Shown: piece by piece, positions 1-64,000 of the stretch
Numbering within the stretch: position 1 is the stretch's first letter
How the letters are laid out: each line of letters starts with the position of its first letter
From: Sneathiella limimaris
GTDB taxonomy: Bacteria > Pseudomonadota > Alphaproteobacteria > Sneathiellales > Sneathiellaceae
Length of the DNA: 64,000 bases
Direction of reading: 5' to 3'
Assembly: GCF_012932565.1 (NCBI RefSeq)
Contig: NZ_JABBYJ010000001.1
Coordinates: forward strand, 1,736,001-1,800,000
Notes under the pieces: model-generated
Told to the model about the DNA's origin: nothing
What the model saw: the letters and a program-made list of their open reading frames with translations, nothing else
Database searches by the model: none
Translations under genes and position numbers: made by a program

Positions 1-1032
1 GAGGACCTCAAATATACAACCCCAGATCCGGAGGTTTTGCACCGGGTTCTGAAAGAGTTAAAGCAAGCGGAGGTTAATCATGTTGTGATGGAAGCTTCCA
101 GCCACGGATTGGACCAAAGGCGTGTGGATGGCGCGGGTGTCTCAATCGGAGCTTTTACAAACTTTACCCGAGACCATATGGATTATCATGCAAACGCGCA
201 GGATTACCTGAACGCGAAGCTAGGTCTGGTGTCAAGGGTGGTCTGTGATGGTGGAACGGTTGTATTAAATGCGGATTCTGATGTTTATTCGGAATTTAGT
301 GAGGCCGCGAAGTCTCGAAATTTGAAAGAGATTTCTTACGGTTATGCAGGGCAGGAGCTGAAACTGGTCGAAGCCAAATCCCACAGCCAGGGGCAGTTGC
401 TTCACGTTAAAATTTTAGGGCAAGAAGTGAGCCTGGATTTACCGCTAGCCGGCGAATTTCAAGCAATGAACGTCCTTTGTGCGCTTGGTGTTGTTTTGGC
501 GAGTGGCGTGAGCCTGACTGAGGCGGTTAAAGTATTGCCAGATCTTTCCAACGTTCCAGGGCGTATGGAATTGGTTGCCAAGCTCAAGAGCGGCGCTGGT
601 GTTTATGTTGACTTTGCCCATACGCCAGATGCGTTGGAAACAGTTCTGAGAGCAATTCGGGCGCACGTGGATGGTCGTCTTATTGTAATATTTGGGTGCG
701 GTGGCGATCGAGATCGGGGTAAGCGTCCGCAAATGGGTAAAATAGCTGCTGATTTGGCCGATGTCTCCATTCTTGCTGATGATAATCCTCGGAGCGAAAA
801 CCCAGATACTATTCGCTCAGAAATACTTGTTGCTTGCCCAGAAGCACTGAATATCGGTGATCGTCGCGCTGCAATTCGACAAGCCATGGAAATGGCGAGT
901 GAGGGTGATGTGGTCGTCATCGCTGGAAAAGGGCATGAAACAGGGCAGACAATTGGCGATCAGGTGATCCCTTTTAATGACCGTATCGTTGCTCAGGAGT
1001 TAGCAATTTCCATGGGAGGGGCAAATGTCTGA
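1..1032 (+). CDS. murE: UDP-MurNAc-tripeptide synthetase MurE (5' end outside window)
   Basis: This cytoplasmic Mur ligase adds the third stem-peptide residue to UDP-MurNAc-L-Ala-D-Glu. The frame is open from base 1, so the N-terminal domain and P-loop lie upstream of the window; 343 residues are visible. The central-domain motif EASSHGLDQRR and the lysine of YLNAKLGL, carbamylated in the family, are present. The DNPRSENP motif near nt 778-801 is the known marker of meso-diaminopimelate-specific MurE. The gene overlaps murF by 8 nt, consistent with coupled translation. Identity is secure; only the start is missing. Confidence 0.97.
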   Translation, partial: EDLKYTTPDPEVLHRVLKELKQAEVNHVVMEASSHGLDQRRVDGAGVSIGAFTNFTRDHMDYHANAQDYLNAKLGLVSRVVCDGGTVVLNADSDVYSEFSEAAKSRNLKEISYGYAGQELKLVEAKSHSQGQLLHVKILGQEVSLDLPLAGEFQAMNVLCALGVVLASGVSLTEAVKVLPDLSNVPGRMELVAKLKSGAGVYVDFAHTPDALETVLRAIRAHVDGRLIVIFGCGGDRDRGKRPQMGKIAADLADVSILADDNPRSENPDTIRSEILVACPEALNIGDRRAAIRQAMEMASEGDVVVIAGKGHETGQTIGDQVIPFNDRIVAQELAISMGGANV

Positions 1033-2458
1033 AGCGCCTCTGTGGACTGGAGCAGAAATATTGCAGGCAACATCAGGAAGTTGCAGCTCGCAAGATTGGC
1101 AGGTTACGGGAGTCTCAATAGATAATCGTGCGATTAACCCGGGTGACCTGTTCATTGCTATTGTTGGTCCCAATAATGATGGCCATACATATGTAAAAAG
1201 CGCTTTTGAAAATGGGGCGGTCGCCGCTCTTGTTAGCCGTATTCCTGAGGATTGTGAGGATCTTGAGTGTTTAGTCTTGGTCGAAGATACCCAGACAGCG
1301 ATGGAACAGTTGGGTGAAGCCGCGCGCGCTCGCACAGATGCGAAAATCATTGCCGTAACCGGAAGCGTTGGAAAAACCGGAACCAAAGAGGCGCTAGCAC
1401 ATTGTCTTTCTGCTCAAGGGAAAACCCATTGGAGTGTCAGTAGTTTTAATAATCATTGGGGCGTTCCTTTATCTCTCGCGAGAATGCCGCAAGAGACAGA
1501 GTTCGGTGTTTTCGAGGTTGGAATGAACCACCCAGGTGAGCTTGGCCCTCTATCTTGTTTTGTGAAACCACATGCAGCGATTATTACAACAATTGCAATC
1601 GCCCACTTGGAATTTTTCAAGGATAAAGCCGAAATTGCCAGGGCAAAATCCGAGATATTTGAAGGTGTTTTGTCAGACGGAACTGCCGTAATAAATGCGG
1701 ATATAGAAGAGTTTCAGTTGCTGCATGATCGTGCCTTAGAGGAGGGAGTCAGAAATATTCTGACTTTTGGGTCGAATGAGGGCTCTGATTGTAAACTGTT
1801 GAATATGAAGCTTGTCGCTCATGGCAGTGAAGTTGAAGCCTCAATTGCGGGTGAGCGCGTGGCTTATCAATTATCTGTTCCGGGTGAGCATTGGGTGAAA
1901 AATTCACTGGCTGTGCTTGGAGCAATTAAGGCTGTTGGCGCTGATGTTCAAAAAGCCGCTTCTTCGCTTGCCTCATTTCAGGCACCCGGAGGACGGGGAG
2001 AGCAGCTGAACATCCAGCTTGGTTCTGGAAGTTTCACGATTATTGACGAGAGTTACAACGCCAGTCCAATTGCCATGCGTGCAGCTTTCAAGGTTTTAAA
2101 AGGGATCCAGCCTATTGAGGGGGGACGTAGGATAGCTGTCATTGGTGATATGAGAGAGCTTGGCGAAAAATCTGCGGAAATTCATGCAGATCTAGTAAAT
2201 GATCTCTTGGATTGTGCACCAGATATGGTATACGCATGCGGCCCTTATATGCAGAATTTGTATGAGGGGCTTCCCCAAACTGTTCAAGGTGGCTACGCCG
2301 CTAGTTCTTCTGAGCTTGCGGAGACAGTTCGTTCTGAAGTCAGGGCGGGAGATATCGTTCTGGTCAAAGGATCTCTTGGTACAAAAATGAAGTTAATTCT
2401 CGATGCATTGATTGCTCTTTCTGATGATCAAAGCACTCTGGTCGGGGGAGGTGCATAA
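1025..2458 (+). CDS. murF: UDP-MurNAc-tripeptide:D-Ala-D-Ala ligase MurF
   Basis: MurF attaches D-Ala-D-Ala to the tripeptide, completing the cytoplasmic UDP-MurNAc-pentapeptide. The 477-residue length is normal. The ATP-binding P-loop reads [10 protein letters not shown] (around residue 114), followed by the central-domain motif [11 protein letters not shown] and the C-terminal DESYNASP motif, all typical of MurF. The ATG start lies inside the last codons of murE. mraY follows after 2 nt, so all three genes are probably co-translated. Confidence 0.97.
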
Positions 2459-2460
2459 GC

Positions 2461-3549
2461 ATGCTTTACAATCTATTATTCCCTCTTGCAGATGACTTTC
2501 AGCTCTTCAATCTTTTTAGATACCTAACGTTCCGAAGTGGCGGGGCGTTGATGACAGCTATGCTGATCAGTTTCATTTTTGGTCCCAGAATTATCAACTG
2601 GTTGAAGAGCAAGCAGCAGAAAGGTCAACCCATTCGGGATGATGGGCCGCAAACCCATATTATCAGTAAGCAGGGTACCCCCACGATGGGAGGTTTTCTG
2701 ATCCTGATCGCGTTGGGATTTGGCACCTTATTGTGGGCTGATTTGACGAACAGATATGTCTGGTCGGTTTTGTTGGTCACTCTAGGCTTTGGAGGCATAG
2801 GCTTTGTCGATGACTATTTGAAAGTCAGTCGGCATAACACGCGTGGTGTACCTGGAAAACTGAAACTGTTGAGTCAAATCGTAATTGCTTTGGCAGCAAC
2901 ATATTGGATTGTTGACGTCACAAATGACGATCTAGCGACAGCCCTGACCATTCCATTTTTGAAGGATGTTCTGATTGATCTTGGATGGTTTTACATACCT
3001 TTCGGTATTTTTGTGATGGTCGGGGCTTCTAACGCGGTGAACCTAACGGATGGTCTGGATGGTCTTGCGATTGTACCAGTGATGATAGCGGCAACTTCAT
3101 TTGGATTGATTGCCTATCTTGTGGGTAACTCTGTTTTTGCCGAATATCTGCAAATTCAGTCGGTTCCTGGATCTGGTGAACTTCTGGTTTTTTGTGCTGC
3201 TCTGTTTGGTGCTGGACTTGGGTTTCTCTGGTTTAATGCGCCGCCGGCCATGGTTTTTATGGGTGATACCGGCTCTCTTGCGATGGGTGGCGCTCTCGGG
3301 GCAATTAGCGTTGTGACCAGGCATGAAATAGTCCTTGCTATCATTGGCGGGCTGTTTGTGCTGGAAACCGTTTCGGTGATTGTGCAGGTGGCGTCGTTCA
3401 AAATGACAGGGAAACGCGTTTTCCGCATGGCGCCACTGCATCACCATTATGAACAAAAAGGCTGGCAGGAGCCGACAATTGTGATCCGTTTCTGGATCAT
3501 AGCTGTCATTTTGGCACTTGTTGGCCTTGCATCATTGAAGCTGAGATAG
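2461..3549 (+). CDS. mraY: Phospho-MurNAc-pentapeptide transferase MraY
   Basis: This integral membrane enzyme transfers phospho-MurNAc-pentapeptide to undecaprenyl phosphate to make lipid I. The 362-residue protein has about ten hydrophobic segments. Family motifs seen are [19 protein letters not shown] and [11 protein letters not shown], which carry the catalytic and magnesium-binding aspartates, and the HHHYE stretch near the C terminus. A strong ribosome site (GGGGAGG, 2446-2452) sits 8 nt before the ATG and overlaps the end of murF. Confidence 0.97.
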
Positions 3550-3554
3550 ACAGA

Positions 3555-4925
3555 ATGATGAAAAGTCACTCATATGAAAATCAGGGTGTAGCAGTAGTTG
3601 GCTTAGGTAAAAGCGGCTTGGCGACAGCGCGCCGACTAGCTGAAGGTCACGCTCGGGTTTTTGTTTGGGATGATAATGAAAAAGGACGGGTGGCGGCCAA
3701 GTCTGAAGGCCTTGCCGTTCAAAACTTCGATCCAAACGGATGGCCGGACACGCGGACGATCGTTCTAAGCCCTGGTATTCCGTTGACGCATCCAAAGCCA
3801 CATCCTGTTGTTGAGTATGCAAGTGCCCATGGCATGGAAGTCATCGGTGATGTTGAGGTCTTTTTAAAAGAAAAGACAGCTGGGAAACTTGTTGGAATAA
3901 CAGGTACCAACGGCAAATCAACAACGTCTGCACTGATCCATCATATTTTGGAATCGGCTTATAGAGAAACTGCTCTTGGAGGAAATATCGGGACACCTGT
4001 TATGGATTTACCGCAGTTGTCCAAGGATGGTGTGTATGTACTCGAACTGTCTTCTTATCAGTTGGACCTGACACCAAGCTGGCATGGCGATGTCTCTGTG
4101 TTGTTGAACATCACCCCTGATCACCTGGATCGTCATGGCGGAATGCAGGGGTATATTGACGTTAAGAAAAAGATCTTCCAGAAACAGACTGCTCCAGATA
4201 CTGCTGTCATCAACTTGGACGATCCAATCTGCAAGGCAATCGCAGCTGAATGTGTGACAGGACAGCGACTTATTCCGTTTTCAACAGAAAATCGATTGAA
4301 ATCCGGTTTATCCGCTTGTGAGGGTCTGCTGCAGCTTCATGAAAATGGGGTGGTTGTCTGGGAGATCGATCTCAACGGCATTTCATCCTTACGAGGTGCA
4401 CATAATTGGCAAAATGCTGCTGCCGCTTCTGCTGTCTGTTGGGCGCTCGGTCTTTCTGCAGAGGAAATTCGTACAGGTTTGGAAACTTTCGGAGGACTTG
4501 CCCATCGCATGGAACAAGTTCTGGAAGAGGGTGTAGTTCGATATATCAATGACTCTAAAGCCACGAATGCTGAGGCAGCGGCCAAGTCATTAGGTGCATT
4601 TGAAAATATTTATTGGATTTGTGGTGGAGTTGCCAAAGCTGGTGGCATTGACAGTTTAGAGCCATATTTCAACCAAGTTCGGCACGCTTTTCTCATTGGG
4701 GAATGCGCAGCTCAATTTGCAAAAACCCTTGAAGGGAAAGTTCCATACACTCTCTCTGTAACTCTCGAACAGGCCGTTAAGGATGCGAGGGAGCTGGTAG
4801 AAAATTCAACTAATTCCGCGACAGTCTTGTTGGCACCGGCAGCAGCCAGTTTTGATCAGTTCGGCAGTTTTGAAGAACGTGGAAATGCGTTTCGGCAATT
4901 TGTGACTGAAGGAGGCGGCGAATGA
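3555..4925 (+). CDS. murD: UDP-MurNAc-L-alanine:D-glutamate ligase MurD
   Basis: MurD adds D-glutamate to UDP-MurNAc-L-Ala in the cytoplasm. The 456-residue protein shows an N-terminal Rossmann-like stretch (GLGKSGLATA), the P-loop GITGTNGKSTT (around residue 115), the NITPDHLDRHG motif and the INDSKATN motif of the C-terminal domain. The first two codons are both ATG, so the start could be 3555 or 3558. The end overlaps ftsW by 4 nt (ATGA). Confidence 0.97.
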   Translation: MMKSHSYENQGVAVVGLGKSGLATARRLAEGHARVFVWDDNEKGRVAAKSEGLAVQNFDPNGWPDTRTIVLSPGIPLTHPKPHPVVEYASAHGMEVIGDVEVFLKEKTAGKLVGITGTNGKSTTSALIHHILESAYRETALGGNIGTPVMDLPQLSKDGVYVLELSSYQLDLTPSWHGDVSVLLNITPDHLDRHGGMQGYIDVKKKIFQKQTAPDTAVINLDDPICKAIAAECVTGQRLIPFSTENRLKSGLSACEGLLQLHENGVVVWEIDLNGISSLRGAHNWQNAAAASAVCWALGLSAEEIRTGLETFGGLAHRMEQVLEEGVVRYINDSKATNAEAAAKSLGAFENIYWICGGVAKAGGIDSLEPYFNQVRHAFLIGECAAQFAKTLEGKVPYTLSVTLEQAVKDARELVENSTNSATVLLAPAAASFDQFGSFEERGNAFRQFVTEGGGE

Positions 4926-6043
4926 CAACATTTACGCGCCTTGATCGGTCAGTTGTAGGTCGGTGGTGGTGGACAGTAGATCGCTGGACATTACTGGCGG
5001 TTCTTTTGCTCATCATCATGGGAGGCATCATGGTGTTGGCAGCGAGCCCAGCTGTTGCCAGTCGCATCGGTGTTGATAGTTTTCATTTCGTGAAGCGACA
5101 GTTCTTCTATCTACCTTTAGCGTTCGCAATCATTTTCAGTATTTCTCTGATGTCACCAATTTGGGTGCGGCGAACAGCGGTCATTGTTTTTGGAGTTAGC
5201 CTTATACTTACTCTAGCAACGCTGTTGATAGGTCCTGAGGTTAAAGGGGCTAAGCGCTGGCTCTGGTTCGGCAGCTTTACACTGCAACCTACAGAGTTCT
5301 TGAAACCGACTTTTGCAGTTGTATCCGCATGGATGTTTGCGCAGCAACGCAAGAATGACGAAATACCAGGAAACTTGATTGCCGGAATTCTGTTTTTGAT
5401 TGTCGTCGGGCTACTTCTTTTACAGCCGGATGTGGGGATGACCCTTGTGGTTTCTGCAGTCTGGTTCGCCCAGTTTTTCCTGGCGGGTCTTGGGATTATG
5501 TGGGTGGTCCTGTTCTTGGGTGTTGGTATCGTCGGCGCTGCTTCCGCCTATATTTTCTTTCCTCATGTTTCCAGTCGAGTTGATCGTTTCTTAAAGCCTG
5601 AAGGCGGCGAGAACTATCAGATTGAACGTGCTATGGAAGCGTTCCAAACGGGTGGCTTCTTTGGTGTAGGCCCTGGCGATGGCTCCGTTAAGCGAGTTCT
5701 TCCAGATGCGCATACGGATTTTATCTTTGCGGTCGTTGGCGAAGAGTTTGGTGTTCTCTTTTGCTTGCTGCTTCTTGGGCTATTTGCATTTATTGTATTG
5801 CGTGGGTTTGGTCGGCTTCTCGAAGAGAAAAATTTCTTTGTTGTATTGGCCGCAGCAGGGCTTTTGACCCAGTTTGGTCTGCAGGCAATTATTAATATTG
5901 GCGTGAACCTTCGATTGATGCCAACTAAAGGCATGACCCTTCCTTTCATCTCTTACGGTGGCTCCTCAATGCTGGCCTTGGCAGTGTTGATGGGAATGCT
6001 GTTGGCGCTCAGTCGCCGCCGAGCTGGCGCGGGGGATATTTGA
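4922..6043 (+). CDS. ftsW: Septal peptidoglycan polymerase FtsW (SEDS family)
   Basis: FtsW is the SEDS glycosyltransferase that polymerises lipid II at the division septum with its class B PBP partner. The 373-residue protein has about ten membrane segments. Diagnostic stretches are LQPTEFLKP, GPGDGSVKRVLPDAHTDF, EEFG and the C-terminal LPFISYGGSSM. Position between murD and murG in the dcw cluster favours FtsW over its paralogue RodA. It starts within the murD stop (ATGA) and ends in a TGATG overlap with murG. Confidence 0.96.
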   Translation: MTTFTRLDRSVVGRWWWTVDRWTLLAVLLLIIMGGIMVLAASPAVASRIGVDSFHFVKRQFFYLPLAFAIIFSISLMSPIWVRRTAVIVFGVSLILTLATLLIGPEVKGAKRWLWFGSFTLQPTEFLKPTFAVVSAWMFAQQRKNDEIPGNLIAGILFLIVVGLLLLQPDVGMTLVVSAVWFAQFFLAGLGIMWVVLFLGVGIVGAASAYIFFPHVSSRVDRFLKPEGGENYQIERAMEAFQTGGFFGVGPGDGSVKRVLPDAHTDFIFAVVGEEFGVLFCLLLLGLFAFIVLRGFGRLLEEKNFFVVLAAAGLLTQFGLQAIINIGVNLRLMPTKGMTLPFISYGGSSMLALAVLMGMLLALSRRRAGAGDI

Positions 6044-7188
6044 TGGAAAACCAGATGCTTGGTCATATGGTTTTGGCAAGTGGCGGGACTGGTGGCCACG
6101 TTTTTCCTGCGCGCGCACTTGCTGCTGAATTACTTGATCGTGGATATAAAGTAACGTTGATGACGGATAGCCGGGGCGAGGTTTATGAAAAGCTTTTCCC
6201 TGGTGTTAGTATATTGCAAGTCAATTCGGCTTCCCCTTCTGTTGGGGGGCTTTTGGGGAAATTTAAGGCTGCATTTAAGCTAGGAATTGGCGTACTGCAG
6301 TCTTTGATTGCACTGCGTAAAATCAAACCTGCTGCAGTCATCGGTTTTGGCGGATATCCATCGATGCCACCAGCGTTTGCTGCATCTTTGCTTGGTGTTC
6401 CGGTTATTTTGCACGAACAGAATGCGATATTGGGACGCGTCAATCGGCTGCTTGCGGGACGGGCGACAGCAATCGCTACTTCCTTCGTTAATACAGAGGC
6501 GACCGAGAGAAATCTTGTGCGGAAAATGTATCACACGGGAAATCCGGTTCGGAAGGAAATCAGGGAACTCTTTGGTAGCGCCTATCCCAATATTCAGGTT
6601 GCTGAAAAATTTCGCCTATTGATCACCGGTGGAAGTCAAGGCGCGACAGTCTTGTCTGATGTGGTTCCAGAGGCTATCGCAGCATTGCCAACAGACCTAC
6701 AAAAGAAGCTCGAAATTACGCAGCAATGCCGTCCAGAAGATCTGGATCGGGTCAGTCGGGTGTACGAAAATACAGAGGTCGAAACCAATCTCTCTGCTTT
6801 CTTTGAAAATATGCCTGAGTTGTTGTCCGGCTGTCATTTAGCGATTATGCGCTCTGGCGCTTCCACAATGGCAGAGCTTGCTGTTGCGGGTCGCCCAGCT
6901 ATTCTGGTGCCCTACAAATATGCGATGGATAATCATCAGGAACGGAATGCACAAACCGCTGTTGAACGGGGCGCAGCTGTCTTGATTTCCCAAGATGAGT
7001 TCACTGTCGAAAAATTATCAGAAATCCTCATAGATCTGCTTTCTCATCCCGAGAAGTTGAAATCAATGGCCATGGCTGTTACCAGCTGCGCAGAGATTAA
7101 CGCAGCTGGAAATCTGGCCGATCTGGTCGAGGAAAAAGCGAAGAATGGGAAGAAAGCATCCCACGTAGATGGAAAGGTGATCGCATGA
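6043..7188 (+). CDS. murG: Lipid II synthase MurG (GlcNAc transferase)
   Basis: MurG adds GlcNAc to lipid I on the cytoplasmic membrane face. The N-terminal [10 protein letters not shown] loop is the family signature, and GGSQGA plus [16 protein letters not shown] mark the GT-B nucleotide-sugar domain. I chose the ATG at 6043, which shares its A with the ftsW stop (TGATG). A TTG one codon earlier (6040) is also in frame but less likely. The result is 381 residues, usual for the family. murC overlaps the end by 4 nt. Confidence 0.97.
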
Positions 7189-8612
7189 GAGCGCTCCCCC
7201 TAGATATTGGCCTGGTGCATTTTGTCGGCATTGGCGGCATTGGAATGAGCGGAATTGCGGAAGTAATGCACACGCTCGGCTATCAGGTGCAAGGGTCTGA
7301 TATTTCGAAAAATGCCAATGTGGATCGTTTGGAAGGTCTTGGGATCAAGGTTCACATTGGGCATGCTGCTGAAAACCTCGGCGATGCACATGTGGTTGTT
7401 ATTTCCTCCGCGGTTAAGCCTGACAATCCGGAAGTACGGGCGGCGCGCGAAAATCTGATCCCTGTTGTTCGCCGGGCAGAAATGCTTGCTGAGCTGATGC
7501 GTTTGAAGTGGGCAATTGCAATTGGGGGAACTCACGGCAAAACAACCACCACATCAATGCTGGCCAGCATGCTTGATGCGGCGCAAGCAGGACCAACTGT
7601 TATTAATGGTGGTATTATCAATGCTTACGGAACCAACGCCCGGCTGGGTGATGGCGACTGGATGGTTGTGGAGGCGGACGAGTCCGATGGCTCTTTCACC
7701 AAACTTCCGGCAACTGTGGCAGTTGTGACCAACATAGATCCAGAACATCTGGACTTTTATGGCAGCTTTGATGGTGTTCGGGACGCATTCCTGACATTTG
7801 TGGAGAATATCCCGTTCTATGGCTTTGCAGCCCTCTGTATCGATCATCCAGAAGTCCAAGCCCTTATTGGCCGGATTACTGACAGACGACTAATCACATA
7901 TGGATTGTCCCCACAGGCGGATTATCGTGCTGTAGATGTTCGGTTTGAGGCGGGCGGTGCTCGGTTCAATGTGGCGATCAGCGACCGGGTTGGTGGCGCA
8001 GTCCGGACGATGAAGGGCTTTGAGTTGCCGATGCCAGGTGCCCACAACGTTCAAAATGCTATGGCGGCTGTCGCTGTCGGTAGTGAGATGGGCTTTGATG
8101 AGGTCACATTGAAAAAAGGACTTCGTGAGTTTGGGGGCGTTAAGCGTCGCTTTACGCATGTCGGTACTGCCGGTGGAGTGACTGTTATTGATGATTACGG
8201 TCATCATCCAGTTGAAATCTCTTCCGTGTTATCTGCGGCACGCCAAGCGTATGAGGGAAAAATCGTGGCTGTAGTTCAGCCCCATAGATACACCCGTCTT
8301 CGCGATCTGTTTGAAGAATTTTGTACCTGTTTCAATATGGCAGATACGGTAATAGTTGCAGATGTTTACGCCGCTGGTGAACAACCAATTGAGGGTGTTT
8401 CTCAAGAGTCATTTGTCGAAGGATTGAAAACCCGTGGCCATCGTCATGTGGTCACGTTGAAAGGTCCAGAGTACCTGGCAGAGCAAGTCGCCGCAGAAAC
8501 CAGTGATGGTGACGTGGTTATCTGTCTTGGGGCCGGAACAATTTCCCAGTGGGCAAACCGGCTTCCCTCAGAATTGGCTGCACTTGAAGACACTGCAGGG
8601 GAGGCGAAATGA
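7185..8612 (+). CDS. murC: UDP-MurNAc:L-alanine ligase MurC
   Basis: MurC is the first Mur ligase, adding L-alanine to UDP-MurNAc. The 475-residue protein has the N-terminal [11 protein letters not shown] loop, P-loop [10 protein letters not shown] (around residue 113), the EADESDGSF and [11 protein letters not shown] motifs of the central domain and the DDYGHHPVE motif of the C-terminal domain. It overlaps murG and murB by 4 nt each, which argues for translational coupling. Confidence 0.98.
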
Positions 8613-9559
8613 CAGCCGCCGCTGCCAAAATGACATTGATTGAGCGTTTGCCCAAGGTTAAGGGGCGTCTTCGCGAACAGGCGGCGATGGACAAGGTAAC
8701 TTGGTTTCAGGTCGGGGGACCTGCGGATGTGCTCTATAAACCTGATGACGCTGAGGATCTTGCGCATTTCCTGAAGAACACACCTGTAGACATTCCACTC
8801 TTTACACTTGGTGTTGGATCGAACCTTCTTGTTAGAGATAGTGGATTTAGAGGGGTGGTCATCAGACTTGGTCGGAAGTTTGTTGAGATGTCTGTTGAAA
8901 CGGGGAACCGGCTTCGTGTTGGAGCTGGAGCACTCGATTTGAACGTTGCCCGTTTTGCCGCAGAAAATGGTCTAGCAGGTGCGGAATTTTTAAGTGGTGT
9001 CCCCGGCAGCATTGGGGGCGCGCTTCGGATGAATGCAGGTGCTTATGGGTCTGAGGTGAAAGATATTCTGCTATCGGCAACGGCCTATGATCGTGACGGT
9101 AATTGTCATGAGCTTACGGCTGCGGATATGGGGTTTTCCTACAGGCATTGCGAAATTCCGAAGGATTGGATTTTTACAGAAGCTGTTTTCCAGCTGCAAC
9201 CCGATGATCCAGCAAAGATCACGAACCGAATGAACGAAATTGCAAAGAGGCGAGAAGATAGTCAGCCGATCAAAAGTCGGACGGGCGGCTCCACTTTTGC
9301 GAACCCAGATGGAGCCCGTGCGTGGGAGTTGGTTGATGCGGTTGGTGCACGCGGGCTGAAAATCGGAAATGCCCAGATTTCTGAAAAACATTGCAATTTC
9401 CTGATCAACACTGGCGGCGCCACAGCGGCTGACTTGGAGGCTGTCGCTGAAGAGGCTCGCCGGCGGGTTTTTGAAAAATTTGACACTTTACTGAGATGGG
9501 AAATCGTCCGTCTCGGCGAAGTAGATCTAAAAGCAAAAGAGGAAGCAGGTCAGGTATGA
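8609..9559 (+). CDS. murB: UDP-N-acetylenolpyruvoylglucosamine reductase MurB
   Basis: MurB is a flavoprotein that reduces UDP-GlcNAc-enolpyruvate to UDP-MurNAc. The 316-residue protein has the FAD-binding motifs [19 protein letters not shown] and [18 protein letters not shown]. The catalytic serine region GGSTFANP and the C-terminal [10 protein letters not shown] stretch are also present. It lies immediately after murC, the usual alphaproteobacterial order, and shares its last 4 nt with the proposed ddl start. Confidence 0.97.
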
Positions 9560-10464
9560 AGCATGTCGCAGTGCTAATGGGTGGTTGGTCGGCTGAACGG
9601 GAAGTTTCTCTGTTAAGTGGGGAAGCCTGTGCTGACGCACTGGCTCGCGTTGGCTATCAGGTGACGCCTATTGACGTTTCTCGTGATATTGCGGAGACCC
9701 TTTCTAAACTGCGCCCAGATGTCTGTTTTAATGCCTTGCATGGCCGCTACGGAGAGGATGGTACAATCCAGGGAATGCTGGAAATTCTTGGTATTCCGTA
9801 TACGCATTCTGGTGTTTTGGCGTCTGCGCTTGCAATGGATAAGCCAGCAGCCAAAACCCTTTTTGAAGATGCAGGACTTCGCTGCGCTGAAGGTCGGGTC
9901 ATGACCCGAAAAGAAATCCTGGAAGGAGCTGATTACCCTGCACCACTGGTCATCAAGCCCTTAAACGAAGGATCAAGTGTTGGCGTAACTATCTTGCTTG
10001 AAAATGAAAATAGAACGCTTCAGGACGTTCCTTGGACATTTGGCAATGAAGTGCTGGTCGAAACCTACATTCCGGGGCGCGAAATCCAAGTCGCTGTTAT
10101 GGGGGATGAGGCTTTGGGAGCTGTTGAAATAAGGCCCCTGGGGCGCTTCTACGATTATGAGGCGAAATATACATCAGGAAAAGCTGAACATTTGATGCCC
10201 GCCCCGCTGGACAAAAACCAGTATGACGAAGTTTTAGAAATGGCATTAACGGCACACAGGGTTCTTGGCTGCAAAGGTGTTAGCCGAGCTGATTTTCGCT
10301 TAAATGATACGCCAGAAGGAGATGGGAACTTCTATATCCTGGAAACGAACACCCAACCAGGGATGACAGAATTTAGTTTGGTCCCAGAGATAGCAGGTTA
10401 TGCAGGAATTTCCTTTGAAGACCTTGTCCGTTGGATGGTGGAGGATGCAACATGCGACAGATAA
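9556..10464 (+). CDS. ddl: D-alanine--D-alanine ligase
   Basis: This ATP-grasp enzyme makes the D-Ala-D-Ala used by MurF. The ATG at 9556 overlaps the murB stop by 4 nt and gives a 302-residue protein beginning [14 protein letters not shown], the normal family N terminus. The open frame extends 60 nt further upstream, but that would add a highly basic tail inside murB. Motifs seen are GRYGEDGTIQG, KPLNEGSSVGV (ATP-grasp) and LETNTQPGMTE (metal-binding C-terminal site). Confidence 0.97.
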   Translation: MKHVAVLMGGWSAEREVSLLSGEACADALARVGYQVTPIDVSRDIAETLSKLRPDVCFNALHGRYGEDGTIQGMLEILGIPYTHSGVLASALAMDKPAAKTLFEDAGLRCAEGRVMTRKEILEGADYPAPLVIKPLNEGSSVGVTILLENENRTLQDVPWTFGNEVLVETYIPGREIQVAVMGDEALGAVEIRPLGRFYDYEAKYTSGKAEHLMPAPLDKNQYDEVLEMALTAHRVLGCKGVSRADFRLNDTPEGDGNFYILETNTQPGMTEFSLVPEIAGYAGISFEDLVRWMVEDATCDR

Positions 10465-11501
10465 AAATAGATGCTTCTGATCGTCCCTTGGGACCGCAGC
10501 CAAAACATCGTTCGAAAACAAAGAAAATGGCGCGTTCAAAACAGAAAGCTAGAAGCAATACTTCCTTTGTTTCATCTGTACGTGGTGTGGTCTCGGCAGC
10601 TTCGGGAAAAGTTGAGACAGGCTTTTCAAGCTTTACCAGTTTGTTTCGAAAGGAAAAATCACCTCGCAAGTCAAAGCCTGTGAAACGGCGCAGAGGGCAG
10701 CGGCCCATCGGGCGGATGTCAATTTTTGCGGGTAGTGTGGCGTTAGTCGCACTCTTGTTGGGTTACGGTGGTTACCTGATCGTTACGAATGATCTTATTG
10801 AGAAATCTGGAAATTGGCTTTCTGAAAAACGGTTACAGGCCTTCAATGGGGCGGGACTTGTTGTTCAGGAAGTGAGTGTCGTTGGCAGGGAGAGAACATC
10901 ACCCGAGCAAATCCTTGCCGCGCTGAATGTGACGCGTGGAACCAGTATTGTGGATTTTGATCCTGATCTGGCGCGAGAACGAGTTGAAAAAATCGGCTGG
11001 GTAGAGTCCGCTTCCGTTATGCGTCGGTTCCCGGATGAAATTTTTGTTCGCATTCAGGAAAGGCGTCCGTTCGCGAGATGGCAGCAAAGCGGAAAAACTG
11101 TCGTTATTGATCGCAAAGGAATGGTTGTCTCCCAGCAGGATGCAGCTGAGTTCCGCCATCTTCCAAAAGTGGTCGGTTCAGGGGCAAATGAAAAAGCAGC
11201 GGACCTATTTGATTTGCTTGCAAAATCACCGACATTGTTTACCCGATTACAGAATGCGGTTCGCATTCGAGATCGGCGCTGGACGCTCCAGTTTAGTAAT
11301 GGTGTCAAGGTGATGTTGCCAGAAGAGGGAAGTGCTCAAGCTTGGTTGAAGTTGGAGGCTCTACAAGAAAAGCAGCAAATACTTAACAAAGGCGTTCTTG
11401 CTATCGATTTGCGAAATAGTGATCGGATGTTTGTCCGGCTGCGCAAAGGAGACGCCGAGTTCAGACGTGAAATCAGCAAAGTATCAGAAAACCGGACGTG
11501 A
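10452..11501 (+). CDS. ftsQ: Cell division protein FtsQ
   Basis: FtsQ is a bitopic divisome protein that links early cytoplasmic and late periplasmic division proteins. I chose the ATG at 10452: GGTGGAGG ends about 7 nt upstream, and the start overlaps the ddl stop by 13 nt. The open frame begins at 10431. The protein has a basic cytoplasmic tail of about 85 residues, one membrane segment (starting near MSIFAGSVALVALLLGY), a POTRA domain with VSVVGRERTSPEQIL, and the beta domain. Sequence conservation in FtsQ is low, but context makes the call firm. Confidence 0.93.
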   Translation: MRQIKIDASDRPLGPQPKHRSKTKKMARSKQKARSNTSFVSSVRGVVSAASGKVETGFSSFTSLFRKEKSPRKSKPVKRRRGQRPIGRMSIFAGSVALVALLLGYGGYLIVTNDLIEKSGNWLSEKRLQAFNGAGLVVQEVSVVGRERTSPEQILAALNVTRGTSIVDFDPDLARERVEKIGWVESASVMRRFPDEIFVRIQERRPFARWQQSGKTVVIDRKGMVVSQQDAAEFRHLPKVVGSGANEKAADLFDLLAKSPTLFTRLQNAVRIRDRRWTLQFSNGVKVMLPEEGSAQAWLKLEALQEKQQILNKGVLAIDLRNSDRMFVRLRKGDAEFRREISKVSENRT

Positions 11502-11542
11502 AGATTAGAACACCGAGTAAGAATTAGGGAAACAAACAGAGA

Positions 11543-12784
11543 ATGGCAGCGGGAAGAAGTGGACCCATAGCAGCATTGGATATCGGCACGACGAAAGTCT
11601 GCTGTTTTGTTGCGGTGGAAGAAGCCGGAAGCCTCAGGATAAAAGGGATTGGACACCAGGTTGCCCGTGGAATGCGTGCTGGTGCAATTACCAATATGGA
11701 GATGGCCGAGGAGAGTATCCGATCCGCTGTGGATGCTGCGGAAAGAATGGCCGGTGAAACCATTCGGGACGTCTATTTGAGTGTGACTGCCGGTCAACCT
11801 GCATCGCAAACAGTGGAAGTCGAAATGTCCATCGGTGGTCAGGAAATTGGAGAACGGGACCTCTTAAGAACCTTAAAAGAAGCTCAAACCAGTTATAATC
11901 CAGAAAACAGGACGGTCATTCACGCTTTACCGGTTGGGTATAACGTGGATGGTAACCGCGGAATTCGTGATCCGCGAGGGATGTTTGGAGATAACCTTGG
12001 TATCAGTATGCACATGGTCTCCATTCAAAATAATCACATCCGGAATATGACTAATTGTGTTGAACGGTGCCATCTGGGGATATCCAAATTGGTTTCTGCT
12101 CCATATGCGTCAGGACTTGCCTCTCTTGTTGAAGATGAAATGGACTTAGGTGTTACCGTAATCGACATGGGCGGTGGGTCCACATCTTTCGCGGTCTTCT
12201 ATGACGGTGAGATGGTTTACAACGAAGTTTTACCGGTTGGCGGTGGGCATGTCAGTAATGATATCGCTCGTGGTCTTTCCACTTCACTTGCAAACGCAGA
12301 GCGGATGAAGACTCTCTATGGTAGTGCTTTGGCCAGCCCATCTGATGAAAAGGAAATCATCGATGTTCCTTTGATCGGAGAGACCGATGCTGACGTCGCC
12401 AATCACGTTCCTCGGTCCATGCTGGTTGGGATCATTAAGCCCCGGATTGAAGAGATTTTGGAGATTGTTCGTGATCGTCTGGCGGCCTCCGGTTTTGCCA
12501 AGGTTGCGGGCCGTCGTGCGGTCCTGGTAGGAGGGGCGTCGCAATTGGCTGGGATACAGGAACTCAGTAGTCGGATTCTAGACAAGCAAGTTCGCATGGG
12601 TAAACCTATACGTGTCAAGTCGCTTGCGGATGCGACGGAGGGTCCAGCCTTTGCGACAGCTGCTGGGTTGTTGTCGTTTGCTGTTCGGAAAAATTTTAGT
12701 GATCAGTTGGGAATGAGTGCCGAAGATAAAACCCCGCAAAACCGGCTTTTGCGGATCGGTAACTGGTTCAAACAGAACTTTTAA
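11543..12784 (+). CDS. ftsA: Cell division protein FtsA
   Basis: FtsA is the actin-like ATPase that tethers FtsZ filaments to the membrane. The 413-residue protein has the phosphate-1 motif ALDIGTTKVCC at its N terminus, the phosphate-2 motif VIDMGGGSTSF, and the adenosine motif around VLVGGASQLAG. The C terminus RIGNWFKQNF is the amphipathic membrane-targeting helix. The gene starts about 40 nt after ftsQ and only a weak ribosome site is visible. A 10-bp inverted repeat begins at its last base. Confidence 0.97.
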   Translation: MAAGRSGPIAALDIGTTKVCCFVAVEEAGSLRIKGIGHQVARGMRAGAITNMEMAEESIRSAVDAAERMAGETIRDVYLSVTAGQPASQTVEVEMSIGGQEIGERDLLRTLKEAQTSYNPENRTVIHALPVGYNVDGNRGIRDPRGMFGDNLGISMHMVSIQNNHIRNMTNCVERCHLGISKLVSAPYASGLASLVEDEMDLGVTVIDMGGGSTSFAVFYDGEMVYNEVLPVGGGHVSNDIARGLSTSLANAERMKTLYGSALASPSDEKEIIDVPLIGETDADVANHVPRSMLVGIIKPRIEEILEIVRDRLAASGFAKVAGRRAVLVGGASQLAGIQELSSRILDKQVRMGKPIRVKSLADATEGPAFATAAGLLSFAVRKNFSDQLGMSAEDKTPQNRLLRIGNWFKQNF

Positions 12785-12808
12785 TCGAAAAAAATGCGTT
12801 TTTTCGAT
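12784..12808. promoter_or_regulatory. AT-rich inverted repeat between ftsA and ftsZ
   Basis: A perfect 10-bp stem (ATCGAAAAAA / TTTTTTCGAT) with a 5-nt spacer begins at the last base of ftsA. It ends about 80 nt before the ftsZ start. It could act as a weak terminator or attenuator, since the U-run forms part of the stem, or as a protein-binding palindrome. The sequence alone does not decide. Confidence 0.5.
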
Positions 12809-12890
12809 CAATATGTAAGAAGTAGGGTTCCATTAGCTACAATATTTGGTATTAAATAGGGTAGCGTGCGTCATAAAGGAGGGAAGTACT

Positions 12891-14600
12891 GTGGGGATTA
12901 ATTTATCAGTGCCAGACCAAAACGAACTTAAGCCCAGAATTCTTGTACTCGGAGTTGGTGGTGCCGGTGGAAATGCCGTCAACAACATGATCCGATCCCA
13001 GCTTCAGGGAGTTGAGTTTGTCGTAGCCAACACCGATGCACAGGCTTTGAAGCAAAACCTGGCTGAGACTCGTATTCAACTGGGGGCTGAGCTTACAGAA
13101 GGCCTCGGAGCCGGGTCGAAACCTCATATTGGAGCAGATGCTGCTTCTGAAGCTATTGAGGAAATTGAATCCCATCTTCAGGGTGTTCACATGTGCTTTA
13201 TTACCGCCGGTATGGGCGGTGGAACCGGTACAGGCGCCGCACCTGTCGTTGCCAAAGCTGCAAAGGATTTGGGTATCCTGACCGTTGGCGTTGTGACAAA
13301 ACCGTTTCAGTTTGAAGGCAACCATCGCATGCGGATTGCAGAAGCTGGAATTGAAGAGCTTCAGAAATACGTTGATACACTGATTATTATCCCCAATCAG
13401 AACCTGTTCCGTATTGCTAATGAGAAAACGACTTTTGCAGATGCCTTTAATATGGCGGATGACGTTCTACATTCCGGGGTTCGGGGTGTAACGGATCTGA
13501 TGGTGATGCCAGGTTTGATCAATCTCGATTTTGCTGACGTCAACACTGTCATGAGCGAAATGGGCAAAGCCATGATGGGAACTGGTGAAGCTGGAGGCGA
13601 GAACCGGGCTATCGAAGCTGCGGAAGCTGCGATTTCCAACCCACTTCTCGATGATGTGTCCATGAAGGGCGCTCGTGGCGTTTTGATCAATATCACCGGT
13701 GGCATGGATCTGACCCTGTACGAGTTGGATGAAGCCGCTAACCGTATTCGGAGTGAAGTTGACCCAGAAGCCAATATCATTGTTGGGTCCACCTTCAATG
13801 AAGAAATGGAAGGAACCATGCGGGTTTCTGTCGTCGCGACTGGTATCGATGCAGGCGAAGCCATGCAGCCAATTGCGCCAAATGTAACTTCATTGCTGAA
13901 AGTTACTGGTGGAACTGTCGGAGAAACTGGTGGAGCAAGTGCTGGTGGGGCTTCGCTCAGTGGCACGCCAGCTGATATGAGCGGCGTAATTGCTAGCGGA
14001 TTTGGGGCGACTGTTCCTGGGAACACAGGCCAACACCCGATGATGAGCGGCAACACCGGGGACACGGAAAATTACGAGCAGACTGTCGGGTATACAGAAG
14101 CGCGGAGTACTAAGGATAACTTGGCCCGAGAAATGGAGCCGGATCTTCTTTCAGATATTGAAGATGTCATGGAAGCAAGTGAAGAGGTTCCAAGTCAAAC
14201 TGAAGGTCGGGAAGCTCCTTTCAAGGCTCCTCCCGTCATTAAAGTTGATAAGCAGCCTGAAGATCTTATTAACCCTGCAGCTAAAGAAAGTGCGGAGGCT
14301 GCCTCTGGGCCTCGGAAGAAGCGGAAAGGTCCTAGCCTTTTTGAGCGAATGACGGGCGTGGGGCGTATGAGCCGGAAAGTTGAAGCGGAAAAAAGGGAAG
14401 CTGAACGCCAGCAGGTTCAGGAACGTAAAGAACCGATCGCGCGTCAGCCGGTTCAAGAGCCTCCAAAGCCAAGTGCGCCAGCCGCAGACACAGCACAGCC
14501 TGAGGCAACTGCTAAACCATCAACGGTTAAGGTTGAGCCAAAGACAGAAGACGAAGACTTGCTGGATATTCCGGCCTTCTTGAGGCGTCAGGCAAACTGA
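12891..14600 (+). CDS. ftsZ: Cell division protein FtsZ
   Basis: FtsZ is the tubulin-like GTPase that forms the division ring. I chose the GTG at 12891 because AAGGAGG (12876-12882) lies 8 nt upstream and the product then begins [17 protein letters not shown]. The frame is open back to a TTG at 12846. The GTPase motifs [13 protein letters not shown] and [10 protein letters not shown] are intact. At 569 residues it is long: a linker of about 200 residues, rich in Glu, Lys and Pro, separates the globular domain from the conserved C-terminal peptide [10 protein letters not shown] that binds FtsA. Long linkers are normal in alphaproteobacteria. Confidence 0.98.
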
Positions 14601-14647
14601 TTGAGCAGTGCTGACTAATAAGCTCAGCTAACTGAAGATTGAATATG

Positions 14648-14678
14648 AAAAAAGGGTCGCGAAAGTGGGCCCTTTTTT
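14648..14678 (+). terminator. Intrinsic terminator after ftsZ
   Basis: AAAAAAGGG (14648-14656) pairs perfectly with CCCTTTTTT (14670-14678) across a 13-nt loop, with a T-run at the 3' side. It lies about 48 nt after the ftsZ stop and separates the dcw cluster from lpxC. Confidence 0.8.
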
Positions 14679-14792
14679 CGTTTGAGCTCAATCAGATTTG
14701 TCTGATTGTTGCAATGCAGAAATATTTGGTAACAAAGAGTGATTTGTATTTCCAGCAGGCCCTGAGTAGAAATATTCTAGGAAAGTAGATTT

Positions 14793-15746
14793 ATGGAAAT
14801 ACAAGTCGACATGATTACATATCAGAAGACCTTACGAAACAGCATCAGCTGCACGGGTGTTGGTGTTCACAGCGGAAAAGTTGTCAACATGTCCTTGAAA
14901 CCTGCTGAGCCCAATAGCGGCGTATTATTTCGCAGGACTGATGTAGAAGGTGACGCTGCTAATATCCCAGCACGTTATGATACTGTCAGCGATCTTGTTA
15001 TGTGTACAACCATCGAAAATGAACATGGTGTAAAAGTTGCGACAATTGAACATTTGTTGGCTGCCCTCTCCGGGAGTGGAGTGGACAATGTTCTTATCGA
15101 ACTCGATGGCCCGGAAGTGCCTGTAATGGATGGGTCTTCGGCGCCTTTTGTGTTCCTTATCGAGTGTGCTGATCTTGTTGAGCAAGCTGCTCCGCGCCAA
15201 TACATAAAAATTCTGAAGGAAGTATCTGTGTCTGAAGGCCAGGCAACAGCGACATTGTCTCCTGGCGATCACATGACAGTTTCTTTTGAAATCGATTTTG
15301 AGAATAAACGCATCGGCCGCCAAAGTTGTCAATTCAACTTGCGGAACGGAACTTTTAAGAACGAAATTTCACGGGCTCGGACATTTGGTTTCCTTAGCGA
15401 ACTAGAGCAACTGAAGTCCATGGGGTTGGCCAAAGGCGGATCTTTGGACAATGCTATTGTTCTTAGTGGTGAGGATGTCCTGAATGAAGAGGGGCTTCGC
15501 TATCAGGACGAGTTTGTGCGGCACAAAGCTTTGGATGCAATTGGTGATTTATATCTAGCGGGTGCTCCCATTATTGGTCAGTTCCAGGGAGTTCGTTCTG
15601 GTCACGCTCTAAATAATAAGCTGCTTCATGCTTTACTTGCGGATGAGGATGCTTGGTGCCTGACGACAGAGGCGCCTTATCGGACTTCTCAGGTAGGGGG
15701 TGCTTATTGGCCTGAACAGAAAGCAGCTGCGCCAATTACAGCATAA
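14793..15746 (+). CDS. lpxC: UDP-3-O-acyl-GlcNAc deacetylase LpxC
   Basis: LpxC is the zinc-dependent deacetylase that commits UDP-acyl-GlcNAc to lipid A synthesis in the cytoplasm. The 317-residue length is normal. Zinc ligands are visible in IEHLLAAL and in [11 protein letters not shown] (His and Asp), and the [12 protein letters not shown] motif is present. The ATG at 14793 has AGGAAAG 7 nt upstream; an ATG at 14811 would also fit the family start. It has its own transcription unit between two intrinsic terminators. Confidence 0.97.
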
Positions 15747-15771
15747 TCGAGTATCGCTCGGAATGAATTAA

Positions 15772-15805
15772 GGCACGAACCAGAGTTCGTGCCTTTTGTT
15801 TTGTT
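15772..15805 (+). terminator. Intrinsic terminator after lpxC
   Basis: A perfect 9-bp stem, GGCACGAAC / GTTCGTGCC, with loop CAGA is followed by a T-rich run (TTTTGTTTTGTT). It lies 25 nt after the lpxC stop. The run reaches the end of the converging XRE gene. Confidence 0.92.
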
Positions 15806-16190
15806 AGGCAGATTTTCTTTTCCGCTCTTTGCCTGCAAGGCTTTTAATCAAACCGCTTACAGCTGAACGGATTGCGGGTTCTTCGATTTCACCATAATTC
15901 CGAACCAGTTCAATTGTTGACCGGTTTTTGCCACCATGTTCCAGCGGGGAGCTGGAGGTTAGGGGCTCTAGTTGGTCGAAGAAGTAGGAAATATCAACTT
16001 CAAGACGTTGTGCAATTTCATATAACCGACCAGCACTGACACGGTTTGCGCCGGTTTCGTATTTTTGGACTTGCTGGTAAGAAATTTCTAACGCTTGTGC
16101 TAGATGTTCCTGGGTAAGACCCATCATAGTGCGCCGTTCCCGGATGCGCTCGCCGACGTGGTCATCAACTCGTTTCGCGAGTTTGCTCAT
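15804..16190 (-). CDS. XRE-family transcriptional regulator
   Basis: This is a small DNA-binding regulator with an XRE/Cro helix-turn-helix at about residues 12-66 (RERRTMMGLTQEHLAQALEI, then SYQQVQKYETGANRVS). A 60-residue, charged C-terminal tail has no recognised domain. I chose the ATG at 16190 (MSKLAKRVDD), giving 128 residues; the frame continues upstream to 16313, but those extra residues do not resemble the family. It converges on lpxC and diverges from bamD. Its targets cannot be told from sequence; autoregulation through the upstream gap is an inference. Confidence 0.85.
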   Translation of the reverse strand: MSKLAKRVDDHVGERIRERRTMMGLTQEHLAQALEISYQQVQKYETGANRVSAGRLYEIAQRLEVDISYFFDQLEPLTSSSPLEHGGKNRSTIELVRNYGEIEEPAIRSAVSGLIKSLAGKERKRKSA

Positions 16191-16570
16191 AAGCTGGTAC
16201 CTCTCATAACTCGGGCTTGGGGTGCCCATACACATTTTGCCGTTAAACAATATTAACGCCAGGTGGATATCTCCCTTTTGATCTGTCGGACTCTTCCATA
16301 AGAAGAAGATCATTTGCTTTCAGCCACCATGGGCTGTAGCTTAGCACACTGATCGCAAAAAAGAAATTATGATAAATACAACCACTGATAAATTGTTGAA
16401 ATTACTCATGTAAGACCGTTTTGCAGCCTTAAATTGTATCACTTCTTCAAACCCATTTATGAAATAGTTTCAGATCGATAATGACACTTAATTTCAATTA
16501 CTTGCCTTTGCAAACTGTATGGGATTGGATAAGATGCGTGCAAATATTAATGCCTGTCTGGAAAGTGCAA
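16191..16570. other. AT-rich divergent intergenic region, XRE gene / bamD
   Basis: This 380-nt stretch separates the leftward XRE regulator from rightward bamD and must hold promoters for at least bamD. I see no tRNA, strong hairpin or convincing -35/-10 pair. Open frames running into it on both strands are upstream extensions of the two genes without ribosome sites. Confidence 0.5.
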
Positions 16571-17401
16571 ATGGTGCCAGTGGATATAATTGGAAAACGG
16601 GTTCTGCTAACGGCTCTTTTAGGAGCTAGTCTACTGATGGCAGGTTGTAGCAGCGATGATGCGGCCCCTGAGTATGTGGAGCAACCTGTTCAGGTTCTGT
16701 ATAATAAAGCTCTTGCCGATCTGAATTCAGAAAATTATCTGGAAGCAGCTCGCGGTTTTGATGAAGTCGAACGTCAACATCCTTATTCAGTCTGGTCGAC
16801 CAAAGCCCAGTTAATGTCCGCGTTTGCATATTATCAGAGCAATAAATATGACCAGGCGATCTTGGCGGCAGATAGATTCATTGAACTCCATCCGGGCAAC
16901 AAAGATGTCCCTTATGCACACTACCTGATTGCCATTAGCTATTATGAACAGATTTCAGGTGTGGGACGGGATCAAAAGGTAACACGTCAAGCTCTTGAAG
17001 CGCTCCAGCGTGTTGTGCGTCGTTTTCCGAATACAGAATATGCACGGGACGCAAAACTGAAGATTGATCTTACTCGTGACCATTTGGCCGGTAAGGAAAT
17101 GGAAATTGGTCGATACTATCAGAAATCAGATCAATATGTGGCTGCAATCAATCGCTTCCGTCAGGTGATTGAGCGCTATCAGACGACTACTCATGTTCCG
17201 GAAGCTCTCCACCGATTGACAGAGTCCTATCTTGCGCTCGGGATTGAGGATGAGGCAAAGAACGCGGCTGCAGTTTTAGGGTATAACTTTCCGGGCAGCG
17301 AATGGTATCAGGATAGCTATGCCTTGTTGGATGAGAACTACCTGCGTCCTGAGATTAAGGAAGACAGCTGGATGACAAAGGTCTGGAAATCGATTTTTTA
17401 A
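16571..17401 (+). CDS. bamD: Outer-membrane assembly lipoprotein BamD
   Basis: BamD is the essential lipoprotein of the BAM complex that inserts beta-barrel proteins into the outer membrane. The ATG at 16571 gives a 276-residue precursor with a signal peptide and lipobox LMAGC (lipidated Cys near residue 26). The rest forms tandem TPR-like helical repeats, for example YLEAARGFDEVERQHPYSVW and YDQAILAADRFIELHPGN. The frame is open back to 16481, but starting there would bury the signal peptide. GGAAAG lies just upstream of the chosen start. recN follows after 12 nt. Confidence 0.93.
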   Translation: MVPVDIIGKRVLLTALLGASLLMAGCSSDDAAPEYVEQPVQVLYNKALADLNSENYLEAARGFDEVERQHPYSVWSTKAQLMSAFAYYQSNKYDQAILAADRFIELHPGNKDVPYAHYLIAISYYEQISGVGRDQKVTRQALEALQRVVRRFPNTEYARDAKLKIDLTRDHLAGKEMEIGRYYQKSDQYVAAINRFRQVIERYQTTTHVPEALHRLTESYLALGIEDEAKNAAAVLGYNFPGSEWYQDSYALLDENYLRPEIKEDSWMTKVWKSIF

Positions 17402-17413
17402 ACCGGGGGCCTG

Positions 17414-21202
<3,789 letters not shown>

Positions 21203-21216
21203 GATCAATGAAATGC

Positions 21217-23238
21217 TTAAATTGGTCTAGTTGCTTGCTTTAGCCAGTCTTTTACTTCACCTTCCAATGCGGGAGAGATTTTCTCCCAAACATGCTGATG
21301 ATACTGATTGAGCCACTCTTTCTCGGTAACATCAAGGGCAGAGGCGTCGATGGCATTCAGGTCAATCGGCGCGAAAGTCAGGGTTTCAAACCCAAGTAGA
21401 TCTCTTTCCGCGCCAACTGGAGCATTCACGGTTTCGACCATGACTAAGTTTTCTATTCGAATGCCGTACTCCCCAGTCTTGTAATATCCCGGTTCATTAG
21501 ACAGGATCATGCCCGGTTGGAGGGCAATATTGCTCGGCATTTTCGAGATGCGTTGCGGACCCTCATGGACTGACAAATAACTGCCGACGCCATGCCCAGT
21601 CCCATGATCGTAATCAAGACCGAGTTGCCACAAAGGTAGACGGGCGAGGGTGTCAAGTTGAGAGCCTGAAGTACCTACAGGGAAGTGCGCACGCGCAAGG
21701 GCAATATGACCTTTCAGCACATGAGTAAAGCGGGTTTTCATTTCATCGGTTGGTTCACCGATAGCTATGGTTCGGGTAATATCAGTTGTTCCATCCAGAT
21801 ACTGCGCCCCACTATCCACTAGATAAAGGCTGTTAAGATCTAGTGGACGGTTTGTCGCGGTTGTTGACCGGTAGTGAACGATGGCGCCATTTGGGCCAGC
21901 CCCAGAGATCGTTGAGAAACTTGTATCTTTGAAGTTGTCGCCAAGAGACCGAAATTCATAAAGCTTTTGCTCGGCGCTAAGCTCATCAACAGTTCCTTTA
22001 GGTCCTTCGATGCTGAGCCAATGCAGGAACTTGGTGACGGCCACGCCATCGCGGATATGCGCGTTGCGGGTTCCCTCAGCCTCTACCGAGTTCTTTGTGG
22101 CTTTGGGGAGCAGGCAAGGATCAGGTGCCCGAGTAATGTCAGCGCCAGCTTCTGTCAAACGATCGACAATCCACTGACTTGTTGTCGTTGGATCAATCTG
22201 GACCTTTTGACCTTTTAGGTTTTTGAGGTGGTCGGCAAATTCTTCTGGCTCATGGAGGCGGACACCGTTTCCGAGATGTTTAACCAAATCTGGGCTGATT
22301 TTTTGTTTGGGAACAAATAAGTCAACCGTCTCATCCTGATGCAAAGTCGCAAAGCCCAAAGCAAAAGGAGTACTCGGTAAATCTGCTCCGCGAATATTAA
22401 GAAGCCAGGCAGTCACATCTGGCAAGGTATGAATAACAGTATCAATCCCGTCTTTGGTCAAAGACTTGGCAATATCCGCTCGCTTCTCGCGACTGCTTTT
22501 CCCCGCGAACTCTTCACCATGTGGGACGATCAGGGCAAGTGGTTGGGGTGGCCGATCTTTCCAAACTGTGTCTACAGGGTTATAGGCAAGAGGAGCTAAC
22601 TTTATCCCGTGCTTACTTATTTTTGCGAGCAGGTTGGTTATCGCTGTTTCTGTGTGAAGCCACGGATCGTAGGCAAGGCGATAGCCTTCCTTGAAAGTCT
22701 CGATAATCCAGTCGGCAAGGGGCTCTTCAGAGACATGACGAGGCGTGAATAGCTCTGTATCCACCTCATTCCTGACCTGAAGTGTATAACGCCCATCTAC
22801 AAAAATTGCGGCACTCTCCAGGCTGACTGCGGCGACGCCGGCAGAGCCTGTAAATCCAGTTAGCCATTTCAAGCGTTCTGAGGCTGCAGGAGCCGCTTCT
22901 CCATGAAATTCGTCATTCAGTGGGATAATAAAACCATCCACATTTTGATTTTGGAGCTCTTTTCGCAGCGCCTCTAGACGTTCACCAGAAGCTGTAGGGC
23001 GGAGAACAGTCTCTTTGATGTCGTTTGCATAAGCCTGCTTCAGGTTTTTGATCATCTGATCTAATTTTTCTGAACGCTTTGGCAGAATATGATCAAAAAT
23101 CTTATCACTATCTGTTCTTTCTGGAGCCGCGGCTGCGGCTTTTAGGAGTGATGCTACTTCTTTCCCGTCAAGATCAGGATGCTCAGTACCTAATTGTTGA
23201 AAGAACTGGTTCTGAAGAACGCTTAAAGTTTCGGGCAC
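21217..23238 (-). CDS. pepP: Xaa-Pro aminopeptidase, M24B family
   Basis: This metallopeptidase removes N-terminal residues that precede proline. The 673-residue protein has two creatinase-like N-terminal domains (FIIPLNDEFHGEAAP, LKWLTGFTGSAG) and a C-terminal pita-bread catalytic domain. Metal ligands are visible: Asp and Asp in LVDSGAQYLDGTTDITRT, His in GTGHGVGSYLSVHEGP, and Glu in SNEPGYY and RIENL. About 80 residues precede the usual family start. The GTG at 23238 has an AGGA ribosome site, so this extension seems real. It resembles the long, cytosolic aminopeptidase P type; the symbol is by similarity. Confidence 0.9.
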   Translation of the reverse strand: MPETLSVLQNQFFQQLGTEHPDLDGKEVASLLKAAAAAPERTDSDKIFDHILPKRSEKLDQMIKNLKQAYANDIKETVLRPTASGERLEALRKELQNQNVDGFIIPLNDEFHGEAAPAASERLKWLTGFTGSAGVAAVSLESAAIFVDGRYTLQVRNEVDTELFTPRHVSEEPLADWIIETFKEGYRLAYDPWLHTETAITNLLAKISKHGIKLAPLAYNPVDTVWKDRPPQPLALIVPHGEEFAGKSSREKRADIAKSLTKDGIDTVIHTLPDVTAWLLNIRGADLPSTPFALGFATLHQDETVDLFVPKQKISPDLVKHLGNGVRLHEPEEFADHLKNLKGQKVQIDPTTTSQWIVDRLTEAGADITRAPDPCLLPKATKNSVEAEGTRNAHIRDGVAVTKFLHWLSIEGPKGTVDELSAEQKLYEFRSLGDNFKDTSFSTISGAGPNGAIVHYRSTTATNRPLDLNSLYLVDSGAQYLDGTTDITRTIAIGEPTDEMKTRFTHVLKGHIALARAHFPVGTSGSQLDTLARLPLWQLGLDYDHGTGHGVGSYLSVHEGPQRISKMPSNIALQPGMILSNEPGYYKTGEYGIRIENLVMVETVNAPVGAERDLLGFETLTFAPIDLNAIDASALDVTEKEWLNQYHQHVWEKISPALEGEVKDWLKQATRPI

Positions 23239-23417
23239 AGGTTTTCCTCGTGTTTGCAGTCATTTATCACTGAATATGAACTAACCGTTAAGCCATTTCA
23301 ATTGTAGCTATGCATTTTTTGCAATGCACCATTTCCTGATCAGCGGGCAAAAATGTCCATTAAGTTATTGTTTTTTATTGTGTGCAGTGCAATATAACAA
23401 TCATCAAGGACACAAAG

Positions 23418-23714
23418 ATGGAGTTCACGATGTTCAGTAGAAATGAAAAATACGGTCAAGCATTGCATTTACAGTATGGCTTCGATGCTATGCAAGCAGC
23501 AACAGCACCTAAATCCAACAAAGGGTTCTTTTCAAAACTGGCTGATTTGTTCGTGACTAAATCGGCAAATGTCACAAGCGGCACAAAAGATGCCCAGATG
23601 GAATTTGCTTTCGACAAGGATTTTATTGAACAGGCAGTTCAATCAGAACTGAGAAATACAAACTCAGCGGCCAATGAGAACAATCTGCCATATCGGCACG
23701 AAGAGAGTGCGTAA
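23418..23714 (+). CDS. Hypothetical protein, 98 residues
   Basis: I do not recognise this family. The ATG at 23418 has AAGGA 7 nt upstream. The product begins MEFTMFSRNEKYG, is polar without signal peptide or membrane segment, and contains a short SNKGFFSKLADLF stretch that may form an amphipathic helix. It lies 43 nt upstream of the double DUF1127 protein on the same strand and probably shares its transcript, which ends at the terminator near 24340. The good ribosome site and the co-directional partner support a real gene. Confidence 0.65.
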   Translation: MEFTMFSRNEKYGQALHLQYGFDAMQAATAPKSNKGFFSKLADLFVTKSANVTSGTKDAQMEFAFDKDFIEQAVQSELRNTNSAANENNLPYRHEESA

Positions 23715-23757
23715 GGTGAGGGATTGAAACCGGGTAGCTGTGATTAGGAGATAGACG

Positions 23758-24288
23758 ATGATTAGCTTTAGCGAAAAAGACCTGGACGCCCTGGCGCTTG
23801 TAGCACCAGCAGTCGCCAACAACAACGTAGCAGTTGTGGAAAACATTGTTGCGCAAGCCCGTGTTGAGCGGAGCAAACACATGCACGACATGATTGATGC
23901 AGGAATTGCAAAATTGAAAACACGTATTCAAAAATACCGGGCAGCTAACCGGGCAATGGCTCAGTTGAATTCCATGTCCACCCGTGAGCTTGCAGACCTC
24001 GGTGTTACCCGCTGTGGGATTGCTTTCGCGGTTCAGGGTGAAAAAGCTGCGCATGTTTCTTTTGCAAATAAACTGAAAACTGCTGTTCTCGGTTTTGTCG
24101 AAAAATACGAAAACTGGCGCTTGCAGCGGGCAAGTTATGCAGAACTGGTCGCCATGGATACTCGCGAGCTTAGCGACATTGGCATCACCAAAGGTGATCT
24201 CTACAACGTTCTTAATGAACGCGGCGCACTTGCAAACGATAACCTGACAGCTGCCAACAGCAATCAGGATAAGAAACTGGCCAAATAA
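23758..24288 (+). CDS. Protein with two DUF1127 (YjiS-like) motifs
   Basis: This 176-residue cytoplasmic protein carries two copies of the DUF1127 core: about residues 66-92 (AMAQLNSMSTRELADLGVTR) and about 126-152 (YAELVAMDTRELSDIGITKG). DUF1127 proteins are usually 50-100 residues with a single, arginine-rich copy; some alphaproteobacterial members affect RNA turnover and phosphate or carbon metabolism. The two copies share the pattern M-[ST/DT]-R-E-L-x-D-[LI]-G-[VI]-T, consistent with internal duplication. Function is unknown. A strong terminator follows directly. Confidence 0.8.
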   Translation: MISFSEKDLDALALVAPAVANNNVAVVENIVAQARVERSKHMHDMIDAGIAKLKTRIQKYRAANRAMAQLNSMSTRELADLGVTRCGIAFAVQGEKAAHVSFANKLKTAVLGFVEKYENWRLQRASYAELVAMDTRELSDIGITKGDLYNVLNERGALANDNLTAANSNQDKKLAK

Positions 24289-24310
24289 CTGGTTAGTTTA
24301 GGTTAGTTTC

Positions 24311-24343
24311 AAAAAGCCCAGCCTTAATTGGCTGGGTTTTTTA
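24311..24343. terminator. Bidirectional intrinsic terminator
   Basis: CCCAGCC (24317-24323) pairs with GGCTGGG (24330-24336) around loop TTAATT. T6 follows on the + strand and A5 precedes, so the hairpin also ends in T's on the - strand. It ends the DUF1127 unit and, from the other side, prmA, whose stop lies at 24341. Confidence 0.9.
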
Positions 24344-25207
24344 TTGGAAGCTCAAGACGAGAGTTTGCCAGACACCATAAGTATAACGCTTTTTGAGATG
24401 CAATCCTTGTTGACGATAGGCATTTCGGACCATAATTTCCTGTTTGCTCAAAAGCCCAGATAGAATAACGATCCCGTCATTTGACATGGACTCGGCGATA
24501 TCAGGTGCCAGCTTGACCAAAGGCCATGCTAGAATGTTGGCAATCAGCAGATCATAAGGCGCGGCGCGTTTCAATAAGCGATCATTCAAGCCAGTTGCAT
24601 GTACCGACCTGATGTAGGGTGAGAGCCTATTTCTTTTGGCATTTTCGTTCGTCACAATTACTGCATCCAGATCAATATCGCTCGCAAGGATCCTTTGATG
24701 CCAGCATTTGGCTGCAGCGAGGGCAAGAACACCAGATCCACACCCTAGATCTAGAACGTTTTTTGGGTGCTTATATTTGCTGACATCGTCAATTGCGCGC
24801 AAACACCCATATGTTGTTTCATGTAACCCGGTGCCGAATGCCCGGCCAGCATCAATAGTCAGATCATAAACAGAAGGTGAGGCGTGGCATGGATCGTGTG
24901 ACCCATGAATGTAAAAGCGGCCAGCACTAACCGGTGGAAGTTGCTTTTGGCTTTCGCTGACCCAATCTTTATTTTCTAACTTTATTAATTGAAACTCGAA
25001 GTCCTTAGGTATCAAGGAGAGGACAAAATCCTCAGGTTCTCCGTTAAAAAGGAGCTCCAGGCGCCAAAGGCTTCCATCAGGAACATGTTCAATTAGCGAA
25101 GAAGTCAGGCAAAAATCTTCGAACACAGGTTCGATTTGCTGAAGGTCGACGAGCGGTTTGACAATGGAGATTTGCCAAAGGTTTGACGCATTAGGTTCGT
25201 TCGACAA
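24341..25207 (-). CDS. prmA: Ribosomal protein L11 methyltransferase PrmA
   Basis: PrmA is the AdoMet-dependent enzyme that trimethylates amino groups of ribosomal protein L11. The 288-residue protein has an N-terminal substrate-recognition domain, the GRAFGTGLHETTYGCL motif typical of PrmA, and motif I VLDLGCGSGVLALAAAK. NILAWPL matches the catalytic N-[IL]-L-A-x-P-L motif. The start appears to be TTG at 25207, with GGA about 6 nt upstream. It overlaps the uvrD stop by 17 nt, implying coupled translation. Its substrate L11 (rplK) is encoded at 59.9 kb. Confidence 0.95.
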   Translation of the reverse strand: MSNEPNASNLWQISIVKPLVDLQQIEPVFEDFCLTSSLIEHVPDGSLWRLELLFNGEPEDFVLSLIPKDFEFQLIKLENKDWVSESQKQLPPVSAGRFYIHGSHDPCHASPSVYDLTIDAGRAFGTGLHETTYGCLRAIDDVSKYKHPKNVLDLGCGSGVLALAAAKCWHQRILASDIDLDAVIVTNENAKRNRLSPYIRSVHATGLNDRLLKRAAPYDLLIANILAWPLVKLAPDIAESMSNDGIVILSGLLSKQEIMVRNAYRQQGLHLKKRYTYGVWQTLVLSFQ

Positions 25208-27464
25208 AATTTTCCATCACTTTCTTTGTGCCCGCTTTATCAAAGGCTACTTCGAGCTTGTTGTTATCTTTCCTGAGGACCCGCCCATATCCGAATTTCT
25301 GATGGAAAACTCTTTCTCCAACCTCAATTCCGGTATTTCTTGAATTAACCGGTTTAGAGCTGTTGTCCTTCATTTGGCGGTTTTGTGCCGCCCGACGTTC
25401 AAGAATTTGAGAAAGATGAGTGTCAGTGGCAGTTCGCCATGATGATGTTTCAGTTGAGCTATCCCGTTGAGATGTGCGGGAATAGACACCCATATCACCT
25501 TGTTCCGCAATGTTATCAGCCGGCAGTTCGCTTACAAATCGGCTAGGAAGTGACGATTGCCACTGTCCATGGATACGTCGATTGCTGGCATGACTGATGA
25601 AGCATTTCTTTCTCGCGCGCGTGATGCCGACATACGCCAGACGTCGCTCTTCTTCAAGGGCTTTGAAACCATTTTCATCAAGTGCCCGCTGATGCGGAAA
25701 TAACCCTTCCTCCCACCCGGGGAGAAAGACGACATCATATTCGAGGCCTTTTGCGGCATGAAGGGTCATGAGACTGACCATGTCTTGCCCATTTTCTTCT
25801 GTGTTTTCCATGACAAGGGCAACATGCTCTAGAAATTGGCCAAGATCTTCATATTCAGACATGGCCTGACTGAGTTCTTTTAGGTTTTCAACTTTGCCTG
25901 CTGCCTCTGTGGATTTATCATCCTTCCACATCTGCAGGTAACCACTATCATCCAGAACTTGATCAACTAACTCATCAGGTGGAATGAAATCTTTTTGGTC
26001 TCGCCAGTTGGCGAAATGCTCCATCAACTCTTTCAATGCAGCGAGAGCTTTTCCTTTAAAGAGGCTGTGTTCCACGGCATATTCAGCGCTCCGGGCAAGG
26101 GAAAGGTTCAAGTCACGGCCTATAATCCGCAAGGTTTCGAGAGCTTTAGGACCCAAGCCTCTTTTTGGCAAGTTATAGATGCGCTCAAAAGCAAGGTCGT
26201 CATCCTGTTGGTTTATGACCCGAAGGTAAGCCAGCACATCCCGGATTTCCCTGCGTTCATAAAATCGCAGACCTCCGATTACTCGATAGCGGATTCCAGC
26301 AGAAATAAAGTATTCCTCGAAATCGCGGGTTTGGAAACTGGCCCTTACAAGGATTGCCATATCCTTTAAGCTGGTGCCCTTGCGTTCAAGGGCCTCGATT
26401 TCATCTCCGACCCATCGTGCTTCCGCCTGTCCATCCCAGCATCCCCTCAGAACAACTTTTTCTCCTAAATTGTCCTCGGTCCAGAGTGTTTTGCCTAACC
26501 GCCCTTCATTTTGTGCAATTAACCCAGACGCTGCACCTAGAATATGCTCAGTGGATCTGTAATTCCGTTCAAGTCGGACAACCTCAGCTCCTTTGAAGTC
26601 ATCTTCAAATTTCAAGATATTGCCAACCTCAGCGCCTCGCCAGCCGTAGATAGACTGATCGTCATCTCCAACACAGCAGATATTTCGGTGTTTTTGGGCA
26701 AGCATTCTGAGCAATAGATACTGTGCAACGTTGGTATCCTGATACTCATCCACCATGATATAATGGAACTGGGTTTGATATTTTTCCAAAATGTCAGGAT
26801 TTTTCTGGAACATGGTGATCGGGTGGAGCAAAAGATCTCCGAAGTCACAAGCATTTAGCGCTAAAAGCCGCTCTTGATAGAGTTTGTAAAGGGCAGCGGC
26901 TCGTCCATGTGCGAAACTATCGCCATCCGAAGTTGAAACCTGGTCCGGGCGAAGACCCTTGTCTTTCCAACGATCGATAATGGAAGCTAAGCCGCGGGGT
27001 GGCCATTTTTTAACATCGATCCCTTCTTCAGTCAGGATCTGTTTGAGCAGCCTCAATTGATCATCTGTATCCAGAATTGTGTAGTTGGTTTGCAGCCCTA
27101 CAAGTTCAGCATGTCGCCGGAGAAGCCAAACGCCAAAAGAGTGAAATGTACCAAGCTTGATATCAATAGCTTGTGGCCCAACTAATGCTGCGGTTCTCTC
27201 CTTCATCTCCTGCGCGGCTTTGTTAGTGAAAGTAACAGCAAGGATCTGCCAAGGGCTTACTTTTCGCGTGTTGAGGATGTGGGCAAGGCGGGTTATTAGC
27301 ACCCTTGTTTTACCTGTACCGGCGCCTGCTAACACAAGGACCGGACCATCAATAGCCTCAACGGCCGCGCGCTGCCCCTCGTTCAGGCTGTCCAGATAGC
27401 TGAAATCAGGTGCGGGGGTAGGGGTTTCTGGGTTGAAACTGGCAATGTCAAAAGAATCTTCCAT
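25191..27464 (-). CDS. uvrD: UvrD/PcrA-type superfamily 1 DNA helicase
   Basis: This is a 3'-5' helicase used in nucleotide excision and mismatch repair. The 757-residue protein has Walker A LAGAGTGKTRVL, motif II VDEYQDTN, motif III QSIYGWRGA, motif IV ERNYRST and motif V TLHAAKGLEYD. The C-terminal stretch GERVFHQKFGYGRVLR is the Tudor-like RNA polymerase-binding domain found in UvrD and PcrA. UvrD versus PcrA naming is a convention here. It lies 53 nt downstream of the ClC gene and overlaps prmA. Confidence 0.95.
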   Translation of the reverse strand: MEDSFDIASFNPETPTPAPDFSYLDSLNEGQRAAVEAIDGPVLVLAGAGTGKTRVLITRLAHILNTRKVSPWQILAVTFTNKAAQEMKERTAALVGPQAIDIKLGTFHSFGVWLLRRHAELVGLQTNYTILDTDDQLRLLKQILTEEGIDVKKWPPRGLASIIDRWKDKGLRPDQVSTSDGDSFAHGRAAALYKLYQERLLALNACDFGDLLLHPITMFQKNPDILEKYQTQFHYIMVDEYQDTNVAQYLLLRMLAQKHRNICCVGDDDQSIYGWRGAEVGNILKFEDDFKGAEVVRLERNYRSTEHILGAASGLIAQNEGRLGKTLWTEDNLGEKVVLRGCWDGQAEARWVGDEIEALERKGTSLKDMAILVRASFQTRDFEEYFISAGIRYRVIGGLRFYERREIRDVLAYLRVINQQDDDLAFERIYNLPKRGLGPKALETLRIIGRDLNLSLARSAEYAVEHSLFKGKALAALKELMEHFANWRDQKDFIPPDELVDQVLDDSGYLQMWKDDKSTEAAGKVENLKELSQAMSEYEDLGQFLEHVALVMENTEENGQDMVSLMTLHAAKGLEYDVVFLPGWEEGLFPHQRALDENGFKALEEERRLAYVGITRARKKCFISHASNRRIHGQWQSSLPSRFVSELPADNIAEQGDMGVYSRTSQRDSSTETSSWRTATDTHLSQILERRAAQNRQMKDNSSKPVNSRNTGIEVGERVFHQKFGYGRVLRKDNNKLEVAFDKAGTKKVMENFVERT

Positions 27465-27517
27465 GAGATTGGATATATCCCATGATCGCGTTTTGTTCTA
27501 GTCTTGACTTTGGTTTT

Positions 27518-29323
27518 TTAGAGCCCGGTATCAGAGGTTTTTTTGCCATCCTCTTCGTTCTGCATGTGTAGAAGGGCTTCGTTATATTCCCGCAGAAGAT
27601 CACTGTAGTAAAGTAGACCAACCAGCCTGGTCTTGGTCGCAGAATCAATGACAGGAAGGCATTCGATTCCAGATTTGCTCATGATTGATAGCGCTGATTT
27701 TAGACTGGAATCCGGGAAGATCACCGGCGTATTGGTAATCGCGATTTCCCCTGCTGTAGCCGGGTCATGAGAAACATCGCCAAAGACATGAGGTTTCAAA
27801 TCTGAAAATTCGATCCTGCCATGGAAAGAATGATCTTTGGGATCGAAAACGACAACCTTGTTGTGGCTCGCATTACTGATGATCTCTCGGAGTTCCAGCA
27901 TGGAGCTTTCTTTGGGAACTTCAATGAATTCCCGATCCATTATCCCGCGAACTTGTCTGAACTTCAGGATCCTTAGTGCCTTGTTTTCGCTTAAATCTAC
28001 ATTGCGCATGGCCAATTGCACCTGGAAGATGCTTCGGTCAATGAGCTGCTTGGTTATCAGTGTTGTAATACCGACGGTGACCATGACCGCGATAGAGATC
28101 TTGTAGTCACCTGTTAGTTCGAAGACGATGAGAATGGTGGAAATTGGCGCGCCGAGCACAGAAGCTGAAACCGCCGTCATCCCAAGGATAGCGTAGAGGC
28201 CATTACTTGCGGCCATTTCTGGGAAAGCCGAAGCCGCAATAATCCCAAACGCACCACCTGTCATGGCACCAACAAAGAGGGAAGGGGAGAAAAATCCGCC
28301 GCCAATCCGGCTGCCGGTTGTAACAGCTGTTGCGATGGTTTTGACAACAATCAAAGATAACAGGAGAATTAGATCATACTCTTCTTTCAAGGCACTATCG
28401 GTGGCTTCATATCCAACGCCAATAATTTGTGGGAAAGCGAGTGCGATCAGTCCCAGTACAAGGCCGCCGGATGCAGGCCGTAATATGTCCGGGATATTAA
28501 AGCGGTTAATGGTTCTTTCGGCAAACCCAATGCTCCAGATGAACAGGAGCGCGACAACAGCTGAAGTGATCCCTAAAAGGGCAAAGGCCGGAATTTCCAA
28601 CCAGCTGACAATCTGATAGTTGGGAATTATAAAGGCGGGGAAATCGCCAATGTGAATGCGACTGACAACAGTACCGATAACTGACGCCATCACGATGGGT
28701 GCAACTGCCTGCGTGGCAAAGGATCCGATTACAACTTCAAGCGCAAAGAACATCCCAGCGATTGGAGCATTGAACGATGCCGCGACACCAGATGCGACGC
28801 CGCACCCAATTAGGGTAGTGTAGTAACGCGAAGGTATGCGAAGACGTTGTCCTAATTGACTTCCGAGCATTGCAGCAAAGTGAACAACAGGGCCCTCCCT
28901 GCCGCCGGAAGCACCCGTGCCAAGAGAAGTTGCGCTTACGAGAAAAGATCCAATCCCATTTCGAAGGGTCATTTTTCCTCGATGTATGAGGGCTGCTTCA
29001 ATGACATCAGCAACCCCATGTATCCGCTTTCCAGGCATAAACAGTTTCAGGAATACGCCGATAATTAGGCCGCCGATGATAGGGATTATCAGGATTTGCC
29101 ACCAAGGCAGGTTTGCTGTTTCTGAGACAACGAGCTCACTATCAAAACCATAAAAAAGATTTTGGATCTCCCCAACAAGTAACCGAAATCCAAGTGCCCC
29201 ATAGCCAGCTAAAAGACCAACGATGAGCGAGCAAAGCATAAGCTTGATCGACATGTTGTTGCGGATAGCTTTTAGCGACGCGATGAATTTGGACGGAGAC
29301 AGACTTACTTGCACAGGTTTCAT
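27518..29323 (-). CDS. ClC-family chloride channel/antiporter with CBS domains
   Basis: This inner-membrane protein moves chloride, probably in exchange for protons. I chose the ATG at 29323 (MKPVQVSLSPSKF), preceded by AAGG, giving 601 residues; the frame extends to 29452 and would then come closer to the upstream isomerase gene. The membrane part has the GREGP motif, whose Glu corresponds to the gating glutamate, and GGGFFSPSLFVGAM. The GSGIP-like motif is altered (KRIHGVADV). Residues from about 460 to the end form two CBS domains, which often bind adenine nucleotides. Confidence 0.9.
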   Translation of the reverse strand: MKPVQVSLSPSKFIASLKAIRNNMSIKLMLCSLIVGLLAGYGALGFRLLVGEIQNLFYGFDSELVVSETANLPWWQILIIPIIGGLIIGVFLKLFMPGKRIHGVADVIEAALIHRGKMTLRNGIGSFLVSATSLGTGASGGREGPVVHFAAMLGSQLGQRLRIPSRYYTTLIGCGVASGVAASFNAPIAGMFFALEVVIGSFATQAVAPIVMASVIGTVVSRIHIGDFPAFIIPNYQIVSWLEIPAFALLGITSAVVALLFIWSIGFAERTINRFNIPDILRPASGGLVLGLIALAFPQIIGVGYEATDSALKEEYDLILLLSLIVVKTIATAVTTGSRIGGGFFSPSLFVGAMTGGAFGIIAASAFPEMAASNGLYAILGMTAVSASVLGAPISTILIVFELTGDYKISIAVMVTVGITTLITKQLIDRSIFQVQLAMRNVDLSENKALRILKFRQVRGIMDREFIEVPKESSMLELREIISNASHNKVVVFDPKDHSFHGRIEFSDLKPHVFGDVSHDPATAGEIAITNTPVIFPDSSLKSALSIMSKSGIECLPVIDSATKTRLVGLLYYSDLLREYNEALLHMQNEEDGKKTSDTGL

Positions 29324-29400
29324 TGGCCTTGTTTCAGAACATTCAGCCTTTTCTTTATTATTGGTGATTAGTTGAGCTGTAAACCTTTTCCCGGCTGCTT

Positions 29401-30195
29401 TCAATGGTTTGCAGGATAATTCTCTAAATAAGGTTCTGCCCAGCTTAAGCAATCCGTCGTCACGGCGCTGGGTGTATATTCACATCCAACCCAACCGTCA
29501 TACTGAGTTGAAAGCCAGTTAAGGATAAAATCGAAGTTGAGTTCACCCTTTCCCGGTTCATGGCGGCCCGGTGGATTTGCAATCTGTATGTGACCGATTA
29601 AGGGCAAATAATCTATGAGCGTTGAAACGATATTCCCTTGAAGGCGTTGGCAATGGTAAATATCAAATTGCATTGCTAAGTTCGGGTGGTTGATATCTTC
29701 AAGTATTGATTTCGCTTGTGCAAAGTCGCTCAAGAAATAACCCGGCATATCAAAGGGATTTATCGGCTCGATGAGGAGCGTAACATTATGGTTTTTTGCC
29801 TGATCTGCTGCCCATAGAAGATTTTTCATGTAGGTTTCCAGCTGAAGCTCTGTCGAAACCTGATCTAATTTTAGCCCAGACATAACATGAAGTTTGGAGC
29901 ACTTCAGATGGGAAGCATACTCCAGGGCTTGCTCGACGGATGATTTGAACTCATCTTCTCGGTTCGGTAGGGCGGCCAGGCCCCGCTCTCCTTGACTCCA
30001 TTCACCAGGGTATAAGTTGAACAGAGCCTGTTGAAGGTTGAAATCTTCAAGGAGCGTATGGAGTTGTTTGGCAGTATATTCATAGGGAAATAAGTATTCG
30101 ACCCCTTGAAACCCAACTGTAGCCGCAGCCCTAAATCTTTCCAGGAAGGCAACTTCCTGAAACATAAAACTGAGGTTAGCCGCTAACTTGAACAT
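29401..30195 (-). CDS. Hydroxypyruvate isomerase-like TIM-barrel protein
   Basis: The 264-residue protein belongs to the xylose-isomerase-like TIM-barrel superfamily, closest by eye to Hyi/OtnI (hydroxypyruvate or 2-oxo-tetronate isomerase). Family-like stretches are MFKLAANLSFMF, GFQGVEYLFPYE, LLIEPINPFDMPGYFL (metal-binding Glu), MQFDIYHCQ and HIQIANPPGRHEPG. It starts 6 nt after the xanthine phosphoribosyltransferase gene and likely shares its transcript. No other glyoxylate or tetronate genes are near, so the physiological substrate is open. Confidence 0.85.
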   Translation of the reverse strand: MFKLAANLSFMFQEVAFLERFRAAATVGFQGVEYLFPYEYTAKQLHTLLEDFNLQQALFNLYPGEWSQGERGLAALPNREDEFKSSVEQALEYASHLKCSKLHVMSGLKLDQVSTELQLETYMKNLLWAADQAKNHNVTLLIEPINPFDMPGYFLSDFAQAKSILEDINHPNLAMQFDIYHCQRLQGNIVSTLIDYLPLIGHIQIANPPGRHEPGKGELNFDFILNWLSTQYDGWVGCEYTPSAVTTDCLSWAEPYLENYPANH

Positions 30196-30201
30196 GAGGG
30201 T

Positions 30202-30702
30202 CTATAGTTGTCCTTTATGTTCATCGACAATCGGTTTCGCAAAAGAGGGGGCTTGATCCCAAGGGAACAGGATCCAGGTATCCTGGCTGACTTCTGTGAT
30301 AAAAGTATCAACCCGCGGGCGGCCTTTTGGTTTTGCATAAATAGTCGCGAAATGAGCTTCTGGAATCATATCCCGCACATATTTTGCTGTAATGCCACTA
30401 TCAACCAAGTCATCGACAATTAGCCAGCCTTTGCCATTGTTTGGAATATCCAGTCCCTTGATGATGTTGACTTCGCCCACTGACTTGTCATCCCGGTAGG
30501 CGGCTATGCAAACTGTATCAATGTTGCGGACATCTAATTCGCGCGCAATAATTGCTGCGGGAACGAGACCGCCGCGGGTAACAGCGACAATTCCCTCAAA
30601 CGGCGCAAGATCCATCAGGCGCCAGGCCAATGCTCGTCCGTTCCGATGGAGTTCTTCCCAAGAGACAGGAAAATATTTTGTATATCCAGCAGCATCACCC
30701 AT
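30202..30702 (-). CDS. gpt: Xanthine phosphoribosyltransferase
   Basis: Gpt salvages xanthine and guanine with PRPP to form XMP and GMP. The 166-residue protein has the PRPP-binding loop [17 protein letters not shown] and the N-terminal [18 protein letters not shown] typical of Gpt. I chose the ATG at 30702 because AAGGG lies 9 nt upstream. An in-frame ATG at 30711 directly abuts that ribosome site and is less likely. The protein acts in the cytoplasm, possibly at the membrane face as in E. coli. Confidence 0.92.
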
Positions 30703-30837
30703 GGTGTTCATCCCTTCAACATAGATCTGGAAATAGTTTTGCTGTGTTTAGACTGAAGTCAAGGATTTGAAAAGCCCTAAGCGTTGAGTTTCAATAGGGG
30801 GATGGCATTTTGGTAAAAAGTTGATTAGGCTTTTGAA

Positions 30838-31122
30838 ATGAAGAAAGCGATCCCTTCCTATGTTCAGCTAAGCTATCTCTTCCTGGGTTTTGATCAACCA
30901 GGTGGTAAGCTGCCGCTGTTTGATCGGGATGGACAGCAAATAAAGGCTGCGACGATCCGAAGTTGCATCAAAAATGGCTGGGCGGAACCCTGGTTTGAAA
31001 ATCCAATAAAGAAAGATTGGCTTGTCTGTAAACTGACGGAAGCTGGTTTTGCATTGCTAGAGGAGCATGCGCCAACCTTCAAAGAACATAGCCTCTTTCG
31101 TGATGGTCATCTCATTCAGTAA
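30838..31122 (+). CDS. Hypothetical protein, 94 residues
   Basis: I cannot assign a family. The protein is soluble, with no membrane segment or signal. The sequence CIKNGWAEPWFENPIKKDWLVCKLTEAGFALL looks like the second half of a winged-helix domain (a helix, then a beta-hairpin with W and L, then an L-T-x-A-G helix as in MarR-like proteins). A DNA-binding role is therefore possible but unproven. It diverges from gpt and stands 64 nt upstream of the NnrU-like gene. Confidence 0.6.
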   Translation: MKKAIPSYVQLSYLFLGFDQPGGKLPLFDRDGQQIKAATIRSCIKNGWAEPWFENPIKKDWLVCKLTEAGFALLEEHAPTFKEHSLFRDGHLIQ

Positions 31123-31186
31123 TCAAAAACCTTGAGAAAACAATTAGACTTGTGCAGATTTTGACCACTGAGTGAGGGAGGGCAAA

Positions 31187-31879
31187 ATGACAGGAACACT
31201 TCAGGCATTAACGTTAGCCACATTGGCTTTTTTAGCTATCCATATCCTACCGTCCAGTTTTCTGAGGTCAGCACTAGTCAATAAAGTTGGTGAGAAAGCC
31301 TATTTGGGGCTTTTTAGTCTTGCATCAGCGCTTATTCTATTCTGGATGGTTCAGGCTTATATCGCTTCCCCAGAGGGGCCGTTATTATGGCAGTTTGAAA
31401 ATGGCGCGCGGTATACAGCAATCGTCTTGATGGTTGTTGCATCGATTTTGTTTTTTAGTTCTTTCACGGTGAAAAACCCGACTTCTATTGGTGCTGAAGG
31501 CGCTGTTACTTCAGAAAAGGCACGAAGTGGTATTATGTCAGTGACCCGTCATCCAATGATGTGGTCATTTGTGCTGTGGGCTATTGCTCATCTATTGAAC
31601 AATGGTGATCTGAAATCTGTTATCTTTTTTGGTGGGTTTGGACTTCTGGCGCTAATTGGAACGTTTATGATTGATCAAAAACGATCTAAGGCTTTGGGGG
31701 CAGATTGGGTTTCATTCCGCCAGGATACGTCCAACATTCCTTTTGCGGCAATTTTAACAGGGCGTGCGAAACTATCCATAGGTCAGCTATGGTGGCGGGT
31801 TTTAGCCGGATTAGTTTTATTTATGGGGCTGTTCCATATGCACGCCATGATCATTGGCGTTCCTCCTTATCCTCTCTAA
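31187..31879 (+). CDS. NnrU-family membrane protein
   Basis: The 230-residue integral membrane protein has about six hydrophobic segments. MSVTRHPMMWSFVLWAIAHLL and the ensuing GDLKSVIFFGGFG match the NnrU family, related to isoprenylcysteine methyltransferase-like membrane proteins and to NnrS/NnrU proteins first seen near nitric-oxide metabolism genes. The ATG at 31187 is preceded by GGAGGG. No denitrification genes are visible nearby, so a nitrogen-oxide role is not supported by context. Confidence 0.85.
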   Translation: MTGTLQALTLATLAFLAIHILPSSFLRSALVNKVGEKAYLGLFSLASALILFWMVQAYIASPEGPLLWQFENGARYTAIVLMVVASILFFSSFTVKNPTSIGAEGAVTSEKARSGIMSVTRHPMMWSFVLWAIAHLLNNGDLKSVIFFGGFGLLALIGTFMIDQKRSKALGADWVSFRQDTSNIPFAAILTGRAKLSIGQLWWRVLAGLVLFMGLFHMHAMIIGVPPYPL

Positions 31880-31901
31880 GCGAACGCATTTGCCTAACGG
31901 G

Positions 31902-32369
31902 TTAGAGGATCATACAGGTCGTGCTGCCATGAGCTATTAACTTGCCGTTTTCATCCACAAGTCGGGCTTCCGCTGTGGCCATGCGGCGGCCTTTATGGAT
32001 CAGTTTACCTGTGCAGAAGACAGCTCCCATTCCCGGTTTCATGGCCCGTATATATTTGACGTTAAGGTCGATGGTTGTATAGCCTTCACCTGCTTCCAAA
32101 ACAGAGTGAATGCTACAGCCAAGGGCTGAATCCAATAGGGTCGCAGCATATCCACCGTGAACGGTTCCAATTGGGTTTAGATGCTTTTCTGAGGGGGTTC
32201 CCTTAAAAGTAACAGTGCCTTCTTCCAGCTCGACCAAATCAAAATCGAGTGTTTTCCCAATAGGAGCCGTTTTCCCTTCGCCAATGAAGGCATGCTTGAG
32301 TTGATCTAGTCCCGTCATTTCGCTGAGGTTAGTGGCGGATTTGATTTCTGCTTCTGCTTTTTTGTTCAT
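31902..32369 (-). CDS. PaaI-type hotdog thioesterase
   Basis: The 155-residue protein fits the PaaI/DUF4442 hotdog thioesterase family, which hydrolyses acyl- or aryl-CoA esters. The signature GTVHGGYAATLLDSALGCSIHS contains the His-Gly-Gly and the catalytic Asp on the long hotdog helix. YTTIDLNVKYIRAMKPG is the matching strand region. AGGGA lies about 9 nt before the ATG. The substrate cannot be predicted. It converges with the NnrU-like gene. Confidence 0.88.
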   Translation of the reverse strand: MNKKAEAEIKSATNLSEMTGLDQLKHAFIGEGKTAPIGKTLDFDLVELEEGTVTFKGTPSEKHLNPIGTVHGGYAATLLDSALGCSIHSVLEAGEGYTTIDLNVKYIRAMKPGMGAVFCTGKLIHKGRRMATAEARLVDENGKLIAHGSTTCMIL

Positions 32370-32426
32370 TGGGGGAAGTCCCTAAATTGTTTTGGTAGTC
32401 AAGAATACAGAAATTCATGCAAAAGA

Positions 32427-32463
32427 AAACCTATTAAGTTCAAAAAATGAACCTAATAGGTTT
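32427..32463 (-). terminator. Intrinsic terminator after pit
   Basis: On the - strand a 15-bp stem (AAACCTATTAGGTTC with GAACTTAATAGGTTT, one G-T wobble) surrounds a 7-nt loop and is followed by TCTTTT. The + strand version has an A-C mismatch, so the structure fits the leftward pit transcript better. Confidence 0.85.
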
Positions 32464-32497
32464 ACGAGCATCTCTAGCCGTTGAGGCTAGTCAGGCG

Positions 32498-33991
32498 TTA
32501 GCTTGTAAAAGTTGTTAAGACCATAAAGATGCCAGCCGCTAGTAGTGCTGCACATGGCACAGTGATGATCCAAGCGGCGGCAATCGTGAAGACATGAGAC
32601 CGCCGAACAAGCTTCTTTTTCTGCCGATTGGACTCCGGCGGCAATTCACCTTCAGGAAGGTTGCTTTCTGGATTAATCTTTTGGCGTTGCTGCTCTTTAC
32701 GGAATTCCCTGGCGCGTTTTTCCGTAATCCATTCCCGAAAGAAGCCAACACCAAACACAGCACCAACCGCAATATGCGTGGAGCTAACGGGCAGTCCTAG
32801 TGCTGAAGCAATTAGAACAGTGATCCCTGCAGATAATGCGACACAGAAAGCGCGCATTGGGTTCATTTTGGTGATTTCGTCTCCGACGGTTTTGATGAGC
32901 TTTGGGCCAAAAAGAAAGAGGCCTGCACTCAAGCCGACCGCCCCAATAAGCATGACCCAGAATGGAATGCCTACGGTTCCTTCTACAGATCCGGAAGAGG
33001 AGATGCTGACAATAGCGGCTAATGGACCGACAGCATTAGCAACGTCATTGGCACCATGGGCAAAGCTGAGCAATGCTGCAGAAAAAATAAGGGGTATCGT
33101 GAATAGAGTGCGGATGGACTTGTTTCGGTTTTCCATCTTGGCCGAGGCTCTCGCAATGATCGGCCGTACGATCGCAAAAGTCAGTCCCGCAATTGAGAGC
33201 GAAAGGATCAAAAGGGTGACAAAGTCGGGTTTCCAGACCTTTTTCAAGCCCTTCATCACAAGATAACAGGAAAAGACGCCAGCCATTATCGCAACCAGTA
33301 AAGGTACCCATTTCCGAGAGGCCGCAAGCTTGTCTTCCTGATAGACAATGTTGAACTTAATGAATGCAAGGAATGCTGCAGCAATCAGTCCACCCATAAC
33401 CGGAGATATGACCCAACTTGCTGCGATAGCAGACATGGTTGTCCAGTTAACAATCCCGAAACCTGCAGCAGCAATACCGGCTCCCATTACACCGCCCACA
33501 ACGGCATGTGTCGTACTGACGGGAGCTCCAATCCAGGTGGCAATATTAACCCAAACCGCTGCCGCAAAGAGTGCGCTCATCATTGCCCAGATAAAAACCT
33601 GGCTATCCTGAACACCAGCTGGATCGATAATCCCTTTTTTGATTGTCGTAACAACATCGCCACCAGCGATGATAGCGCCAGCAGCTTCAAAAATCGCTGC
33701 AATGATTAGAGCGCCAACAAGGGTTAATGCTTTTGACCCAACTGCAGGTCCAACATTATTCGCGACATCATTTGCGCCAATGTTAAGAGCCATATAGCCG
33801 CCGATAATTGCGGCGACAATCACAATGGTCGAATGTTCGTTCGCGCCAATCGCTGTCGCAGCGAACACCCATACAGCTAAAAGGAAAAGAAGGGCAAGGG
33901 CGAGAGACTTAATGGTCTGCGCTGCCTTGAGCGTCTGTGATTCAACCTGAACAATTCTGTCCAGATCTTTATCGAGAGTTTTTTTTACCAC
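32498..33991 (-). CDS. pit: Inorganic phosphate transporter, Pit family
   Basis: Pit is a low-affinity metal-phosphate/proton symporter of the inner membrane. The 497-residue protein shows the duplicated family signature: GANDVANNVGPAVGSKAL in the N-terminal half and AHGANDVANAVGPLAAI in the C-terminal half, with about ten to twelve membrane segments. A hydrophilic, lysine- and arginine-rich loop (TEKRAREFRKEQQRQKIN) precedes the last membrane segment. The start is GTG at 33991 with AGGA 7 nt upstream. No adjacent PhoU-like DUF47 gene is present. Confidence 0.93.
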   Translation of the reverse strand: MVKKTLDKDLDRIVQVESQTLKAAQTIKSLALALLFLLAVWVFAATAIGANEHSTIVIVAAIIGGYMALNIGANDVANNVGPAVGSKALTLVGALIIAAIFEAAGAIIAGGDVVTTIKKGIIDPAGVQDSQVFIWAMMSALFAAAVWVNIATWIGAPVSTTHAVVGGVMGAGIAAAGFGIVNWTTMSAIAASWVISPVMGGLIAAAFLAFIKFNIVYQEDKLAASRKWVPLLVAIMAGVFSCYLVMKGLKKVWKPDFVTLLILSLSIAGLTFAIVRPIIARASAKMENRNKSIRTLFTIPLIFSAALLSFAHGANDVANAVGPLAAIVSISSSGSVEGTVGIPFWVMLIGAVGLSAGLFLFGPKLIKTVGDEITKMNPMRAFCVALSAGITVLIASALGLPVSSTHIAVGAVFGVGFFREWITEKRAREFRKEQQRQKINPESNLPEGELPPESNRQKKKLVRRSHVFTIAAAWIITVPCAALLAAGIFMVLTTFTS

Positions 33992-34204
33992 GCAGCAATC
34001 CTGTCGTTCTGGAGCTGGTCACTAAACTGTCTTTAAAGCGTAACAAAAGCTTCGCGAGAGTCTTAGAAAGATTGCAAGAGAAAGGCAATCATAGAAATAT
34101 AATTTTTATCTATAAGAATAAAATTTGTAATATATTATATTTTGTAGAAAAATATTCGGCTAATGGACATACTTATAGAAAATAATTTGTACGGATTAAG
34201 GGTT
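33992..34204. other. AT-rich divergent region, pit / AsnC-family regulator
   Basis: This ~210-nt stretch is markedly AT-rich, especially 34080-34160, and should contain the divergent promoters. I see no strong hairpin or known box. The start of the rightward regulator is uncertain inside this stretch (34163 or 34205). Confidence 0.45.
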
Positions 34205-34675
34205 ATGGATCACCTTGATGGAAAACTGCTCGATATGCTGCAAGTCGATGGGCGAATGTCGTACGCTAGTCTTGGCAAAGAAATCGGGCTTTCTGTAACG
34301 GCAGTAAAGGAACGTATTGATAAACTTCAGCGGTCAGGCGTTTTAAAAAATTTTTCCATAGAGGTTGATGCGGCTTTAGTTGGTTATTCGGTATTAGCCT
34401 TTGTTTTCATAGCGATAGATCGACCTGAATATTGCGAGGAGTTTGAAAACCAGATCCTTGAGGTGCCAGAAGTGCAGGAATGTCATCATGTCACAGGCGG
34501 CTTTAACTACCTTGTCAAAGTAATGGCAAATGATATGACTCATCTTGAGCAACTCCTGTTGTCGCGAATCAAAATACCGCATATCGTCAGCCGCTCAGAG
34601 ACGACAATCGTGTTTTCCAGCTCAAAGAACAGTAGTTTTGTTAAATGTGCGAGAAATGGTTCACGCGATGATTGA
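34205..34675 (+). CDS. Lrp/AsnC-family transcriptional regulator
   Basis: This protein has an N-terminal winged HTH (MDHLDGKLLDMLQVDGRMSYASLGKEIGLSVTAV..., about residues 1-60) and a C-terminal RAM ligand-binding domain (VPEVQECHHVTGGFNYLVKV). The ATG at 34205 matches the usual family start (MDxxDxKLL). An ATG at 34163 would add 14 residues. Neither has an ideal ribosome site. Its end overlaps the LysE-type exporter gene by 8 nt, so it probably controls that exporter in response to an amino acid. Confidence 0.88.
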   Translation: MDHLDGKLLDMLQVDGRMSYASLGKEIGLSVTAVKERIDKLQRSGVLKNFSIEVDAALVGYSVLAFVFIAIDRPEYCEEFENQILEVPEVQECHHVTGGFNYLVKVMANDMTHLEQLLLSRIKIPHIVSRSETTIVFSSSKNSSFVKCARNGSRDD

Positions 34676-35294
34676 CTGGCTATTACTTTCCAAAGGATTG
34701 GGCGTTGGCGTTCTTGTCGCAGCCCCAGTAGGCCCTGTAGGAGCGTTATGCATTCGCCGAGCGATTTCGATTGGCCGAACCGCCGCTATTGGAACAGGCC
34801 TCGGAGCTGCTACCGCTGACGCTTTTTATGGTGGAGTGGCGGCTTTTGGCCTGACGGCAATTTCTGATTTTCTACTTGATTATCAAATGCATGCAACGTT
34901 TTTAGGCGGTTTTTTCCTGCTTTATTTGAGCTATAGGATTATGTCGTCTCTTCGGCGGGGCACAGTAGCCGCGGAAGCCGGAAACGCTTTTGCTCTGGGA
35001 CCAGCTTTTGTCTCTACGTTTTTTATAACTTTGACAAATCCTGCGACAATTTTGAGTTTCGCAGCAATTTTTGCCGGAATCGGTTTTATTGGTGATGTCG
35101 AAGCGTTTGATTCAGCCATTGTCCTTGTTTCAGGTGTTTTTTTTGGCTCTGCTGCCTGGTGGGTTTTCTTGGCTTTCATCTCCCACGAGCTGAAAAAGAG
35201 ATTTGGAAGCCGGTTCGAATACCTGGTGAATATCGGATCAGCTGTTCTAATTGGATTTTTTGGTGTTGCGGCCTTGACTAGTTTGCTGTTTTGA
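34668..35294 (+). CDS. LysE-family amino-acid exporter
   Basis: The 208-residue membrane protein has about six hydrophobic segments and the LysE/RhtB N-terminal motif GLGVGVLVAAPVGPVGALCIRRAI. It likely exports an amino acid or related small molecule. I chose the ATG at 34668, which gives the normal family N terminus and overlaps the regulator stop (ATGATTGA). An ATG at 34656 is possible. The frame is open upstream to 34545, but that part lies inside the regulator gene. Confidence 0.88.
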   Translation: MIDWLLLSKGLGVGVLVAAPVGPVGALCIRRAISIGRTAAIGTGLGAATADAFYGGVAAFGLTAISDFLLDYQMHATFLGGFFLLYLSYRIMSSLRRGTVAAEAGNAFALGPAFVSTFFITLTNPATILSFAAIFAGIGFIGDVEAFDSAIVLVSGVFFGSAAWWVFLAFISHELKKRFGSRFEYLVNIGSAVLIGFFGVAALTSLLF

Positions 35295-35356
35295 TAGTTC
35301 CATAATAGTTTGGGTGCAAATGAATAAGTTTACAGAAGTCTTGCAAGGAGCTAGTC

Positions 35357-36532
35357 ATGAAAATTCTGCCGGAAATAGAAGCCATCCACGAAGAAATGAC
35401 CGAATGGCGGCATAAGATCCATATGCATCCGGAAACAGCGTTTGAGGAATATCAAACCTCTGATTTTGTTGCGGAAAAACTGGAGAGTTTTGGGCTTGAG
35501 GTCCATCGTGGTCTAGCAAAAACAGGGGTTGTCGGTACGCTGAAGGCGGGCACAGGTAATCGTGCTATTGGTTTGCGGGCGGATATGGATGCCCTTGACT
35601 TGCAGGAAATGAATACTTTCGCTCATCGCTCTCAAGTGGACGGCAAAATGCATGGCTGCGGACATGATGGTCATACTGTTATGTTGCTAGGTGCCGCTAA
35701 GTATTTATCCCAAAGTAAAAATTTTGATGGGACTGTTCAGTTCATTTTCCAGCCTGCCGAAGAGAATGTCGCAGGTGGTCGGGTCATGATCAGCGATGGC
35801 TTGTTTGAAAAGTTCCCGGTTGATAGCGTTTATGGAATGCATAACATGCCAGGTTTCAATGTTGGGGAGTTTGCTGTTCGCAAAGGTCCAATGATGGCGT
35901 CAGCTGATTTCTTCGAAGCGAAAATCATTGGTAATGGCGGGCATGGTGCTTTTCCACATCAAACTGTCGATCCTATTGTTATTGCCTCGGAAATTGTTGG
36001 AGCTTGGCAGCATATTACATCTCGGAATGTCGATCCTCTTAAGGCGGCGGTTGTAACAGTTGGTGAAATCCATGGGGGACATACAACTAATGTTATCCCC
36101 GAAGAGGTGATTATGCGCGGAACTACTCGTGCTTTTGATCCACATGTTCAGGATATGATCGAACAGAATATGGAACGAATTGTAAAAGGTATCTGTGAAG
36201 CTCATGGGGCTTCATATGAGTTCACCTATGATCGGCGATATGCACCAACAATCAACGCTCCTGAGGAAACGGAGATTGCCATTGCAACCATGCAGGAGCT
36301 GGTCGGTGAAGATAAAGTGGATACTAACGTGACGCCTGTGATGGGGGCTGAAGACTTCTCTTGGATGTTGTTGGAACGTCCTGGCTGTTACGTGATGATT
36401 GCGAACGGTGCAGGTGAAGGTAGTTGCCACATTCACAACCCTAACTACGATTTTAACGATCAGATTTTGCCTCTGGGGGCAACTTACTGGGCCAGATTGA
36501 CCGAACGCATCCTGTCAAAAGACGCAGCCTGA
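35357..36532 (+). CDS. M20 family amidohydrolase (hippurate hydrolase/aminoacylase type)
   Basis: This cytoplasmic metallohydrolase of the M20D group removes an acyl group from N-acyl amino acids or similar amides. The 391-residue protein has WRHKIHMHPETAFEE, LRADMDAL, the metal-binding GCGHDGHTVMLLG, FQPAEEN and GAEDFSWML motifs. AAGGAG lies about 10 nt before the ATG. The exact substrate (hippurate, acetyl-amino acid, indole-acetyl-amino acid) is not predictable. It follows the AsnC/LysE pair by 62 nt and may share its transcript. Confidence 0.9.
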   Translation: MKILPEIEAIHEEMTEWRHKIHMHPETAFEEYQTSDFVAEKLESFGLEVHRGLAKTGVVGTLKAGTGNRAIGLRADMDALDLQEMNTFAHRSQVDGKMHGCGHDGHTVMLLGAAKYLSQSKNFDGTVQFIFQPAEENVAGGRVMISDGLFEKFPVDSVYGMHNMPGFNVGEFAVRKGPMMASADFFEAKIIGNGGHGAFPHQTVDPIVIASEIVGAWQHITSRNVDPLKAAVVTVGEIHGGHTTNVIPEEVIMRGTTRAFDPHVQDMIEQNMERIVKGICEAHGASYEFTYDRRYAPTINAPEETEIAIATMQELVGEDKVDTNVTPVMGAEDFSWMLLERPGCYVMIANGAGEGSCHIHNPNYDFNDQILPLGATYWARLTERILSKDAA

Positions 36533-36665
36533 TAATATTTGAAAAGCTCCGCACGGTTTGGGCGTGACCAAGGACACAATTTTGTGATTTAGGGTTTTGT
36601 AATAGTCGAAATCCATGCCCAAATCGTGTATTGAATTCATTTCAGTATTTTCGTGGTAGGTGTTT

Positions 36666-37538
36666 ATGAGCGTACAAGTAAAATTCTGGGGCGTAAGGGG
36701 TTCGATCGCAACTCCATCAGCAGACCATATGAAGTATGGTGGCAATACATCCTGTGTGGAACTTGTGCTTGACGATCAGATCGTCATTCTGGATGCCGGT
36801 ACCGGCGTTCGAATGCTTGGAAATTGTCTTCTGAATCGCAACCTGAAGAACTACCTCTTTTTACAATCTCATACACATTGGGACCATATTAACGGCTTTC
36901 CGTTTTTTGCCCCTGTGTATTGTGAAGACGTAAATATCCAAATTATGGCAGGTCATTTGTGCGATTGTGGCGGAATTAAAAAGGTTCTTTCCTCCCAAAT
37001 GTGCCAGCCGACTTTTCCAGTTCCATTTGAAGAGTTAGCCGCAAACATTGAATTTAAAGATTTTCGGTGTGGCGATGAATTTACCATTCTGGAAAAAACC
37101 AAGGTGAAAACGACCCCTCTTGTGCATCCTGATGGTGGTACGGGATATCGAATTGAACATGATGGTGTTGTCGTTTGTTATGTCACTGACACCGAGCATA
37201 CGCCTGGTGAGATGGACAAGAACATCCTCGAGCTGATCGAAGGGGCTGATCTAGTAATCTACGACAGTACCTATACAGATGAAGAGTATCCAAAATTTGT
37301 TGGATGGGGGCACTCAACTTGGCAGGAAGGTGTTCGTCTGTGTAAGGCGGCTGGTGCCAAACGGCTTGCAATCTTTCATCATGACCCTTCCCATGACGAT
37401 ACGTTCATGGATCAGGTCGCGGCAGATGCGGCAAAAGAATGGGAAGGTGCGTTTGTCGCTCGCGAGGGACAAATCGTTGAAATTGAAAACAGCAACATAG
37501 AAGATGGTGCTGTAAAGCTCAAAACCGCATTTGGTTGA
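36666..37538 (+). CDS. MBL-fold metallo-hydrolase
   Basis: The 290-residue protein has the metallo-beta-lactamase fold: N-terminal VKFWGVRGSIATPS, the GGNTSCVEL strand, the metal motif SHTHWDHINGFPFF (HxHxDH), a later His in LVHPDGGTGY, and Asp in YDSTYTDEEY. This subgroup resembles cyclic-nucleotide phosphodiesterase or phosphonate-cleavage hydrolases (PhnP-like), but the substrate is unknown. I chose the ATG at 36666, with TAGGTG just upstream; a GTG two codons earlier is in frame. Confidence 0.88.
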   Translation: MSVQVKFWGVRGSIATPSADHMKYGGNTSCVELVLDDQIVILDAGTGVRMLGNCLLNRNLKNYLFLQSHTHWDHINGFPFFAPVYCEDVNIQIMAGHLCDCGGIKKVLSSQMCQPTFPVPFEELAANIEFKDFRCGDEFTILEKTKVKTTPLVHPDGGTGYRIEHDGVVVCYVTDTEHTPGEMDKNILELIEGADLVIYDSTYTDEEYPKFVGWGHSTWQEGVRLCKAAGAKRLAIFHHDPSHDDTFMDQVAADAAKEWEGAFVAREGQIVEIENSNIEDGAVKLKTAFG

Positions 37539-37635
37539 AAAGCAACCTTGTTCTCTTTCGATAACTAATAAAGCTTTTAATTCTGACCACAAGTGATAGG
37601 TTTCGTCTCAATAAAAACAATGAGGCAAAAGTATC

Positions 37636-38187
37636 GTGGTTGAAATTTGGATTGTCCGTCATGGGGAAGCAAGCAGTTCCTGGGATCAGGAAGCAGATCC
37701 CGGTCTAAGTATCCTGGGGCAAGAGCAGGCAGAAGCCGTCACACAGGAAATCCTGAAAACATTCAAGCCGGCAAAAATTGTCAGTAGTCCTCTAAAAAGA
37801 GCTCTTGAAACAGCGGCTCCTCTCTTTGAAAAGCTTGACGCTCGCAGAGAAATTAATTCCAACATTGCAGAAATTCCTTCAGGTGACATTCCGTTTGCTG
37901 AGCGCAGAGCCTGGCTAAATAAGTTGATGAAGGAGACTTGGGAAACCCAACCTGAAAACTTGCAGGTTTGGCGTGAAGGGATTTTGTCTACCTTAAAGAG
38001 CCAAACAGAAGACGTGGTTTTCTTTTCACATTTCATGGTATTAAATGTAATCGTTGGGTTTTTAACCGGTTCTGAGAAAATAGTCTCTTTCAAGCCAGAC
38101 AATTGTGCTATTACAAAAGTAAGTCTGGCCGACGGGGAGCTGGACCTGATTGATAAAGGGCGTGAAGCTCAAACAATCGTAAGGTGA
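37636..38187 (+). CDS. Histidine phosphatase family protein (SixA/PGM-like)
   Basis: The 183-residue protein starts with GTG at 37636 and has the phosphohistidine motif IVRHGEASSSW at its N terminus, the arginine of SSPLKRALETA, and the C-terminal His in FFSHFMVLN. It is closest by eye to the SixA/phosphoglycerate-mutase-like branch, which removes phosphate from proteins or small metabolites. SixA acts on phosphohistidine in HPt proteins, and an HPt-like gene lies 1 kb downstream, but a functional link is only inference. Confidence 0.85.
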   Translation: MVEIWIVRHGEASSSWDQEADPGLSILGQEQAEAVTQEILKTFKPAKIVSSPLKRALETAAPLFEKLDARREINSNIAEIPSGDIPFAERRAWLNKLMKETWETQPENLQVWREGILSTLKSQTEDVVFFSHFMVLNVIVGFLTGSEKIVSFKPDNCAITKVSLADGELDLIDKGREAQTIVR

Positions 38188-38245
38188 TTGGTTTGTTCTT
38201 TATAAGAACACCAAAGCAAGCGTAGAATGTGGAGACAATTTGTCC

Positions 38246-38695
38246 ATGAATCATACAGATAGTGAAAAACATCACTCAGATGAGAGCTATCGAGTAGAGG
38301 AACAGATTGGTTTTCTTCTTCGCAAAGCTCACCAAAAAGCGAGTTCAATTTTTCAGTCCCAATTCTCCGACTACCAAATCACACCTACACAATATTCAGC
38401 GATGTGTAAGTTGAAAGATGAAGGCGAGCTATCTCAAAATCATCTTGGACGATTAACAGCCATGGATCCTGCGACAATCCAGGGAGTTACGCGGCGCCTG
38501 ATTGAGCGTGGTCTGGTTGAGACACGGGCAGACGAGATTGATAAACGCCGAATGCAATTGAGGCTTACGCAGGCTGGCTCTGACTTGATCGATACATTGA
38601 TTGAAAAAGGTCGTATCGTAACGAAGAAAACGATGTCTCCTCTTAGTGAAGAAGAGCGTGAGACTTTTTTGAGCCTGTTGAAGAAGCTTTCTTGA
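38246..38695 (+). CDS. MarR-family transcriptional regulator
   Basis: The 149-residue protein has a MarR winged helix: FSDYQITPTQYSAMCKL, LSQNHLGRLTAMDPATIQGVTRRLIERGLV (recognition helix region) and the wing ADEIDKRRMQLRLTQAG. The ATG at 38246 is 11 nt from GGAG; a TTG at 38240 is closer to it, so the start is uncertain. The receiver gene starts 14 nt downstream, so the two are probably co-transcribed. Ligand and targets are unknown. Confidence 0.88.
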   Translation: MNHTDSEKHHSDESYRVEEQIGFLLRKAHQKASSIFQSQFSDYQITPTQYSAMCKLKDEGELSQNHLGRLTAMDPATIQGVTRRLIERGLVETRADEIDKRRMQLRLTQAGSDLIDTLIEKGRIVTKKTMSPLSEEERETFLSLLKKLS

Positions 38696-38709
38696 TGAGT
38701 GGTAGATAG

Positions 38710-39261
38710 ATGGCAGAGTTAGATTTATCCGGGTTTACGATATTGGTAGTGGATGACAATAATTATATGGTCTCCCTGCTCAGACAAACTCTTGCTGGAC
38801 TTGGTGTCGGCAATATCAAAACATTTAATGATGCAAAGGATGCTATCGAGTTTGTTAAGCTTGTTGGGGAAAACCCGGTTAAAGCCGGTGCAATGCAAAT
38901 CGATTTTATCGTATCTAACTGGCAAATGGCGCCTATCGATGGATTGATGTTCTTGCGCTGGATCAGAACCCACAAAGATAGTCCAAACCGTTTCATCCCG
39001 TTTTTGATGGTGACGGGATTTGGGGACAAGGAAAAGGTTGAAGAGGCAAGAGACCTTGGGGTTAGTGAAGTTCTCGCAAAACCTTTTTCAGTGAATAGTG
39101 TCGCGGATAAAGTTCTACAGATTATTGGAACCAAGCGTCAGTTTGTTCAAACTGCGACTTATTTTGGACCTGATCGTCGCAGACAAAATTTGCCGTTTGC
39201 GGGAGATAATCGCCGGATCCTGACAGACAAAGACCCTCAAGTTAAAATTATTTACGAATAG
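38710..39261 (+). CDS. CheY-like receiver with Asn at the phosphorylation site
   Basis: This is a stand-alone receiver domain (about residues 9-135) with a C-terminal tail containing YFGPDRRR and GDNRR, seen in a group of alphaproteobacterial receivers. The acidic pair D15/D16, T102 and K124 (AKPF) are present. The expected phosphoacceptor Asp is Asn70, in FIVSNWQMAPIDG (codon AAC, 38917-38919). It therefore cannot be phosphorylated in the normal way, unless Asn is deamidated. It lies 9 nt upstream of an HPt-like gene, suggesting a phosphorylation-independent adaptor or a decoy. Confidence 0.88.
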   Translation: MAELDLSGFTILVVDDNNYMVSLLRQTLAGLGVGNIKTFNDAKDAIEFVKLVGENPVKAGAMQIDFIVSNWQMAPIDGLMFLRWIRTHKDSPNRFIPFLMVTGFGDKEKVEEARDLGVSEVLAKPFSVNSVADKVLQIIGTKRQFVQTATYFGPDRRRQNLPFAGDNRRILTDKDPQVKIIYE

Positions 39262-39270
39262 GAGCGGGGA

Positions 39271-39771
39271 ATGAACAAGCCAAAAATTACTGTTCGATTT
39301 TACCGCATTCGCAACCGCTTGATGGAAAAGGCAGGCGGTATTGGTGCAAATATGGAAACTAGTGTTTTCCCAAGGCATGTTCTGCAAGAGACAGAAGAGC
39401 TCTTTCAGGAGATGATTTCGGACTACCCAGACTGGGTTCAGGAAACACTTAATAAGCTTACAGCCCTTGTCGAGGTGTGTATTAACTTCGAGGACAAGCG
39501 AATTGTCACTTATAAGCAGATCCAAGAGATTGCTCACGAAATGAAAGGGCAGGGCGGGACTTTCGGATATCCGCTGGTGTCCACATTCGGAGATAGCCTT
39601 TATGATTTCACAGGGCCAAATGCGGGTTTGTCCGATAGCCATGTACAGATCATTAAAGCCCATACGGATGCAATGAAAGCGACAATAAATGGCAGAATTC
39701 ATGGTGATGGTGGCCAGGTCGGTCAGGAACTGAAAGCCATGTTAGCTCAGGCGATCAAGCAATATACTTGA
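39271..39771 (+). CDS. HPt-like protein, partner of the degenerate receiver
   Basis: The 166-residue helical protein contains IAHEMKGQGGTFGYPLVSTFGDSLYDF (about residues 87-113), which matches the histidine phosphotransfer motif H-x-[LM]-K-G-x-x-x-x-[FL]-G with His89 as the candidate phosphate carrier. GGAGCGGGGA lies just upstream of the ATG. It follows the receiver by 9 nt, and the 187-codon frame behind it overlaps its stop. I infer a phosphorelay or binding partner for a receiver; the normal phosphate donor is not in the immediate cluster. Confidence 0.75.
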   Translation: MNKPKITVRFYRIRNRLMEKAGGIGANMETSVFPRHVLQETEELFQEMISDYPDWVQETLNKLTALVEVCINFEDKRIVTYKQIQEIAHEMKGQGGTFGYPLVSTFGDSLYDFTGPNAGLSDSHVQIIKAHTDAMKATINGRIHGDGGQVGQELKAMLAQAIKQYT

Positions 39772-39773
39772 AG

Positions 39774-40331
39774 ATGCATCCCCTCTTAGAAAGATTTCTA
39801 ATCGGCTCACCATATCGCCGAACCATTGCTAAATTTGCCAAGGGTGTTGATCGGTATCTTGGTGCCATCACGATATTGGCGGCAGCATTACTTGGCCTTG
39901 GGTTGGCCTCGCCAGTTGGGTATGCAACAGGGTTTTATGGGATTTCAGGAAAGATTGTCTTGGTTTCCGATATTGTAATCCTGATGAAGTCAGGGCAGGG
40001 GAGTGTGGCCCTGATGGTAGGGCTGCTTTTCATTCTCTTGCCCATTCTCAATATCTCAACAGCTTTCGACCTCTGGTATAAACACCCTCTTGATGGTGAA
40101 AAGTTTGAAAAATTTAATCGCCGAGCCAACTTGTGTGGTCGGCTTTGGTATCTTGGCGTCCTCAGCATTGGCGCCTTAATCTACAAGCTCAATACAGCAT
40201 CAGATGGAGTCATTTACCCGGCGATCTACTATCTGTTGATGAGTTCTTTGCTACAGAAGTTCATTTTGACCAGATTGACGCGCCTTACCGCTCTGGTCAC
40301 TTTTGTAGATAAAGAGCTGGATGAAAACTAG
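39774..40331 (+). CDS. Hypothetical membrane protein, 185 residues
   Basis: I do not recognise this family. The protein has about four hydrophobic segments (AITILAAALLGLGLASPVGYA, GSVALMVGLLFILLPILNIS, LWYLGVLSIGALIY, and a weaker one near AIYYLLMSS), with a basic N terminus (SPYRRTIAKFAKG). The ATG at 39774 lies 2 nt after the HPt-like stop; a TTG at 39768 overlaps it. Close spacing suggests the MarR-receiver-HPt-membrane protein genes form one operon. It converges on the VWA gene with a 24-nt gap. Confidence 0.75.
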   Translation: MHPLLERFLIGSPYRRTIAKFAKGVDRYLGAITILAAALLGLGLASPVGYATGFYGISGKIVLVSDIVILMKSGQGSVALMVGLLFILLPILNISTAFDLWYKHPLDGEKFEKFNRRANLCGRLWYLGVLSIGALIYKLNTASDGVIYPAIYYLLMSSLLQKFILTRLTRLTALVTFVDKELDEN

Positions 40332-40355
40332 TTTGATGTCTTTGAAGCAGGCGCG

Positions 40356-41534
40356 TTAGCGGCTTAACTCTCGCATGGCGTCTTCCAGTCCCCCGATCGT
40401 CAAAGGATACATGCGATCCGACATGATTTGCTTGAGCATTTGAACTGATGGCGTGTAGTCCCAGTATTTCTCTGGAACTGGGTTTAGCCAAACAGATTTG
40501 CTGTAGATATCCAGAAGTCTTTGCATCCACACTTGTCCTGGTTCTTCATTCCAGTGTTCAACACTGCCGCCTGCATATGCTATTTCATATGGGGACATAG
40601 TTGCGTCGCCGACAAAGATTAGCTTGTAATCTGAGCCATAGGTATGAAGCACATCCCATGTGGAGATAAAGTCTGCATGTCTGCGTCGGTTGTCCTTCCA
40701 TAATTTTTCATAAAGGCAATTGTGAAAATAGTAGAATTCAAGATGTTTGAATTCTGTCCGAGCTGCTGAAAACAGTTCTTCACAGGTTTTGATATGGTCG
40801 TCCATCGAACCACCAATATCAAATAGGATTAGAACCTTCACTGCGTTATGCCGTTCCGGGCGCATTTTTAGGTCTAGATAACCAGCGTTTCGGGCTGTTG
40901 ACCTGATTGTATCATCAAGGTCCAACTCCTCATGGGCGCCGACACGGGCAAACTGCCTGAGGCGTTTCAAGGCGACCTTAATATTCCGGGTGCCGAGTTC
41001 AACATTATCGTCAAGGTTCTTATATTCACGCTTATCCCAGACTTTGACAGCTCTCCGATGGCGACTTTCTTTCTGGCCAATTCGAACACCTTCAGGATTG
41101 TAGCCATAAGCGCCAAATGGTGATCTACCAGCTGTGCCAATCCATTTGTTTCCGCCTTGATGCCGTTTCTCCTGCTCCTTCAAGCGTTCCTGAAGGGTTT
41201 CCATCAATTTTTCCCAGCCACCCAAGGCTTCGACCTCAGCCTTCTCCTCTTCGGTTAGCGTCAGCTCGGCCAGTTTTTTTAGCCATTCTTCTGGGATTTC
41301 GACGGTTTGGTCTTCAGCTATAAATTCAATGCCGTTAAAGCAGTGCCCGAAAACCTGGTCAAACTTGTCCAGATTTTTTTCGTCTTTCACCAATGTCGTA
41401 CGGGACAGGTAATAGAAATCATTAACTGAAAATCCGGCCACTCCAGCTTTCAATGCCTCAATCAGGGTGAGATATTCCCTGAGTGTTACTGGAAGCTTGG
41501 CTTCTCGTAGGGTGAAAAAGAATTTGATGAACAT
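40356..41534 (-). CDS. VWA-domain CoxE-like protein
   Basis: The 392-residue cytoplasmic protein belongs to the VWA-containing CoxE-like family. The C-terminal half carries a MIDAS-type motif FDIGGSMDDHIK (DxGxSM), followed by THIS-family features such as FVGDATMSPYEIAYAGGS. The N-terminal half is helical and charged. Such proteins work with MoxR AAA+ ATPases as metal-dependent chaperones or maturation factors. The MoxR gene lies 13 nt upstream on the same strand. No CO dehydrogenase genes are present, so the client protein is unknown. Confidence 0.88.
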   Translation of the reverse strand: MFIKFFFTLREAKLPVTLREYLTLIEALKAGVAGFSVNDFYYLSRTTLVKDEKNLDKFDQVFGHCFNGIEFIAEDQTVEIPEEWLKKLAELTLTEEEKAEVEALGGWEKLMETLQERLKEQEKRHQGGNKWIGTAGRSPFGAYGYNPEGVRIGQKESRHRRAVKVWDKREYKNLDDNVELGTRNIKVALKRLRQFARVGAHEELDLDDTIRSTARNAGYLDLKMRPERHNAVKVLILFDIGGSMDDHIKTCEELFSAARTEFKHLEFYYFHNCLYEKLWKDNRRRHADFISTWDVLHTYGSDYKLIFVGDATMSPYEIAYAGGSVEHWNEEPGQVWMQRLLDIYSKSVWLNPVPEKYWDYTPSVQMLKQIMSDRMYPLTIGGLEDAMRELSR

Positions 41535-41547
41535 AGGACTTCAAACC

Positions 41548-42393
41548 CTAGCGCTGTTCGCGGCGAGACAGGAATGCCAGACGCTCGAACAGATGAACAT
41601 CTTGTTCATTCTTAAGAAGCGCCCCATGCAGCGGTGGAATGAGTTTGGACGGGTCCTTGGATTTCAAGACATCTTCTGGAAGATCTTCACTCATCAACAG
41701 CTTGAGCCAGTCGAGTAACTCACTGGTTGAAGGTTTCTTCTTGAGACCAGGGGTTTCCCTGACACCAAAGAAGACATTGAGAGCATCCCGCACCAACTCT
41801 TTCTTGGCATCTGGATGATGAACCTCAACGATTTTTTCCATGGTCTCCTGATCAGGGAATGTAATGTAGTGGAAGAAGCAACGACGCAGGAATGCATCTG
41901 GCAGCTCTTTTTCATTGTTGGAGGTGATAATCACAAGGGGCCGCTGTTTGGCCTTGATTGTTTCCTGTGTCTCATAGACAAAGAATTCCATGCGATCTAG
42001 TTCTTGCAGCAGGTCGTTTGGAAACTCAATGTCTGCCTTGTCGATCTCGTCGATCAGCAGGACCGGGCTTTCATCCTGGGTAAATGCTTCCCAAAGTTTT
42101 CCTGGGCGGATGTAGTTTTTAATGTCATGGACTTTGTCGTCGCCCAACTGAGAGTCGCGCAATCGAGAAACTGCATCATACTCATATAGACCTTGTTGGG
42201 CTTTGGTCGTTGATTTGATGTTCCATTCGATAAACTTCTTACCCAGCGCTTTGGCAACTTCTTGCGCTAGAACTGTTTTACCGGTGCCTGGCTCACCCTT
42301 GATCAAGAGGGGACGTTGCAACGTAACGGCAGCATTCACCGCGATCATCAGGTCTTCGGTTGCTACATACTGATCTGTACCTTGGAATTTCAT
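41548..42393 (-). CDS. MoxR-type AAA+ ATPase
   Basis: MoxR-family ATPases act as chaperones in assembling enzyme complexes. The 281-residue protein has Walker A IKGEPGTGKTVLAQEVA, Walker B VLLIDEIDKAD, sensor 1 IITSNNEKELPDAFLRRC, and a C-terminal lid. I chose the ATG at 42393; the frame has an adjacent GTG at 42396. With the VWA protein it forms the classic MoxR/VWA pair, transcribed leftward. Confidence 0.92.
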   Translation of the reverse strand: MKFQGTDQYVATEDLMIAVNAAVTLQRPLLIKGEPGTGKTVLAQEVAKALGKKFIEWNIKSTTKAQQGLYEYDAVSRLRDSQLGDDKVHDIKNYIRPGKLWEAFTQDESPVLLIDEIDKADIEFPNDLLQELDRMEFFVYETQETIKAKQRPLVIITSNNEKELPDAFLRRCFFHYITFPDQETMEKIVEVHHPDAKKELVRDALNVFFGVRETPGLKKKPSTSELLDWLKLLMSEDLPEDVLKSKDPSKLIPPLHGALLKNEQDVHLFERLAFLSRREQR

Positions 42394-42553
42394 CACTCAA
42401 TCTCAATTTCTGCGGTTTTTATTTCTTAAGGCGAAGGTGTCGCCACTTTATTTCACGTTTCTCTAGAAAATATGCGCTGAGCTGAAAATGATCAAGCAGT
42501 TTGACAAAAAGTCAAAATAGGAAGATCGTAAAAGAAAAAAGAAAGCTCCCCAG

Positions 42554-43783
42554 ATGTCTTCCACGCCTGCGCCCAAGATAATCCATAAACGGGCCTATTA
42601 TATTTTCATCATCAGTTCACTGCTATTTGGTTTGGGGCAGTTTCATCGGCTGTCCGGTGCTGTAACAATTACGGCCATCGCTGAAGATTTAGTGTTCGCA
42701 GTTGATAGCCTGGGTTTTTTGGCGGCCGCACTTTTTTTTACATCTGCTTTATTGCAGGTTCCGAATGGAATGCTGCTTGACCGATTTGGGCCGAGACGTC
42801 TGATCCCTGTTTATGTGGGCGGGGCAATTCTTGGCTGTTTGGTTCTGGCATATGCAACGACATACGAGGAAGTGGTGCTGGGGCGTGTGCTCCTCGGAGC
42901 AGGGTTTTCAGTGACCATGATGTCCTCCTATGTTTTGTTCGCGAAATGGTTTCCGGCAGACCGCTTTGCGACTGTTGCCTCTTGGCTGATGGCAGCTTCC
43001 GGGATTGGTAGTATTCTTGCCTCTTACCCTTTGTCCTTATTCATTGATCTATACGGGTGGCGCCTGGCTTATTTAATTGTTGGGGCTTTTACCATGCTGG
43101 CCGTGATTGTCGGTGTTATGGTGATTAAGGATACACCTCCTGACTATAAAGTTCATAAAGACCAACCCCTAAGTATCCGGGATAGTATCAGGGGATATGT
43201 GGGAGTCTTAAAGTATCCGCGCTTCTTTTATTTGTTGGCCATGGGGGCAGTCGCTTTTGGTCCTGCCACAACAATCTTGGGGATGTGGGGTGGCCCGTAC
43301 CTAGAGAGTGTGTATGGGCTGAATGGGGTGGAGCGAGGCCAGATCCTGTTCTTGATGGTGATTGCTGTTCCTTTTGGAGCTCTGTTTTTCGGCCCCCTGG
43401 ACAGACGGTTCAAAAGCCGTAAGAAAATTATTCTATGTGCCGTGGCTGCAGAGATAGCCGCTTTTCTGGTTCTTGGTTTATTCGATAATCTTGCTCTATG
43501 GGTAGTGTGTACTCTGTTCATTGCGATCGCATTCCTGCAGCAACACTATGTCGTTTTGGCTGCCCAATGCCGTGCCTCTTTTCCGGACCACATGGTTGGC
43601 AGGGCAAATTCAACGCTAAATCTGACGAGTATACTTGGAGTTGGTTTTATGCAGTCGCTATTTGGTTGGGGATTACATTTCTCAGCTGAAGCCGGTTATC
43701 AGATTTCTTACATCGGGATCGCGGTGATGTTGGTGATGTCTATGCTCCTTTACCTTCGATTTGATGAAACCATAAAGGCATAG
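42554..43783 (+). CDS. MFS transporter
   Basis: The 409-residue membrane protein has about twelve hydrophobic segments and the major facilitator motif between segments 2 and 3 (GMLLDRFGPRRLIP). A second related loop, GPLDRRFKSRKK, follows segment 8. The substrate is not evident; sequence style resembles the anion:cation or nitrate/nitrite porter-like groups. It is transcribed divergently from MoxR with a 160-nt gap. Confidence 0.88.
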   Translation: MSSTPAPKIIHKRAYYIFIISSLLFGLGQFHRLSGAVTITAIAEDLVFAVDSLGFLAAALFFTSALLQVPNGMLLDRFGPRRLIPVYVGGAILGCLVLAYATTYEEVVLGRVLLGAGFSVTMMSSYVLFAKWFPADRFATVASWLMAASGIGSILASYPLSLFIDLYGWRLAYLIVGAFTMLAVIVGVMVIKDTPPDYKVHKDQPLSIRDSIRGYVGVLKYPRFFYLLAMGAVAFGPATTILGMWGGPYLESVYGLNGVERGQILFLMVIAVPFGALFFGPLDRRFKSRKKIILCAVAAEIAAFLVLGLFDNLALWVVCTLFIAIAFLQQHYVVLAAQCRASFPDHMVGRANSTLNLTSILGVGFMQSLFGWGLHFSAEAGYQISYIGIAVMLVMSMLLYLRFDETIKA

Positions 43784-43956
43784 TGGAATAAGCTGTAATA
43801 AAGTTTTCCTAATGTTCAATTTTTTGAAAAATAATATTAGAAAGATTATAATAAGCTTGAATTCTGTTGCTGGACAGGTCATAGTTTAGAAAACAATAAA
43901 GTATGTCAGTGCACAGGGAATATGCCTAATTCATATAATGAAAGGGATCCTATGCC

Positions 43957-44865
43957 ATGCCCACACGTGATGCAATAAATACCCTCAAAAGAAATAGAGC
44001 TTTTATTTCTTCCGCAATGACTGCGCCGATGTTGAGCAGGGAACGTGAGTTTGAGATCGCTAGACGCTGGCGCGAAGATGGGGATGAAGAAGCTTTACAT
44101 GAATTGGTCACTGCTTATGTTCGGTTGGTCGTTTCGATGGCGTCTAAATTTAGTAACTATGGCTTACCTCCAGGGGATTTAGTTCAGGAGGGTAACATTG
44201 GCTTGATGCAGGCAGCGTTTCGCTTTGAGCCAGAGCGTGAAATCCGCTTTTCGACTTATGCAAGCTGGTGGATCAAATCTGCCATGCAGGATTACATCTT
44301 GCGAAACTGGTCAATTGTGAGATCAGGGACCAGTGCAACTCAAAAGTCGCTCTTCTTTAATTTAAGATGGTTGCGCGCCAAAATACAAAGCACTGAAGAG
44401 GGGGCCGTTTCCTCGGAGACTCTCTCTGCAATTGCTGAAAAATTGAAGGTCGGCTTAAAAGATGTTGAGAGCATGTCCAATCGTTTGGCGAGCCGGGATC
44501 AAAGTTTAAGTGCGCCGATTAGTGAAGACGGAGAGGATAGTCTGGAAGATTTCCTTCCTGATAACACCCCAAATCCCGAGGAAGTGACCATTCGGGTCTG
44601 CGATGGGGAAATCAGAGGACGTTGGCTCAGAAGTGCGCTGAAAGAGCTTTCAGATAGAGAGCAGCTGATTATCAAAGAGCGCCGTCTGAATGAAGAAAAA
44701 GTCACTCTTGAAGCGTTAGGTGAGCGCCTCGGAATTACAAAGGAAAGAGTTCGGCAGATCGAACATAAAGCCTTTGAAAAGCTCAAAATGTCAGTTGTAA
44801 GAATAAGTAAGGAGCCTGTATTACCTGAGCATCATCTATTTCAACGAGGTGCAAAGGGTCATTAA
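43957..44865 (+). CDS. rpoH: RNA polymerase sigma-32 factor RpoH
   Basis: RpoH directs transcription of heat-shock genes. The 302-residue protein has sigma region 2 (LVTAYVRLVVSMASKF, DLVQEGNIGLMQAAFRFEPE, FSTYASWWIKSAMQDYIL), the RpoH box QKSLFFNLRWL that distinguishes it from other group 3 sigma factors, and region 4 (LGERLGITKERVRQIEHKAFEKLK). AAGGG lies about 12 nt upstream of the ATG. It converges on the SRAP gene, with only 2 nt between the stops. Confidence 0.96.
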   Translation: MPTRDAINTLKRNRAFISSAMTAPMLSREREFEIARRWREDGDEEALHELVTAYVRLVVSMASKFSNYGLPPGDLVQEGNIGLMQAAFRFEPEREIRFSTYASWWIKSAMQDYILRNWSIVRSGTSATQKSLFFNLRWLRAKIQSTEEGAVSSETLSAIAEKLKVGLKDVESMSNRLASRDQSLSAPISEDGEDSLEDFLPDNTPNPEEVTIRVCDGEIRGRWLRSALKELSDREQLIIKERRLNEEKVTLEALGERLGITKERVRQIEHKAFEKLKMSVVRISKEPVLPEHHLFQRGAKGH

Positions 44866-44867
44866 TC

Positions 44868-45566
44868 CTAAAACAGGTTTCCTTGTTTCCAAGTTTTTTC
44901 CAGCTGAATTTCTGCGATAAGGTTAGGGCCGTCGGCACGTACATTGCCGACGGCCTTACTCACAGGATAAAACTCGAAACTTTCCTGATGTTTTTGGTCA
45001 GGAACAGAATTGGCATCCTTCCCATTTAACCAGTCATCATAAAAATTACGTGTCACTGTAAGTGGCATCCGATGATGAATTGGTTCTATAGTCTTATTCG
45101 CAGGGCAGGTAATTATTGTGCAGCTTTCCTTAAGCAGTCCTTCCGGAGAAATCCATTCTTCCCAGAGGCCCGCAAAAGCAAAAAGTTGCTGATGTTTAAG
45201 ATGGATAAAATATGGTTGCTTTTGTCCATTGTCATCTGTTTTCCATTCAAAATAGCCGTTGGCCGGAATTAGGCATCTTTTGGATTTAAACGCATCTTTG
45301 AACGAGGGTTTTTCTTCAACGGTTTCTATGCGAGCGTTAATGAGCTTTGTGCCAAAATTAGATCCCTCTGCCCAGGGAGGAATGAGACCCCATTGAGCTC
45401 GAAAGGCCTCATTTATCACCTGATCGCTATTCTTTGATTTACGTACAGCAAGAATCTGATCACTTGGAGCAATGTTATAGGCGGCAGAAAGATTAAAACT
45501 TTGGGGAAAACCAAAGAGTTTTCGAATAGCCTCAATCGGGCTTGTTAGGCTAAATCTGGCGCACAT
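44868..45566 (-). CDS. SRAP family protein (YedK/HMCES-like abasic-site sensor)
   Basis: SRAP proteins cross-link to abasic sites in single-stranded DNA through Cys2. I chose the ATG at 45566 because it places the essential cysteine at position 2 (MCARFSLTSP); the frame is open upstream to 45629. Family residues seen are AAYNIAPSDQILAV, NARIET, RCLIPANGYFEW (catalytic Glu) and PIHHRMPLTV (His). The 232-residue length is typical. No ribosome site is obvious, so translation may be weak. Confidence 0.93.
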   Translation of the reverse strand: MCARFSLTSPIEAIRKLFGFPQSFNLSAAYNIAPSDQILAVRKSKNSDQVINEAFRAQWGLIPPWAEGSNFGTKLINARIETVEEKPSFKDAFKSKRCLIPANGYFEWKTDDNGQKQPYFIHLKHQQLFAFAGLWEEWISPEGLLKESCTIITCPANKTIEPIHHRMPLTVTRNFYDDWLNGKDANSVPDQKHQESFEFYPVSKAVGNVRADGPNLIAEIQLEKTWKQGNLF

Positions 45567-45787
45567 GATATGTCTAAGTAGAAGTTCAAATCTAAGGGCC
45601 AGCTTGGCAGAAAAAGCGCTTATTTCCAAAAACTTTGTGACCCTTATTACAATCCGGATTTAAAGATACGTACTTTGCTCACATATACGTGTTTCCAGGT
45701 TGAAAGCTGCATTCTTTTGCTTAAATCCCGCTTCAAAGCCATGAGCTTAAGTTTCTTTTTTTTACTAAAACACAGCAGGTAAGGACC

Positions 45788-45985
45788 ATGTTAGACAGGT
45801 TCACATCGACTTGGGTTATCGCGATCTTTCTGATCGGAATTATGTTTGTCTTGTCTTTTATTCCTGTAAATCAGCCACAGGCTGTCTCTCAGTCTGTTGG
45901 TGTTGAGCAGGGACTAGATGCAGATCTCTTGAATAAAGATCTCTCATCAGTTGGTCAAAAGGGCGAGTTCGTCGAGACTAACTAG
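45788..45985 (+). CDS. Small single-pass membrane protein, 65 residues
   Basis: I cannot assign a family. The ATG at 45788 is preceded by AAGGA with good spacing. Residues 9-27 (WVIAIFLIGIMFVLSFIPV) form one hydrophobic segment, followed by a polar, acidic tail that could lie in the periplasm. It ends 8 nt before the convergent CcdA gene. The good ribosome site and plausible topology support it; there is no homology evidence. Confidence 0.55.
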   Translation: MLDRFTSTWVIAIFLIGIMFVLSFIPVNQPQAVSQSVGVEQGLDADLLNKDLSSVGQKGEFVETN

Positions 45986-45993
45986 ATCTCGAT

Positions 45994-46761
45994 CTATCCA
46001 ATATTCGCAAGGCCGGGGAATAGTTCCAGGAACCAGTAAGCCAGTATCTGGAACTGCCCGGTTAGAATTAGCGTACCCGTCAAAATAATAACAAGACCAG
46101 TGCCGACTTCCAAAGCTCTGAAGTACTTTTTGAATTTATTCATGAAGCGCATGAAGGGATTGATCGCGAGTGCTGCCAGCAGAAACGGGATACCCAGGCC
46201 TGCCGCATAAACGCTTAGCATGGATACGCCGTAAGTTAAGGAGCTTTCTGAAGCTGCTATTGCCAGAATTGTCCCAAGAATTGGTCCAATACAAGGCGTC
46301 CAGCCAAATCCAAATGCCAATCCAATAATATAGGCTCCGAACCACCCTTGGGGTTTTTCAATCGAGTTGAAGCGGGCTTCTCTATACAGGATCGGTATTC
46401 TTACCAATCCCGTCATATGAATACCAAAAATGATGATTACGATCCCAGCGATCTTGGAAAGGATATCCATATGCTGGAGGAGAAGTCTATTAACTGCGGA
46501 AGCACTCGCTCCCAGCAAGATAAAAATTGTAGAAAATCCAAGGACAAAAAGAATACTCATCCCTAGAACCCGCATGTTGATGGCAGATCCGCCTTCGGTT
46601 GATGACGACTGTTCCAATTGTTCAAAACTGGTGCCAGCAATGAGGCAGAGATAGGCGGGAACCAGTGGAAGTACACAAGGGCTTAGAAAGCTTGCAAGTC
46701 CACCACCTGCTGCTACGAGATATGTAAGTTCAGATGCGTCCATTGGGGGTAAAAGTACCAT
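45994..46761 (-). CDS. ccdA: CcdA/DsbD-type thiol-disulfide transmembrane protein
   Basis: CcdA carries reducing equivalents across the inner membrane for cytochrome c maturation or periplasmic thiol reduction. The 255-residue protein has about six membrane segments and the two conserved cysteine motifs, FLSPCVLPLVPAYLCL and GFGWTPCIGPILG. A short cytoplasmic loop rich in Ser and Glu follows the first segment. The start could be 46761 or the ATG at 46743; neither has a clear ribosome site. Confidence 0.92.
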   Translation of the reverse strand: MVLLPPMDASELTYLVAAGGGLASFLSPCVLPLVPAYLCLIAGTSFEQLEQSSSTEGGSAINMRVLGMSILFVLGFSTIFILLGASASAVNRLLLQHMDILSKIAGIVIIIFGIHMTGLVRIPILYREARFNSIEKPQGWFGAYIIGLAFGFGWTPCIGPILGTILAIAASESSLTYGVSMLSVYAAGLGIPFLLAALAINPFMRFMNKFKKYFRALEVGTGLVIILTGTLILTGQFQILAYWFLELFPGLANIG

Positions 46762-46858
46762 TAGAATAGAGGATTTCTTCAGACATATACCTTTCGAGGT
46801 CTACTTTCCAGTCACATGATTGTAGGCTGGTTGAAAAGTTTGTGGAGTGGAGGGGCTT

Positions 46859-47857
46859 GTGACCGGTTTACAGAGTAAAGGAATTGTATGTGAAGAGCTA
46901 TCGGGCCCAACTGCATTACGGCTTGATCAGTTTTGCGTACCGGAGCCTGGCCCAGAAGATGTCTTGGTAGAGGTGAAAGCTGCCTCGTTGAATTTTCCAG
47001 ACTTGCTAATGACTTACGGAAAATATCAATTCAAACCAGAACTTCCTTTTGTTATTGGGATGGAGGGTGCAGGAGAGGTTATTGGAGTTGGTGCTGGCGT
47101 TGGGGGTTATCGGGTTGGTGACGCTGTTCTATTTCGAGGAAAAACAGGAGCCGTTTCGCAGTTTAAATTGTGCTCAACCTCAGATATTTCCTGCTTGCCC
47201 AGAACTTTATCCTTTGAAACTGGTGCCGCCTTCGGTGTCACCTTTCAGACAGCCTATGTTGCGTTAGCTAAAAGAGGAGGCCTTCGTGCCGGAGAGACAC
47301 TTGTTGTGTTCGGCGCAGGTGGTGGCGTAGGGCAAGCAAGTGTTGCTGTCGGAAAAGCCCTCGGTGCAACCGTCATCGCATGCGCAAGTGATGAAGATAA
47401 ACTTGAAATTGCCAAAAACTCGGGAGCGGATTTTCTTATAAATTATAAAACGGAAAACCTTGTTCAAAAAATACTGGAGCTTACAGGTGGCGATGGAGTG
47501 GATATCGTACTTGATCCTGTGGGAGGGCAACTGCTGGAGGAAGCCGTTCATTGTTTATCGTGGCAGGGACGATTATTGATCGTTGGGTTCGCTGGCGGCT
47601 CTTTTGGAAAGCCCGATTTGGCTACAATTCAAAATAAGGGGCTGGCACTTATTGGAGTCCGGGCAGGAGAGTATGGCCGTCGAAACCCGTTTGCAGGGCA
47701 AAAAGCCATGGAGGAGCTACTGAAGCTCACTGAAAAGCATGAATTGCAGCCATATGTGGGAAAGGTATGGGCGTTTAAAGACACGCCACGTGCCCTGAGA
47801 GATATGGAGGCACGGAAGGTAGTCGGAAAACAGGTTGTTACAATATCGTCCTGTTAG
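46859..47857 (+). CDS. Zinc-independent quinone oxidoreductase, MDR family
   Basis: The 332-residue protein is a medium-chain dehydrogenase of the NADPH:quinone oxidoreductase type. An N-terminal GroES-like domain (VLVEVKAASLNFPDLLMTYGKY) lacks the catalytic zinc cysteines. The nucleotide-binding domain has GAGGGVGQASVAVGKALGA, and DIVLDPVGG follows. I chose the GTG at 46859 because GGAGGGG lies 4-5 nt upstream; a GTG at 46847 is in frame but within that ribosome site region. Substrate is not known. Confidence 0.9.
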   Translation: MTGLQSKGIVCEELSGPTALRLDQFCVPEPGPEDVLVEVKAASLNFPDLLMTYGKYQFKPELPFVIGMEGAGEVIGVGAGVGGYRVGDAVLFRGKTGAVSQFKLCSTSDISCLPRTLSFETGAAFGVTFQTAYVALAKRGGLRAGETLVVFGAGGGVGQASVAVGKALGATVIACASDEDKLEIAKNSGADFLINYKTENLVQKILELTGGDGVDIVLDPVGGQLLEEAVHCLSWQGRLLIVGFAGGSFGKPDLATIQNKGLALIGVRAGEYGRRNPFAGQKAMEELLKLTEKHELQPYVGKVWAFKDTPRALRDMEARKVVGKQVVTISSC

Positions 47858-47859
47858 CA

Positions 47860-47887
47860 GGAAGAGGTAGTATAGCACTACCTCCTC
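47860..47887. terminator. Hairpin between convergent oxidoreductase and ArsR genes
   Basis: GAGGTAGT (47864-47871) pairs with ACTACCTC (47877-47884) around loop ATAGC. On the - strand the stem extends to about 12 bp with a G-T wobble. No long T-run follows on either side, so terminator function is probable but not certain. Confidence 0.55.
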
Positions 47888-47917
47888 CTTGAAAAGCTTG
47901 ACTGCTAGCAGAGTTAC

Positions 47918-48238
47918 TTAAGCAACGTCAGCCAAAGATTCGTCTTCACCTAGAAAAATATCATAAAGAACTTCCAGAACGTCGATGACACTCTCGTCGT
48001 CCAGAGAGTAATAAATTGTCTGGGCTTCCCGGCGAGTTTTGACAATCTCCTCCTTGCGGAGACGTGCAAGATGCTGAGACAAAGCCGACTGGCTAAGGCC
48101 AACAATTTTCTCAAGTTCACCAACTGAGCGTTCTGCATCTACAAGATTGCAGAGGATCAGCAACCGATGCTTGTTTGACATAGCTTTCAGGAAGCGACTT
48201 GCTTCGAGAGCTTTGCTTTGAAGAGCAGTAATATCCAT
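47918..48238 (-). CDS. ArsR-family transcriptional regulator
   Basis: The 106-residue protein has an ArsR/SmtB winged helix: ASRFLKAMSNKHRLLILCNLVDAERSVGELEKIVGLSQSALSQHLARLRKEEIVKTRREAQTIYYSL. The ELCVCDL metal motif of arsenic and cadmium sensors is absent. Only one cysteine is seen in the HTH part, so it is more like BigR/HlyU-type or generic members than a metal sensor. I chose the ATG at 48238. It is autoregulated in many relatives, and a 9-5-9 palindrome lies about 100 nt upstream. No target gene lies next to it in the same direction. Confidence 0.88.
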   Translation of the reverse strand: MDITALQSKALEASRFLKAMSNKHRLLILCNLVDAERSVGELEKIVGLSQSALSQHLARLRKEEIVKTRREAQTIYYSLDDESVIDVLEVLYDIFLGEDESLADVA

Positions 48239-49035
48239 AAACTTTACCAATTACTTAAATGTGAAACAAATTCAACATAGCTGATATAACAAATTTCTAC
48301 ATTGATGCAAGCAAAACAAAGCCGAAAACCTAAAAAAAGTGATTTATGCTATATAAATCACACGTTTGCGGAAAATTTAGGCAAAATCAATTCTAACAAA
48401 TTAGGACAAATAAACGCGTAAAATTGACCGCTTCGGAATTTACGGCTAGCACTTTAGTCTTAGGTAACTGGAAATAGTTGCATGACGCAACACTTCTTTA
48501 GGTTTAATTCAGCATGCGCTAAAAAGTTGATTGAACTCAAATCAAACCGGCTTAATCGCAAATAGAAGTTAAGTTGTTGATAATATGCAACTAATTATCA
48601 AATTCGCCAACGGCTTTCCTTTAAACATCATTGAGAATAGACTGTCAACGATTCTCCATAAAACTGTGATGCATGTCTCATTTTGTTAACTTTTAAGCTT
48701 ATTATTAATGATCTATGTAACCGGTTAAAGTGGTTTATTGGGTTTACTGATTTGGCCTCCTCCATGTGTATTAAGCCTCAGAAATTAAAAGAATTATTCG
48801 TATTTTGGGGTGCGATTTTGGGACTTATATGTCACACGAAATCGCAAGGCACTTCACATTTTCCCGATATAAATGGTTAACAAATCACTTAAATTAGTGC
48901 TTCTTTATCCCATATCTGGGTGATGAACCAGTTGCATGAAATTTGGTATAGTTAGAACATCTCGAACGGAAGTGCTCAGGGCGACTTGAGTGAGGAAACG
49001 GTAGAGGCGTAATTTTACCGGATTACGGAATTCAA
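48239..49035. other. AT-rich 0.8 kb gap with several inverted repeats
   Basis: No convincing gene lies in this stretch. It contains a perfect 9-5-9 inverted repeat at 48339-48361 (GTGATTTAT / ATAAATCAC), an 8-9-8 repeat at 48577-48601 (TTGATAAT / ATTATCAA), and a 6-bp repeat at 48633-48656 (GAGAAT / ATTCTC). The only frame of some length (48683-48880, TTG start, no ribosome site) looks like chance. The stretch must contain the promoters of the ArsR and SleB genes and could hide a small RNA. Confidence 0.6.
48339..48361. promoter_or_regulatory. Perfect 9-5-9 inverted repeat upstream of ArsR gene
   Basis: GTGATTTAT and ATAAATCAC flank a 5-nt spacer (GCTAT). It lies 101 nt upstream of the ArsR start. 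ArsR-family operators are AT-rich dyads of about this size, so it is a candidate operator. This is inference from position and symmetry. Confidence 0.5.
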
Positions 49036-49743
49036 ATGTTGAAAAACTTGGTTACAGCAATGACCGGACATAAAGCAGGTGTCCTGATAGGTGGCTTCGC
49101 TATAATGTTAGCCATGTCCGTAACCCTCTTTCTGATATTTACTGTCGGAGGAAGGGATGCTAGCCTGCAGCAGGCTTATCTTACATCTCGTTATAATGTT
49201 TCAACACCATCTGAGTTAGAGTCAAAACTGGCCGGGCTCGGAGGAATTTCTACGAGTAACCGTGCGGTCTTAAAAGACTTGGATATGCCGGATTTCAATA
49301 AGACGAAGGTTTCTTTTGACTCTATCGACTTGTTTGATCGGGTTTTTACCCGCCAAGAGCTTTGCCTCGCTCAAGCCGTCTATTTCGAAGCGCGTGGAGA
49401 GCCTCTTCTGGGGCAAGTCGCGATTGCTGAAGTGGTTCTCAACCGTATCGCAAGCAAGCGCTATCCAAACACTGCTTGTAAAGTTGTGTTTCAAAATCAG
49501 CATATGAAAAATCGGTGTCAGTTCTCTTTTGCTTGCGATGGCAAGACTGATCGCCCACGGGATATCAAATCCTGGGAGCAGGCTTTGAAAGTTGTATCTC
49601 TGGTCTTGTCAGGAGAGAGAAGCGGTGTGGCTCGTCAGGCAACTCACTACCATGCTTCATATGTAGCTCCAAGATGGCGTAAGCATCTCGACAAGGTTGG
49701 TGAGGTTGGGCGCCATATATTTTACAGATCTGGTTTGATCTAA
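49036..49743 (+). CDS. Cell-wall hydrolase, SleB family
   Basis: The 235-residue protein has an N-terminal membrane anchor (about residues 16-38, VLIGGFAIMLAMSVTLFLIF) and a C-terminal SleB/Hydrolase_2 domain from about residue 108. The catalytic glutamate sits in AQAVYFEARGEP; SFACDGK and ATHYHASYVAPRW are also typical. It probably cleaves peptidoglycan glycan strands as a lytic transglycosylase in the periplasm. The ribosome site is weak. A long AT-rich leader precedes it. Confidence 0.88.
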   Translation: MLKNLVTAMTGHKAGVLIGGFAIMLAMSVTLFLIFTVGGRDASLQQAYLTSRYNVSTPSELESKLAGLGGISTSNRAVLKDLDMPDFNKTKVSFDSIDLFDRVFTRQELCLAQAVYFEARGEPLLGQVAIAEVVLNRIASKRYPNTACKVVFQNQHMKNRCQFSFACDGKTDRPRDIKSWEQALKVVSLVLSGERSGVARQATHYHASYVAPRWRKHLDKVGEVGRHIFYRSGLI

Positions 49744-49750
49744 GGTTTTG

Positions 49751-49773
49751 AAAGGCTCCAGTTAGGAGCCTTT
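49751..49773. terminator. Hairpin terminator shared by SleB and EamA genes
   Basis: AAAGGCTCC pairs perfectly with GGAGCCTTT around loop AGTTA, so the T-run is part of the stem in either direction. The stop codon of the leftward EamA gene (49762) lies inside the loop. Confidence 0.75.
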
Positions 49774-50646
49774 CGCACGTTGCAGCCGGCGTGAGTTGGT
49801 TGTGTAGAGCGTGTGCGCTGCTAACGTAGAAATGACAAGCGCTCCGCCGATAAGGGTTTCAGCAGCTGGTTCCTCCCCGATTATCAACCAAACCCAGATG
49901 GGCCCCAAGAAAGATTCCAATAACATTAACAAGCTGACTTCTGCTGCCGGGATATAGCGGGGGCCTATCGTTATCAAGCCAAATGCAATCGGTAGCACAA
50001 AAACGCCTAGCAGGATTAGATATGCTAAATCTGCGGTGCTGACAGTTACAGAGGTAGTCAGCATTAGGGAAAACAGAGCAATCATTATGCCGCTAACCCC
50101 CAGAGTGGGAACCATATCCATTGATCTAGCAACTCGAACAGTCGTGATATGACTTGCGATAGCGATTGCAGCCCCTAAGGCATAAAGATCACCAATAATC
50201 TGTTCCCCTGAAAGACTACCTTTAAAAATGTACGCAATCCCACCTGTGCTTATGAGAATGGCAATCCAGGTAGAAGGACTTATTTTTTCCTTGAGGAAAA
50301 TGAGTGAAATAAGCGCTGAAACCAAGGGTGCGGTCGCAATAATCACCAGAGTGTTGGCAACGGTGGTATTATGAAGTGCAGATACAAAGCAGATTGTACT
50401 GAGAGCAAAACAAAAAGCTGCCTGCAATCCCCTTGTGCCTGTCGTAAGAGTTCGCTCAATGGCCCCTTTGCCATATCTTAGGATGTAAAACCCAAAGATT
50501 CCGATAGAGAAGAAGATCCCCCGCCAAAAGAGGAGGGTCCATGTATCAGCGTTTATGAGACGGACTAGAAGTCCATCAGGCGTTAAAACAAGAACGCCAA
50601 GTGCGGTGAGGAGTGTACCCTTAAGATGGGTGGGGAGGCTTTGCAT
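49762..50646 (-). CDS. EamA/DMT-family transporter
   Basis: The 294-residue membrane protein has about ten hydrophobic segments arranged as two EamA repeats (first near LLTALGVLVLTPDGLLVRL, second near LSGEQIIGDLYALGAAIAIASH). The SFLGPIWVWLIIGEEP motif is typical of drug/metabolite transporters. I chose the ATG at 50646 because the frame upstream begins with TTG at 50706 and has no ribosome site; the start remains uncertain. Substrate is unknown. Confidence 0.87.
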   Translation of the reverse strand: MQSLPTHLKGTLLTALGVLVLTPDGLLVRLINADTWTLLFWRGIFFSIGIFGFYILRYGKGAIERTLTTGTRGLQAAFCFALSTICFVSALHNTTVANTLVIIATAPLVSALISLIFLKEKISPSTWIAILISTGGIAYIFKGSLSGEQIIGDLYALGAAIAIASHITTVRVARSMDMVPTLGVSGIMIALFSLMLTTSVTVSTADLAYLILLGVFVLPIAFGLITIGPRYIPAAEVSLLMLLESFLGPIWVWLIIGEEPAAETLIGGALVISTLAAHTLYTTNSRRLQRAKGS

Positions 50647-50735
50647 GAGGAACTCGGTTAAGGATGTTTGAGTAATGGCCTTAAACAAGTTTCGAAGTTT
50701 GGGCAATAGAAGCTTTTAAAGAAAATTATTTTCCA

Positions 50736-51146
50736 TCAAAGTTGCTGATCCTGGTTGGTATCTACAGCTGCTAGCGTCTCAAGGATAGGACAATCTGGCC
50801 GGTTGTCTCCATGGCAGGACAAAACAAGTGTATTGAGCATTGATTTCATCGCAGTTAATTCCGCAATCCGCTTATCTATTTCCTCTATCTTGCGGGAGGC
50901 TAACGATTTCACCTCCCGGCTTGTCCTGTTTTTGTCAAGATAGAGCGAAAGCAAGGATCTGCACTCTTCTATCGAAAAACCAAGTTTTCTTGCGCTGGAT
51001 AAAAATGTCAGGCAGTGAACATCCTCGTCTGAGTAATCTCTGTAACCATTTTCAGATCGAGCTGGGACGACCAGGTTTATGTCTTCGTAATAGCGGATCG
51101 TTTTGGCTGGCAGTTTAGATAACTTAGAAGCTTTTCCGATATTCAC
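50736..51146 (-). CDS. cueR: Copper-responsive MerR-family regulator CueR
   Basis: CueR senses Cu(I) and activates copper-efflux promoters by untwisting them. The 136-residue protein has the MerR HTH (MNIGKASKLSKLPAKTIRYYEDINLV) and a dimerisation helix. The C-terminal metal loop is CHGDNRPDCPIL, with Cys111 and Cys119 matching the two Cu(I)-binding cysteines of CueR. It lies 20 nt downstream of copA in the same direction, so copA and cueR form one operon driven by the CueR box at 53556-53574. Confidence 0.94.
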   Translation of the reverse strand: MNIGKASKLSKLPAKTIRYYEDINLVVPARSENGYRDYSDEDVHCLTFLSSARKLGFSIEECRSLLSLYLDKNRTSREVKSLASRKIEEIDKRIAELTAMKSMLNTLVLSCHGDNRPDCPILETLAAVDTNQDQQL

Positions 51147-51166
51147 GGGCTATCCCTTCTAGAAAA

Positions 51167-53509
51167 CTATAGTTGCTTAAATCTAAGACGAAGTGCGTTA
51201 GTGATGACACTGACTGACGATAAGGACATCGCAGCCGCCGCAATCATCGGTGAAAGCAACGTCCCAGATATTGGGTAAAGCACCCCTGCTGCAATAGGAA
51301 TACAGATTGCATTGTAGCCAAATGCGAAGACCAGGTTTTGGCGAATGTTGGACATCGTTATTTGCGAAAGTTTGAACGCCTTTTCAATACCCGCTATATC
51401 CCCTTTCAGCAGAGTAATTCCTGCACTTTCAAGACTAACATCTGAACCTGTGCCCATGGCTATTCCAACATCTGCTTTTGCGAGGGCAGGGGCATCGTTC
51501 ACACCGTCACCTGCCATTGCGACTTTATGACCAAGAGTTTGGTATTCTTCCACCAGGCTTTTCTTGTCCCCAGGTAAGACGTTGGCTCTGACTTCAGTTA
51601 TTCCGAGTTGGGAAGCAACGTATTTAGCTGTCCCCTCGTTGTCGCCTGTTGCCATCACGATGTTGATGTTTCGTGCTCGCAAGCTTTTGAGCATTGCCGG
51701 TGCAGAAGGCTTAATCTGGTCTGAAATGAAGAACAAACCAATAATGGCTTCGTTTCTAGCCAAGAAGAGTACTGTTTTCCCCGATCCTTCTGCGGCTTCG
51801 GCAGATTGGTTTGTCGCGTCCAGCGATACTTTTTTCTGCTCCATAAGGCGCTTGTTGCCGAATAATAGGTTGTCGCCCTCCAGTTTTGCTTGGACACCCA
51901 TCCCTGAGACGTTCTGGAAATCTGTTACAGGGGCCGGGCTAATTTTTCCCTCTTCAGCTGCGTCCAACAATGCGATTGCTATCGGGTGTTCTGAGCCTTT
52001 TTCGAGCCCGGCTGCAATTGCCAAAAGATCTGCTTCTGAAATCCCATCAATAGATTTAGTTTCATCCAAGGCGGGTCTACCAACGGTCAAAGTTCCGGTC
52101 TTGTCGAGAATGATCGTGTCAACTGTTTCCAACTGTTCAAGGGCGGCGGCTTCCTTAACGAGAACCCCGACTTGTGCTCCGCGTCCTGTCGCAGTCATGA
52201 TGGACATTGGAGTTGCAAGGCCGAGGGCGCAAGGACACGCGATGATGAGGACCGCTACGGCTGATAGCAGAGCATGAACGAGTTTTGGGTCCGGGCCCCA
52301 GATTGCCCAGATTGCAAAGGATAGGATTGCGCTTAGAACAACCGCAGGAACGAAGTAGCCCGCAACTTTATCAGCGAGGCCCTGTATCGGGGCTCGTGAA
52401 CGTTGAGCTGATGCGACCATATCAACGATCTTTGAAAGTAAGGTATCCGCACCTACTTCAATGGCTTCCATAATGAAGGATCCGTCTTTGTTGACAGTTC
52501 CTGCGATGACTTTATCTCCTGAGGCCTTGTCTACTGGGATGGCTTCACCGGTTAGCAGGCTTTCATCCAGACTTGAGTTTCCCTCGAGAATTACGCCGTC
52601 AACCGGAATGCTTTCCCCGGGTCTAATACGAACTTTATCTCCTGCCAGGATGTTTTCGACAGGGACATCACGCTCGGTACCGTTCGCATTAATTCGGCGA
52701 GCGGTTTTTGGTGCAAGATCAATGAGCGCGCGGATTGCGGCTCCTGTTTTTTCCCTTGCTTTCAGTTCCAGAATTTGTCCCAGGAATACCAAAGCAATGA
52801 TTACCGCTGCGGATTCAAAATATACCGGTACTTTTCCACTGGGCAGTTGAAAGCTTGCTGGTAAAATTGACGGAAATAATGTGGCTATAACGCTGTATAG
52901 ATAGGCCGCTCCAACCCCAATGGCGATCAAGGTCCACATATTTGGGCTTTTGTTCAGAATTGAACTCCATCCCCGTTTGAAAAACGGCCATGCAGCCCAG
53001 ACAACAATAGGTGTCGCAAGAATGAGCTCAACATAGGCACTTAAATACGGGGGTAAAACTCCATCGAGAGAAAGTCCTACCATAGGTGCCATCGCAATGA
53101 TGACAAGCGGGATGGCAAGAATAGTGGATACCCAGAAACGACGTGTAAAATCAATTAACTCTGGGTTTGGGGCATCATCAGGAACACCCATCGGTTCAAG
53201 CGCCATACCGCACAAGGGACAATCAGCTGGATGGTCTTCAACAATTTCTGGGTGCATTGGACAGGTATATAGGGTTCCTTTGGGCGCGGCTTTGGCCCGT
53301 CGTTTATTAGAACCAGTGAGATAAAATTCTGGATCTGCAGAAAATTTCTCCTTGCAGCCTTTCCCGCAGAAATGATGAGTTTCTCCCATATATTCGAAGC
53401 GCGGCTTATCCTTCGTCAGATCAACGGTCATTCCACAGACAGGATCAATAGCAAATCCTTCGTTCTTCTGAGACTCGGCTGTTTCGGGTTGGTTTGGCTG
53501 CTTTTCCAT
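51167..53509 (-). CDS. copA: Copper-exporting P1B-type ATPase CopA
   Basis: This inner-membrane ATPase exports Cu(I). The 780-residue protein begins not with an HMA domain but with a YHS-like domain (about residues 18-62, IDPVCGMTVDL ... HHFCGKGCKEKF) and a short heavy-metal-binding module (YTCPMHPEI ... CPLCGMALEP). It has the ion-site motif ACPCALGLATP, phosphorylation site DKTGTLTVGRP, SEHPIA, and hinge GDGVNDAPALAKAD. Eight membrane segments are expected. The CueR box sits 47 nt upstream of the start. Confidence 0.96.
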   Translation of the reverse strand: MEKQPNQPETAESQKNEGFAIDPVCGMTVDLTKDKPRFEYMGETHHFCGKGCKEKFSADPEFYLTGSNKRRAKAAPKGTLYTCPMHPEIVEDHPADCPLCGMALEPMGVPDDAPNPELIDFTRRFWVSTILAIPLVIIAMAPMVGLSLDGVLPPYLSAYVELILATPIVVWAAWPFFKRGWSSILNKSPNMWTLIAIGVGAAYLYSVIATLFPSILPASFQLPSGKVPVYFESAAVIIALVFLGQILELKAREKTGAAIRALIDLAPKTARRINANGTERDVPVENILAGDKVRIRPGESIPVDGVILEGNSSLDESLLTGEAIPVDKASGDKVIAGTVNKDGSFIMEAIEVGADTLLSKIVDMVASAQRSRAPIQGLADKVAGYFVPAVVLSAILSFAIWAIWGPDPKLVHALLSAVAVLIIACPCALGLATPMSIMTATGRGAQVGVLVKEAAALEQLETVDTIILDKTGTLTVGRPALDETKSIDGISEADLLAIAAGLEKGSEHPIAIALLDAAEEGKISPAPVTDFQNVSGMGVQAKLEGDNLLFGNKRLMEQKKVSLDATNQSAEAAEGSGKTVLFLARNEAIIGLFFISDQIKPSAPAMLKSLRARNINIVMATGDNEGTAKYVASQLGITEVRANVLPGDKKSLVEEYQTLGHKVAMAGDGVNDAPALAKADVGIAMGTGSDVSLESAGITLLKGDIAGIEKAFKLSQITMSNIRQNLVFAFGYNAICIPIAAGVLYPISGTLLSPMIAAAAMSLSSVSVITNALRLRFKQL

Positions 53510-53547
53510 CTCAAGAATATTCCTTCCGGCTGGGGATCTAGCCTACT

Positions 53548-53578
53548 ACATATTCCTTCCAGTTACTGGAAGGTCAAG
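53548..53578 (-). promoter_or_regulatory. copA promoter with CueR operator
   Basis: On the - strand TTGACC (-35, 53573-53578) and TATGTA (-10, 53548-53553) are separated by 19 bp, the abnormal spacing typical of MerR-family promoters. Between them lies the perfect dyad CCTTCCAGT-N-ACTGGAAGG (53556-53574), which matches the known CueR box (ACCTTCC-N7-GGAAGGT). Confidence 0.93.
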
Positions 53579-53591
53579 GGTAATTCAAGAA

Positions 53592-55466
53592 TTAGGTGTT
53601 GGGATGTAGCATCCGATGAACTTGGGTCGCGAGTTCACTGCGCTGGAAAGGCTTGCTCAAGAGGATATTATCTGAATCCCATTCTGACGTTTCTTTACTC
53701 GAAATCGTTGCTTCTGCAGGATATCCAGACATGTAAAGAACTTTGGCCCCATTAATCACCGTTTTATTGGCAGCAATAAAGTCTGGGCCAGTCATGCCAC
53801 CTGGTAAAACCACGTCTGACAAGATGAGCGCAATATCTTCGCGCGTGGATAAGTAGTTTAACGCATCCTCTGTGCTCCTGGCGAGCAAGACGTTGTAATT
53901 TAATGACCTAAGGAGATTGTAGGTTAGTTTTAGAACGTCAAGATCATCTTCCAAGATCAGGATCGTCTCGTCATTCCCTTTTGGGAGATCTCCCGCATCA
54001 GTTGACGAGGTGTCATGCTTTTGACTCTCTGAACTTTTTGGAAAATACATACTTACAGATGTACCGATACCTTTTTTGCTTTCGATATCAATACCTCCGC
54101 CAGTTTGCTTGACGAAGCCGTAGACCATCGAAAGTCCCAGACCTGAGCCTTTGCCAACTTCCTTGGTCGTAAAAAACGGCTCAAACGCGTGTGACTTAAC
54201 TTCATCGGTCATTCCGACACCATTATCGGAAACGGTCATTTGAATGTAGTCACCTGGCTCAAGCTCTCCAGATTGGATTAGTAGACCCTTTTCAAGATGT
54301 ATATTTTCAATCTTGATAAGAAGCTCGCCTCCTGAAGGCATGGCTTGTCTTGCATTTACGGCCAGATTGAGGAGTGCGTTTTCGAGTTGCCCTGTATCCA
54401 CATTTGTCAGCCATGGGTCCTCTGAAAGATCCATAGATACTTCGACCGTCTCACCCAAAGATCGGTCTAAAAGTTCAGACATGCTGCAAACCAACTCTCC
54501 CAAATCAATGGTTTTTGGCTTCAGGGTCTGTTTCCGCGAAAAGGCGAGTAATCGACTAGTTAGTTCTTCTCCACGCCGAGCCGAGCGCAATATGGGGCGC
54601 ACAAGCTTCTTGTCTTTTTCATTCGCATAATCTTCGAGTAATTCAGCGTTCCCCTGGATAATGGCCAATAGATTGTTAAAATCATGGGCGATGCCACCAG
54701 TGAGCTGTCCAACAACTTCCATCTTTTGGGATTGGTAGAGTTTTTCTTCCAGGGAACGGCGCTCCTCAGCTTCAAGCTTTAGACTCTCGTTCGCAATGCT
54801 AAGGTCTTTTGTTCTTTCTTCCACCCGTTCTTCCAAATGACGGGTCAAATTGTTCAATGCACGCCGTTCGTTCCAAATAATGATCGCGACCAATAAGCCG
54901 GTAAAGCAAATCATAACAATGAGGAGCAAGGTCCAATAGCTGACTTTCTCATAACGACTGTAGAGTGTGGCCGTAATTTCGGTCGCATAATTTGTAGAGA
55001 TTACAGAGAATCTATAGATTTTGGGAATCAGGATGCGGAATTTTTGGGCAATTTGCTCGGCTTTTTCAGTTTCACCTCTCTTGAGGGTAAGGATTTCTTC
55101 CTCAGTCTCCTTCAGAGTCTTAGAGAGTTCCATAATGATTTCTGGAACTTCCTTAAGGTTAGCGAAAGCCTCTCCAACCTTACCAGATGAGATTGTCGCT
55201 TCGCGGCTCCAAACGATATCGTATCGGTTTTGGATTTCCTGTTTTTCGATTGTTGAGTTGGGATCGCCAAATTCTTCCAGGCCATAAATCAACTGGATCA
55301 ACTCATAATTCGCCCGAGATGCAACCCCGATTAGGGTATCCCTGGGAATAGACTCCAGTTTCGCAGAATCTCTCATTACGCCTGTGACCAGCCACATCGC
55401 AGAACCTGATAGGACCAAGATTGCTATTCCCAGAACTAAATAGAGATACTTTAGTTTATCGAGCAT
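53592..55466 (-). CDS. Hybrid sensor histidine kinase
   Basis: This inner-membrane sensor kinase has 624 residues. Membrane segments lie at about 7-30 and 177-198 and enclose a ~145-residue periplasmic, mostly helical domain. A coiled coil follows ([27 protein letters not shown]), then HisKA with His261 ([11 protein letters not shown]), the ATPase domain ([29 protein letters not shown]) and a C-terminal receiver with phosphoacceptor Asp551 (ILSDVVLPG). No output domain or HPt follows. The periplasmic SUOX-fold gene lies 18 nt upstream, suggesting a joint sensing unit. Confidence 0.93.
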
Positions 55467-55484
55467 GGCGTTTGGCTCTCCAAT

Positions 55485-56000
55485 CTATTGGATATTCAAC
55501 TTAATGAGCTGCCAAATTGATCGTGAATGATAGAGCTCTGTCTTCAATTCAGGTTTATCGGTCCAGGGATAGATAATCCACAAAGGTCCTTTGTCCCGAA
55601 CAGTCATTGGTTTGCCATTTTTCGTGTAGGCAATGATGACGTCGTGATTTTGAATATCTTCCATCGGGATTTCGACGCTGTAATCGTTAAGCGCGGTTGC
55701 TTCTAGAAGTTTTCCATCGGATTTCAGAAATGCCATAAGGTCCTTGATCCTAATACCGGTAAAACTGGTAATCCCATCTGTCCAGGGGGTCTCTGTTTCG
55801 ATTGTGTATTCTGGAAATGTGCGGATCAGAGGAAGGTCTAAGACAGCTTCCTTCTGGTTGTTGTTGTGAACAGAGATATTTCCTGAAACAGTCAGAAGAA
55901 TACTTTCGGTGGGTGATTTTAAATCCTCTGCTTTTGTCATCTGGGATAACAGAAGAAAAGGTAGGCACAATAGAAGCCTGCTAAAATGAAAACGGCCCAT
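55485..56000 (-). CDS. Periplasmic molybdopterin-oxidoreductase-fold protein, cysteine-free
   Basis: The 171-residue precursor has a signal peptide (MGRFHFSRLLLCLPFLLLSQMTKA). The mature part resembles the molybdopterin-binding (SUOX) fold: FTGIRIKDLMAFL, VTALNDYSVEIPMEDI-like, GKPMTVRDKGPLWIIYPW. The mature chain contains no cysteine, so the cysteine that coordinates molybdenum in active sulfite-oxidase-type enzymes is missing; catalysis is unlikely. I chose the ATG at 56000 because GGGGAG lies just upstream. It is probably a ligand-binding or sensory partner of the adjacent hybrid kinase. Confidence 0.78.
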   Translation of the reverse strand: MGRFHFSRLLLCLPFLLLSQMTKAEDLKSPTESILLTVSGNISVHNNNQKEAVLDLPLIRTFPEYTIETETPWTDGITSFTGIRIKDLMAFLKSDGKLLEATALNDYSVEIPMEDIQNHDVIIAYTKNGKPMTVRDKGPLWIIYPWTDKPELKTELYHSRSIWQLIKLNIQ

Positions 56001-56111
56001 GTCACTCCCCATATTCTTTACCACGAGTAACATTAGTACTCTCTGCAGCAAATAATTTAAACCCCGATTTAATCTCGTCAGGTAAGAATTTCTGGTCTGC
56101 TGTCATGAAAA

Positions 56112-56147
56112 CAAAAAGCCCCGCGCTTGATTACAAGGCGAGGCTTT
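56112..56147 (-). terminator. Intrinsic terminator after tRNA-Thr
   Basis: On the - strand AAAGCCTCGCCTTG pairs with CAAGCGCGGGGCTTT (one bulge, one G-T pair) around loop TAAT, followed by TT and a T-rich stretch. It lies about 10 nt downstream of the tRNA 3' end. Confidence 0.85.
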
Positions 56148-56156
56148 CTAGAATTC

Positions 56157-56232
<76 letters not shown>

Positions 56233-56244
56233 GATGTGGGGCGC

Positions 56245-56273
56245 AAAATAGGCACGACTTTTCAAAAGAGCAA
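56245..56273 (-). promoter_or_regulatory. Candidate promoter of tRNA-Thr
   Basis: On the - strand TTGCTC (56268-56273) and TATTTT (56245-56250) are 17 bp apart and are followed by a GC-rich discriminator (GCGCCCC), as expected for a stable-RNA promoter. The tRNA starts 12 nt after the -10. Confidence 0.55.
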
Positions 56274-56316
56274 GCAAAAAATTTGAGAAAATAAAAAAAT
56301 CTTTGAAGCTCTTAAT

Positions 56317-57168
56317 TTAAGCGCTTTTTCGGCTGCTCTTGTGGATCTCGTAAAAGGCGATAGCACCGGCATTAGAGACATTCAAACTTTCAATCTTCGG
56401 ACTGATCGGTAATTTCGCCAGAAGATCACATTTTTCCTCTGTGAGCCGGCGCAGGCCTTTTCCTTCTGAGCCGAGAACGATTGCAATTTTGTCTGTGCCC
56501 TTGATGGCGATGTCCAGTTCCTGATCAGACTTCCCATCCATTCCGATTCGCCAAAAACCGTATTCGGCGAGTTTGTCCATTGCCCTCGCCAGATTGTTCA
56601 CCCGAATTAGCGGAACCGTCTCCACGGCGCCAGAGGAGGAGCGGGCAAGCACACCTGTAATCGGGGGGGAATGCCTGTCGGGGACAATAAGTGCCGCGAT
56701 ATCAAAAGCTGCTGCCGAGCGGAGTAGGGCGCCGACGTTATGCGGGTCTGTAACCTGGTCAAGTACTGCGACCGCCTGTGTCTGGTGCTTGCAGAGTAGT
56801 TCTGGAATATCTTCGATATCCAACTGTGGGAGGGCCGAGGCCTGCAAAGCAATACCTTGATGAATCGCATTTTCAGGCAAGAGCTCAGCGATTTCATGTC
56901 CCTGCATCATCTCGATGTTGTTGAGATCTGCCAGGGTTGCCGATTTTTGCGAAAATGCTTCCAGGGACGCCTTGGTAATCACAAGCCGTTTGATTTTCCG
57001 AACTGGATTTTCAAGCGCTGCAAGGACAGCATGCTCCCCGTAAAGCCATGCGTCTTTCGGGCTATGCCCGGCAGTTTTCTGCTCCGGGTTACGGGGTGCT
57101 TTACCGGATTTGGATCTGCCCGGAGAAAATTTTGATTTTTGGCCCTTAGGCGTCTTGCGTGTTGACAT
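56317..57168 (-). CDS. rlmB: 23S rRNA G2251 2'-O-methyltransferase RlmB (TrmH/SpoU family)
   Basis: RlmB methylates a guanosine in the peptidyl transferase loop of 23S rRNA. I chose the ATG at 57168 (MSTRKTPKGQ), preceded by GAGG, giving 283 residues; the frame is open to 57204. A basic N-terminal tail leads into the substrate-binding domain (AWLYGEHAVLAALENP) and the SPOUT knot: DPHNVGALLRSAAAF, VLGSEGKGLRRLTEEKCD and LNVSNAGAIAFYE. It lies between tRNA-Thr and the divergent tRNA-Tyr. Confidence 0.92.
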   Translation of the reverse strand: MSTRKTPKGQKSKFSPGRSKSGKAPRNPEQKTAGHSPKDAWLYGEHAVLAALENPVRKIKRLVITKASLEAFSQKSATLADLNNIEMMQGHEIAELLPENAIHQGIALQASALPQLDIEDIPELLCKHQTQAVAVLDQVTDPHNVGALLRSAAAFDIAALIVPDRHSPPITGVLARSSSGAVETVPLIRVNNLARAMDKLAEYGFWRIGMDGKSDQELDIAIKGTDKIAIVLGSEGKGLRRLTEEKCDLLAKLPISPKIESLNVSNAGAIAFYEIHKSSRKSA

Positions 57169-57258
57169 AGCCTCGCTTATATTGCGCAACGCTTCCGGCA
57201 ACAAGGGGCCTTTTCAGGCGACTTATGAAAAAAGTTGATTTTTTTTGATTTTTTTCGG

Positions 57259-57286
57259 TTGACTTTGTTGGCGAAATTTCGATAGT
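57259..57286 (+). promoter_or_regulatory. Candidate promoter of the tRNA-Tyr/tRNA-Gly/tuf unit
   Basis: TTGACT (57259-57264) and GATAGT (57281-57286) are 16 bp apart. A GC-rich discriminator (GCCGC) follows, as at stringently controlled stable-RNA promoters. tRNA-Tyr begins 44 nt after the -10. Confidence 0.6.
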
Positions 57287-57330
57287 GCCGCAACACCTTG
57301 CGGTGAACATCGGAAGGTAAATATGGCGTC

Positions 57331-57415
57331 GGAGGGATGCCTGAGCGGTTAAAAGGGGCGGACTGTAAATCCGCTGGCTATGCCTACGTTGGTTCGAATC
57401 CAACTCCCTCCACCA
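57331..57415 (+). tRNA. tRNA-Tyr (anticodon GTA)
   Basis: This 85-nt gene has the long variable arm of tRNA-Tyr. The acceptor stem GGAGGGA / TCCCTCC is perfect, the anticodon loop reads CTGTAAA, the T-arm contains GGTTCGAATCC, and CCA is encoded. It is the first gene of the rightward tuf unit. Confidence 0.97.
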
Positions 57416-57446
57416 TCTTTCGGGATGAGATGACGCAAACGGTTAT

Positions 57447-57520
57447 GCGGGTGTAGCTCAATGGTAGAGCAGAAGCCTTCCAAGCTTACGACGAGGGTTC
57501 GATTCCCTTCACCCGCTCCA
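57447..57520 (+). tRNA. tRNA-Gly (anticodon TCC)
   Basis: The 74-nt gene has acceptor stem GCGGGTG / CACCCGC, D-arm GCTCAATGGTAGAGC, anticodon loop CTTCCAA, T-loop TTCGATT and encoded CCA. It lies 31 nt after tRNA-Tyr and about 108 nt before tuf, probably on the same transcript. Confidence 0.97.
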
Positions 57521-57628
57521 AAAGTACTGGTCAGTACTCTAAAAGGGACCACGAGATTAATAGACGCTGAAGGGCTGCTTTCAGTGTCTTTGGGCTGTGT
57601 GAATTGATAAGTTCAGGACGACAGGAAA

Positions 57629-58819
57629 ATGGCCAAGGAAAAATTTGAGCGTAGTAAACCGCATGCGAATATCGGGACGGTTGGTCACGTTGACCACGGT
57701 AAGACGACCCTGACAGCAGCGATTACCAAAGTACTTGCAGAGCAGAGCGGTGGTGCAGCTTTCGCGTTTGACGAAATTGATAAAGCGCCTGAAGAGAAAG
57801 CACGTGGTATCACGATTTCGACAGCTCACGTTGAGTATGAAACAGAGAACCGCCACTATGCGCACGTTGACTGTCCAGGTCACGCTGACTATGTGAAGAA
57901 CATGATCACCGGTGCGGCACAGATGGATGGTGGTATCCTTGTTGTGTCAGCAGCTGATGGTCCAATGCCACAGACACGTGAGCACATTCTGCTGGCTCGC
58001 CAGGTTGGCGTTCCTGCGCTTGTTGTTTTCATGAACAAAGTTGACCAGGTTGACGACGAAGAGCTTCTCGAGCTTGTTGAAATGGAAATTCGTGAGCTTC
58101 TGAGTGAATACGACTTCCCAGGTGACGATATTCCGATCATCAAAGGTTCTGCTTTGGCAGCTTTGGAAGGTCGTGATGATGAAATTGGTAAGAACGCAAT
58201 TCTCGAGCTGATGGCAGCTGTTGACGAATACATTCCGCTTCCAGAGCGTGATGTTGACAAGCCATTCCTGATGCCAATTGAGGATGTGTTCTCTATTTCA
58301 GGTCGTGGTACAGTTGTGACTGGCCGTATTGAGAGCGGTGTTATCAAGGTTGGTGAAGAGATCGAGATTGTCGGTATCAAAGACACAACCAAGACAACAT
58401 GTACTGGTGTTGAAATGTTCCGGAAGCTTCTGGATCAGGGTGAAGCTGGTGATAACGTTGGTGTTCTTCTGCGTGGTACGAAGCGTGAAGACGTTGAGCG
58501 TGGTCAGGTTCTGGCGCACCCAGGTACAATTACACCACATACAAAATTCAAGGCAGAAGCCTACATTCTGAAGAAAGAAGAGGGTGGTCGTCATACACCA
58601 TTCTTCACCAACTACCGTCCACAGTTCTACTTCCGGACTACAGACGTAACTGGTGTTGTAACCCTTCCTTCTGGAACAGAGATGGTTATGCCTGGTGATA
58701 ACGTCACCATGGATATCGAGCTGATTGCTCCGATCGCTATGGACGAAGGTCTGCGCTTCGCGATCCGTGAAGGCGGTCGTACAGTCGGCGCCGGCGTCGT
58801 CGTCAGCATCACCGAATAA
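57629..58819 (+). CDS. tuf: Elongation factor Tu
   Basis: EF-Tu carries aminoacyl-tRNA to the ribosome as a GTP complex. The 396-residue protein has G1 [11 protein letters not shown], the effector region [14 protein letters not shown]3 DCPGHADYV and G4 MNKVDQ, then beta-barrel domains 2 and 3 ([22 protein letters not shown]). AGGAAA precedes the ATG. It sits between tRNA-Gly and tRNA-Trp. A second tuf copy in a str operon is common in alphaproteobacteria but would be outside this window. Confidence 0.98.
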
Positions 58820-58862
58820 GGTAAGCCTAGATAGGAAGCTTTCCTTAGATTTCTGAGATTGG

Positions 58863-58898
58863 CTTAAAGCCGCTGGGGTCAAACCTTGCGGCTTTAAG
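58863..58898 (+). promoter_or_regulatory. Stable hairpin between tuf and tRNA-Trp
   Basis: CTTAAAGCCGC (58863-58873) pairs perfectly with GCGGCTTTAAG (58888-58898), 11 bp around a 14-nt loop. No T-run follows beyond TT. It may be a weak terminator or an RNase processing site that frees the tRNA-Trp precursor. Confidence 0.6.
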
Positions 58899-58915
58899 TT
58901 CCGAGGATAACATGT

Positions 58916-58991
58916 AGGAGTGTAGCTCAATTGGTAGAGCACCGGTCTCCAAAACCGGGGGTTGGGGGTTCGAGCCCCTCCTCTCCTGCCA
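58916..58991 (+). tRNA. tRNA-Trp (anticodon CCA)
   Basis: The 76-nt gene has acceptor stem AGGAGTG / CTCTCCT (position 6-67 is a T-T pair), D-arm GCTCAATTGGTAGAGC, anticodon stem CCGGT / ACCGG with loop CTCCAAA, T-loop TTCGAGC and encoded CCA. It precedes secE, as in many proteobacteria. Confidence 0.96.
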
Positions 58992-59067
58992 TGTTGTCTT
59001 GATCTCTGGAGTGAATTCCTGTATATGCCCGGTTCGACCGGAAATTGAGAATGTTTTTGAGGCACGA

Positions 59068-59265
59068 ATGGCAAAGGTAACACCAGGCGCATTTATCCGC
59101 CAAGTCAGGCAAGAATCCGCTAAGGTAACATGGCCATCCCGTAAGGAGACTTTAGTCACGACGGGGATGGTTTTTGTCATGGTTTTTCTGGCTTCCATGT
59201 TCTTTTTCCTTGTCGATACAGGTATTCAGGCTGCCGTAAAATTCATTTTGTCTTTGGGGGCTTGA
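59068..59265 (+). CDS. secE: Protein translocase subunit SecE
   Basis: SecE is the essential small subunit of the SecYEG translocon. The 65-residue protein has the amphipathic helix RQESAKVTWPSRKETLVTT (conserved V-x-W-P-S/T-R/K-x-E) and one membrane segment (GMVFVMVFLASMFFFLVDTG). I chose the ATG at 59068, preceded by TTGAGG; the frame continues upstream to the tRNA-Trp boundary. nusG starts one base after the stop. Confidence 0.96.
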   Translation: MAKVTPGAFIRQVRQESAKVTWPSRKETLVTTGMVFVMVFLASMFFFLVDTGIQAAVKFILSLGA

Positions 59266-59266
59266 T

Positions 59267-59818
59267 ATGACTGAAGTTCAGGGTTCTCCGAAAAAGCGGT
59301 GGTACATTATTCACGCCCATTCAGGGGCCGAAAAGAAAGTTGCCCAATCCGTCATGGATCAGGCATTGGCCAAAGGAATGGCTGATAAATTTGAGCAGGT
59401 GCTGGTACCAACCGAAGAGGTTGTTGAGGTGCGCCGCGGGCAGAAAGTCAATGCGGAAAGAAAGTTTTTCCCGGGCTACGTCCTTGCTCACATGGAAATG
59501 AATGATGAGACCTATCACTTGGTGAAGAATTTGCCAAAGGTGACAGGTTTCCTTGGGAATGGTAACAAGCCACAGCCGATTTCAGAGAAAGAGGCGATGT
59601 CTGTCCTGAACCAAGTTCAAGAAGGAATTGATCGTCCGAAACCATCTATCACCTTTGATATCGGTGAAGAGGTTCGCGTTTCAGATGGTCCCTTCGCAAC
59701 ATTTATGGGTGTTGTTGAAGAAGTTGATGAAGACAAAGCGAAGCTCAAGGTTTCTGTTTCCATCTTCGGAAGGTCAACACCGGTTGAGCTTGATTATTCT
59801 CAGGTAGAGAAGAGTTAA
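59267..59818 (+). CDS. nusG: Transcription termination/antitermination factor NusG
   Basis: NusG binds RNA polymerase and couples it to Rho and the ribosome. The 183-residue protein has the NGN domain ([40 protein letters not shown]) and the C-terminal KOW motif ([23 protein letters not shown]). It is co-transcribed with secE and followed by a structured leader before rplK. Confidence 0.98.
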
Positions 59819-59824
59819 GAATTT

Positions 59825-59877
59825 CCGTCCTTGTGACGGGTTTCGTTGTGGGAGGCATTGCCAATGCCGCACCACGA
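59825..59877 (+). promoter_or_regulatory. Structured leader upstream of rplK
   Basis: Two hairpins lie in the nusG-rplK spacer: CCGTC / GACGG (59825-59839), and a larger one with outer stem TCGTTGTG / CACCACGA (one mismatch) and inner stem GGCATT / AATGCC (59843-59877). Position fits autoregulation of the L11-L1 operon by L1, but L1 binding is not shown. Confidence 0.55.
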
Positions 59878-59902
59878 CCCCTTTAATTGAATAGGGATAG
59901 TT

Positions 59903-60331
59903 ATGGCAAAGAAGATTCAAGGTTATATTAAGTTGCAGGTCCCTGCGGGACAGGCAAACCCTTCACCTCCTATTGGTCCAGCATTGGGTCAGCAGGGCGT
60001 GAACATTATGGAATTCTGTAAAGCGTTTAACGCTGCGACAGGTGGCATGGAAGGCGGAATGCCAATCCCAACCCTGATCACAGTTTACGCTGATCGTTCC
60101 TTTACCTTCATTACGAAAACTCCTCCTGCATCTTATTTCCTTAAGAAAGCAGCAGGCCAGAAAAAAGGTGGTAGCACTCCAGGTCGTGAGACTGCTGCAA
60201 CTGTTACTCTGGCGCAGGTTCGTGAAATTGCAGAAGCAAAGATGGTTGACCTTAACGCCAACGATATCGATGCAGCAATTGAGATTATCAAAGGTTCAGC
60301 CCGGTCCATGGGCTATGCGGTAGAGGGCTAA
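59903..60331 (+). CDS. rplK: 50S ribosomal protein L11
   Basis: L11 forms the GTPase-associated centre with 23S rRNA and L10/L12. The 142-residue protein has the normal N terminus ([40 protein letters not shown]) and the C-terminal RNA-binding domain ([12 protein letters not shown]). It is the substrate of PrmA, encoded in this window at 24.3 kb. rplA follows after 4 nt. Confidence 0.98.
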
Positions 60332-60335
60332 GTCG

Positions 60336-61028
60336 ATGGCGAAACTGACAAAGAAACAGAAAGTAGCTGAAGCAGCTATTGATCGCGATAAGCTCTATGG
60401 TCTTGAAGAAGCTCTTGAGCTCGTAAAAGCCCATGCAACAGCTAAATTCGACGAAACAGTTGAAATTTCCATGAACTTGGGTGTTGATCCACGTCATGCT
60501 GATCAGATGGTTCGCGGCGTTATTCAGCTTCCTAACGGAACAGGTAAAACAGTTCGTGTTGCTGTGTTCGCGCGTGGTGATAAAGCTGAAGAAGCTAAGG
60601 CTGCTGGTGCTGATCTGGTTGGTGCGGAAGATCTGATGGAAATCGTCCAGGGCGGACAGATGGACTTCGATCGCTGTATCGCAACACCAGACATGATGGC
60701 TATCGTCGGTCGTCTTGGTAAGGTTCTGGGCCCACGTGGTATGATGCCAAACCCAAAACTTGGCACAGTGACACCAAATGTTGGTGACGCTGTTAAAGCT
60801 GCTAAGGGTGGCCAGGTCGAATTCCGCGCTGAGAAAACAGGTATTGTTCATGCGGGTCTTGGAAAATCTTCCTTTACCGCTGAAGCATTGAAAGAAAACG
60901 TACAGGCGTTTATTGACGCTGTTATGAAGGCAAAACCTTCAGGCGCGAAAGGCCAGTATGTGCGTAAAGTTGCGCTGAGCTCAACAATGGGCCCAGGCGT
61001 TAAGCTTGAAATTGCGGAACTTATGTAA
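60336..61028 (+). CDS. rplA: 50S ribosomal protein L1
   Basis: L1 forms the L1 stalk near the ribosomal E site and in many bacteria represses its own operon. The 230-residue protein has [36 protein letters not shown] (the L1 signature) and [17 protein letters not shown]. It is tightly linked to rplK. Confidence 0.98.
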
Positions 61029-61041
61029 GTTCTAAAGAGAT

Positions 61042-61237
61042 TTGCCGCCTTAGGGCGGCAAGTGTCTGAAATTTGGATTTATCCAGATTTCAGCTGTCCA
61101 AGACTGCAGGTGTTCGGATCCTTCAGGATCAGAATTTAAGAACATCAGTTGCCTGCATAGACAGGGAAACTAAAGATTTTGCCGAATGGCATTCAGGTGG
61201 ACCTGGGACAGTAAACGAATTCAGTCTGACTGAATTC
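61042..61237 (+). promoter_or_regulatory. rplJ leader with hairpins and a perfect 21-nt palindrome
   Basis: The 263-nt space between rplA and rplJ has three inverted repeats. TTGCCGCC / GGCGGCAA (61042-61061, loop TTAG) may end or process the L11-L1 message. GATCC / GGATC (61117-61130) is a small hairpin. GAATTCAGTC-T-GACTGAATTC (61217-61237) is a perfect 10-1-10 palindrome 54 nt before rplJ. L10 autoregulation usually acts in this leader; a promoter may also lie here. Confidence 0.6.
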
Positions 61238-61291
61238 ATTTTCAACCGGGTTATTTGCATTTGTAGATAGCCTAAAACTTGGAGTTGACGA

Positions 61292-61801
61292 GTGGACCGA
61301 TCACAAAAGGAAGCTCTGGTTGCCGAAATGAAAGGCATTTTTGACGAAGCAGCTGTTGTTGTCGTCGCAGAATACAGTGGTTTGACTGTTGCGGAGATGA
61401 CTGGCTTGCGGACCAAAATGCGTGAAGCGGGAGCCACCTTTAAAGTTACCAAAAATCGGCTGACACGTCTTGCTCTAGATGGCACGGACTACGGTTCTCT
61501 TTCAGACAAACTGAAGGGTCCAGTTGGTATCGCTTACTCAAGCGATCCAGTTGCTGCTCCTAAAGTTGTCATGGATTATGCAAAAGAGAATGACAAGTTT
61601 GTCGTTATCGGCGGTGCGATGGGTGAAACAGAACTTGACGAAGCTGGTGTCAAGTCTCTGGCGAGCCTTCCATCTCTGGACGAACTCCGTGGAAAACTGG
61701 TTGGACTTCTTCAGGCACCTGCAACGAAAGTTGCCGGCGTTGTTCAAGCTCCAGCAGGCCAGTTGGCCCGTGTCCTGTCGGCGAAAGCCGAACAGGGTTA
61801 G
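61292..61801 (+). CDS. rplJ: 50S ribosomal protein L10
   Basis: L10 anchors L7/L12 dimers to the ribosome stalk. The 169-residue protein begins [20 protein letters not shown], typical of alphaproteobacterial L10, and continues with [18 protein letters not shown] and the alanine-rich C-terminal helix that binds L7/L12. The start is GTG at 61292, with GGAG 7 nt upstream. Confidence 0.97.
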
Positions 61802-61862
61802 ATGTAGAAGCTACAATTTTAGTTATTTAGAAACCGTAAGGTTTACCTGAGGAGAAAAGAAA

Positions 61863-62240
61863 ATGGCTGATCTCGAAAAGATTGCCGAAGAACTGTCTTC
61901 CTTGACAGTTATGGAAGCCGCAGAACTTGCTAAAGTTCTGGAAGAAAAATGGGGCGTTTCTGCTGCTGCACCAGTTGCTGTAGCTGCAGCTCCAGGTGCT
62001 GCTGGTGGCGAAGCTGCTGCAGCTGAAAAAGACGAATTTGATGTTATCCTGGCTTCTGCTGGTGACAAGAAAATCAACGTCATTAAAGAAGTTCGCGCAA
62101 TTACAGGTCTTGGCCTGAAAGAAGCGAAAGAGCTTGTTGAAGGTGCTCCTAAAGCAATTAAAGAAGGTGCTCCTAAAGACGAAGCTGAAAAACTTAAAGA
62201 GCAGCTCGAAGGTGCTGGCGCAACTGTTGAACTTAAATAA
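61863..62240 (+). CDS. rplL: 50S ribosomal protein L7/L12
   Basis: L7/L12 recruits translational GTPases. The 125-residue protein has an N-terminal dimerisation helix pair ([21 protein letters not shown]), an alanine-rich hinge (about residues 36-58), and the C-terminal domain ([28 protein letters not shown]). TGAGGAG lies about 9 nt before the ATG. Confidence 0.98.
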
Positions 62241-62280
62241 GTTTAATATGCGCCGTGACCAGCTGGTCGCGATTTTTGTC

Positions 62281-62308
62281 GGGGAAGGTGGCATTTGCTG
62301 CCTTCCCC
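62281..62308 (+). promoter_or_regulatory. Hairpin in the rplL-rpoB spacer
   Basis: GGGGAAGG (62281-62288) pairs perfectly with CCTTCCCC (62301-62308), with an inner GC/GC pair. No T-run follows. In enterobacteria the same spacer has an attenuator and an RNase III site; a similar role here is inference. The rest of the 264-nt spacer shows nothing clear. Confidence 0.6.
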
Positions 62309-62504
62309 GCAGCCGCTTTCGGAAAAGGGCGGGTAATCTGACGGGATTTTAAATACGTAAATTCGCTGATTGTTTATATATCAGCACGTTTTTATTGGGT
62401 TTTGGGTTTATTTCCTCCATTATGCTTTGGTTGGGAAAAATACAAAGCCTATTTCGGGTCTGCAGGCCTGATATTTATTGGCAATAGAATTACGGGGATT
62501 TCGC

Positions 62505-64000
62505 ATGGGCATTTTGCAGTCGTTCACCGGTCGTAAACGCGTTCGCAAGGACTTTGGTCGTATTGAAGCCGCAACGACAATGCCGAACCTGATTGAGGTT
62601 CAGAAAACTTCCTACGACGCTTTCTTGATGCAGGATACCGCTCCTGATGAGCGCGGTGATGAAGGTCTTCAAGGCGTTTTTAAATCTGTTTTCCCGATTA
62701 AAGACTTCGCGGATACAGCAAGTCTAGAATTTGTTTCATATGAATTTGAACCTCCGAAATATGACGAAGAGGAATGTCAGCAAAGAAGCATGACATTCGC
62801 GGCGCCTCTGAAGGCGACCTTGCGTCTGATCGTATTTGAGGTGGATCCAGATACCGAAGCAAAGTCTGTTCTCGATATTAAGGAACAGAGCGTCTACATG
62901 GGCGATATGCCCTTGATGACAGACAAAGGTACCTTCATTATTAACGGTACTGAGCGGGTTATCGTTTCCCAGATGCACCGTAGTCCTGGCGTGTTCTTCG
63001 ATCATGACAAAGGGAAAACACATGCTAGTGGTAAACTTCTGTTTGCAGCTCGCGTCATTCCCTACCGTGGTTCTTGGCTGGACTTCGAGTTTGATGCAAA
63101 AGACATCGTGCACGTTCGAATTGACCGCCGTCGGAAATTGCCAGTAACTACATTGTTGCAGGCACTGGATATGACCCATGAGGATATCCTGAACTATTTC
63201 TACGACCGGGTGGATTTCAAGCTGGACAAGAAGGGCTGGCGGACACCGTTCAATGTAGAACGTGTACGGGGCAGCCGTCTTCTACGTAACCTGGTTGATG
63301 CGAAGACCGAAAAAGTGGTCGCAGAAGCCGGCACCAAGATTACAGCTCGTCAAGCTAAAAAACTTGTTGATGAAGGCTTGGAAGAAATTCTAGTGAGCCA
63401 TCTTGACTTGATTGGTCGTTTTGTTGCTGAAGACATCATTAATCCAGAAACTGGTGAAGTCTTTGTCGAAGCAGGCGATGAGCTTACTGAACAGTTGATC
63501 GATCAGCTGGAAGCTGCTGGTTTCGATGAAATCACTACACTGGATATCGATAACGTCAACGTAGGTCCTTACATTCGCAACACGTTGAAACTCGACAAGA
63601 GTTCAACACGTGAAGAAGCGCTGATTGACATTTATCGCGTGATGCGTCCGGGTGAACCGCCAACCGAGGAAACTGCTGAAGCCCTGTTTAATGGCTTGTT
63701 CTTCGATGAAGAGCGGTATGATCTGTCCGCAGTTGGGCGCGTTAAAATGAACATGCGTCTTGACCTTGAGGTTGAAGACACTGTTCGCGTCCTGCGTAAA
63801 GAAGACATCCTAGAGGTAGTTAAAACACTGGTTCGTCTGAAAGACGGTCATGGTGAAACTGACGATATTGATAACCTTGGTAACCGGCGGGTGCGTTCCG
63901 TTGGTGAATTGATGGAAAATCAGTATCGCATTGGTCTGCTGCGGATGGAGCGCGCAATTCGGGAACGGATGAGCTCTGTCGAAATTGACACAGTTATGCC
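62505..64000 (+). CDS. rpoB: RNA polymerase beta subunit RpoB (3' end outside window)
   Basis: RpoB is the beta subunit of RNA polymerase. The frame starts at the ATG at 62505 ([20 protein letters not shown]), with GGGGA about 6 nt upstream, and stays open to the window edge: about 498 of some 1,390 codons. Visible family stretches are [51 protein letters not shown] and [17 protein letters not shown]. The window ends just before the rifampicin-resistance region, so that site cannot be read. Confidence 0.97.

Follow-up and report, generated by a model that had tools for sequence, protein, structure and literature searches.

Asparagine accounts for about 16% of the acceptor substitutions in aspartate-less receivers (PMC4395418), and the switching of such pseudo-receivers has been described as a mystery (PMC12632262). 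Like the receiver described here, RitR combines the receiver fold with an acceptor-site Asn (Asn53). The RitR pocket is also altered at other points (Lys10, Asp81), and Asn53 can be dispensed with (PMC4395418), whereas our receiver keeps DD2, T/S and K and has an HPt partner. In a survey of pseudo-receivers about 80% were non-acidic at DD2, and T and K were each retained in only about 65% (PMC12632262). In plants, one partner of an HPt-receiver system lacks its phosphorylated residue by nature, namely the HPt protein AHP6, whose His is changed to Asn (PMC6370222). This is the mirror image of the present case, the acceptor being missing from the HPt there and from the receiver here. Asp-type receiver-HPt (RR-HPt) pairs and fusions of other Alphaproteobacteria have the receiver tail, a KGQG-type HPt and adjacent or fused genes in common with the pair studied here, but differ in the acceptor, which is Asp, and in the residue at K-3, which is usually Phe.

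A literature search found no primary paper on this receiver-HPt pair in Sneathiella or Kordiimonas. Asn pseudo-receivers as such are already known; as far as the literature searched shows, what is new is a deep clade of HPt-paired receivers changed at the acceptor alone, which has fused Asp-type relatives and which includes one reversion.

An Asn-type receiver and its HPt-like neighbour

The pair is located in a window of 64,000 nucleotides of Sneathiella limimaris, which is the whole stretch of DNA analysed. The host genome comprises 3.66 Mb and its nearest named relatives also belong to Sneathiella. The CheY-like receiver (183 amino acids, from the open reading frame and its translation) contains D15, D16, T102 and K124, with Asn70 at the acceptor position, as read in the first-pass annotation, all of whose checked coordinates were right (Table 1). 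It matched the Pfam Response_reg family (PF00072) over residues 11-134 with 64.2 bits against a cut-off of 30.2 (E 1.5e-17) and, its phosphoacceptor Asp being replaced by a conserved Asn, it is on this count a putative member of the pseudo-receivers or aspartate-less receivers. CheY was the best-scoring named receiver family, but the NCBIfam CheY equivalog gave only 60.2 bits against a cut-off of 189; the FGPDRRR tail and Asn70 also distinguish the receiver from CheY.

Table 1. Features of the receiver-HPt locus, in positions of the window
Feature	Position	Strand	Basis
MarR-family regulator, 14 nt upstream of the receiver, linked only in Sneathiella	38240..38695	+	Pfam, gene-order comparison
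Receiver, Asn70 at the phosphoacceptor position	38710..39261	+	Open reading frame, Pfam, orthologues
Asn70 codon AAC (phosphoacceptor position)	38917..38919	+	AAC/AAT in 62/62 Asn rows
Receiver C-terminal tail RQFVQ...FGPDRRR...KIIYE (residues 143-183), predicted strands, proposed HPt dock	39136..39258	+	Conservation, fused model, covariation
HPt-like protein with CheA-P1-like fold, His89 in AHEMKGQGGTFGYPL	39271..39771	+	Pfam, AlphaFold model, fold comparison
HPt N-terminal extension, about residues 7-20, VRFYRIRNRLMEK	39289..39330	+	Model confidence alone versus beside the receiver
His89 codon, putative phosphorylated histidine	39535..39537	+	His in 62/62 pairs with an intact Asn-type receiver

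The gene starting 9 nt past the receiver stop codon encodes a protein of 166 amino acids. It had been proposed to be HPt-like on account of His89, a proposal made dependent on an HPt fold in structure prediction, and the AlphaFold model supports such a fold, of the CheA P1 type. The model (pLDDT 83.9, pTM 0.70) has five helices across residues 35-165 and carries H89 in the helix 74-97, thus forming an HPt/CheA-P1 helical bundle with the His on a helix. In the fold comparison CheA P1 HPt domains came out on top, the best match being the P1 fold of CheA3-P1:CheY6 from R. sphaeroides (3kyi/3kyj, Z 13.4-13.5; 3kyj_A with Z 13.5 and rmsd 2.5 over 118 residues), a Z near 13 lying in the range in which the tool warns about helical bundles, since these score high generally. 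The Foldseek E-values were weak (best 0.036), and a search of solved structures by sequence gave no HPt among its matches, although the fold comparison did. With Pfam Hpt (PF01627) the window protein reached 22.0 bits (E 2e-4), just below the gathering score of 24.6, which the Oceanibacterium orthologue exceeded with 24.9 bits. The HPt motif (His, K/R at +3, G at +4) is present as H89, K92 and G93. Among 62 Asn-type pairs whose receiver is intact, H89 and G93 were found in all and K/R at 92 in 61, and the HPt His was kept in 62 of 63 partners checked. In contrast to CheA P1, the protein is stand-alone and has no kinase domains. The window genome contains eight Hpt matches, of which two belong to CheA-like ORFs and another two to small ORFs that stand alone; hence possible phosphate donors exist, none of which is linked to the pair.

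The first-pass annotation had also suggested that the flanking MarR and membrane-protein genes may belong to the same unit. This holds in part: within Sneathiella the MarR gene lies 14-24 nt upstream of the pair and is probably co-transcribed with the receiver, but elsewhere it is absent from the neighbourhood. A PqiA-like membrane gene follows the pair in some Sneathiella genomes and is separated from it by a large ORF in two. A conserved operon with the MarR and membrane-protein genes was rejected outside Sneathiella, only the receiver-HPt adjacency being general. The intervening ORF between the HPt and PqiA-like genes has about 5.5 kb (L031 10571-16204, L114 9789-15365) and its start presumably resembles SpvB/RHS-type secreted repeat proteins. 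Upstream on the same strand, an RNase Z-like metallo-hydrolase gene and a histidine-phosphatase-superfamily gene (36660-37538 and 37636-38187) are linked in Sneathiella. SixA, an enzyme acting on HPt domains, belongs to the histidine-phosphatase superfamily. In Kordiimonadales a second small HPt, scoring 38.7 bits and thus above the Pfam cut-off, is encoded just upstream of the Asn receiver (e.g. L098 9045-9407). A gene for a large membrane-anchored coiled-coil protein is divergent to this small HPt, and an SpbR-family gene is found further out in several of these loci.

Conservation and history of the acceptor residue

Across 177 family receivers the acceptor residue was Asn in 69, Asp in 105, Glu in 2 and Ala in 1. 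Asn was present in every Sneathiella orthologue found (L002-L007, L034), in Oceanibacterium, Kordiimonas, Rhodothalassium, Iodidimonas, Eilatimonas and Hankyongella, and in many further lineages, so that Asn-type receivers span several orders of the Alphaproteobacteria. The alignment of homologues proposed in the first-pass annotation thus found Asn70 conserved, and Asp is not shared by all relatives. Of the 69 Asn rows, 67 retained every other catalytic residue (D/E-D, T/S, K); of the two exceptions, one is cut at a contig end and keeps T and K (L089), and the other is degenerate (L012). Positions 70, 71 (W71), 16 and 124 showed no change at all in 62 Asn rows, compared to 7 changes at the median site. 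Hence, judged from these comparisons, Asn70 is itself a conserved and selected state and is not drifting.

The surroundings of the acceptor differ between both types. Trp was found at D+1 in 69/69 Asn rows, and Ser at D-1 in 62/69 Asn rows versus 37/105 Asp rows, with Ala at this position in six Asn rows. The aromatic residue at K-3 (Y/T coupling) was kept in 92/105 Asp rows versus 19/69 Asn rows; counted on the tree, this contrast is weak (Asn background, 3 losses in 6.8 units; Asp background, 8 in 68). Members of the same GTDB genus belonging to other species and lacking the Asn pair (L025, L028-L030) contain a distantly related RR-HPt pair of the Asp type, flanked by other genes, and one locus has Glu at the acceptor position (L026). 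A search of a plasmid collection gave one distant match, which carries no annotation.

A tree was built on receiver and HPt with the acceptor column left out. In it, 19 Asp rows from Emcibacteraceae form a well-supported group nested among Asn rows, the outer relatives being Asp, and two D/N changes are needed in the thinned set. A single change was rejected, since trees uniting all Asn rows (or all Asp rows) failed the AU test (p = 0.0007). The simplest history for these sequences would be one change from Asp to Asn deep in the family and one from Asn back to Asp in the Emcibacteraceae. One further change is possible in the fuller tree, owing to where a small basal group of Asn rows is placed. 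At the codon level, AAC/AAT of the Asn rows and GAT/GAC of the reverted Asp rows are one transition apart. Position 77 is Asn in 15/19 of the Emcibacteraceae rows with reverted Asp70 (e.g. L057), which always have Glu at D+2, and is nearly always Asp in Asn70 rows. KGQG-type HPt proteins were detected in 149 of 385 sampled alphaproteobacterial genomes. A further sample of 76 receivers beside or fused to such an HPt comprised 63 Asp, 11 Asn and 1 Ala receivers and 1 that was unreadable.

Pairing, fusion and a proposed dock

In nearly every locus in which the pair was classified, the receiver and HPt genes lie side by side or are fused. Many Asp-type relatives encode both as a single fused protein (L011, L013-L015, L019, L109, L110 and others); no fusion with an Asn-type receiver was found among the family loci. 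The model of one fused Asp-type protein (L110) reached pTM 0.87 and pLDDT 90.5. It predicts strands at HPt residues 9-11 and at residues 145-147, 152-154 and 178-180 of the receiver tail, in which R143 and F152-R158 show no change in Asn rows. The N-terminal segment of the HPt had low confidence in the HPt-only model (blocks 57, 55 and 47) and about 91 in the fusion. Furthermore, the top inter-protein covariation in 161 pairs, of moderate depth (Neff about 103) and with few independent events, was between receiver residue 147 and HPt residues 11 and 9, which lie on two of the predicted strands; the pair 144-12 was also high, giving an antiparallel-like register. Covariation between receiver helix 1 and the His region of the HPt was not enriched. 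Together, model and covariation suggest that the receiver C-terminal tail and the HPt N-terminal strand may form a permanent dock.

Possible roles of an Asn-type receiver

The explanation that we tentatively place first, although it falls short of being probable, is a standing receiver-HPt pair with the receiver as a non-accepting regulatory subunit, which grips the phospho-His but does not take over its phosphate. Both proteins would be held together by the receiver tail and the HPt N-terminal strand, the Mg2+/Thr/Lys site of the receiver would still grip the phosphoryl group on His89, and Asn70 would block its transfer to the receiver. Charging of the HPt would be the task of a kinase elsewhere, and other receivers would take the phosphate from it, while the receiver of the pair may read, hold or meter phospho-HPt. 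Around the conserved Asn70, catalytic residues and His89, the constant pairing, the fused relatives and the one return to Asp, all established at the sequence level, we infer a physical complex of this geometry, a grip without transfer and a metering role. Two decayed members are instructive here. A Sneathiella relative with the gene order of the window (G010; L012; L114 8597-9651) has a receiver without D16, T102 and K124 and an HPt without the His, and another locus (L126) combines an HPt that retains its His with a receiver in which N70, D16 and K124 are gone together. Hence, the pocket residues are lost jointly, which would be expected of residues that cooperate. The second case also counts against the grip being essential, since an HPt that keeps its His beside a lost pocket can have a role without it. 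In one tested system, the plant receiver ARR22, D-to-N/A/E forms did not inhibit the relay (PMC6370222); thus, non-accepting receivers need not automatically tie up the HPt. The first-pass annotation had read the receiver as unable to take phosphate and as perhaps sequestering the HPt; of its interpretation, the conserved Asn70 and the adjacent HPt-type partner with its His are supported here, and the other two points are possibilities only.

Alternatively, the receiver may be an ordinary pseudo-receiver or scaffold, in which fold and dock matter, no phosphoryl chemistry takes place, and activity is set via expression or binding. Most studied pseudo-receivers are viewed in this way (PMC12632262), and the loss of catalytic residues in the two decayed members as well as the variable K-3 would fit. 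A pocket without a chemical role should drift, however, and the invariance of Asn70, D16 and K124 in the 62 intact Asn rows counts against this reading, which we hold to be rather unlikely.

According to a further explanation Asn70 is a pro-acceptor, the intact site catalyzing its own deamidation to Asp, so that a new receiver would be silent and would become phosphorylatable with age or under certain conditions. Maule et al. (PMC4395418) state that Asn in the acceptor position of a receiver can quickly turn back into Asp, and that the relevance of deamidation in natural Asn receivers is unexplored. The intact remainder of the catalytic site and the single regain of Asp on the tree are in line with this idea, as is the Ser-Asn-Trp context, including its invariant Trp. 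The same context is reportedly that of CheY D57N, whose deamidation is said to have been followed experimentally by Wolanin, Webre and Stock in 2003, presumably the experiment meant by Maule et al. Encoding Asp directly would be simpler, though, and the frequent lack of the K-3 aromatic in Asn rows looks as if the switch were relaxed; as the tree-based contrast is weak, the latter is only suggestive and not decisive. On balance deamidation appears unlikely. There is a still smaller chance that a natural receiver encoded with Asn and self-deamidated inside a complete active site serves as a protein-age or condition timer on the HPt-receiver pair.

A transfer of the phosphoryl group to Ser69, the residue next to Asn70, is very improbable: CheY D57N was reportedly phosphorylated at Ser56 (Appleby and Bourret, 1999), and Ser is enriched at D-1 of the Asn rows, but the Ala found there in six of them means that Ser69 cannot be essential. 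A sequencing error, strain mutation or decaying gene, as the unusual residue and the HPt frameshift in a close relative might suggest, is refuted by the retention of Asn across many families and assemblies. This frameshift, of one base at about codon 109, after FGDS, was seen in the HPt gene of the closest relative, Sneathiella glossodoripedis (L002/L035), and may be either a draft error or a recent loss.

The receiver-HPt family represents a clean natural experiment, in which the acceptor alone is changed, the HPt partner is known from gene pairing, and fused Asp-type relatives as well as one reversion are at hand. The Asn-type receiver-HPt pair is a good test case for how receivers work without accepting phosphate.
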